Shown: piece after piece, positions 1 through 35,337 of the stretch
Layout of the letters: every line of letters starts with the position of its first letter
How positions within the stretch are numbered: the stretch's first letter is position 1
NCBI GenBank assembly: GCA_945901155.1
Contig: CAMDKO010000018.1
Coordinates: 1 to 35,337 of the forward strand
DNA from: Pedobacter schmidteae
GTDB taxonomy: Bacteria > Bacteroidota > Bacteroidia > Sphingobacteriales > Sphingobacteriaceae
DNA length: 35,337 nt
Direction: 5' to 3'
Notes under the pieces: model-generated
Told to the model about the DNA's origin: nothing
The model's database searches: none
The model's input: only the letters and a program-made list of their open reading frames with translations
Position numbers and translations under genes: made by a program

Positions 1-3000
1 TTAGTCACATTTAGGATGGGTAAATATATAGGTTTCAACATTTCCCTGAGGAATAGTGAAGCTTTCAGACCTGTTCATCTGCCACCAGAAGAGGTTGCGT
101 GATTTTTCCCTGCTAATCGTTTCATTCATTGTGGCCGAATCATAAACTCTTCCATTAATGATTACGTATTTAATTTTTTCAGTGTTCCGGATATCATCCA
201 GAGGATTAGCATCTAAAATGATCATATCAGCTAGTTTACCATTCTCTAATGAGCCAATTTCCTTTCCCATACCCAAATGCTCTGCTCCATTTAATGTTGC
301 ACTTCTGATTGCCTGAAGGGCTGACATACCTCCCTGAGCAAACATCCAAAGTTCCCAATGTGCTCCAAGGCCTTGAAGTTGTCCATGTGCACCCAGATTT
401 ACTTTGGTTCCACCATCCTGTAAAACTTTTGCAGCTCGTGCAACATTTATATGGCCATAATCAGCAAATGCTGATGTAGTTCTTCTTCTTGATCTTGAAT
501 CAATAATTGATCTGGGTGTAAAGTTTAATAATCGCTCATTTTCCCAAACATTGGTTCTGTCATACCAATAATTTTCGCCTGATTGTGCTCCATAAGCCAC
601 AATCAAAGTTGGTGTATATGATGTTGTGCTTTTATTCCATAAGGTATTTACATCTTTATAAAGTGGAGCAGGAGGGATATTGTGTTCTATACTGGTATGT
701 CCATCCTGAACATGAGTGATATTATGAACAAAGGTTGATCCACCTTCAGGAACTACCTCTAATTGCAATTCTCTTGCTGCCTGAATGATCTGTTGACGTT
801 GATCACGCCTTGGCTGGTTGTATGATTTTACAGAAAATGCACCAACGGCTTTCATTCTTCTTAGTGCCGAACGTGCATCTTCAATACTGTTTACTACCGT
901 TTTAAAGTCGCCATCTGCACCATAAATAATGGTGCCTGTAGAATAAACCCTAGGTCCAATCATCGTTCCGGCTTTAACCATATCTGCTTGACTGAAAACC
1001 ATTTCTGTATTTGCCGATGGATCATGAGATGTGGTAACACCAAAGGCAAGGTTTGCAAAATAACTCCAGTCTTGCTGAGGGGAAACACCATCATAGCTTG
1101 CTCTTAAATGACTATGCACATCAATCAGACCCGGCATAATCGTTTTTCCTGTACCATCGATCAATTTAGCATCAACAGGTATGGCTATTTTGGAACCAAT
1201 AGCAATGATTTTATTATTTTCAATAATAATAGTACCATTCTCAATTACTTCATCGCCTTTCATGGTGATGATTCTTGCATTTGTTATGGCAATTTTACCT
1301 TCTGGTCTATCTGATATAAGTTTAAGTTGCAAGTCTATTCCTAAAGTATCAGGACGATTAACTTTATCGTTTGCTCCTCCAAGAAAAGCAAATGAATTCT
1401 TTATTTCTTTTGAGAAATAACGTGATCCTAAGGTCCAGTTTAAACGTTCTGAATCTTTGCTCCAATGTATGTAAGTGCCTGCATCTTTACTGACTTTAGT
1501 AATGGGTAAAGATTTGTTTCCGGATGAAAGGTCTAAAGGCATGCCAACAGTAACTAATGGAGTGATATAAACGTTAAATAATTCATTAAACGCGATCCAC
1601 TTACCATCTGGGCTTGGGTTAAACACATTCGCATAAGTTGAGGTATAATGAGTTCGGATAGTTCCACCATTAAGATCTGCACTCTTTAAGGCTTTTTTAC
1701 TTCCCTCAGAACTCTGGAAAAATATTCGACTATCATCCGAACTAAAGATAGGCCTGATGCCATTGTCAAGCACTTTTGAAGCAGTGCCACCTTCAGTTGC
1801 TATCATATAAATTCCTGGATTTTTACCAAAAGGATATCCTAGTACATCATTCCCAACACCTTTCCGATAAACGATTTTATCACCTTTATTTGAAAACTTA
1901 GGGCTATAATAGTATCCTTTTTCTGGGGTCAATTTGGTTAAAACAGTATCTTTAAGGCTTAACTTCATGATTGAGCCTCTATTTTCATCACTCCAGTTTA
2001 CGTAGATTAGGTATTTACCATCAGGACTAAACTCAGGTTCAAACTCAAATTCTGTACTGGTAGAAATGCGCTCAGCTTTACCATCAGGTATATTTTTTAG
2101 ATAAATAAATCCTGCAGCATTAAAAGCAACTCTTTTTCCATCAGGAGATGTTGTTAACTGCCGGATCATTTTTACATCAAACTCATCATTGAAAACTTTT
2201 TGTTCAAAATGCAAAGCATCCATTATCGTTTGATTAACGGTAACATCAAATGGTATTTCAGTTAAATATTGAGTTAGAACTTCAAGATTCCTGATTTTTC
2301 CTTGTGCATAGAAAATGATATTCTTACTATCAGGGGTCCATGCAAAATTAGGATATGGCCCGAAAATAGCCCATGCCTCTTGCATATCATGAGTAAGGTT
2401 ATCATACACAGACCATTCTTCGCCAGTTTGCAGATCCTGTATAAAGAGCTCAGATTTTAAACGTACTCTTCTAACAAATGCAAGAAATTTTCCATCAGGT
2501 GAGAGTTCCGGACGAATAGCACCACCATCACCACCTGCAACAGTTTCAATTTGACCTGTTAGTCTGTTTAAACGGCGAATATTATAAATTTCTCCGTTAG
2601 GATCTTTATTGTATTGAAAATTGGGTCCCTGACTTACGTCTTCAGAGAAATAAACAAATTTTCCATCAGGTGAAACTTCAGGCTCACCAGCATCCTGCTG
2701 ATCATTTTTTCTTTTTGTTAGCTGCACACCTTCTCCACCTCCGGCAATATGGTACATCCACATCTCACCAGCTCCAAGTGATCGGCCACTTGTAAAATGT
2801 TTTCTGGCAATGAGATATTGATTATCTATAGACCATGTTGCATTATTAAGTAGCCTAAAATTTTCTTTTGTTATTGCTCTTTTTCCGGATCCGTCAACAT
2901 TCATGACCCAAATATTATCTCCTCCGTCTTTATCGCTGGTATAAGAAATAAATTTGCCATTTGGGCTGAACCTTGGTTGTACTTCTGAAGCCATTCCTCC

Positions 3001-3240
3001 GGCAAGTATAATGGCTTTCCCTCCGGTTATGGGCATTTTGTAAATATCTCCAAGTAAATCAAAAACAATTTCTTGACCATCGGGACTTACATCTAAATTC
3101 ATCCATGTACCTTCATTGGTTTGAAAAGTTAATGATTTAGACGGACCTGTAGGTTTTTCTACATTCCATTTTGGACTTGTTTGAGCAAACACTTGTGAAC
3201 TCAGAAATATACTAAAAACTAAAAATATTGATCTATTCAT
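1..3240 (-). CDS. Secreted TolB-like beta-propeller / amidohydrolase fusion protein
   Basis: A 1079-residue exported protein. I chose the ATG at 3240 because it opens directly onto a signal peptide (MNRSIFLVFSIFLSSQVFAQ); an in-frame codon 24 bp upstream would put a polar extension before it. Residues ~40-640 hold many TolB/WD40-like PD40 repeats (recurring SPDGK-F motifs). Residues ~660-1050 form an amidohydrolase domain with the metal-binding HSH at ~706-708 in PGLIDVHSHL, later histidines in VHNITH and SIEHN, and the C-terminal GSLENGKLADMIILD signature. The usual strand-8 Asp (GTD) is not seen; the region reads NLGAHGQLQG. The fused architecture is known in Bacteroidota and is annotated as amidohydrolase or imidazolonepropionase-like; the substrate is unknown, perhaps a cyclic amide or dipeptide in the periplasm. 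The stop codon lies exactly at the left edge, so the gene is complete. It is divergent from recQ. Confidence 0.9.
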   Translation of the reverse strand: MNRSIFLVFSIFLSSQVFAQTSPKWNVEKPTGPSKSLTFQTNEGTWMNLDVSPDGQEIVFDLLGDIYKMPITGGKAIILAGGMASEVQPRFSPNGKFISYTSDKDGGDNIWVMNVDGSGKRAITKENFRLLNNATWSIDNQYLIARKHFTSGRSLGAGEMWMYHIAGGGEGVQLTKRKNDQQDAGEPEVSPDGKFVYFSEDVSQGPNFQYNKDPNGEIYNIRRLNRLTGQIETVAGGDGGAIRPELSPDGKFLAFVRRVRLKSELFIQDLQTGEEWSVYDNLTHDMQEAWAIFGPYPNFAWTPDSKNIIFYAQGKIRNLEVLTQYLTEIPFDVTVNQTIMDALHFEQKVFNDEFDVKMIRQLTTSPDGKRVAFNAAGFIYLKNIPDGKAERISTSTEFEFEPEFSPDGKYLIYVNWSDENRGSIMKLSLKDTVLTKLTPEKGYYYSPKFSNKGDKIVYRKGVGNDVLGYPFGKNPGIYMIATEGGTASKVLDNGIRPIFSSDDSRIFFQSSEGSKKALKSADLNGGTIRTHYTSTYANVFNPSPDGKWIAFNELFNVYITPLVTVGMPLDLSSGNKSLPITKVSKDAGTYIHWSKDSERLNWTLGSRYFSKEIKNSFAFLGGANDKVNRPDTLGIDLQLKLISDRPEGKIAITNARIITMKGDEVIENGTIIIENNKIIAIGSKIAIPVDAKLIDGTGKTIMPGLIDVHSHLRASYDGVSPQQDWSYFANLAFGVTTSHDPSANTEMVFSQADMVKAGTMIGPRVYSTGTIIYGADGDFKTVVNSIEDARSALRRMKAVGAFSVKSYNQPRRDQRQQIIQAARELQLEVVPEGGSTFVHNITHVQDGHTSIEHNIPPAPLYKDVNTLWNKSTTSYTPTLIVAYGAQSGENYWYDRTNVWENERLLNFTPRSIIDSRSRRRTTSAFADYGHINVARAAKVLQDGGTKVNLGAHGQLQGLGAHWELWMFAQGGMSALQAIRSATLNGAEHLGMGKEIGSLENGKLADMIILDANPLDDIRNTEKIKYVIINGRVYDSATMNETISREKSRNLFWWQMNRSESFTIPQGNVETYIFTHPKCD

Positions 3241-3269
3241 GTAATGATCTAATTGGTCACGCAATTTAG

Positions 3270-3298
3270 CAAATATTCATAGTTTTGGTATTATCAAA
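3270..3298 (-). promoter_or_regulatory. Candidate Bacteroidota promoter for the amidohydrolase gene
   Basis: On the minus strand TTTG (3295-3298) is followed after 17 nt by AATATTTG (3270-3277). This resembles the Bacteroidota -33 TTTG / -7 TAnnTTTG pattern with one or two mismatches in the -7 box. It would give a leader of roughly 20-25 nt before the chosen ATG at 3240, which supports that start. Confidence 0.35.
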
Positions 3299-3352
3299 TT
3301 TCTTCTCTTGAGTTATGATTTTTATTTTTAACCCTATACTGAATTCGTTTTT

Positions 3353-5254
3353 ATGACAATTCATCATATTCTTTCCAAATATTGGGGTTTTAGTAAATTT
3401 CGTCCTTTACAGGAGGATATTATCCAATCAGTTTTGGATGGAAAAGATACACTGGCATTGATGCCAACCGGTGGAGGTAAATCACTTTGTTTTCAGGTTC
3501 CTGCTCTTTTGAAACCTGGGATATGCATTGTAGTATCTCCCTTGATCGCATTAATGAAAGATCAGGTTGAGAATCTGAAAGAAAAAGGAATTAAAGCTAT
3601 AGCTATTATTTCAGGAATGGGGAAACGGGAGGTAGATATAGCTCTAGACAACTGTATTTATGGGGATATAAAATTTCTTTATTTGTCGCCTGAAAGGCTT
3701 TTATCTGAGCTAGTTAGGGTTAGGCTCAGACATATGCCAGTTAATTTAATCGCGATAGATGAGGCTCATTGTATTTCTCAATGGGGATATGATTTCAGAC
3801 CATCTTACCTACATCTTGCAGATCTTAGAGAAATACATCCCAATGTTCCCATTTTGGCTCTTACAGCAACTGCCACAGAAAGAGTTGCTGCAGATATTCA
3901 ACTAAAATTAAACTTTAAACAAGCTCAGATTTTCAGAAAGTCGTTTGAGCGAAAAAACCTTAGTTATCTGGTTTATAATGAAGAAAATAAACTTAGAAAA
4001 CTTTTTTCTATTGCCAAAAATGTAAAAGGAACAGGTATTGTGTATGTTCGAAACAGAAGAGAAACTCAGGAAGTTGCACGGCAGCTTACCATGCAAGGTA
4101 TTTCAGCTGATTTCTATCACGCGGGCTTGGATACCCCTTTAAGGATGAAAAAGCAAACCGCATGGAAAAATTCGGAGGTAAAGGTAATAGTTGCTACAAA
4201 TGCTTTTGGGATGGGTATCGATAAATCTGACGTTCGTTTTGTAGTTCATCTTGATCTTCCTGAAAGCCTTGAAGCTTATTATCAGGAAGCAGGAAGGGGA
4301 GGTAGAGATGAAAAAAAGGCTTATGCTGTTCTGCTTTATAATAATTCGGATGTATTACAACTTAAAAATAGATTTGAACAACAATATCCTTCTATTGAAG
4401 AAATCAAACAGATCTATCATCATTTGGGCAATTATTATCAGCTGGCATTTGGTGCTGGAGAAGGCTTATCATTGGAATTTGACCTTGCTGATTTTTGCAA
4501 TCGGTTTAAACTAGACCCATTCCGAACCTTGCATGGTCTTAAATTTCTGGAGCATGATGAATATATTGCCTTGACTGAAACTGTTTTTTTAGCCTCTAGA
4601 GTTCAGGTACTTTCAAATTCAGCAGATCTTTATCGATTCCAGGTTGAACAACCCACTTATGATCAGTTTATCAAGGTATTATTAAGATCATATGGTGGTA
4701 TTTTTGATCAATTGTCGGCTGTTAAGGAAAGCGATCTTGGTAAAAGACTGGGTATTAATAGAAATGAAGTAGTAAAGATTCTTCAAAAGCTTCAAACACT
4801 TCAGATCATTAATTATATTGAACAAACAGATAAACCTCATTTACTATTTATTAAACCGCGTGCTGATACATCACATCTTTTAATTGACAGAAGATATCAT
4901 GAAGATCGTTATCAGGTTCATCAATTACAGATTGAGTCGATTATCAATTATGTCGTTAATGATAAGTGCAGAAGTGAGCAACTGTTAAATTATTTCAATG
5001 AAGCTCATGCACCAATTTGTGGTGTTTGTGATGTCTGCCTACATAATAAAAAGGCTTCAAAAAAAGCTGGAAATGCTGATGAATTAATTAAATTGATACT
5101 CAATGAGCTAACTAAGAAGCCTTTACACCTGAGTCAATTAATCGAATCTTTGCATAATGGTACTGATAATGAAAAATTAAATGTTGTCCGTATGTTACTT
5201 GATGCGGGCACTATCAAGGTAAATGGGGAGTATTATTATTTAGAAAATATATAA
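3353..5254 (+). CDS. recQ: ATP-dependent DNA helicase RecQ (HRDC-less paralogue)
   Basis: A 3'-5' superfamily 2 helicase for recombination and fork repair. The order is GF-K-FRPLQ (motif 0, residues 11-20), Walker A TGGGKS (39-44), DEAH (136-139) in IDEAHCISQWGYDFRPSY, motif III ALTATAT, then the second RecA domain with TNAFGMGIDKSDVRFVVH and the arginine-rich EAGRGGRD. A winged-helix/zinc region follows; the zinc ligands are visible in NDKCRSEQ and in CGVCDVC. The C-terminal ~70 residues look like a small helical or winged-helix tail and no HRDC domain is recognisable. At 633 residues it matches the shorter of the two RecQ forms common in Bacteroidota, which often carry an additional HRDC-bearing copy elsewhere. 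The start at 3353 is a Met just before the conserved N-terminal helix. The gene stands alone, divergent from the amidohydrolase. Confidence 0.95.
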   Translation: MTIHHILSKYWGFSKFRPLQEDIIQSVLDGKDTLALMPTGGGKSLCFQVPALLKPGICIVVSPLIALMKDQVENLKEKGIKAIAIISGMGKREVDIALDNCIYGDIKFLYLSPERLLSELVRVRLRHMPVNLIAIDEAHCISQWGYDFRPSYLHLADLREIHPNVPILALTATATERVAADIQLKLNFKQAQIFRKSFERKNLSYLVYNEENKLRKLFSIAKNVKGTGIVYVRNRRETQEVARQLTMQGISADFYHAGLDTPLRMKKQTAWKNSEVKVIVATNAFGMGIDKSDVRFVVHLDLPESLEAYYQEAGRGGRDEKKAYAVLLYNNSDVLQLKNRFEQQYPSIEEIKQIYHHLGNYYQLAFGAGEGLSLEFDLADFCNRFKLDPFRTLHGLKFLEHDEYIALTETVFLASRVQVLSNSADLYRFQVEQPTYDQFIKVLLRSYGGIFDQLSAVKESDLGKRLGINRNEVVKILQKLQTLQIINYIEQTDKPHLLFIKPRADTSHLLIDRRYHEDRYQVHQLQIESIINYVVNDKCRSEQLLNYFNEAHAPICGVCDVCLHNKKASKKAGNADELIKLILNELTKKPLHLSQLIESLHNGTDNEKLNVVRMLLDAGTIKVNGEYYYLENI

Positions 5255-5301
5255 AAAATGGCATACCAATACATCCTTAATTTTCATATTGCCCTTGAAT
5301 T

Positions 5302-5325
5302 GCACATAGGATTATGTGCTCCTTT
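5302..5325 (+). terminator. Weak hairpin downstream of recQ
   Basis: GCACATA (5302-5308), a 4-nt loop and TATGTGC (5313-5319) form a perfect 7-bp hairpin followed by TCCTTTT. The T tract is short and interrupted, so this is only a possible recQ terminator. The rest of 5255-5510 is AT-rich. It contains one small near-perfect palindrome (AATCTT-G-AAGATT at 5412-5424) and no credible ORF. Confidence 0.35.
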
Positions 5326-5510
5326 TATGAACTAGACAAGTTGAAGCTCCGGTAAGATCACAATTAATGAATTAGGAAAGTTGATTTTAAATGAAATTAA
5401 TTAAACATAATAATCTTGAAGATTGATTATTTTCTTTATTTTCAACACTATATAATTCAAATTCATCATTTTTTTCAGGCTAAAATTTGATTAAAATTTC
5501 TTGATCTAAC

Positions 5511-6821
5511 ATGCGAAATAATAAAGATACCATTAAGGCTTGGGCCATGTTTGATTGGTCAAATTCTGCCTATAACCTGGTAATTACTTCAACAATTTTC
5601 CCAGCGTATTATACCATCATTACTACAACCGAGCAAAATGGCGATAAGGTTATGTTTTTTGGGACTGAATTTACAAATACTGCTCTTTCAAACTATGCGC
5701 TTTCAGCAGCTTATCTGATTATGGCATTACTTCTGCCGGTATTATCATCTATTGCAGATTTCAGAGGCAATAAAAAGGTGTTTATGATGGTCTTTACCTA
5801 TATTGGAAGTTTTGCTTGTGCAGGTTTATTCTTTTTTAAGCTCGAGACACTAGAATTAGGTATCATTTGTTTTACCCTTGCTGCTATTGGGTATATAGGA
5901 GGAGCTATGTTTAATAATTCATACTTGCCTGAAATAGCTTCAGTTGATCAACAAGATAAGGTAAGTGCTAAAGGATTTGCATATGGATACGTAGGCAGTG
6001 TTTTATTGCAAATTATTTGCTTCGTTTTTGTTTTAAAGCCTGAATTATTTGGTATTACTGACCCTTCCTTGCCAGCCCGTTTATCGTTTTTACTGGTCGG
6101 TATATGGTGGATATCGTTTTCTCAGATCCCATTTAAAAAACTTCCTGCAGGAAGCCCTAATTACAATAAATTATCTGAAATTGATGTTAAAAGTGGCTTT
6201 CAAGAACTTATCAAAGTATGGCATCAATTAAAAGAAATGACTATTCTGAAAAGATTTTTACTGGGATTCTTTTTTTACTCAATGGGAGTGCAAACCATAA
6301 TGCTTGTAGCGGCTGGATTTGGTGAAAAGGTTCTGAAACTGGGAACCGCTAAATTGATCGCAATCATTCTGATTATACAGATTGTAGCTATCTTGGGGGC
6401 ACTGATCATGTCATATTTTGCAAAGAAATATGGCAATATCCAGGTTATTATCGCAGTTATAGTAGTTTGGATTGGAGTTTGTGCTGGAGCCTATTATATA
6501 CAAAATGAGGGTCAGTTTTATGCTGTAGCTGTTATTGTGGGATTAGTTATGGGAGGAATACAATCTATCTCAAGATCTACTTATTCCAAATTTTTACCTG
6601 AAAATACTCCTGATACCGCTTCATTCTTTAGTTTTTATGATGTTACTGAGAAAATGGCAATTGTGATTGGTTTATTCAGTTTTGCATATATCGAAGAATT
6701 TACAGGAAGTATGCGAAATTCAGCAATTAGTCTTGCTGGGTTTTTTATTATAGGTTTATTGATTTTAGTGTCAATATTTTTTATAAAAACAGAATCTTCA
6801 ACTTCCTTAGCTAAGGATTAG
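5511..6821 (+). CDS. MFS transporter, UMF1 / Atg22-like family
   Basis: A 436-residue inner-membrane protein with about 12 predicted hydrophobic segments. The N-terminus AWAMFDWSNSAYNLVI is diagnostic of the bacterial UMF1 (unknown major facilitator) family related to the yeast vacuolar amino-acid effluxer Atg22. Between the first helices are SIADFRGNKK, corresponding to the MFS loop 2-3 signature (D-R-G-K), and later GGIQSISRSTYSKFLPENT, another conserved stretch of this family. A small-molecule efflux role, perhaps amino acids, is inferred from the eukaryotic homologue only. The start at 5511 is the only Met before the conserved DW motif. The LutA-like gene begins 38 bp downstream on the same strand, so the two may be co-transcribed. 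Confidence 0.85.
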   Translation: MRNNKDTIKAWAMFDWSNSAYNLVITSTIFPAYYTIITTTEQNGDKVMFFGTEFTNTALSNYALSAAYLIMALLLPVLSSIADFRGNKKVFMMVFTYIGSFACAGLFFFKLETLELGIICFTLAAIGYIGGAMFNNSYLPEIASVDQQDKVSAKGFAYGYVGSVLLQIICFVFVLKPELFGITDPSLPARLSFLLVGIWWISFSQIPFKKLPAGSPNYNKLSEIDVKSGFQELIKVWHQLKEMTILKRFLLGFFFYSMGVQTIMLVAAGFGEKVLKLGTAKLIAIILIIQIVAILGALIMSYFAKKYGNIQVIIAVIVVWIGVCAGAYYIQNEGQFYAVAVIVGLVMGGIQSISRSTYSKFLPENTPDTASFFSFYDVTEKMAIVIGLFSFAYIEEFTGSMRNSAISLAGFFIIGLLILVSIFFIKTESSTSLAKD

Positions 6822-6859
6822 TTTTTTTTCTGAATTTAGTACTGTTTAAGAAATTACCT

Positions 6860-7582
6860 ATGACTGTCGAATTATTCATTCCCTGTTTTATTGACCAACT
6901 TTATCCTCAGACAGCTTTTAATACCATCAAAATTCTTGAAAAAGCTGGATGTAAAGTGGTTTATAATACAGAACAAACCTGTTGCGGACAACCAGCATAC
7001 AATGCAGGTTTCTGGGAAGAAGCAAAAATAGTTGGTGGTAAATTCCTGAATGATTTTTCTGAAACTAATTATATTGTATCACCATCTGCCTCTTGTACAG
7101 GGATGGTCAAAAATTCTTTTAATGATCTGTTTACTAACACAGCAGTTCATAATAAATGTAGAGCTATTCAAAGTAATATTCATGAGTTAAGTGATTTCCT
7201 CGTTAATATTATTCAAAAGGATTATTTCGGTGCTGAACTTGAAGGAAAGGCTGTGTACCATGATTCTTGTGCTGGTTTAAGAGAATGTAATATTAAAGCT
7301 GAACCGAGGCAATTATTAAGTAAAGTTCATGGACTTGAACTAGTAGAAATGAAAGATACTGATGTATGTTGTGGATTTGGTGGCACATTTGCTGTTAAAT
7401 TTGATGGTATTTCAAGTGCAATGGCAGAACAAAAGGTAAATAATGCTTTAGAAATGAGTGCTGACTATATAATTTCTACAGATTCTTCATGTTTATTAAA
7501 TTTGCAAGCCTATATTGATCAGCATGATCTAAAGGTTAAAACAATGCATATTGCAGATGTTTTAACTCATGGATGGGGGTAA
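6860..7582 (+). CDS. LutA/YkgE-like (Fe-S)-binding oxidoreductase subunit
   Basis: A 240-residue cytoplasmic protein with two cysteine-rich CCG (DUF224) domains: CCGQPAYNAG at residues 41-50 and CCGFGGTF at ~170-177. Additional cysteines lie in FIPCF (residue 9), YHDSCAGL (~134) and STDSSC (~209). This is the LutA fold: in Bacillus subtilis LutABC oxidises L-lactate to pyruvate, and related subunits occur in glycolate oxidase and heterodisulfide reductase. The full family length is present. Neither LutB (ferredoxin-like plus CCG) nor LutC is adjacent; the neighbours are an MFS transporter and thrS. It is therefore either a partner of a LutBC encoded elsewhere or part of another redox complex. 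The family call is secure; the substrate is inferred. Confidence 0.88.
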   Translation: MTVELFIPCFIDQLYPQTAFNTIKILEKAGCKVVYNTEQTCCGQPAYNAGFWEEAKIVGGKFLNDFSETNYIVSPSASCTGMVKNSFNDLFTNTAVHNKCRAIQSNIHELSDFLVNIIQKDYFGAELEGKAVYHDSCAGLRECNIKAEPRQLLSKVHGLELVEMKDTDVCCGFGGTFAVKFDGISSAMAEQKVNNALEMSADYIISTDSSCLLNLQAYIDQHDLKVKTMHIADVLTHGWG

Positions 7583-7585
7583 TGC

Positions 7586-7648
7586 TTAGGCCTTAACGAT
7601 TTTTTTAAACAGCTTCATAAATTTTGCTCCTCCAATTTTAGTTCCCAT
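7586..7648 (-). other. Possible 20-residue basic peptide or gene remnant
   Basis: On the minus strand an ATG at 7648 opens a 20-codon frame ending at 7586 (MGTKIGGAKFMKLFKKIVKA), rich in Lys and ending in an amphipathic helix-like tail. The same frame is open upstream to a stop at 7676-7678. It lies in the gap between the LutA-like gene and thrS, with no visible start signals. It could be the decayed 3' end of a former gene, a small peptide, or chance. I do not recognise it. Confidence 0.15.
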
Positions 7649-7676
7649 TTTAGCAGCAAAATTCTTTATAAAATCC

Positions 7677-7684
7677 TATTTTTG
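7677..7684 (+). promoter_or_regulatory. Candidate -7 element of the thrS promoter
   Basis: TATTTTTG matches the Bacteroidota -7 consensus TAnnTTTG exactly. I see no good TTTG -33 box at the usual 17-21 bp spacing. If used, transcription would start near 7690 and give thrS a leader of about 65-70 nt. That leader would contain the first copy of the repeat described at 7699-7717. Confidence 0.35.
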
Positions 7685-7698
7685 TACTCGAAATGAAG

Positions 7699-7717
7699 AT
7701 CACTTTGTAGATGATCA
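7699..7717 (+). repeat. Upstream copy of a 19-bp imperfect direct repeat in the thrS leader
   Basis: This 19-mer (ATCACTTTGTAGATGATCA) recurs 47 bp downstream at 7746-7764 with one mismatch (C/T at the fifth base). The downstream copy contains the thrS start codon. In this upstream copy the same ATG-ATC is followed by ATT-TGA, making a three-codon ORF (7711-7722). Just before it, 7693-7710 reads as a five-codon ORF, M-K-I-T-L-stop. Each copy can also fold on itself through GATCA/TGATC-type arms. Confidence 0.7.
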
Positions 7718-7745
7718 TTTGAATTTTTTAAATCATAACTTATAA

Positions 7746-7764
7746 ATCATTTTGTAGATGATCA
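7746..7764 (+). repeat. Downstream copy of the 19-bp direct repeat, overlapping the thrS start codon
   Basis: ATCATTTTGTAGATGATCA matches 7699-7717 at 18 of 19 positions. The thrS ATG is at 7758-7760, preceded immediately by an in-frame TAG. The arms ATCAT and ATGAT around TTTGTAG could form a small hairpin that holds the initiation codon. Confidence 0.7.
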
Positions 7765-9683
7765 ATATTACTCTTCCTGATGGTTCTGTTCGGGAGTACG
7801 AACAAGGGACTTCTGCCCACCAGATAGCACTTTCTATTTCTGAAGGATTAGCTCGTAACGTTTTAGCTGCCATGGTTAATGGTGAGGTATGGGATTCTTC
7901 CAGACCAATTGAAAAAGATTCATTAGTAAAACTTTTAACCTGGAATGATCAGGAAGGAAAGGCTACATTCTGGCATTCTTCTGCACATTTGATGGCTGAA
8001 GCTTTAGAAGCATTGTATCCAGGTACAAAATTCGGTATCGGTCCGGCAATTGAAACAGGCTTTTACTATGATGTTGATTTTGGTGACCGTGAATTTTCGT
8101 CAGATGATTTTAAAGAAATCGAAGATAAGATCATTGAATTAGCAAAAGTAAAATCTGAATTTTCTAGAAAAGGAGTTTCTAAGAGTGATGCAATTAAATA
8201 TTTTACCAAAAAAGATGATGAATATAAACTGGATTTAATCAAAGATCTGGCTGATGGTTCAATCACATTCTATACACAGGGTAATTTCACCGACCTTTGC
8301 CGTGGTCCACATATTCCTAATACGGGCTTTATTAAGGCTGTTAAGTTGATGAATGTTGCAGGTGCTTATTGGAGAGGTGACGAAACCAGAAAACAATTAA
8401 CTCGTATATATGGAGTTACTTATCCGAAGCTAAGTGAGCTAACCGACTATCTCCACATGATTGAGGAGGCCAAAAAGCGGGATCATCGTAAGCTGGGTAA
8501 AGAGCTAGAACTTTTTGCTTTTTCTGAAAAAGTAGGTATGGGTTTGCCGTTATGGTTACCAAAAGGGACAGCACTTCGCGAAAAGCTTGTTAATTTTCTT
8601 CAAAGAGCTCAGGTTAAGTCTGGATATGAGCAGGTTATTACGCCACATATTGGACATAAGAACCTTTATATTACTTCCGGCCACTATGAAAAATATGGTG
8701 CAGATTCCTTTCAGCCAATAAAAACCCCTCAAGAAGGTGAGGAGTTTTTCTTAAAACCAATGAACTGTCCTCATCATTGCGAAATTTATAAAACAAAACC
8801 TCGTTCTTATAAAGATCTTCCTGTTCGATATGCAGAATTTGGCACAGTTTATCGCTATGAACAAAGCGGAGAACTTCATGGTTTAACCCGAGTAAGAGGT
8901 TTTACTCAGGATGATGCACATTTATTCTGTCGTCCAGATCAGGTTAAAGAAGAATTTAAAAAGGTTATCGACTTGGTTTTATATGTATTTAAAGCGTTAG
9001 GATTCGATGATTATACCGCTCAGATCTCACTCAGAGATCCTGAAAATAAAGCCAAATATATTGGAAGTGATGAAAATTGGCAGCTTGCCGAATCGGCAAT
9101 TATTGAAGCTGCTGACGAAAAAGGCTTAACCACTATTATTGAGTTAGGTGAAGCAGCTTTCTATGGTCCAAAGCTTGATTTCATGGTAAAGGATGCCCTT
9201 GGTAGGAAATGGCAATTGGGTACCATTCAGGTAGACTACAATTTACCTGAGCGATTTGAACTTGAATATACTGGAAGTGATAATCAAAAACACCGTCCGG
9301 TGATGATACATAGAGCTCCTTTCGGATCTTTAGAACGGTTTGTGGCGGTTTTGATCGAACACTGCGCAGGTGAATTTCCATTATGGCTCTCACCAGAACA
9401 ATTTATAGTGCTGCCTATCTCTGAAAAATATGAGGATTATGCAAAAAAAGTTTTAGAATCGCTTAATAATTCCGATATTCGCGGGCTGATTGACTCTCGA
9501 GATGAGAAGATTGGAAGAAAGATTCGTGATGCTGAAGTCAAGAAAATACCTTTCATGCTCATCTTAGGTGAAAAAGAAATGAATGAAGGCATGGTTTCTG
9601 TTAGGAGACATGGGCAAGGAGATGTAGGTAGCATGACAATTGAAGAGTTTAGTAATCAGTTAGTTAAAGAAATTACAATTTAA
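7758..9683 (+). CDS. thrS: Threonine--tRNA ligase
   Basis: A class II aminoacyl-tRNA synthetase charging tRNA-Thr in the cytoplasm. It has the usual bacterial length (641 aa) and domain order: TGS domain (1-62, starting [10 protein letters not shown]), the SAD editing domain with HSSAH (H73, H77) and the DLCRGPH motif, the catalytic core and a C-terminal anticodon-binding domain. The core shows [11 protein letters not shown] (with the active-site zinc-ligand Cys), motif 2 [26 protein letters not shown] and motif 3 [11 protein letters not shown]. It heads the thrS-infC-rpmI-rplT cluster, as in many bacteria. The start is the only Met consistent with the TGS N-terminus, but it sits inside a duplicated leader repeat preceded by two tiny ORFs, which suggests translational control. 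Confidence 0.98.
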
Positions 9684-9696
9684 ATAGAAGTATAAT

Positions 9697-10269
9697 TTGG
9701 CATTAGGAAGACCAGGCTTTAACAGAGGACCACGCCCTCCGTTTAAAAAGAAAGAAGCAGAACATAAGATCAATGATTTGATCCGGGCACCTGAGGTGCG
9801 CTTAACTGGTGAGAACGTGGAAACGGGTATTTATCCATTCAGAGAGGCTTTGGCAATGGCTATTGAACAGGATCTTGATCTTGTGGAAATTTCTCCGAAT
9901 GCAGTTCCGCCTGTATGTAAGATTGTTGATTACAACAAGTTTATTTACGAGCAGAAGAAAAAAATGAAGGAAATTAAGTCTAATGCAAAACAAACGGTGA
10001 TTAAAGAAATACGTTTTGGACCTAATACCAGTGATCATGATTTTCAGTTTAAACTAAAACATGCAATTGGTTTCCTTGAAGGTGGTGAGAAAGTTCGTGC
10101 ATATGTTCACTTTAAAGGTCGTGCAATTGTTTATAAAGAACAAGGAGAAATCCTGTTATTAAAGTTTGCTCAAGCATTAGAAGATGTGGGTAAGGTTGAA
10201 CAATTACCTAAATTAGAGGGAAAACGGATGTTTTTAACCGTTGCTCCTAAACATGTAGGTAAAAGATAA
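9697..10269 (+). CDS. infC: Translation initiation factor IF-3 (TTG start)
   Basis: IF-3 binds the 30S subunit, prevents premature 50S joining and proofreads start-codon/initiator-tRNA pairing. The 190-residue protein has a basic N-terminal tail, the N domain ([22 protein letters not shown], then [19 protein letters not shown]), a lysine-rich linker ([14 protein letters not shown]) and the C domain ([17 protein letters not shown] through [12 protein letters not shown]). The frame is closed by TAG at 9685-9687 and contains no ATG before the conserved domain, so initiation must be at a near-cognate codon; TTG at 9697, 13 bp after thrS, fits the family N-terminus. Non-AUG initiation is the known basis of infC autoregulation in E. 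coli (AUU), because IF-3 discriminates against such starts. Co-transcription with thrS is likely. Confidence 0.96.
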
Positions 10270-10369
10270 TTCGTCATCCGATTAAATCGGGTTTGTTAAT
10301 TTGCCCTTGTGGCATTTCGCAACTGACAATTATACAAACAGAATAATTGATAAATAAATAAATATAGTT
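10270..10369 (+). promoter_or_regulatory. infC-rpmI spacer, possible ribosomal-protein leader
   Basis: This 100-bp spacer begins TTCGTCATCC, then a small hairpin CCGAT-TAA-ATCGG (10278-10290), then a U/G-rich stretch and an A-rich run before the rpmI ATG. In E. coli and Bacillus, L20 represses rpmI-rplT through structures in this position. Here the placement is suggestive, but I cannot identify a conserved L20-binding fold by eye. Confidence 0.25.
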
Positions 10370-10570
10370 ATGCCAAAAATGAAAACGTGTTCCAGTGCAA
10401 AAAAGCGCTTCAAGCTTACTGGAACAGGTAAAATCAAAAGAAAGAACGCTTTTAAAAGTCACATCTTAACCAAGATGAGTAACAAACGTAAGCGTGCCTT
10501 GGGTCAGACAAGTTTAGTTTCTGATGCAGATTCAGGCAACGTTAAGCGTATGCTTTGTATAGGCAAGTAA
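10370..10570 (+). CDS. rpmI: 50S ribosomal protein L35
   Basis: A 66-residue, strongly basic protein with the L35 signature [20 protein letters not shown] followed by [23 protein letters not shown]35 is a small component of the large ribosomal subunit near the base of the central protuberance. The length is normal. The start is preceded by an A-rich stretch (AAATAAATATAGTT), typical of Bacteroidota translation initiation without a Shine-Dalgarno sequence. The gene lies between infC and rplT in the universally common order. Position 7 is Cys where Asn or Lys is more usual, and the tail has CIGK, neither of which bears on identity. Confidence 0.97.
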
Positions 10571-10590
10571 TCAACAAATTAATTTAACCA

Positions 10591-10631
10591 GGTATCAGGT
10601 TTTAAGTTTCTGACAAGGAACACCGCTTACC
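10591..10631 (+). promoter_or_regulatory. Structured rpmI-rplT intercistronic region, candidate L20 control site
   Basis: Within the 76-bp gap, GGTA (10591-10594) can pair with TACC (10628-10631), and the adjoining TCAG (10595-10598) with CTGA (10610-10613). This makes a nested, roughly 40-nt structure just ahead of the rplT start. The pairings are short, so this is a weak call. The position is where an L20 feedback element could act. Confidence 0.2.
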
Positions 10632-10646
10632 AAAACACAAAACAAC

Positions 10647-10991
10647 ATGCCACGTTCGGTTAACGCAGTAGCGTCAAGAAGAAGAAGAAAAAAGGTCTTA
10701 AATTTAGCCAAAGGCTATTGGGGATCTAGAAGCAAGGTTTTTACCGTTGCTAAGAACACAGTCGAAAAAGGTTTGCAATATGCATACCGTGACCGTAAAA
10801 ATAAGAAAAGAGAATTCAGAGCTTTGTGGATTCAGCGTATCAACGCTGGTGCACGCCAGCACGGACTATCGTATTCTGCATTAATGGGTAAATTAACTGC
10901 AAGTGGAAATCAATTGAACCGTAAGGTTTTAGCTGATCTTGCAATGAATCATCCAGATGCATTTAAAGCTGTTATCGATACAGTAAAATAG
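10647..10991 (+). CDS. rplT: 50S ribosomal protein L20
   Basis: A 114-residue protein that binds 23S rRNA early in 50S assembly. It carries the basic N-terminal extension [20 protein letters not shown], then the family-typical [47 protein letters not shown] and the C-terminal [15 protein letters not shown]. Length and start agree with the family. It is the last gene of the thrS-infC-rpmI-rplT unit and is followed 18 bp later by a strong intrinsic terminator. In other bacteria L20 is also the translational repressor of rpmI-rplT. Confidence 0.98.
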
Positions 10992-11009
10992 TCTTAGATA
11001 TCATATTTT

Positions 11010-11039
11010 AAAAAAGGGAGCCTAAAGCTCCCTTTTTTT
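11010..11039 (+). terminator. Strong intrinsic terminator of the thrS-infC-rpmI-rplT unit
   Basis: A-tract (11010-11015), GGGAGC (11016-11021), loop CTAAA, GCTCCC (11027-11032) and seven T (11033-11039). The stem is GC-rich and extended by A-T pairs on both sides. The symmetry means it could also act weakly on the opposite strand. Confidence 0.92.
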
Positions 11040-11040
11040 A

Positions 11041-11208
11041 TGCCCTTATGCATAGCTCAAATTTATCTGAGCTGATATCCTAAAATATAAAGAGTTAAAG
11101 TATAATGGCTGTGGAATTCAATTATCAATAATAATACCTAATACAAGTAATAGCTATTAAACCTGTGATTGAATTGTAAATGTTGATACAATATCACACT
11201 ATAATAAA
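11041..11208. other. Intergenic stretch downstream of rplT with small inverted repeats, no ORF
   Basis: Between the rplT and sucC terminators I see no coding frame. It contains AGCTCA/TGAGCT (11054-11059 and 11068-11073, 8-nt loop) and a longer-range AATTCAAT/ATTGAATT pair (11115-11122 and 11168-11175). A Bacteroidales structured RNA (Bacteroidales-1) is known downstream of rplT in related orders, so this slot merits a covariance search. Nothing here proves a ncRNA. Confidence 0.25.
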
Positions 11209-11245
11209 ATTTCGTCATCCCTGTTTGGGTCAGGAATGACGAAAT
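11209..11245 (-). terminator. sucC terminator formed by a long palindrome
   Basis: ATTTCGTCAT (11209-11218) pairs with ATGACGAAAT (11236-11245), with an inner CCTG/CAGG pair (11220-11223 and 11231-11234) and a 7-nt loop. Read on the minus strand, the hairpin is followed by TTTTATT, so it fits an intrinsic terminator 7 bp after the sucC stop. The CGTCATCC...GGAATGACG form resembles the dispersed palindromes (REP-like) frequent in Bacteroidota intergenic DNA. Confidence 0.8.
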
Positions 11246-11252
11246 CTATAGA

Positions 11253-12449
11253 TTATTTATTTTCAAGAACCTTGGTTACTAAGGCAGCAGCTTCTTTAAG
11301 AAGAATTGCAGAGTAAACCTTTAGTCCCGATTCGTCAATTAACTTTTTTGCTTCTACAGCATTAGTGCCCTGAAGACGTACAATAATTGGAACAGGAATA
11401 TTTCCAATCTCTTTGTATGCATCAATAACTCCCTGAGCAACACGATCGCAGCGTACAATTCCTCCAAAGATATTGATCAGAATAGCTTTTACATTTGGAT
11501 CAGAAAGGATAATATTAAATCCAGCTTTAACTGTTTCTGCATTTGCAGTTCCACCCACATCTAGGAAATTTGCAGGCTCACCACCAGCAAGTTTGATGAT
11601 ATCCATTGTAGCCATTGCAAGACCAGCTCCATTCACCATACAACCTACGTTTCCGTCAAGTTTAACATAGTTCAAATTTGATTTACTTGCTTCTACTTCT
11701 GTTGGATCTTCTTCTGATGTATCACGCATCGCAGCAAAATCAGGATGGCGGAAAAGTCCGTTATCATCCAGGTTTACTTTGGCATCAACCGCAAGAATTT
11801 TATTATCAGAAGTTTTTAAGACTGGGTTAATCTCAAACATAGATGAATCAGTAGCTTCATATGCTTTATACAAAGAAGCAATGAATTTGGTCATGTCTTT
11901 GAATGCATCACCACTCAATCCCAGATTAAAGGCTATTTTACGAGCCTGAAATCCCTGAAGACCAACCTTTGGATCTATTTCTTCTTTAAATATTAAATGA
12001 GGTGTGTGTTCTGCAACTTCTTCAATATCCATTCCACCTTCTGTAGAATACATGATGATGTTACGGCCTCTGGATCTGTCGAGTAAAACGCTTACATAAA
12101 ATTCTTTGGTATCACTTTCACCAGGATAGTAAACATCCTGTGCAACCAAAACTTTGCTAACCAACTTACCTTCTGGCCCGGTTTGTGGTGTAATTAATTG
12201 CATTCCTATGATATGCCCTGCTTTTTCTCTTACTTCTTCCAGATTTTTTGCTAGCTTAACACCACCACCTTTTCCACGTCCGCCTGCATGTATCTGAGCT
12301 TTGATAACTACCCAGTCTGAGTTATAATCTACTTTTAGTTTTTTGGCTGCTTCAACAGCTTGCTCAGCAGTATCGGCAACGATGCCTTCTTGAACTCTGA
12401 CGCCAAAACTTTTTAATATTGCTTTACCTTGATATTCGTGAATATTCAT
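11253..12449 (-). CDS. sucC: Succinate--CoA ligase (ADP-forming) subunit beta
   Basis: The beta subunit of succinyl-CoA synthetase, the TCA-cycle step that makes ATP/GTP from succinyl-CoA. The 398 residues match the family. The N-terminal ATP-grasp region starts [17 protein letters not shown] and has the glycine-rich [18 protein letters not shown]. The C-terminal CoA-ligase domain has [28 protein letters not shown] and [11 protein letters not shown], a phosphate-interacting loop. The usual partner sucD is not adjacent, so the subunits are encoded apart, as often seen in Bacteroidota. The start Met is the family start. It is divergent from the LolD-like gene with a 139-bp shared upstream region and ends at its own palindromic terminator. 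Confidence 0.97.
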
Positions 12450-12588
12450 TTACTTGTTATTTGTCGTAAAACTACGTTTTTATTGCAAACCTGAAAATAG
12501 CAAATGCAAAAAATAAGTCTTTTTTTTGTGCTCAGACCTTACTCTAATAAACAATTTGCACCTTTGCATATGAATACAGTCAAAATCG

Positions 12589-13245
12589 ATGCTTCAGGCA
12601 AGAGGAATTAAAAAATCATACGGAAATTTACAGATCCTAAAAGGGGTTGATCTTGATGTTACAAGAGGAGAGATTATTACGATAATTGGTGCTTCGGGTG
12701 CAGGAAAAAGTACTCTTTTACATATCATTGGAACTCTTGATCATCCTGACCATGGAATAGTCAGATTGAACAATGTGGATATTCATACACTCACATCAAA
12801 AAAATTGAGTGCATTCAGGAATGAGCAAATTGGATTCATTTTTCAATTTCATCACTTGCTTCCTGAATTTACTTCCTTAGAAAACATATGTATACCGGCC
12901 TTTATTGCTGGTAAAAGTAAAAAAGATGCTGAAAATAAGGCATTTGAATTATTGGAAATACTTGGTCTTTCAGATCGTGCCAATCACAAACCCAATGAAC
13001 TGTCGGGTGGTGAACAACAACGTGTGGCAGTAGCAAGGGCTATGGTGAATAATCCAGCAATAATATTAGCTGATGAACCATCCGGAAATTTAGATTCAAA
13101 TAACGCTGAAAATCTGCATCAGCTGTTTGTCAATTTACGTGATACTCTGAACCAAACCTTTGTGATTGTTACTCATAATGAAAATCTTGCTAATCTTGCA
13201 AATAAAAAGGTGTTAATGAAAGATGGACAAATAATTAATTATTAA
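12589..13245 (+). CDS. ABC transporter ATP-binding protein, LolD/MacB-like
   Basis: A 218-residue ABC ATPase. Visible motifs are Walker A GASGAGKS (34-41), the Q-loop [15 protein letters not shown], signature [15 protein letters not shown], Walker [14 protein letters not shown] and the H-loop [19 protein letters not shown] and the DEPSGNLDS block place it in the LolD/FtsE/MacB branch, which moves lipoproteins or works mechanically on the envelope rather than importing solutes. No LolC/E-type permease is adjacent; instead two unusual small genes follow, the first only 1 bp after the stop. TTTGCACCTTTGC at 12555-12567 resembles a degenerate Bacteroidota -7 box. The ATG at 12589 is the only in-frame start near the conserved N-terminus. 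Confidence 0.9.
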
Positions 13246-13246
13246 A

Positions 13247-13726
13247 ATGTCTGTTTTGATCACCGCTGCAACTAATTCAGCAGCTTTCCAACTTGCACGT
13301 ATTCTAAATACTGAGGATATATGTTTTGCCTCTGATACAGATATTCCTGTTTTTTCCGGAAAAAGATTTTTAAAGTTTCCCTCTACTGATTCTTCGAGTT
13401 TTATCCATGAAGTTTTAAAAATCTGTCTGGATAATCAAATAGTTGAAATTTATCCGTTATTACCTGACGAAATTGTTGAATTTTCAAAATCTCGACAACT
13501 TTTTGAAGAATTTGACATTAAACTTGTTATTCCTTCCATAAAATGGATAGAAACAAGATTAAATGATTCGCCATTTCTTTCTACAAATTTATTTGTCTTG
13601 ATCGATGGAAATTTATGTGCAGGGAATATTGCCAAAGAAAGTTTAATGCTTCTCAATGAAGAAAATGGCATTTTTCAATGGGAATTTAAAAATAATCAGC
13701 TAATATTTGGTTCTTTTAGTATTTGA
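13247..13726 (+). CDS. Stand-alone pre-ATP-grasp-like domain protein
   Basis: 159 residues resembling only the N-terminal (pre-ATP-grasp, Rossmann-like) part of short carbamoyl-phosphate-synthase-like ATP-grasp proteins. It opens SVLITAATNSAAFQLARIL and continues with a FPSTDSSSFIHEVLKICLD block and IYPLLPDEIVEFSKSRQLFEEFDIKLVIP, the typical run-up to an ATP-grasp domain. After ~residue 110, where the ATP-grasp lysine and glycine loop should follow, only about 50 residues remain and no nucleotide-binding motif is visible. The frame is intact and ends with TGA one base before the next ATG, so this looks like a maintained short protein, not a recent frameshift. A scaffold or ligand-sensing role is possible; no catalytic role can be supported. 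It starts 1 bp after the LolD-like stop. Confidence 0.6.
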   Translation: MSVLITAATNSAAFQLARILNTEDICFASDTDIPVFSGKRFLKFPSTDSSSFIHEVLKICLDNQIVEIYPLLPDEIVEFSKSRQLFEEFDIKLVIPSIKWIETRLNDSPFLSTNLFVLIDGNLCAGNIAKESLMLLNEENGIFQWEFKNNQLIFGSFSI

Positions 13727-13727
13727 T

Positions 13728-14342
13728 ATGCTTAAATATATTGATCTTGATCACAGAAAGAAGGCTTTTATTTTTGAATTGGATGATGTTCTTTACCCTG
13801 AAAGAGACTATCTACTGCAGGTCTATTATCTATTTTCCAATTTCATTGAATTTACAGAGACATTTCCTCCAGCATCAGATCTGATTGAATTTTTCAAAAA
13901 ATCATATGAACACCATGGTGATGATGGCATTTTTGATAGGGCGAAAGAAGTATTTGGAATCAATGAAAAATACAGAGATAATTTTGACCGGCTTTATTTT
14001 ACTGCCAGATTACCTTTGAAGCTATTGTTGTTTTCAAATGTGCTTATTCTGTTACAAGAAATAGTTATTGATAGAAAGAATATATTCATCATTACAAACG
14101 GTAAACCTGAAATTCAGATGAATAAAATCATGCAAACAGAGTGGAATGGTCTTGAAAAATATTTAAAGGTTTATTATGCTCAGGAGATAAATCAAAAACC
14201 AGAATCTGATGTATTATCGTATATATTAAAAGAGCACAATTTATTGAGAAAGGATCTTTTGATCTTGGGTAATGCTTTAACGGATGAAGAATTTGCTTTA
14301 TCAAGTGGAGTAGATTATTTAAATGTCAGTGAATTTATTTAA
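13728..14342 (+). CDS. HAD-superfamily-like protein with degenerate active site
   Basis: 204 residues from the ATG at 13728, which follows the previous stop by 1 bp; an earlier in-frame start would overlap that gene and adds an untypical N-terminus. The fold assignment rests on AFIFELDDVLYPERDYLL (motif I region), FIITNGKPEIQMNKI (motif II, T-N-G), QKPESDVLSYIL (motif III Lys region) and LILGNALTDEEFALSSGVDYL (motif IV region). Compared with the HAD consensus DxDxT, the nucleophile Asp is Glu17 and Thr is Val21; Asp19 is kept. Motif IV has GN in place of GD. Active HAD phosphatases require the nucleophilic Asp, so this protein is probably not a normal phosphatase. It ends the three-gene cassette; the S41 protease starts 60 bp later. 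Confidence 0.72.
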   Translation: MLKYIDLDHRKKAFIFELDDVLYPERDYLLQVYYLFSNFIEFTETFPPASDLIEFFKKSYEHHGDDGIFDRAKEVFGINEKYRDNFDRLYFTARLPLKLLLFSNVLILLQEIVIDRKNIFIITNGKPEIQMNKIMQTEWNGLEKYLKVYYAQEINQKPESDVLSYILKEHNLLRKDLLILGNALTDEEFALSSGVDYLNVSEFI

Positions 14343-14402
14343 ATTTATAGCTAATTTATTTTTTAATATTAAAAACTAACCTATCTCAACTTTAAGAAAT
14401 AT

Positions 14403-15977
14403 ATGTCAAATAAAATCATTTTGAGGTCATTAATAAAACCAATTATTTTCACATTCGGTGTTTTAATCCTTGCTTCTGCTTGTAAGAAAGAGCCTAAGGC
14501 TCCAACGACAACAACTGTAACTCCACCAGTGATCGTTGCACCCCCTACGAGAGCTGAATTAACTAAGGATTCAATTTTTCTTTATGCTAGAGACACTTAT
14601 TTCTGGAATGACGATATGCCTAGCTATGAAATATTTAAACCCAGATCATATTCTTCAGATCAGGCAGTTCTCGATGCAATAATTAAATTACCGGGAACTA
14701 ACAAACCTGTAGATAAATATTCATTTCTTGATAATGGTGGAGTATCAACCTCATTAGGTGGAGTAAGTGGTGATTTTGGCTTCTCCGTATTTTATAATGA
14801 TGATGATGGAAATTCAGCTACTCCAACTGAAGATCTTCGAGTTAAATATGTCTCACCAGGATCTCCTGCTGCTACTGCAGGGCTGATAAGAGGCTATCAG
14901 ATTACTACTTTAAACGGAAGAACTGGATCAGCCTTAAGTACATCTTCGTCAGCAAATGTATCATTTGTTTCTTCAGCTGTTTTTGGAAGTGCAACAACAG
15001 TTTCTATGACCGTCAAAAAACCTGATGGAAGCAGTCTAGTTTTAACTATTGCAAGAGCAACTTATGCCAACAATCCAATTTATGCCACTAAAATATTTAC
15101 CCTTGGTAGTAAAAAAGTTGGATATTTAGTTTATCATAGTTTTACTACCAATTCAAGAGATGGTCTGAGAGCGGCGATCGGAAAATTTCATACAGAAGGT
15201 GCTTCTGAATTAATTGTTGATCTGCGCTATAATGGTGGAGGTTCTGTGGCTACTTCTGATGTGTTTACCAATCTGTTAGCGCCTGCTTCCGTAAATGGTC
15301 AAGTAATGTATACAACCTATTGGACAAAAACTATGCAAGATGGGCTTGCAAAAATATTAGTCAATCAACCTTTATTAGATGCTAATGGTAAACTTCAAAC
15401 ATTTACTAACGGTGTAAATGGCAAATGGGCAACCTACGCAGATATTAATTATAAACCAACTGTGGCAGCAGGGAATATTGAAAATTTTGCTAAGGAAGGT
15501 GCTGCAGAATTTAAAAAGATTTATTTCTTAGTACTTAGTGGAACGGCTTCTGCCAGTGAATTAGTTATTAATAACCTCAAGGCTGTTTTGCCTAATGATG
15601 TAAAATTAATTGGTCGTCAAACCTATGGTAAACCAGTTGGTTTTTTTGCAATCAATATTGATAATTTAGATCTATATGTACCCCAGTTTGAAACTAGGAA
15701 TCAAAAGAATTATGGTGGATTTTACGAAGGATTAGCAGTTGATAAAACACTTGCTGATGATGTAACTAAAGATTTTGGTGATGAGAAAGAAGCGCTTTTA
15801 GCTGCTGCTTTAGCATATTCTGAAAAAGGATTTTTCTCAGTAAGCTCAAAGGGTAATACATTAAGCAGTATTTCTGGAATGCCTCTTTCTGAAGAAAAAG
15901 TGTTGAATCAAATCTTAGAAAAAAATAAATTCAATGGGATGATCGATGATAGGCCTAGAAAGTTGATTAAGCAATAA
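14403..15977 (+). CDS. S41-family (C-terminal processing-like) lipoprotein peptidase
   Basis: A 524-residue exported serine peptidase. A lipoprotein signal peptide ends at Cys27 (lobe LASAC) and is followed by a Thr/Pro-rich linker (PTTTTVTPPVIVAPPT). A PDZ-like domain spans about residues 120-215 (YVSPGSPAATAGLIRGYQI). The S41 domain follows: VGYLVYHSFTTNSRD, ELIVDLRYNGGGSVATSD and SGTASASELVINNL. Ser385 and Lys410 (in RQTYGKPVG) are 25 residues apart, as in the Ser/Lys dyad of the tail-specific proteases Prc and D1P. Such lipoprotein S41 proteins are frequent in Bacteroidota; the substrate is unknown. It lies 60 bp downstream of the HAD-like gene and is followed by a terminator, so it may end that operon. 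Confidence 0.9.
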   Translation: MSNKIILRSLIKPIIFTFGVLILASACKKEPKAPTTTTVTPPVIVAPPTRAELTKDSIFLYARDTYFWNDDMPSYEIFKPRSYSSDQAVLDAIIKLPGTNKPVDKYSFLDNGGVSTSLGGVSGDFGFSVFYNDDDGNSATPTEDLRVKYVSPGSPAATAGLIRGYQITTLNGRTGSALSTSSSANVSFVSSAVFGSATTVSMTVKKPDGSSLVLTIARATYANNPIYATKIFTLGSKKVGYLVYHSFTTNSRDGLRAAIGKFHTEGASELIVDLRYNGGGSVATSDVFTNLLAPASVNGQVMYTTYWTKTMQDGLAKILVNQPLLDANGKLQTFTNGVNGKWATYADINYKPTVAAGNIENFAKEGAAEFKKIYFLVLSGTASASELVINNLKAVLPNDVKLIGRQTYGKPVGFFAINIDNLDLYVPQFETRNQKNYGGFYEGLAVDKTLADDVTKDFGDEKEALLAAALAYSEKGFFSVSSKGNTLSSISGMPLSEEKVLNQILEKNKFNGMIDDRPRKLIKQ

Positions 15978-16055
15978 TGAATAGCTTTTTATGAATCTTA
16001 TTATTCGTAATCCTAAATAATATAAAGATTAATGTAATATTTGAGTACAAAGAAA

Positions 16056-16086
16056 GCTCTCTGAATATAAATCAGGGAGTTTTTTT
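16056..16086 (+). terminator. Intrinsic terminator after the S41 peptidase gene
   Basis: CTCTCTGA (16057-16064) pairs with TCAGGGAG (16072-16079) with one T-G wobble, a 7-nt loop and a run of seven T (16080-16086). It separates the S41 gene from the peroxiredoxin gene. Confidence 0.85.
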
Positions 16087-16148
16087 GATTCAATCAAGAA
16101 TATCTAGTAAATTAGTAGATTATTAAACGTAATTTAAATTATACTATT

Positions 16149-16784
16149 ATGAATTTGAAACTAGGCGATCTTGCACCGAATTTTACTGCAAAGACATCTC
16201 AGGGTGATATCAGTTTTCACGATTATTTAGGAGATAGTTGGGCAGTGCTTTTTTCTCACCCGGCAGATTATACTCCTGTATGTACTACTGAATTAGGAAG
16301 AACAGCTTCATTAAAAAGTGAATTTGAAAAGCGTAATGTAAAAGTAATTGCCTTGAGTGTCGATTCTGTTGAATCTCACAAGGGATGGATCAATGATATC
16401 AATGAAACTCAGCATGTAGAAGTTAATTTTCCGATCATAGCTGATGAAAATAGAGAAGTTGCTGAATTGTATGGAATGATGCATCCTAATGCTTCAGAAA
16501 CATTTACAGTTCGTTCTCTATTCGTGATAGGACCTGATAAAAAAATCAAATTAATGATTACCTATCCTGCTTCGACAGGTAGAAATTTTGTTGAAATATT
16601 AAGAGTAATTGACTCACTTCAGTTAACAGCAAATTATAGTGTTGCAACTCCTGCCGACTGGAAAGAAGGAGAAGATGTGGTTGTTATTCCTGCTATTAAA
16701 ACGGAAGATATTCCTGCTAAATTTCCAAAAGGGTTTACAGAGATTAAACCTTATTTGCGCATGACTCCGCAACCTAATAAATAA
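16149..16784 (+). CDS. 1-Cys peroxiredoxin (Prx6 type)
   Basis: A thiol peroxidase that reduces H2O2 and organic hydroperoxides in the cytoplasm. The peroxidatic Cys45 lies in HPADYTPVCTTELGR (the PxxxT/SxxC motif). The 211-residue length, the long C-terminal extension (VATPADWKEGEDVVVIPAI through PYLRMTPQPNK) and the absence of any other cysteine place it in the Prx6 (1-Cys) subfamily, so its resolving thiol must come from another molecule. The conserved Arg is in VRSLFVIGPDKK. The start Met precedes LKLGDLAPNF as in the family. It is monocistronic, flanked by terminators on both sides. I recognise no OxyR-like operator by eye. Confidence 0.95.
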   Translation: MNLKLGDLAPNFTAKTSQGDISFHDYLGDSWAVLFSHPADYTPVCTTELGRTASLKSEFEKRNVKVIALSVDSVESHKGWINDINETQHVEVNFPIIADENREVAELYGMMHPNASETFTVRSLFVIGPDKKIKLMITYPASTGRNFVEILRVIDSLQLTANYSVATPADWKEGEDVVVIPAIKTEDIPAKFPKGFTEIKPYLRMTPQPNK

Positions 16785-16802
16785 TTCAAAGCAAAATAAT
16801 AG

Positions 16803-16828
16803 AGGAGTTCTTTTAGAACTCCTTTTTT
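16803..16828 (+). terminator. Intrinsic terminator of the peroxiredoxin gene
   Basis: GGAGTTCT (16804-16811), a 3-nt loop and AGAACTCC (16815-16822) followed by six T. This is a compact, perfect 8-bp stem. Between it and the methyltransferase stop lies another perfect hairpin (CCTATTTA/TAAATAGG, 16892-16899 and 16905-16912) without a T tract on either side. Confidence 0.9.
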
Positions 16829-16950
16829 GAGAAATTCATTTATTTACAACTCGCTCAAGGTTGTTAATTTTATTGTGAGATAGATTTATTTCCTATTTAT
16901 AAATTAAATAGGTTGTATAGTTCATAATCTGAATGATTTCAATGATCAAA

Positions 16951-18126
16951 CTATATTCGTTCGCAGTTTAAGACCAATCGTTCATTTTTAGGTCCGGTAC
17001 AAAATAATAGGTACTCATTTCCACCATCATTGATCTTTAATTTTTTCTTGATCTCTTCTGGGCTTAAACCAAAGTTTCTGCAAATAATATTAGCTTTCTT
17101 TACTTGATTTTCTTTTATAAACATACCATAGTCACCTGCTTTTTTTAAAATGAACTTTCTACCTGGAAATGAATTTAGTAATTCAGTTGAGGTATATAAA
17201 TGGGTATGCTGATGAATTTTATAACTATTAAAATCACGGGTGATCAGCTTAAAACATCCAGCCTTTAGGAGTGCTGCATCAGGTTCATAGATATATTTTA
17301 AAGGTTCAGAGTACTTATTAATTTGGAATTCTTTCTCTTCTGATAGTTTAAAGCTATAGGTTTTTTCATCATCTCCTAATATGGCACAAGTAATCAGTGG
17401 GTCATCAGTTTCCTGTTCTTTATCTATAATTATCAGCAATTCTTTACATTCATTTTTAATGCTGACAACATGGATTGAGCTTACCTGTTTTAATTCTTTT
17501 ATTGATGATTGAATATCAAGCAGGGGAGCCGTTTTAATTAGTATGCGTGATGAATGATCCCTTAATAGTTGCAAATTACTGATGATATCGGGTTCACAAT
17601 CTTTAAGCATAAAAACCTTCTTTGAGCTAATTCTTCTTGAAGGATCAATATAAATAGTACTAAAAGTCTTATTTGAGTTAAGAAGATATTCTATCCCGCT
17701 TGAATGAATGAAGTTGATGTCAAGTCCAATTATTCTTGAATTATATTCAGCGATTTCAGAAAGCTCCTGATTAATCTCACAATGGGTCACAGACTTTACT
17801 TTCCTGGCAAAAAATGAGGTATCAACACCAATACCTCCAGTAAGGTCGATAAGCTCTTCACCTTGAATTAATTCTGCTTTATATTTTGCTGCAATTTCTG
17901 ATGATGCTTGTTCAATGGCAATTTTTGTCGGGTAATAGATACCTTTTGAATTGAACCAGTGGGGTAGTTTAAATTCACATCTTTTTTTACTGTCTATTTG
18001 CTCAGCTAGTTCTTTTGAACTTACTAAAGAAAAGGGACTCTTTTTAAGGCTTAGATTGGGTATATCAGCATTTAAGTTATGGTTTATGAACTTTTGTACT
18101 TCGCTATCTAATATGTTCTTATTCAC
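16951..18126 (-). CDS. Class I SAM-dependent methyltransferase with THUMP-like domain (GTG start)
   Basis: 391 residues, cytoplasmic. An N-terminal helical part precedes a Rossmann methyltransferase core with motif I DLTGGIGVDTSFFA (D94-) and motif IV YIDPSRR (D161-R165). The C-terminal ~80 residues (RKFILKKAGDYGMFIKENQ through LLFCTGPKNERLVL) match the THUMP-like domain found in this Bacteroidota family. The DPSRR motif and THUMP-like tail suggest RNA modification, but the target is not known. The start is GTG at 18126, 4 bp after the aspartate kinase stop; there is no in-frame ATG before the conserved region, so translational coupling to the upstream gene is likely. It is the last gene of the yggS-GNAT-aspartate kinase-methyltransferase run. 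Confidence 0.85.
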   Translation of the reverse strand: MNKNILDSEVQKFINHNLNADIPNLSLKKSPFSLVSSKELAEQIDSKKRCEFKLPHWFNSKGIYYPTKIAIEQASSEIAAKYKAELIQGEELIDLTGGIGVDTSFFARKVKSVTHCEINQELSEIAEYNSRIIGLDINFIHSSGIEYLLNSNKTFSTIYIDPSRRISSKKVFMLKDCEPDIISNLQLLRDHSSRILIKTAPLLDIQSSIKELKQVSSIHVVSIKNECKELLIIIDKEQETDDPLITCAILGDDEKTYSFKLSEEKEFQINKYSEPLKYIYEPDAALLKAGCFKLITRDFNSYKIHQHTHLYTSTELLNSFPGRKFILKKAGDYGMFIKENQVKKANIICRNFGLSPEEIKKKLKINDGGNEYLLFCTGPKNERLVLNCERI

Positions 18127-18130
18127 AACT

Positions 18131-19390
18131 TTACTGCAAGATTATTTGTGCAGTGTTCCTGCTGAATTGCTCCATCATGACAGTTCTTCCTGCTAGTATA
18201 GTTTTCAGTTTATCCCTTTTAAAATGTCGTACAGTAAGAAGATCTAGACCTTCATTATACTTACATTTAAACTTTTCCTTCAGGATATCATATAACTTAT
18301 TGAATTTAGCTTCATCCTGATTGAAGCATACAGACAAACTTAGCGCAGAACGCTGCATCATATTTAATTTGATATTAGCTTCTGAAATTATTTGTAACAG
18401 AAAAATAAGAATATGTTCATCAATGAATGAAAAATCCTTCAAAGAGATCGATAATAACATCTGATTTTGCTTGACAATTATTGCAGATAGGTCTGTATTC
18501 AGTTTGGCAGTTGAGTCTATTCGGGTTCCCATTTGTTCTGGAAATAAAAATGGCCTAACAAACAATGGAACTCCTGCATTTTGTAATGGTTTTATTGTTT
18601 TGGGGTGAATAACTGTTGCCCCGTAATAAGCCATCTCCAATGCCTCAGAATAGGGGAGCTCTTCATATTTTTTTGCATCTTTAAATAATTTTGGATCGGC
18701 ATTCATAATGCCTGGAACATCCTTCCAAACGGTAAGAGATTCAGCATTTAGACAGGAAGCAAATATAGCAGCAGAGTAATCAGAACCTTCACGACCTAGC
18801 GTTGTACTGAAGTTTTCTGAAGTTCCTCCAATAAATCCCTGTGTAATAACTGTTTGCTTTTCAAGCATATTCTTTAATAAATGCATTGAAGAAGTGGTTT
18901 TATCCATATCTATAATTCCTTCCCTATAGGTATTGTCTGTGTGGATGAAATCTCTCGCATCAACCCATTTGGTATCAATTTTATTTACATTTAAATAAGC
19001 AGCTACAATTCTGCTTGAAAGAAATTCACCTATCGAAACTATCTGGTCATAGTTAAAATCATAATCTGGATGTGGTTCATCTTCTAGCATCCATTCTATT
19101 TCAACAAAGGTATTGGCAATTTCATCAAATACAGGATGAACTTTGGTTTGAAAAAGTTCAATCATGATGTTTTCATGAAATTGTTTTATTGCTTTGAGAA
19201 TTTCTTGTGCATCTTCGTTTCCTTCCACATAATACTTGCAGAGTTTTTCAAGTGCATCAGTAGTTTTCCCCATTGCAGAAACAATAATTAAAATCTGAGC
19301 ACTACTAGTTGTGCCAACAATTTTGAGCAGATTTTTAACGGATTCTGCATCTGAAACTGCAAAACCTCCAAATTTAAATACCTTTGTCAA
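18131..19390 (-). CDS. Aspartate kinase (monofunctional)
   Basis: Catalyses ATP-dependent phosphorylation of L-aspartate, the first step toward Lys, Met and Thr. It is 419 residues long, with an amino-acid-kinase domain (KFGG at 6-9, IIVSAMGKTTDALE, VITQGFIGGTSE, TTLGREGSDYSAAIFA, VWKDVPGIMNADPK, EALEMAYYGATVIHPKT) followed by a C-terminal ACT-type regulatory region (MLLSISLKDFSFIDEHILIF onward). The usual KFGGTS/AS is KFGGFA here (Phe10), a departure near the nucleotide site; the other signature blocks are intact. No homoserine dehydrogenase domain is fused. The C-terminal regulatory part is divergent, so the feedback effector cannot be predicted. It sits between a GNAT gene (40 bp upstream) and the methyltransferase (4 bp downstream). 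Confidence 0.93.
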   Translation of the reverse strand: MTKVFKFGGFAVSDAESVKNLLKIVGTTSSAQILIIVSAMGKTTDALEKLCKYYVEGNEDAQEILKAIKQFHENIMIELFQTKVHPVFDEIANTFVEIEWMLEDEPHPDYDFNYDQIVSIGEFLSSRIVAAYLNVNKIDTKWVDARDFIHTDNTYREGIIDMDKTTSSMHLLKNMLEKQTVITQGFIGGTSENFSTTLGREGSDYSAAIFASCLNAESLTVWKDVPGIMNADPKLFKDAKKYEELPYSEALEMAYYGATVIHPKTIKPLQNAGVPLFVRPFLFPEQMGTRIDSTAKLNTDLSAIIVKQNQMLLSISLKDFSFIDEHILIFLLQIISEANIKLNMMQRSALSLSVCFNQDEAKFNKLYDILKEKFKCKYNEGLDLLTVRHFKRDKLKTILAGRTVMMEQFSRNTAQIILQ

Positions 19391-19430
19391 TGGTTTATAT
19401 AATTTTTATAATAAATTGTATAGTAAAATT

Positions 19431-19910
19431 CTATAATAACTTATTAAAGTTATTTATTTGCTCTTTTGAAAGCGCAACATTTAACCAACCAGCATCAAAA
19501 TCTGTTTGATATTTTTTATAAAAATTTATTGCTGGTTCATTCCAGTCAAGTACCTGCCAGGTTATACCTTTAAATTCCTTTTCAACAGCTTCCTGAATTA
19601 GTCTTTCAAAGATCATTTTACCAATGCCATTACCTCGCATCTTATCTGTTACTAAAAGGTCCTCTAGGTACATTCTGCATCCCTTCCAGGTAGAGTAGCG
19701 GATATAATATAATCCAAACCCCTGAATTATCCCGTTTTCTTCAGCAACAAAGGCTTTCCATACCGGATTATTTCCAAAACCAGCTTCTTGAAACTCATTT
19801 AGGCTTACACTTACTTCATCAGCAGCCTTCTCATAAATAGCTAGTTCAATAATTAATTCCAGTAACCTTGGGCAGTCATCAATAACAGCTCTTCTAATCT
19901 CTATTTCCAT
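19431..19910 (-). CDS. GNAT-family N-acetyltransferase (SSAT-like)
   Basis: A 159-residue acetyl-CoA-dependent N-acetyltransferase. The acetyl-CoA loop is visible as VTDKMRGNGIGKMIFERL (R/Q-x-x-G-x-G), preceded by MYLEDLLV and followed by WQVLDWNEPAINFYKKY, which is characteristic of the spermidine/thialysine (SSAT) branch. The protein is full length, with the family N-terminus EIEIRRAVIDDCPRLLELI. A polyamine- or thialysine-like amine substrate is suggested by the branch only. It is encoded 28 bp after yggS and 40 bp before the aspartate kinase, so probably in the same transcript. Confidence 0.88.
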   Translation of the reverse strand: MEIEIRRAVIDDCPRLLELIIELAIYEKAADEVSVSLNEFQEAGFGNNPVWKAFVAEENGIIQGFGLYYIRYSTWKGCRMYLEDLLVTDKMRGNGIGKMIFERLIQEAVEKEFKGITWQVLDWNEPAINFYKKYQTDFDAGWLNVALSKEQINNFNKLL

Positions 19911-19938
19911 TATAAATCAAAATACTTTTTAATCTTTT

Positions 19939-20619
19939 TTAGTTAGCCTTTACTTGTCTTCCTCCAAAGATTGTGCTGCCAAGTCTGATCAGGGTACTTC
20001 CTTTTTCAATAGCTAAATGATAATCACCAGACATACCCATTGAAATCTCTTTAAATGCAGGGTCTTTTCTAAAAAATGTGTCTTTGAGTCCGTTGAAAAA
20101 GGTTTTTAATTCATAAAACTCTTCTGCAGTCATATTTGGATTATCAGTAAATGTTGCTATTCCCATTACCCCGCAGATGCGAACATTCTTCAATTCCTGG
20201 AATTCGTTTGATCGTAAAAGTTCAATAGCCTCTGCCATATCCATTCCGAATTTAGTTTCCTCATCGGCGATCTCTAATTGGAGTAAACAATCAATTATCC
20301 TATTGTTTTTAAAAGCTTGTTTATTTATTTCCTGTATTAATTTCAAACTATCTACAGAATGAATTAAATTAATAAAAGATGCTATATATTTAACTTTATT
20401 GGTCTGCAAATGACCAATCAAATGCCATTCAATATCTTTAGGAAGTTTTTCATGTTTTTCTACCAGCTCCTGTACCATGTTTTCACCAAACAAACGATGT
20501 CCGGCTTCATAGGCTTCGAGTATACTTTCTACAGGTTTGGTTTTGGAAACTGCAATCAGCTTTACATTTCTGGTTCCTATTTCTTTCTTTATGGCTGATA
20601 TATTAGCTGTAATGCTCAT
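19939..20619 (-). CDS. yggS: YggS-family pyridoxal phosphate homeostasis protein
   Basis: A 226-residue PLP-binding protein of the YggS/PLPBP family (alanine-racemase-type TIM barrel without the C-terminal domain), which buffers cellular PLP. The PLP-linking lysine is K26 in LIAVSKTKP; family motifs FGENMVQELVEK, WHLIGHLQTNKVK, HSVDS, GVMGIATFTD and SMGMSGDYHLAIEKGSTLIRLGSTIFG are all present. Length and start agree with the family. It appears to be the first gene of the minus-strand run of four and is divergent from the DUF4296 lipoprotein gene. Confidence 0.95.
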   Translation of the reverse strand: MSITANISAIKKEIGTRNVKLIAVSKTKPVESILEAYEAGHRLFGENMVQELVEKHEKLPKDIEWHLIGHLQTNKVKYIASFINLIHSVDSLKLIQEINKQAFKNNRIIDCLLQLEIADEETKFGMDMAEAIELLRSNEFQELKNVRICGVMGIATFTDNPNMTAEEFYELKTFFNGLKDTFFRKDPAFKEISMGMSGDYHLAIEKGSTLIRLGSTIFGGRQVKAN

Positions 20620-20723
20620 TAATCTGTATTTTTGATTGAATTTTTTAAAAGATAAACCTACGTGATACTATACTAATATGCAACTGTATTCTCATTATCA
20701 AATCCATATAAATTGTGATTCAA

Positions 20724-21089
20724 ATGAAGCTATTTAAACTATTTATTTTAGGATTCTTTCTTATTGTTTCTTGCAGGGATAATGAATTGCCAAAGGATTT
20801 GATTGAAGAGCAAAAAATGATTCAAATTATTGCTGATCTGCATATTATTGATGGTTATATGGCCACGTTGGTGTATACCGACTCTACCAGGATAAATGGT
20901 AAGAATTTTTATGCTACTGTTTACAAGAGTCATAAAACTACAAAAGCAGTATATGAGAGAAGTTTAAAATATTACAGCATGGATCCTGTTCGTCTGGATA
21001 GTATGTATAATCGTGTAGAATATTTATTAGCGAATAAAGAACGAAAACTGAATAAAATTCAGTTAAAGAATCCTGAGATTAAACAATGA
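20724..21089 (+). CDS. DUF4296 family lipoprotein
   Basis: 121 residues. I place the start at the ATG at 20724 (MKLFKLFILGFFLIVSC) and not at the GTG three codons upstream, because it opens directly onto a lipoprotein signal with Cys17. The mature protein begins CRDNELPKD, with acidic residues soon after the Cys, as in surface-export signals of some Bacteroidota lipoproteins. It then shows the DUF4296 core: QKMIQIIADLHIIDGYM, then FYATVYKSHKTTKAVYERSLKYYSMDP and LDSMYNRVEYLL. The function is unknown. Its stop overlaps the mutS2 start by 4 bp (ATGA), so the two are translationally coupled. Confidence 0.85.
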   Translation: MKLFKLFILGFFLIVSCRDNELPKDLIEEQKMIQIIADLHIIDGYMATLVYTDSTRINGKNFYATVYKSHKTTKAVYERSLKYYSMDPVRLDSMYNRVEYLLANKERKLNKIQLKNPEIKQ

Positions 21090-23449
21090 TATACCCCAAT
21101 AATGCCGGCGAAAAGCTAGGTTTCTTTGATATTAAAGAATTGATCAAAACATATTGTCTGAGTACTATGGGTCAGCAAATGGTTGATAAAATTCAGGTAA
21201 TGACCAATTATGAGTATATAAATAAGTTTCTCCGGCAAACTTATGAATTCAAAAATATATTACAGAATGACACATCTTTACCCATTCAAAACTTTTTCGA
21301 CATCAAGACTATGGTTGAAAAGGCAAGAATTGAAGGAACATACCTTTTAGAGGATGAGTTTTTTAAAGTCTCCTTATCTTTAGGTACAGTATTTTCTGTA
21401 ATCCAGTATTTTACAGACAGAGAAGGTCAATACCCTAATCTGGAAGCACTTTTTGAGCATCTTCCTATTGAAAAATCGATCATTCGTAAGATCGAACTTA
21501 TTATAGACCCTAAAGGTAAAATTAAGAATAACGCCTCTTCCGAACTGATGACTATATCATCAGGCATTGCCAAAGCAGAGCAGGAGGCCAGAAAAAAGAT
21601 AGATCAGCTATTTAAAAGTGCACAGAACAATGGCTGGACGGCTGATGGTAACTTAACTATTCGCGATGGTAGATTATGTATTCCGGTCCTTTCTGAAAAC
21701 AAAAGAAAAATAAAGGGGTTTATTCACGATGAGTCTGCCTCTGGGCAAACGGTTTATCTTGAGCCTGATGAAGTATTCCATTTGAATAATATCATTCGTG
21801 ATCTTGAATTCGAGAGAAGGAGAGAGATTATTAAATTGCTGATTCAACTAACAGATGAATTAAGACCCTACGTGCCTTTATTGTTATCTTATCATGGTCT
21901 TCTCACTAAACTTGATTTTGTTAGAGCAAAAGCCCTCTTTGCCATTAATATAGAGGCTGAAATGCCTGTTTTGATAAATGAAGCTGAAATTGAACTGATT
22001 AATGCCAGACATCCCTTATTGTTTTTAAATTTTAAAAAAGAAAAACAAACTGTTGTTCCATTGAATATTAAAATTGACGATGAGGAAAGAGTGATCGTAG
22101 TTTCAGGTCCCAATGCAGGTGGTAAGTCAGTTTGTATGAAAACTGTAGGTTTACTTCAGATCATGGTACAGTCTGGACTTCTTATTCCTGCCGATGAACA
22201 TTCCAAAGTGGGAATTTTTAAGCAGATATTTGCGGATATTGGTGATGATCAGTCAATTGAAAGCGACCTAAGTACCTATAGTGCTCACCTTTCAAAAATG
22301 AAGTATTTCATAGATTTTGCGAATTCAAAAACTCTGGTTCTTATTGATGAATTCGGTACAGGTACTGATCCTCAGTTTGGCGGTCCGATTGCTGAAGCCG
22401 TGCTTGAAAATTTGAATAAAAAGAATGTAAGAGGAGTAGTTACTACCCATTATTCCAATTTAAAAACATTTGCTAATTCAACGCCAGGGCTCGAAAATGC
22501 ATCTATGTTGTTTAATAATGAAAAGATGCAGCCACTTTATATTCTTTCACTTGGCAAACCGGGAAGTTCATATGCTTTTGAAATTGCCCAAAAAATTGGA
22601 TTAAGTACAGAGGTATTGGAATCTGCTAAGCGTAAAATTGGAACTTATCAAAAGAAAGTTGACACCTTGCTTGTAGATCTTGAAAGAGACAAAAAAGAAT
22701 TAGGTGATGCACGGATTTCAGTAGAAAAAAAGGAGCAAAAGGTTAAAACTCTGCTGTTAGAAAATGAACAATTGAAGGCCTATTTAGAAGAAAACAAAAA
22801 ACTTATCCTTAAAGATGCTAAAATTGAAGCTCAAAGCATCATTAAAAATGCCAACAAGCTTATTGAAAACACAATTTCTGAAATAAAAGAAAGTAAGGCT
22901 GATAAAATACAAACTCAAAATCTGAGACAAAATCTAAAGCAGGAGCTTAAAAAGCATGAAATTCAGGAAAATAAAACTCAAAAAAATCTGCAAACTGAAG
23001 AATTGAAAAAGGGTGATTGGGTTAAGTTTTTAGATTCTGAGAACATTGGGCAGGTTATAGAAATTTCCAGAGATAATGTAATTCTTGCTTTAGGCGATCT
23101 GCGCTCAGTTGTTAAAATAAGCAGAGTTGAAAAAGTTTCTAACAAATCAGTACCAAAAGAGATCAGAAAATCTCACAGTACTGATCTGACAGAAAGTTTT
23201 TCTACCTTCAATACCGAACTAGATTTGAGAGGAATGAGAGGAGATGAAGCGCTATATGAGATAGAAAAATATCTCGATAGAGCTGTAATGTTAGGTTTAT
23301 CTGGTTTAAAGATCATTCATGGAAAAGGTGATGGCATATTACGAAAACTTATACGAGAATATTTACGCAAGTATCCACAAGTGAGTCATATTGAAGATGA
23401 ACATGCCGATAGAGGTGGAGATGGAATTACTTTTGTGTATCTTAAATAG
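21086..23449 (+). CDS. mutS2: Endonuclease MutS2 / ribosome-collision splitting ATPase
   Basis: 787 residues, matching full-length MutS2. An N-terminal helical clamp region and MutS core domains lead to an ABC-type ATPase: Walker A GPNAGGKS (341-348), signature-like SDLSTYSAHLSKMK, Walker B TLVLIDEFGTGTDPQFGG and the H-loop TTHYSNLK. A lysine/glutamate-rich coiled coil (~520-640), a KOW-like stretch (KKGDWVKFLDSENIGQVIEI) and a C-terminal Smr nuclease domain (~711-787, LDLRGMRGDEAL, IIHGKGDGILRKLIREYL) follow. MutS2 suppresses recombination in some bacteria and splits collided ribosomes in Bacillus. LDLRG corresponds to the LDxH motif of Smr domains but with Arg in place of His, as in many MutS2 proteins. 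The start overlaps the DUF4296 stop. Confidence 0.95.
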   Translation: MIYPNNAGEKLGFFDIKELIKTYCLSTMGQQMVDKIQVMTNYEYINKFLRQTYEFKNILQNDTSLPIQNFFDIKTMVEKARIEGTYLLEDEFFKVSLSLGTVFSVIQYFTDREGQYPNLEALFEHLPIEKSIIRKIELIIDPKGKIKNNASSELMTISSGIAKAEQEARKKIDQLFKSAQNNGWTADGNLTIRDGRLCIPVLSENKRKIKGFIHDESASGQTVYLEPDEVFHLNNIIRDLEFERRREIIKLLIQLTDELRPYVPLLLSYHGLLTKLDFVRAKALFAINIEAEMPVLINEAEIELINARHPLLFLNFKKEKQTVVPLNIKIDDEERVIVVSGPNAGGKSVCMKTVGLLQIMVQSGLLIPADEHSKVGIFKQIFADIGDDQSIESDLSTYSAHLSKMKYFIDFANSKTLVLIDEFGTGTDPQFGGPIAEAVLENLNKKNVRGVVTTHYSNLKTFANSTPGLENASMLFNNEKMQPLYILSLGKPGSSYAFEIAQKIGLSTEVLESAKRKIGTYQKKVDTLLVDLERDKKELGDARISVEKKEQKVKTLLLENEQLKAYLEENKKLILKDAKIEAQSIIKNANKLIENTISEIKESKADKIQTQNLRQNLKQELKKHEIQENKTQKNLQTEELKKGDWVKFLDSENIGQVIEISRDNVILALGDLRSVVKISRVEKVSNKSVPKEIRKSHSTDLTESFSTFNTELDLRGMRGDEALYEIEKYLDRAVMLGLSGLKIIHGKGDGILRKLIREYLRKYPQVSHIEDEHADRGGDGITFVYLK

Positions 23450-23472
23450 TGTTTTGTTATTATTTCAAATAA

Positions 23473-23583
23473 TTAATTAAAATAGGTATCACGGATAAGA
23501 ATGTCATATTATTAAAAATACTTTTTCTGATAGTAATAATTAGCTGTAAAAATTCTTCAAAGTCACTTGAAAGTTCTGTATAA
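23473..23583 (+). other. Lipoprotein-signal-like frame without a usual start codon (possible remnant)
   Basis: Between mutS2 and the CoA-transferase a 36-codon frame reads ...VILLKILFLIVIISCKNSSKSLESSV before TAA at 23581. It has a hydrophobic run ending in a lipobox-like ISC. There is no in-frame ATG, GTG or TTG, so it is probably a decayed lipoprotein 5' end or chance in AT-rich DNA. Otherwise 23450-23648 shows nothing recognisable. Confidence 0.2.
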
Positions 23584-23648
23584 TAAATGGTAAATAATAA
23601 CTAGAATAATCTTAGCTATTGATAATTTCGCTGCCAAACAAATAAATT

Positions 23649-24347
23649 ATGATCAATAAAGTTGTTGCGAATGCCGATGAGGCTATTCAAGATATTACCA
23701 GTGGCATGACACTAATGCTAGGTGGTTTTGGTTTGTGTGGTATTCCTGAAAATTGTATTAATTCCTTGGTTAACAAGGATATAGATCAGCTTACCTGTAT
23801 TTCAAATAATGCAGGTATTGATGATTTTGGTATTGGATTAATGCTTAAAAAACGACAGGTTAAAAAGATGATATCCTCTTATGTTGGTGAAAATGCTGAG
23901 TTTGAAAGACAATTATTAAGTGGAGAGTTGGAAGTTGAACTAATTCCACAGGGAACTTTAGCTACACGTTGTATGGCTGCAGGTTACGGAATGCCAGCTA
24001 TTTTTACTCCTGCAGGTGTTGGAACAGAAGTCGCAGAAGGGAAGGAAACCCGAAACTTTGATGGTAAAGAATATTTAATGGAAATGGCATTCGATGCAGA
24101 TTTTGCACTAGTTAAAGCTTGGAAAGGAGACACTGCTGGCAACCTGATTTTTCGTTCTACTGCACGTAATTTTAATCCTGTTATGGCTATGGCTGGAAAA
24201 ATAACAATAGCAGAAGTAGAGCATCTTGTTGAAATAGGCGATCTTGATCCTGATCAAATTCATACACCGGGAATTTATGTACATCGGATATTTGAAGGTA
24301 AAGACTATGAAAAAAGGATTGAACAGCTGACAGTAAGAGAGAGGTAA
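23649..24347 (+). CDS. scoA: 3-oxoacid CoA-transferase subunit A
   Basis: Subunit A of a succinyl-CoA:3-ketoacid (acetoacetate) CoA-transferase, moving CoA between succinyl-CoA and a 3-oxoacid. The 232-residue protein has the family I CoA-transferase signature near the N-terminus (GMTLMLGGFGLCGIPENCI), SNNAGIDDFGIGLML, KMISSYVGENAEFERQ, LIPQGTLATRCMAAGYGMPA and FTPAGVGTEVAEGKE. The start MINKVV matches the family. Subunit B follows on the same strand after a rather wide 126-bp gap. A role in acetoacetate, branched-chain amino-acid or ketone-body use is inferred from the family. Confidence 0.94.
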   Translation: MINKVVANADEAIQDITSGMTLMLGGFGLCGIPENCINSLVNKDIDQLTCISNNAGIDDFGIGLMLKKRQVKKMISSYVGENAEFERQLLSGELEVELIPQGTLATRCMAAGYGMPAIFTPAGVGTEVAEGKETRNFDGKEYLMEMAFDADFALVKAWKGDTAGNLIFRSTARNFNPVMAMAGKITIAEVEHLVEIGDLDPDQIHTPGIYVHRIFEGKDYEKRIEQLTVRER

Positions 24348-24473
24348 TATTTTTCATCTGATTAATCAATTAGAATCTTTTCAACAATTTAATAGCCTAT
24401 AATATTTTAATATTTAATAACTCGTAGTGTCGTGAAAGCTACAATTGAGTTCATAAACAAAACAATAGTTTAA

Positions 24474-25130
24474 ATGCTAGATAAAATCGGAATTGCAAAG
24501 CGTATTGCAAAAGAAATAAAAGATGGATATTATGTCAATCTTGGAATTGGTATTCCAACTTTAGTGGCAAACTATATTCCAAAGGGAATAAATATAGTTC
24601 TCCAATCTGAAAATGGACTATTAGGCATGGGGCCTTTTCCTTTTGAGGGTGAAGAAGATTCTGATCTGATCAATGCGGGTAAGCAAACCATAACAACATT
24701 GCCTGGTTCATCAACCTTTGATTCTGCATTGAGCTTTGGTATGATCCGTTCCCAAAAGGTAGACCTTACCATTCTTGGAGCAATGGAGGTTTCAGAGCAT
24801 GGTGATATTGCAAACTGGAAAATCCCTGGCAAAATGGTTAAAGGGATGGGTGGTGCAATGGATCTGGTAGCTTCAGCTAAAAATATCATTGTAGCTATGC
24901 AGCATGTAAACAAAGCGGGAGAAAGTAAATTATTGGCTGAATGCTCTCTACCTTTAACCGGTGTGAAATGTGTAAAAAAAATAGTTACAGAATTGGCAGT
25001 TCTAGAGATAGCAGATGAAGGTGGATTCAGATTGCTGGAGCGTGCACCAGGCATCTCAGTTGAAGACATTAGAATAGCAACCTTAGGAAAACTAATAATT
25101 GAGGGTGAAATTCCCGAAATGCAGCTTTAA
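24474..25130 (+). CDS. scoB: 3-oxoacid CoA-transferase subunit B
   Basis: Subunit B (218 aa) carries the catalytic glutamate: Glu46 in LQSENGLLGMGPFP, which forms the enzyme-CoA thioester. Other family blocks are VNLGIGIPTLVANYI, TTLPGSSTFDSALSFGMIR, LGAMEVSEHGDIANWKIPG and KGMGGAMDLV. The C-terminus IEGEIPEMQL is normal. The start MLDKIGIAKRIA is the family start. With subunit A it forms a hetero-oligomer. Its stop lies 4 bp from the stop of the convergent udk gene, leaving no room for a dedicated terminator. Confidence 0.95.
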   Translation: MLDKIGIAKRIAKEIKDGYYVNLGIGIPTLVANYIPKGINIVLQSENGLLGMGPFPFEGEEDSDLINAGKQTITTLPGSSTFDSALSFGMIRSQKVDLTILGAMEVSEHGDIANWKIPGKMVKGMGGAMDLVASAKNIIVAMQHVNKAGESKLLAECSLPLTGVKCVKKIVTELAVLEIADEGGFRLLERAPGISVEDIRIATLGKLIIEGEIPEMQL

Positions 25131-25134
25131 ATTC

Positions 25135-25773
25135 CTACACAAGTACGTTTGCACGTAAATTTCCTGAAATCTCACTAGTTATCTTAATAATATCTTCTGC
25201 AACATGAGTATTATTAGTAATAATCTTATCGCATAGTTCCTTATGAGGTAAAAGATAATCGTTAAATGCTGGCATCACATGATTATTCCATTTATAAAGC
25301 ACGTCATCTTCAGGATATCCACGTTCTATGAGGTCGCGCTTTAGGCGTCTTTGTAATGCGATATCTTCATTGGTATCAATAAAAATCTTTAGATCTATTA
25401 TTTCGGCAATTTCTTTGAAATGAAGAATAAATAAACCTTCAACCATCACAATGGGAGCTGACTTGATTTCTAATAGCTTGGGTTCAGCATTTGGATTATT
25501 GAACGTGTATTCTTTTTGATAAACAGTTTCTCCATTAATCAGTCTTTTTATATCAATTAAAAACTGATCATTATCAATTGTAGAAGGCTGATCGAAGTTG
25601 TAAAGTTTATTTTCTTCAGCGGTCATATTATGACCTACCCTGTAGTAATAATCATCCTGCGATAAAAGGCATACTTCTTGTTCCTTAAAATGGTTTAGAA
25701 AGCACTTTAAGAAGAATGTTTTTCCTGAACCACTACCTCCGGCAATACCAATAACAAATGGCTTTTTACTCAT
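25135..25773 (-). CDS. udk: Uridine kinase
   Basis: A P-loop kinase that phosphorylates uridine/cytidine to UMP/CMP in pyrimidine salvage. From the ATG at 25773 (MSKKPFVIGIAGGSGSGKT) the protein has 212 residues, with Walker A GGSGSGKT (12-19), LLSQDDYYYR, YNFDQPSTIDNDQF, VMVEGLFILH and the lid arginines in ALQRRLKRDLIERGYPEDDV. A GTG three codons earlier is possible but offers no conserved sequence. The start lies inside the 3' end of the LysM/RlpA-like gene (8-bp overlap, with AATGAGTAA shared by start and stop), so translation is probably coupled. Bacteroidota Udk proteins of this type are full length at about 200-215 residues. Confidence 0.93.
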   Translation of the reverse strand: MSKKPFVIGIAGGSGSGKTFFLKCFLNHFKEQEVCLLSQDDYYYRVGHNMTAEENKLYNFDQPSTIDNDQFLIDIKRLINGETVYQKEYTFNNPNAEPKLLEIKSAPIVMVEGLFILHFKEIAEIIDLKIFIDTNEDIALQRRLKRDLIERGYPEDDVLYKWNNHVMPAFNDYLLPHKELCDKIITNNTHVAEDIIKITSEISGNLRANVLV

Positions 25774-26647
25774 TAGGAACACCGTAAATTAAGATTGCTT
25801 GAAATCTTTTGTCTAATGCTCCAATTAAATCAGCAGTAGCTTTAGTTAGTACAATAATTGCATCTTTTGATGATTCATTTTGAGTAAACTTTCCAACAAC
25901 TTTTGCAAAGGTACTTTTGCCTGTCATAGGATTGGTGATTTTAATTACAGTTCCGATAGGAGCAGTTTGATGAAGAGCCAGCATTTTAGTCCCATCCAGA
26001 TTTTCATCTTCAATCCAAATTGCAAGCCCTCTTTCATTCACTTCCCGAAGTCCATATCTGGCAACTGGTAATTTTAACCTCTCGCTAGCACTCTTACTAC
26101 TGTCTACTGATGCAGAAACAGGTCTTGACTCTAGTTTAGGTATATCCAAAGGAGGGGCAGGAGGAGGAGCTAATTGCTCGGAAGATGCAGATCCAAACGG
26201 AACCTTGATGATCTGCCCAATAGAAAGATTATTGCTTGAAAGATTGTTTAGTGTCTTGAGATCTTCAACGGTAGTGTTAAACTTTTTTGCTATTGCTAGC
26301 AGATATTCACGGGGGCCAACCTTATAATCGATCACCGCTATTTTAGCTGAAGTATTAGATTCTGGTTTATTTTCATCATTGATGATCTTAGATTCTTCAA
26401 AAGGTCTTTCTGTAGGAACTCTAATGATGGCACCAATCTGTAATGACTTATTACTATTGAATTGAATAACAGATTGTGGCGTAACATTATATTTCCGTGC
26501 AATTGAATAATAAGTTTCTTTCGCCTCAACTTTATGAACTATATTTTTTTTACCATTGAGGTTTTCAACGCTTACAGAATCTATAGCAGCGCTTGCAGTA
26601 CCTATAAAAAGGGCAAAAGAAATTGATAAAACTAAATGTCTCAGCAT
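25766..26647 (-). CDS. Exported LysM protein with RlpA-like double-psi beta-barrel domain
   Basis: 293 residues. The signal peptide MLRHLVLSISFALFIGTASA is followed by two LysM peptidoglycan-binding repeats, about residues 36-80 (HKVEAKETYYSIARKYNVTP...IGAIIRVP) and 110-152 (YKVGPREYLLAIAKKFNTTV...IGQIIKVPFG). A Pro-rich linker (APPPAPPLDIP) and a C-terminal domain (~195-293) follow: RGLAIWIEDENLDGTKMLAL, APIGTVIKITNPMTGKSTFAKVVGKF and the tail QAILIYGVP. The latter resembles the RlpA/DPBB fold, although the catalytic Asp of septal lytic transglycosylase RlpA is not evident. A cell-wall-associated, probably periplasmic role is likely. It is encoded 25 bp downstream of the DUF4905 gene and overlaps udk. 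Confidence 0.85.
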   Translation of the reverse strand: MLRHLVLSISFALFIGTASAAIDSVSVENLNGKKNIVHKVEAKETYYSIARKYNVTPQSVIQFNSNKSLQIGAIIRVPTERPFEESKIINDENKPESNTSAKIAVIDYKVGPREYLLAIAKKFNTTVEDLKTLNNLSSNNLSIGQIIKVPFGSASSEQLAPPPAPPLDIPKLESRPVSASVDSSKSASERLKLPVARYGLREVNERGLAIWIEDENLDGTKMLALHQTAPIGTVIKITNPMTGKSTFAKVVGKFTQNESSKDAIIVLTKATADLIGALDKRFQAILIYGVPNE

Positions 26648-26672
26648 TTATCTGGTTTTAAAATTTGTGCAA

Positions 26673-27437
26673 TTATACAAAATATGAAACGATTTCATTC
26701 TTATTTCGGATGTATAACAATTGTTTATTCATCATAAAGAACGACTCAGGTTGTAGTTTTTGTATATCATCAATAATAATATCATCAATAAAAATTCTAT
26801 CGTCCTGATAAACAACTAATCTCTGTTGCATATTATTTTTCATTTTTTGGTGAAATGAAACTATAGATAGACCATCTTTATGTAAAACAGAAATCTGGCC
26901 AATAATTAGACCATGCTCAATAAAGTTTGGCAAAACATAAGATTCAAATAGATCAGGAAATAAAAGATCACTAATTCTAGTTGAACTATTTTCTTGTTTA
27001 CTAATATTTTCAGCATTCAGATGATTGATCCACAAATAGTTTCTTGGATAGATCTTTGGATCATAAACCTGCAGTCCTGATGAATCTGCCTGATTGAATG
27101 AGAAATTGTATCGTTCCCAAAGAATCTCACCATTTAGAACATTTATTGAAATCAATCCTTTAGATTCCGGACTTTCTACATGTTCGTTAACCGTTAAAAT
27201 TAGATTTTTTTGAGCTGCATATGCAAGATTTAGATTCATAGACTCTAAGTAAGACCGCTCCTTGAAAAATATCTTTCCAGTCTGAAGATCTAAAACAGAA
27301 AAGGATACATTTTTAGATTCCAAATGACGACTTTCTATAGCCATATATTCATTTTTCTCATGAATACGAATCTTCCATATTAAACCTTTGAATTTTTCGG
27401 AAAATACCTGCTTTAAATTTTCTTCTTTTAATGCCAT
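26673..27437 (-). CDS. DUF4905 domain protein
   Basis: 254 residues with no signal peptide or membrane segment. The sequence has propeller-like repeats of the type LDLQTGKIFFKERSYLE and INVLNGEILWERYNF, and ends in LLYIRNKNEIVSYFV; I recognise it as the DUF4905 family restricted to Bacteroidota. The function is unknown. GKI-F and GEI-W strands recall PQQ/Kelch-type blades, suggesting a small soluble beta-propeller that compares or stores a ligand, but this is only structural inference. A near-consensus promoter lies immediately upstream, so its transcription may start almost at the ATG. LysM/RlpA-like and udk follow on the same strand. Confidence 0.75.
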   Translation of the reverse strand: MALKEENLKQVFSEKFKGLIWKIRIHEKNEYMAIESRHLESKNVSFSVLDLQTGKIFFKERSYLESMNLNLAYAAQKNLILTVNEHVESPESKGLISINVLNGEILWERYNFSFNQADSSGLQVYDPKIYPRNYLWINHLNAENISKQENSSTRISDLLFPDLFESYVLPNFIEHGLIIGQISVLHKDGLSIVSFHQKMKNNMQQRLVVYQDDRIFIDDIIIDDIQKLQPESFFMMNKQLLYIRNKNEIVSYFV

Positions 27438-27443
27438 TCAATA

Positions 27444-27474
27444 CAAAAGTACATCATTTTATGCTTCAATGAAA
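27444..27474 (-). promoter_or_regulatory. Near-consensus Bacteroidota promoter for the DUF4905-LysM-udk unit
   Basis: On the minus strand TTTC (27471-27474), a 19-bp spacer and TACTTTTG (27444-27451, exact TAnnTTTG) match the -33/-7 layout. The ATG at 27437 lies only 6 nt after the -7 box, so the mRNA would have an extremely short leader or none. Confidence 0.5.
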
Positions 27475-27541
27475 TTTGAATAAAGATTTAATCTCTTTTA
27501 TGAAGAAGAAAAAATACGCCTAGCAGCGGATATTAAATAGA

Positions 27542-29032
27542 TTAAAACCGTCTCCCAATTGTAAGAAAAACATTGTTTCTTGTATTATTTATTGAGGCCA
27601 TTGGACTATTCCCTGGGTTCAAAGTGTATGGTTTAATATCAGAATTATATATAATTTGCTGATAGGTCATATCTACATATATGTTATTAAAACGATATCC
27701 TATGCCGCCACTATATGTACTAATTTTAAACCTGTCATTATCCAGTGCTTTATATGGATTGCCCTGAATACCATATCCTGCTCTAAGCATTAGTTTATCG
27801 ATCTTATATTCTGCACCTAGACGATAGTTTACAGCGCTTTTATAATTATTTAAAATTTCTCTGTTATTATCTATTATTACTTCTGGATCGTCGTAATTGG
27901 GTGCTGCAGAAAAGTTTATGGTGGAATAATCTACATAATCAATATCGGCAGATATAAATCCCTGGTTATTTATAAATATTCCAATTCCCCCACTAATTTT
28001 TAGAGGTGTTCTTAAATTGTAAACAAAATCATATGTCTCATCTTTATTCAAAAATTGAGAATCTACTTTGTTTTTGCCATATTTAGTATCAAGGCCTTCA
28101 GAATAGCTATCGTTTATACTGTACCAAGTTGGTGATTCGATTGTGGCACCTAATCGTACTGTTGGTATGGGTCTGTATATGGCACCTAATTTTGCATTAA
28201 TTCCTGAACCTTTAGTAATCTGATACTGCCTGTAAGACATGTCATAATTATTATTTTCTGTTACATTAAAACCTTTTTCCTTATAATTTGAATTGGAAGT
28301 GTAATTGATACTTGCTATTCCAATACTGGCGCCAATGTAAAATTGATTACTATAGTTAGCCCCAAAAGCAAAATTAATTTCTCCCTGCGAACCTGTTCTT
28401 AAGTCATTTTTAGTCTGAACATTATTTACATCGGTTTCTGGGAAATACTGTCCGTTAGTTTTATCATAACCAATTAAATAATTATCATAAGCCATTCTTT
28501 CAAGGCTTCCGCTAGGTAAGGAGTTAGGAGCACCATAATTTATAGTGGCTAACTGAGCATAATAATCTGCAATAGAAGTTTTAGTATTTGTACCTGAGAA
28601 AAGGATATTATCTCCATAAGCTTTCGTTCTGTTATATCCAAGTCCAAAGTTAAAACTAATCCATCCTTCATCTAGTTTTGCACCTTTGGGCTTTGATACA
28701 ATTGAATTCCATACAACTGCTGCATGAGCCAAGCCTAATTGATCTTTTTTACCTATAGTAGTCTTTCCAAGATAGGAAGCATCAGCATTATAACTATTAA
28801 ATTCTGGTGTGATACTAAATTCTGATTTGGTAAATAATCCAATACCAGCAGGATTACTTCCAATAGAACTTAAATCTCCACCCACTCCGATTTGTGCACC
28901 AATAGCTTTAAATCTGGCAGTACTGCTTGATTGTGTTTGCGAAAAACGTAATGCATCGGCTGAATATTGGGCATGTAACTCTCCTATAGTAGCCACTATG
29001 ACTACCATAGATAATAAAATTTTAAATCTCAT
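27542..29032 (-). CDS. OmpP1/FadL-family outer-membrane beta-barrel protein
   Basis: 496 residues. The signal peptide ends ...IGELHAQ, and the mature N-terminus YSADALRFSQTQSSSTARFKAIGAQIGVGGDLSSIGSNPAGIGLFTKSEF carries the FadL/OmpP1 hatch signature (S-x-NPAG). The remainder alternates short amphipathic strands rich in Tyr, Asn and Ser and ends in the aromatic NVFLTIGRRF, as expected of a C-terminal beta-barrel strand. Homologues import hydrophobic compounds such as fatty acids; the substrate here is unknown. It follows the Tyr/Gly-rich lipoprotein gene by only 17 bp, so the two are likely one operon. A 104-bp gap with a promoter separates it from DUF4905. Confidence 0.85.
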   Translation of the reverse strand: MRFKILLSMVVIVATIGELHAQYSADALRFSQTQSSSTARFKAIGAQIGVGGDLSSIGSNPAGIGLFTKSEFSITPEFNSYNADASYLGKTTIGKKDQLGLAHAAVVWNSIVSKPKGAKLDEGWISFNFGLGYNRTKAYGDNILFSGTNTKTSIADYYAQLATINYGAPNSLPSGSLERMAYDNYLIGYDKTNGQYFPETDVNNVQTKNDLRTGSQGEINFAFGANYSNQFYIGASIGIASINYTSNSNYKEKGFNVTENNNYDMSYRQYQITKGSGINAKLGAIYRPIPTVRLGATIESPTWYSINDSYSEGLDTKYGKNKVDSQFLNKDETYDFVYNLRTPLKISGGIGIFINNQGFISADIDYVDYSTINFSAAPNYDDPEVIIDNNREILNNYKSAVNYRLGAEYKIDKLMLRAGYGIQGNPYKALDNDRFKISTYSGGIGYRFNNIYVDMTYQQIIYNSDIKPYTLNPGNSPMASINNTRNNVFLTIGRRF

Positions 29033-29049
29033 AAGGATTTCTCTGTATC

Positions 29050-29985
29050 TTAATTTCCTCTTGAAGGACGGGATGATGAACTGCCGCCTCCATTATTATT
29101 TGATGGTGCAGGATTAGACCTTGAACCTGAACCTGAATCCTGCCTTTGTGGAGGCGCTGTGTAAATTCGTTCAGGTTGTGAAACTCTTTGTGGCTCACTT
29201 TGGCTTACTCTGGCAGGTTTAGTTACAGGTTGATTTCTTGTGCCTGAGCTAGAATTGGGTTGAACTTGGTCTCCATAACGCTCCGCTCTTCCTCTTGAAA
29301 TGATTTTTCCATTTGGATCTTTGTAGATTACTCCTCCGGGTCCGCCAATAACAGAACCCCTATCAATTATTAAATTATCTGTACTTCTTGAAGGTCTGGG
29401 GCGATAATTGGGTGAGTTAAAGGCAGGACTACTGTATATTCCGCTATAATTCCCACCATAATATCCATTTCCGTTTCCAAATGCATACTGATTAAATGAA
29501 TTGTAATAGGAGTAAGGACCCCAGAAATTATATCCATATCCATAATTATATCCATAGTTTCTCCATGGATTATAATTATAAGCCCCATATCCTAATCCTA
29601 TTCCCATATGAAATGAAGAAACTCCAAAATAACTACTTGGGAAATAGGAATTACTAAAAAAAGGATCGTAATAGTTGCCATATAAACTATTATAATAGCC
29701 TAAAGATGGCGCATAAGTTCTGAACCGATTAAAACGAGAGGTATAATCGTTGTAATATCCATAGTTACTATATGAATCTCCATATAATTGGTCATCAGTA
29801 ACGTAATCGCTACTTCTTATATCCTCCTTCTTTGCAAAAATAACCGGATCTGCCTCTCTGGCTGTTGCATTAGAAAAATATACATCATCATTTGAATCGT
29901 TCAGTTGAGCTATTTTTGGGCTTGCGCATGAACCTAATAATAGAATAGATGGGATTGCGAGTAAGTGAATGAATTTCTTTATCAT
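29050..29985 (-). CDS. Tyr/Gly/Asn-rich low-complexity lipoprotein
   Basis: 311 residues from the ATG at 29985 (MIKKFIHLLAIPSILLLGSC, lipid-anchored Cys20); an ATG four codons earlier would add MFNI. After an acidic segment the middle (~70-200) is dominated by Tyr, Asn, Gly, Ser and Phe (for example NYGYNYGYGYNFWGPYSYY). A short ordered-looking block (NLIIDRGSVIGGPGGVIYKD) follows, then a Ser/Pro/Arg/Gln-rich tail ending SSSSRPSRGN. I do not recognise a catalytic domain; similar proteins in this group are given names such as vitellogenin-like without functional basis. Composition suggests an adhesive or disordered surface lipoprotein. It is encoded immediately upstream of the FadL-like porin, which may be its partner. 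Confidence 0.7.
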   Translation of the reverse strand: MIKKFIHLLAIPSILLLGSCASPKIAQLNDSNDDVYFSNATAREADPVIFAKKEDIRSSDYVTDDQLYGDSYSNYGYYNDYTSRFNRFRTYAPSLGYYNSLYGNYYDPFFSNSYFPSSYFGVSSFHMGIGLGYGAYNYNPWRNYGYNYGYGYNFWGPYSYYNSFNQYAFGNGNGYYGGNYSGIYSSPAFNSPNYRPRPSRSTDNLIIDRGSVIGGPGGVIYKDPNGKIISRGRAERYGDQVQPNSSSGTRNQPVTKPARVSQSEPQRVSQPERIYTAPPQRQDSGSGSRSNPAPSNNNGGGSSSSRPSRGN

Positions 29986-30085
29986 AATGTTGAACATTTA
30001 ATAGATATTAAACGAATATTATAAAGACGATAGTATTTAAGCAATGGTTGCATCGCAAAATATTATAATACATCATCTAGTTTTA

Positions 30086-30093
30086 TAACTTTG
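30086..30093 (+). promoter_or_regulatory. Candidate -7 element for proS
   Basis: TAACTTTG is an exact TAnnTTTG match 51 bp upstream of the proS ATG. No TTTG is seen at the usual -33 spacing; the upstream region is very AT-rich. Expected transcription start is near 30100. Confidence 0.35.
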
Positions 30094-30144
30094 CTAAAAT
30101 GTTTTTTTGAATAAATATACGTAATTTTTTGATTCTTAAATAAG

Positions 30145-31617
30145 ATGAGTAAGGGTTTAACAAGCAGAGAAGAGGATTATTCCCAATGGTATAATGAACT
30201 TGTGGGCAAGGCAGACATGGCTGAACATTCTGCAGTGAGAGGCTGTATGGTCATAAAGCCTTATGGCTATGCGATTTGGGAAAATATGCAAGCAGCTTTA
30301 GACAAAATGTTTAAAGATACAGGTCATAGTAATGCTTATTTCCCATTATTCATTCCTAAGTCATTTTTTTCAAAAGAGGCTTCTCACGTGGAGGGTTTTG
30401 CAACAGAATGTGCTGTTGTAACTCATTACCGATTAAAAAATGATGGTAATGGTAATATCGTTGTAGATGAAGATGCAAAACTTGAAGAGGAACTGATTGT
30501 TCGCCCAACTTCCGAAACTATTATTTGGAACACTTATAAGGGTTGGATTCAATCCTATCGTGATTTACCTATCTTGGTTAACCAGTGGGCCAATGTGGTA
30601 AGATGGGAAATGAGAACTCGACTGTTTTTAAGAACCGCTGAATTTCTTTGGCAGGAAGGCCATACCGCACATGCAACTTCACAAGAAGCAATTGAAGAAA
30701 CTGAACGTATGCTGGATGTGTATGCAGATTTTGCTGAAAATTGGATGGCATTACCGGTAGTAAGAGGAAAGAAAACAGCCAATGAACGTTTTGCAGGTGC
30801 TTTAGATACCTATTGTATTGAAGCTTTAATGCAAGATGGAAAGGCACTTCAGGCAGGAACATCTCACTTTCTAGGTCAGAATTTTGCAAAAGCTTTTGAT
30901 GTAAAATTTACAAGCAAAGAAGGAAAACTCGACTATGTTTGGGCAAGTTCATGGGGAGTATCTACTCGCCTGATTGGCGCATTGATTATGGCACATTCTG
31001 ACGATTCAGGATTAGTTCTTCCTCCTAAACTTGCACCTATACAAGTTGTTATTGTTCCTATTTATCGCTCTGATGAAGAATTAAATCAAATATCTGCTAT
31101 CGCTAAAGAACTTGCAGCTCAGTTAAAATTAAAGAATATTTCAGTTAAATATGATGATCGGGATACACTTCGACCTGGATTTAAATTTGCTGAATATGAA
31201 ATGAAGGGTGTACCGGTTAGACTTGCAATTGGTGGTCGTGATCTTGAAAATGGTACGATAGAAATTGCTCGTCGAGATACTAAAGAAAAACAAACGATAT
31301 CCAGAGATGGCTTAGTTCCTCATATTGAATCATTACTGGTAGATATTCAGAATACTATTTATCAAAAAGCACTTCGATTCAGGGAAGAAAACACAAGAGA
31401 GGCAAACTCATACCAAGAGTTTAAAGAATTATTAGATACTAAGGCTGGTTTTATTTCTGCACATTGGGATGGAACACCCGAAACTGAGAAACGGATCAAG
31501 GATGAAACAAAAGCAACGATCAGATGTATTCCTTTGAATAACAAACTTGAAACTGGAATTTGTATGCTTACAGGGAATCCATCTACTCAGCGGGTTTTAT
31601 TTGCCAGAGCATATTGA
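30145..31617 (+). CDS. proS: Proline--tRNA ligase, archaeal/eukaryotic-like type 3
   Basis: A class II synthetase charging tRNA-Pro. At 490 residues it is of the ProS type 3 architecture without the ~180-residue bacterial editing insertion: the core runs [52 protein letters not shown] and the motif 2 region [25 protein letters not shown], then [33 protein letters not shown] and a [31 protein letters not shown] motif 3/anticodon-domain junction. The C-terminal zinc-binding-like domain ends in FARAY. The start [16 protein letters not shown] is the family start. Bacteroidota commonly use this form. The PLP-enzyme gene lies 184 bp downstream. Confidence 0.97.
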
Positions 31618-31801
31618 TGTGATTATTATGAAATAAAAGGATCATCTTGGAGGATTTGAATCCTATCTGCATATTTTAAAATTACTTGATAATCAGCTCA
31701 TTTTGATGAGTGAGAAGCGATTATAATTACTGCCAATTTTCACTAGTAAAATGTTATGATCATGAGATTACTCCTAAAACTAATTATAAAACCATTTCAA
31801 C

Positions 31802-32941
31802 ATGAAATTCGGAACAAAAGCAATTCATGCAGGTCAAGAACCTGATCCAACCACAGGAGCAATAATGACTCCAATATATCAAACTTCAACTTATTGGCAA
31901 AAATCGCCAGGAGATCATAAAGGTTTTGAATATTCTAGGGGAACCAATCCAACACGTAAGGCGCTTGAATCATGTCTTGCCGCATTAGAAAATTCCAAAT
32001 TCGGCCTCGCTTTTTCAAGTGGAATGGGAGCAACAGATGCTGTCATGAAATTGCTGGTTCCAGGTGATGAAGTGATTACTGGTAATGATCTTTATGGTGG
32101 TTCCTATCGCATCTTCACTAAGATATTTTCTAATTATGGGATAAAATTCCATTTTATAGATATGTCTGATCCGAATCATGTAAAGAATTATGTGAATGAT
32201 CATACAAAGCTAATTTGGATTGAAACGCCAACGAATCCTACTATGCAAATTGTGGATATAGCAGCAGTTGCAGCAATTGCTAAGGCAAATAATATTTTAC
32301 TTGCTGTTGATAATACCTTTGCTTCTCCATACCTTCAAAATCCAATTGATCTAGGTGCTGATATAGTGATGCATTCGGTAACAAAGTATCTTGGTGGTCA
32401 TTCAGATGTAGTCATGGGAGCTTTGATGCTCAATGATGAAGATCTATATAAACGGCTCTGGTTCATCTATAATGCATGTGGGGCAACACCAGGCCCAATG
32501 GATAGTTTTTTGGTACTCAGAGGTTTAAAAACTCTACACCTTAGAATGAAGGCACATTGTGAAAATGGAAGACAGGTTGCTGAATTTTTAAAAACTCATC
32601 CAAAAGTTGAAAAAATTTATTGGCCTGGATTTACAGATCATCCAAACCATGATATTGCTAAAAAACAAATGCGCGATTTTGGAGGAATGATTTCTATAAC
32701 TTTAAAAGGAGCCGATCTTCAGGAAACCTATCGTATCGCTTCTTCATTCAACGTTTTTTCATTGGCTGAGTCATTAGGAGGAGTAGAGTCACTGATCAAT
32801 CACCCGGTTTCTATGACTCATGGCTCAATACCTAAAGCAGAACGTGATAAGGTTGGTGTTACTGATAATTTACTCCGTTTAAGTGTTGGCGTTGAAGATA
32901 TTGATGACTTATTAGATGATTTGAAACAGGCACTTTCTTAA
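31802..32941 (+). CDS. Cys/Met-metabolism PLP enzyme (cystathionine gamma-synthase/lyase family)
   Basis: A 379-residue fold-type I PLP enzyme. The PLP lysine is K195 in HSVTKYLGGHSDVVMG; other family blocks are PIYQTSTY, YSRGTNPTRKALESCLAALE, AFSSGMGATDAV, DLYGGSYRIF, IWIETPTNPTMQIVD, AVDNTFASPYLQ and the C-terminal LAESLGGVESLINHPVSMTH followed by LLRLSVGVEDIDDLLDDL. The sequence does not let me decide between cystathionine gamma-synthase, gamma-lyase and O-acetylhomoserine-type activities; Bacteroidota enzymes of this kind are usually annotated as the gamma-synthase. The gap between proS and this gene (31618-31801) contains only small hairpins. TIGR02757 follows after 33 bp. Confidence 0.92.
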   Translation: MKFGTKAIHAGQEPDPTTGAIMTPIYQTSTYWQKSPGDHKGFEYSRGTNPTRKALESCLAALENSKFGLAFSSGMGATDAVMKLLVPGDEVITGNDLYGGSYRIFTKIFSNYGIKFHFIDMSDPNHVKNYVNDHTKLIWIETPTNPTMQIVDIAAVAAIAKANNILLAVDNTFASPYLQNPIDLGADIVMHSVTKYLGGHSDVVMGALMLNDEDLYKRLWFIYNACGATPGPMDSFLVLRGLKTLHLRMKAHCENGRQVAEFLKTHPKVEKIYWPGFTDHPNHDIAKKQMRDFGGMISITLKGADLQETYRIASSFNVFSLAESLGGVESLINHPVSMTHGSIPKAERDKVGVTDNLLRLSVGVEDIDDLLDDLKQALS

Positions 32942-32974
32942 AACGAATGTTCACTGACTTTTTATAGAAGCTGC

Positions 32975-33871
32975 ATGTCTCGATATCCTCCTTCTTTAAA
33001 TACCTTTTTGGATCTTAAAGATTTTCTTGATACTAAAGTTGAACAGTATAATCAGCCTGGTTTTATTGAAAATGATCCTATTTGTATTCCTCATAAGTTT
33101 ACACTACAACAGGATATTGAAATCATGGGTTTCTGGGCTTCTATTTTAGCCTGGGGACAACGTAAAACCATTATTAATAAATGCAATGAGTTGATTGCAT
33201 TAATGGATGGTGCTCCGTATGATTTTATTTTGAATCATCAGGATAAAGACCTGAAACGTTTTTTGAATTTTAAGCATCGTACTTTTAACGATACCGATAC
33301 CTTATATTTCATGGAGTTTTTCAGGCAACATTATAAAAAATATACTTCTCTGGAATCTGCCTTTACTGGTTTAAATTTAAATACTCAGGGGGTTTACGAG
33401 GTTTTAGATGGCAATGAGGTACCTGCAAAAACGGAATCTAATTCAACTCCATTGCATCTTAATGAATTGAAGATAGAATCAGGTTCCCTTACTACAGAAA
33501 GATACCTAAATTCATTTAGGACCTATTTTTTTTCATTGCCTGATTACCCTTCCCGAACAAAAAAGCATGTAAGTTCTCCAAACCAAAAATCAACCTGCAA
33601 ACGTCTAAACATGTTTCTACGCTGGATGGTTAGAGATGATCATAAAGGTGTAGATTTTGGGATATGGAAAACAATAAAGCCATCTATGCTTATTTGTCCT
33701 TGCGATTTACACGTGAATAGGGTAGCCAGAAAATTAGGCTTAATTACTCGAAAACAAACGGACTGGATTACGGCGGTACAACTGACTGAAAACTTATCTC
33801 TTTTTGATGTTATAGATCCTGTTAAGTACGATTTTGCACTTTTTGGCTTAGGAATAGAAGAGAAATTTTAG
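32975..33871 (+). CDS. TIGR02757 family protein (DUF2400)
   Basis: 298 residues of a widespread family of unknown function. The conserved blocks visible are DPICIPHKFTLQQDIEIMGFWASILAWGQR (residues 35-63), HRTFNDTDTLYFMEFFRQHY, FFSLPDYPSRTKKHVSSPNQKSTCKRLNMFLRWMVR, GIWKTIKPSMLICPCDLHVNRVARKLGL and the C-terminal DVIDPVKYDFALFGLGI. Between about residues 134 and 172 there is a polar segment (LDGNEVPAKTESNSTPLHLN) that seems additional compared with the shorter usual family members (around 250-260 residues). The function is not known; I make no catalytic claim. The gene ends one base before a strong hairpin terminator and lies 33 bp after the PLP-enzyme gene. Confidence 0.88.
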   Translation: MSRYPPSLNTFLDLKDFLDTKVEQYNQPGFIENDPICIPHKFTLQQDIEIMGFWASILAWGQRKTIINKCNELIALMDGAPYDFILNHQDKDLKRFLNFKHRTFNDTDTLYFMEFFRQHYKKYTSLESAFTGLNLNTQGVYEVLDGNEVPAKTESNSTPLHLNELKIESGSLTTERYLNSFRTYFFSLPDYPSRTKKHVSSPNQKSTCKRLNMFLRWMVRDDHKGVDFGIWKTIKPSMLICPCDLHVNRVARKLGLITRKQTDWITAVQLTENLSLFDVIDPVKYDFALFGLGIEEKF

Positions 33872-33907
33872 TTTTTCAAGGATAAATTGAGATTTATCCT
33901 TGAAAAA
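33872..33907 (+). terminator. 15-bp perfect hairpin terminator, shared by convergent genes
   Basis: TTTTTCAAGGATAAA (33872-33886), a 6-nt loop and TTTATCCTTGAAAAA (33893-33907), then GTTTTT. The stem is flanked by T on one side and A on the other. It can therefore serve both the plus-strand TIGR02757 gene and the minus-strand small-membrane-protein genes ending at 33956. Confidence 0.92.
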
Positions 33908-33955
33908 GTTTTTACAAAAGAATAATGTATTGATATTTTTTTTCGAATAATTTAA

Positions 33956-34084
33956 TTAATCGTTTTTATCATTAGATTTTTTTGATGTTTTTGAAGATTG
34001 TGCATGCACCATCGGACCAAAGATAAATACTCCAAACAATAACGATACAATTAAAGATAGGACGATTAAATCTAAATATTCCAT
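33956..34084 (-). CDS. Small single-span membrane protein (42 aa)
   Basis: A 42-residue frame from the ATG at 34084 to TAA at 33956: a short acidic N-terminus (MEYLD), one hydrophobic segment (LIVLSLIVSLLFGVFIFGPMV) and a very polar, Lys/Ser/Asp-rich tail (SSKTSKKSNDKND). It begins 1 bp after the stop of the 60-codon gene upstream, which argues that both are real and co-translated. Charge distribution suggests that the basic tail is cytoplasmic. I do not recognise a family. It could be an accessory subunit of a membrane complex; no partner is adjacent except the other small protein. Confidence 0.55.
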   Translation of the reverse strand: MEYLDLIVLSLIVSLLFGVFIFGPMVHAQSSKTSKKSNDKND

Positions 34085-34085
34085 A

Positions 34086-34268
34086 TTATTTTTGGTTTCT
34101 TCTTAAATTTAAATAAATTAATAATCCAATCATTGTTGGTGGCCATAAACCTATAAACATAGCCCTATCATGATCTTTAAGCACAACATAATAATATTCA
34201 GATAAAAAAATAATTGCGATGGTAGCAATTACAATAGCCATTTCTATAAAACTATTTTTTTTAAACAT
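34086..34268 (-). CDS. Small two-span membrane protein (60 aa)
   Basis: 60 residues: basic start (MFKKNSF), a first hydrophobic segment (MAIVIATIAIIFLSEYYYVV), a charged loop (LKDHDRAMF), and a second segment starting IGLWPPTMIGLLIYLNL with a conserved-looking W-P-P before a basic end (RRNQK). This hairpin-like topology with both ends cytoplasmic fits a real small membrane protein. It is first of a two-gene unit with the 42-residue protein. Upstream, 34269-34330 is almost pure A/T with overlapping ATTAAAT-like units and probably holds the promoter. Function unknown. Confidence 0.6.
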   Translation of the reverse strand: MFKKNSFIEMAIVIATIAIIFLSEYYYVVLKDHDRAMFIGLWPPTMIGLLIYLNLRRNQK

Positions 34269-34449
34269 TTTATTTTTTTTTTAAATTTAATATTAAATAT
34301 TAAATTTTAAAATTTTTGAATCTAATATTTTTCAGCAAATAATTAAAAACATGCTGAATATGATTTTGCATTATTGGATTAGTAATTGAGGAGCACTTTC
34401 AGAACACAAATATTTAATCAAAACTATACTTAATTACTTGTACTTATTT

Positions 34450-35337
34450 CTATTCTTTATCATCGCTCTTAATAGCTAGCTCATTATCTACTTTTTTATT
34501 TCTTATTCGAAGTTTCGGGAATCGTATCGTATTTTTAATAAGGTTTTCATCCCCCAATAATATCCCCCAGGGTTTAAAAGTTTTTGAACGGTCGAATATT
34601 ATTTTTAAAACAGCCACCATAGGCAATGCAAGGAACATTCCCGAGATTCCTGCCAGACTTCCACAAATAAATACCCCAAGTATTGCAGCAAAGGCGTTGA
34701 TCCTAACTTTGGAGCCTACAATTCTAGGCATTAAAATATTATTGTCAACAAACTGAACAATACCAATTACTCCTAATACTGTAAAAATGGGCAATAATTC
34801 TTTTGAGGAAGTTAAGGTTAACATCACACCGAGCAAATTGCCTATTAAAGCTCCAACATAAGGTATCAGGTTTAAAAGAGCAAAGATCACACCTATCAGA
34901 AGGGCATGTTTAATGCCAAAAAGTAATAAAATTCCACCAAGTAAAACAGTTATATATGCTATCTGAATTAACAACCCAATCAGATAATTCTTGATAATTA
35001 CTTCAATTTCTTTCATTACCTCCTGTACTTTTCTATGTTGATCGGGTTCAAACCAAACAAACACAAATCGCAATAAAAGATTCTTGTAGGATAAAAATAA
35101 ATAAATATAGATCGGTACTAATCCTATAAAGATGAAAGCAGACGTGATGGATCCGGCTGCTCCTCCAATTATATTGCCTGCGTTAATAAGCAGTTTATTA
35201 CTCTGTTCATTTAAAAATTTGATCTGTTCCTGAGTAGAAAAATCGGTTTTAACATTTATCCAATCACTTAAATTGTTCAAATGGTAATTAATATTTTTCT
35301 GAATCTGTGGAAAATCATTAGCCAGAATACTTATTTG
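34450..35337 (-). CDS. AI-2E family transporter (5' part beyond the window)
   Basis: The minus-strand frame is open to the right edge (19 further codons, reading QISILANDFPQ before the NYHLNNLSDW stretch), so the true start lies outside. The visible ~295 residues contain a polar segment, then at least five hydrophobic helices: SAFIFIGLVPIYIYLFLSY, YLIGLLIQIAYITVLLGGIL, ALLIGVIFALLNLIPYVGAL (the family-typical N-x-IPY-G), FTVLGVIGIVQFVDNNILMP and FAAILGVFICGSLAGISGMF. A basic cytoplasmic tail follows. This is the AI-2E/YhhQ-PerM permease superfamily (usual length ~350). Members export signals, ions or small molecules; the name does not prove AI-2 transport. Upstream of the small-protein genes, but separated from them by 181 bp. 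Confidence 0.88.
   Translation of the reverse strand, partial: QISILANDFPQIQKNINYHLNNLSDWINVKTDFSTQEQIKFLNEQSNKLLINAGNIIGGAAGSITSAFIFIGLVPIYIYLFLSYKNLLLRFVFVWFEPDQHRKVQEVMKEIEVIIKNYLIGLLIQIAYITVLLGGILLLFGIKHALLIGVIFALLNLIPYVGALIGNLLGVMLTLTSSKELLPIFTVLGVIGIVQFVDNNILMPRIVGSKVRINAFAAILGVFICGSLAGISGMFLALPMVAVLKIIFDRSKTFKPWGILLGDENLIKNTIRFPKLRIRNKKVDNELAIKSDDKE

Follow-up and report, generated by a model that had tools for sequence, protein, structure and literature searches.

A HAD-fold protein without its nucleophilic aspartate, probably a non-hydrolytic survivor of a decayed operon in Sphingobacteriaceae

Analysis of a 35,337-nucleotide stretch of DNA from Pedobacter schmidteae (contig CAMDKO010000018.1; the whole of this stretch is referred to as the window) identified a gene for a HAD-fold protein in which the Asp nucleophile is replaced by Glu. 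The protein is probably a non-hydrolytic pseudoenzyme which outlived the decay of its operon and was kept for a binding or scaffold role.

Sequence and predicted structure of the HAD protein

The frame begins with an ATG at position 13728 and encodes a product of 204 amino acids (see Table 1 for the coordinates of all features), which scored 34.7 bits against Pfam HAD_2, above the cut-off of 23.8. An AlphaFold2 model built with 80 relatives (mean pLDDT 95.6) shows a HAD core and a helical cap, the helices of which lie within residues ~25-92. Foldseek matched the model to C1-cap HAD phosphatases (best E 8.7e-8), and alignment with VIA-align 2 gave nearly tied rows (rmsd 3.1-4.7 over 181-190 residues for the named rows), among them 2go7_B (SP_2064; Z 16.0, rmsd 4.1 over 181), 3i76_B (YfnB; Z 15.8, rmsd 3.1 over 187) and 4knw_B (NANP/HDHD4; Z 15.3, rmsd 4.4 over 190). 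The window protein has the same fold, cap and motif order as the C1-cap phosphatases NANP/HDHD4 (N-acetylneuraminate-9-phosphate phosphatase; 4knw, 2w4m), YfnB (3i76, 3ed5) and SP_2064 (2go7), to which it is only 15-18% identical, but it differs from them in lacking the Asp nucleophile and in having Val for the motif I Thr and Asn for the first motif IV Asp.

An earlier note on this DNA had read motif I as FELDDVL, with Glu17, Val21 and a retained Asp19, and motif IV as GN, and both the coordinates and the residues were confirmed (E17, GAA at 13776-13778; D19, GAT at 13782-13784; V21, GTT at 13788-13790; G181-N182, GGT-AAT at 14268-14273). Among the features of the HAD superfamily, the fold and profile, the second Asp of motif I, the Thr/Ser of motif II and the Lys of motif III were present in the window protein, and the motif I nucleophile and the acidic pair GDxxxD of motif IV (which reads G-N-x-x-x-D) were absent. 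From established HAD chemistry, such a protein would not be expected to carry out phosphatase chemistry. No paper on this protein was found in literature searches judged by titles and the starts of abstracts.

Table 1. Positions of the HAD gene, its motifs and its neighbours in the window
Feature	Position	Strand	Basis or remark
sucC-like gene (presumed)	11253..12449	-	Locus anchor common to the window, L223 and L224
ABC transporter ATPase (Pfam ABC_tran), presumably LolD-like	12589..13245	+	Upstream neighbour in 162/183 distinct loci
ATP-grasp gene stump, 159 aa: pre-ATP-grasp (PylC-like) N-terminal domain and short tail	13247..13726	+	Pfam, remnant lengths, fold match to 2pn1
HAD-fold pseudoenzyme gene (probable), C1-type helical cap	13728..14342	+	Frame, Pfam, AlphaFold2 model, fold matches
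Motif I FELDDVL, residues 16-22	13773..13793	+	Nucleophile Asp to Glu17, Thr to Val21, Asp19 kept
Q31-V-Y33-Y34, first cap helix	13818..13829	+	Q31, Y33, Y34 at >=97% in 170 distinct non-Asp orthologues
Motif II Thr123, kept in the window protein	14094..14096	+	Thr in 144/183 distinct sequences
N132-K133 ... W139, near-invariant	14121..14144	+	Alignment of distinct orthologues
Motif III Lys157-Pro158, kept in the window protein	14196..14201	+	Lys in 124/183 distinct sequences
Motif IV G181-N182-x3-D186	14268..14285	+	First Asp lost, second kept in the window protein
S41 peptidase, 524 aa	14403..15977	+	Downstream, same strand, in 156/183 distinct loci

Distribution of the gene and of residue 17

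Of 400 genomes sampled from the order, 391 had a match to the HAD gene in a profile search. All 400 are listed in one family which, from its named members (Daejeonella, Pedobacter, Mucilaginibacter, Arcticibacter, Hufsiella and others), is Sphingobacteriaceae. A first search had returned matches in 54 of 100 relatives, all but one from the same family, and in a phylum-wide draw 12 of 395 genomes matched at 1e-12, 11 of these belonging to that family. Nearly all of the 391 matching genomes had a single match, and G023 and G132 had two each. There was no match at 1e-15 in nine of the 400 genomes (G013, G011, G024, G026, G038, G050, G404, G439 and G447); as these include G013, which belongs to the genus of the window genome, measures 2.3 Mb and is rated 100% complete, the gene is not indispensable. 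Both sampled members of genus g8 are among the nine. In genus g17 many orthologues had short open frames or stops inside the model span, suggesting a shortened C-terminus. An origin of the gene on plasmids was rejected, since a search of 72,556 plasmid records at 1e-5 found no match to the protein.

Residue 17 could be read in 390 genomes (G029, cut at a contig end, was excluded, as was its row L053 from counts of 182), giving approximately 345 with Glu, 37 with another non-Asp residue (21 Gly, 10 Thr and 6 Ala, Cys, Ser or Val) and 8 with Asp. The Glu calls for 311 of the approximately 345 come from a strict degenerate DNA pattern rather than from alignment, the places of the pattern having been compared with those of the orthologues by eye for a few rows, and the pattern read backwards, as a control, still matched 5 of the 400 genomes as compared with 311, so a few of the calls could be due to chance. 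The 76 orthologues fetched had Glu (34), Gly (20), Thr (10), Asp (6), Ala (2), Cys (2), Ser (1) or Val (1) at this position, and direct reading gave Gly in G001 and Asp in G041 and G051. When only distinct sequences of orthologues and relatives were counted, residue 17 could be read in 182 and was Glu in 133, another non-Asp residue in 37 and Asp in 12. A strain-specific mutation or sequencing error, which the earlier note had proposed to recognise by Asp in close homologues, was thus rejected, since most of the family is non-Asp. Glu, the fixation of which the note had proposed to check, is not fixed, and a special role for it was not supported, as the position can also be taken by Gly, Thr, Ala, Cys, Ser or Val; what is seen across the family is loss of the nucleophile.

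Conserved and drifting residues

Sixteen positions (D19, Y28, Q31, Y33, Y34, L35, F36, G64, P96, L97, L99, G125, N132, K133, W139 and E153) were conserved at 97% or more in the 170 distinct non-Asp orthologues, and N132, K133, W139, Y33 and P96 were nearly invariant over 183 distinct sequences. Q31, Y34, L97, L99 and E153 are present in the Asp-type proteins L045, L046, L048 and L052 and absent from the more distant Asp-type HADs L054 and L146, one of which has P96 and W139. Given their presence in the four Asp-type relatives, Q31, Y34, L97, L99 and E153 were probably fixed ahead of the loss of the nucleophile, as P96 and W139 probably were too. The position of F36 is Ile or Val in the same four proteins, and F36 was fixed after that loss.

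Conservation of the catalytic positions was uneven: Asp19 was found in 179, Asp186 in 119 and Asp182 in 6 of 183 distinct sequences. All six catalytic positions were intact in four of 182 distinct sequences (L045, L046, L048 and L054, with Glu accepted for Asp182), and in each of these a full-length ATP-grasp gene adjoins the HAD gene. For a statistical link between residue 17 and the loss of Thr123, Lys157 or Asp186, starred branches supplied no more than 4 independent pairs, a number too small for a test.

Six derived members have Asp17 (L156, L163, L164, L175, L181 and L214), none of them with a GD motif IV. Their Asp codon is GAT in every case, one base away from a Glu codon, and reversion would therefore be easy. 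Two of the six, L163 and L181, have Thr21 in addition to Asp17 and longer ATP-grasp remnants, and lie inside or near the Glu clade; because of the Thr21 and the longer remnants, retention of the ancestral Asp is possible in these two.

Phylogenetic analysis

In a tree of SucC (71 rows, with genomes from four further families as the root and few genera with Gly- or Thr-type HADs included), the Asp-type genera and genus g5 fell outside a main clade of 61 rows with SH-aLRT 99. In a tree of the HAD protein (132 rows, motif I columns removed), the four Asp types again fell outside a clade of 126 rows (SH-aLRT 100), but g5 was nested inside that clade, on a branch of its own that is long. For g5 the position in the SucC tree was considered the more reliable and, if it is right, Asp would have been lost at least once in g5 and at least once in the main clade, barring a reversion in G327. 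On the HAD tree, residue 17 must have switched between Asp and not-Asp at least 7 times and have changed its state at least 19 times.

The locus and its counterpart in early-branching relatives

The HAD start codon is separated by one base from the stop codon of the ATP-grasp stump, and it was this truncated gene, together with the intact operon of relatives, that was absent from the earlier note. Against PylC-like_N the stump reached 18.2 bits, short of the cut-off of 27. Its model is confident (pLDDT 92.3), and in fold it comes closest to the ATP-grasp protein 2pn1 (E 1.9e-6, 105 columns), followed by generic Rossmann-fold dehydrogenases. The HAD gene is the constant element of the locus. 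A strict link to one neighbour was considered and dropped, as neither lolD nor the S41 gene is constant: S41 is retained in 13 loci where lolD is missing upstream, and in 19 Glu-type loci lolD is present but S41 gave no match in the flanking stretch searched (only 1.5 kb for many of them). The distance from HAD to the start of the S41 tblastn match had a median of 68 bases and exceeded 1,500 bases in three loci. The S41 peptidase of the window has, by eye, a lipoprotein-like N-terminus. A scan of 12400-14500 returned 7 promoter-like sites against 11.4 expected and 2 terminator-like sites against 0.8 expected, and the count of TANNTTTG was 53 against 51.6 expected; nothing said here about operons draws on these counts.

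An operon of PIG-L, ATP-grasp and HAD genes was found in three relatives. In L224 the order is sucC, lolD, a gene of ~490 amino acids on the other strand, PIG-L, ATP-grasp (352 amino acids) and HAD; L223 has the same set with lolD inverted and an 844-amino-acid frame between sucC and lolD; and L225 has lolD, the ~490-amino-acid gene, PIG-L, ATP-grasp and HAD, with no sucC in the stretch examined. Pfam identified PIG-L and ATPgrasp_Ter (PF15632) in L223 and L225 and HAD_2 in L223, and the PIG-L of L224, found with tblastn, is 79% identical to that of L223. The ~490-amino-acid gene beside lolD and PIG-L (L223:5079-6551, L224:2991-4475, L225:10427-11902) probably encodes a membrane protein, judged by eye; a Pfam match was not found for the L223 copy.

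The HADs of these operons are 41-44% identical to the window HAD and have the same Q-V-Y-Y cap signature, and their lolD-like genes are 60-62% identical to that of the window; as at the locus of the window HAD, the operon lies near sucC and lolD in L223 and L224, and near lolD in L225. The shared sucC, lolD and HAD neighbourhood and the HAD tree thus show common descent of the HAD gene and a locus shared with the PIG-L/ATPgrasp_Ter/HAD operon. The relatives' HADs, in contrast to that of the window, read FDFDNT, FDLDNT or LDLDNT in motif I and adjoin ATP-grasp genes of 348-352 amino acids, and the window has neither PIG-L nor a full ATP-grasp gene beside HAD, the only listed frames from lolD to S41 being the ABC ATPase, the 159-amino-acid stump, HAD and S41 itself. 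Seven PIG-L matches were found elsewhere in the window genome, and so the class is still present and only its place beside HAD is gone. The sole PF15632 match in that genome is a frame of 940 amino acids, CarB-like by size, and there is no stand-alone ATPgrasp_Ter gene.

Decay of the neighbours was seen across the family. PIG-L was found in 5 of 183 distinct HAD loci in the stretches examined, all five of them Asp-type. In 182 distinct loci (L053 left out) the ATP-grasp remnant exceeded 320 amino acids in 6, measured 220-320 in 12, 130-219 in 94 and less than 130 in 55, and was not found in 15, these lengths being approximate as unusual start codons were allowed (162 was scored for the 159 amino acids of the window). 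The six longest remnants all adjoin Asp-type HADs, and the sizes form a series of ~350, 290, ~230-260, ~160 and ~100 amino acids down to none found. The step of 289-290 amino acids is the ATP-grasp derivative of genus g5 (L230:6802-7671, L231:7756-8628), a possible second pseudoenzyme beside HAD; neither the L231 copy nor its HAD had a Pfam match at 1e-3. Residues 17 and 21 of the three g5 HADs read were Asp and Thr (L181), Glu and Thr (L049), and Glu and Val (L051).

Selection and alternative explanations

Values of dN/dS (NG86) were low whichever residue had replaced the nucleophile, with a median of 0.072 for Glu-Glu pairs (range 0.028-0.265, n=52) and 0.070 for Gly-Gly pairs (range 0.034-0.101, n=16), and 0.084 for one Thr-Thr pair; 97 pairs had 80-99.5% identity and 69 lay inside the dS limits of 0.05-2, the pairs sharing sequences and so not being independent. 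Comparison of the window with L057 and L058 gave 0.11-0.12 for HAD, 0.09-0.11 for LolD, 0.13-0.18 for S41 and 0.25-0.26 for the ATP-grasp stump. Constraint on HAD is therefore comparable to that on its ordinary neighbours, and the stump is less constrained; given its confident predicted fold and a dN/dS of about 0.25, which is moderate constraint, the stump may itself keep a residual role. The low dN/dS rejects a fresh pseudogene, which the earlier note had likewise thought unlikely. The HAD protein thus combines loss of an essential catalytic residue with purifying selection, as is characteristic of a pseudoenzyme.

The strongest alternative, although an unlikely one, is that the protein is a phospho-ligand sensor, its pocket still binding the phosphorylated metabolite of the ancestor but leaving it uncleaved, and the protein passing a signal to a partner. 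The Glu types mostly keep the residues that this would need, with Thr/Ser123 in 129, Lys/Arg157 in 120 and Asp19 in 130 of 133, and because the motif II and III positions are so often kept in them, ligand binding or slow unusual chemistry would still be compatible with these sequences. In the 37 Gly, Thr, Ala, Cys, Ser and Val types, however, Thr/Ser123 was found in only 5 and Lys/Arg157 in only 11 (a raw contrast, uncorrected for kinship), yet dN/dS is as low between Gly types as between Glu types, and the locus no longer has the ATP-grasp and PIG-L partners of the ancestor. The binding of a phosphorylated ligand put forward in the earlier note accordingly agrees with the Glu types and less well with those that also lost the phosphate-binding residues, and the lineages that have also lost phosphate-binding residues would point to binding rather than to ligand sensing, again with the contrast uncorrected for kinship.

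It is very unlikely that the protein is still an enzyme, one whose reaction has changed and in which Glu17 serves as the nucleophile or binds a metal. That Glu is the commonest residue at position 17 and that other pocket residues are often kept would agree with this, but more than a fifth of the distinct sequences (37/182) have another non-Asp residue in its place, the changes of state at this position number at least 19 on the HAD tree, and in the HAD enzyme PfISN1 the D170N mutant at the equivalent position was inactive on IMP (PMC7320144). Least probable is a slowly decaying relic without present function, which the decaying operon, the drifting catalytic residues, the stops inside the model span in several genomes and the nine genomes without a match might suggest, but which the dN/dS near 0.07, the nearly invariant residues and the presence of the gene in 391 of 400 genomes argue against.

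Discussion

The non-catalytic reading accounts for these observations as follows. The ancestor would have encoded a phosphatase with canonical motifs, and its gene would have shared an operon next to lolD with genes for a PIG-L deacetylase and an ATP-grasp protein; this operon still exists in the early-branching genera. In the main lineage the PIG-L gene and the adjoining ~490-amino-acid gene disappeared from the locus, and of the ATP-grasp gene only a stump was left. HAD lost its Asp nucleophile and the first Asp of motif IV, and the phospho-aspartyl intermediate should be out of reach. The fold and the fixed residues (D19, Y28, Q31, Y33, Y34, G64, P96, W139, E153 and more) stayed under purifying selection. 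The present protein would accordingly be inactive and serve as a scaffold, its role most likely being the binding of a protein partner, or at most of a ligand, perhaps through the cap side. As the fixation of several of the conserved residues seems to predate the loss of the nucleophile, a second role of this kind may go back to the ancestor.

Loss of the catalytic Asp with retention of the HAD fold, as in the window protein, has precedents in the HAD pseudoenzyme Tim50, in the inactive phosphatase domains of plant trehalose-phosphate synthases and in the phosphatase-like domain of sucrose-phosphate synthase. Unlike these, the protein described here is bacterial, mostly single-copy and family-wide, and comes out of a decayed operon.

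Pseudoenzymes are usually thought to arise from spare copies after gene duplication. Tentatively, a different course may be proposed for this core gene of the Sphingobacteriaceae, in which a phosphatase turned non-catalytic without duplication: the enzymatic role would have disappeared when the pathway was dismantled, perhaps in several lineages separately, and a second, non-catalytic role of the ancestor (perhaps of the cap) would alone have been kept, with several stages to be seen in or near one locus of living genomes. Annotating the gene throughout the family as a 'HAD family hydrolase' would be misleading. Because a canonical relative, intermediates and dead forms coexist in or near one locus of living relatives, the order in which the partner enzyme, the nucleophile and the phosphate-binding residues were lost is open to direct study.
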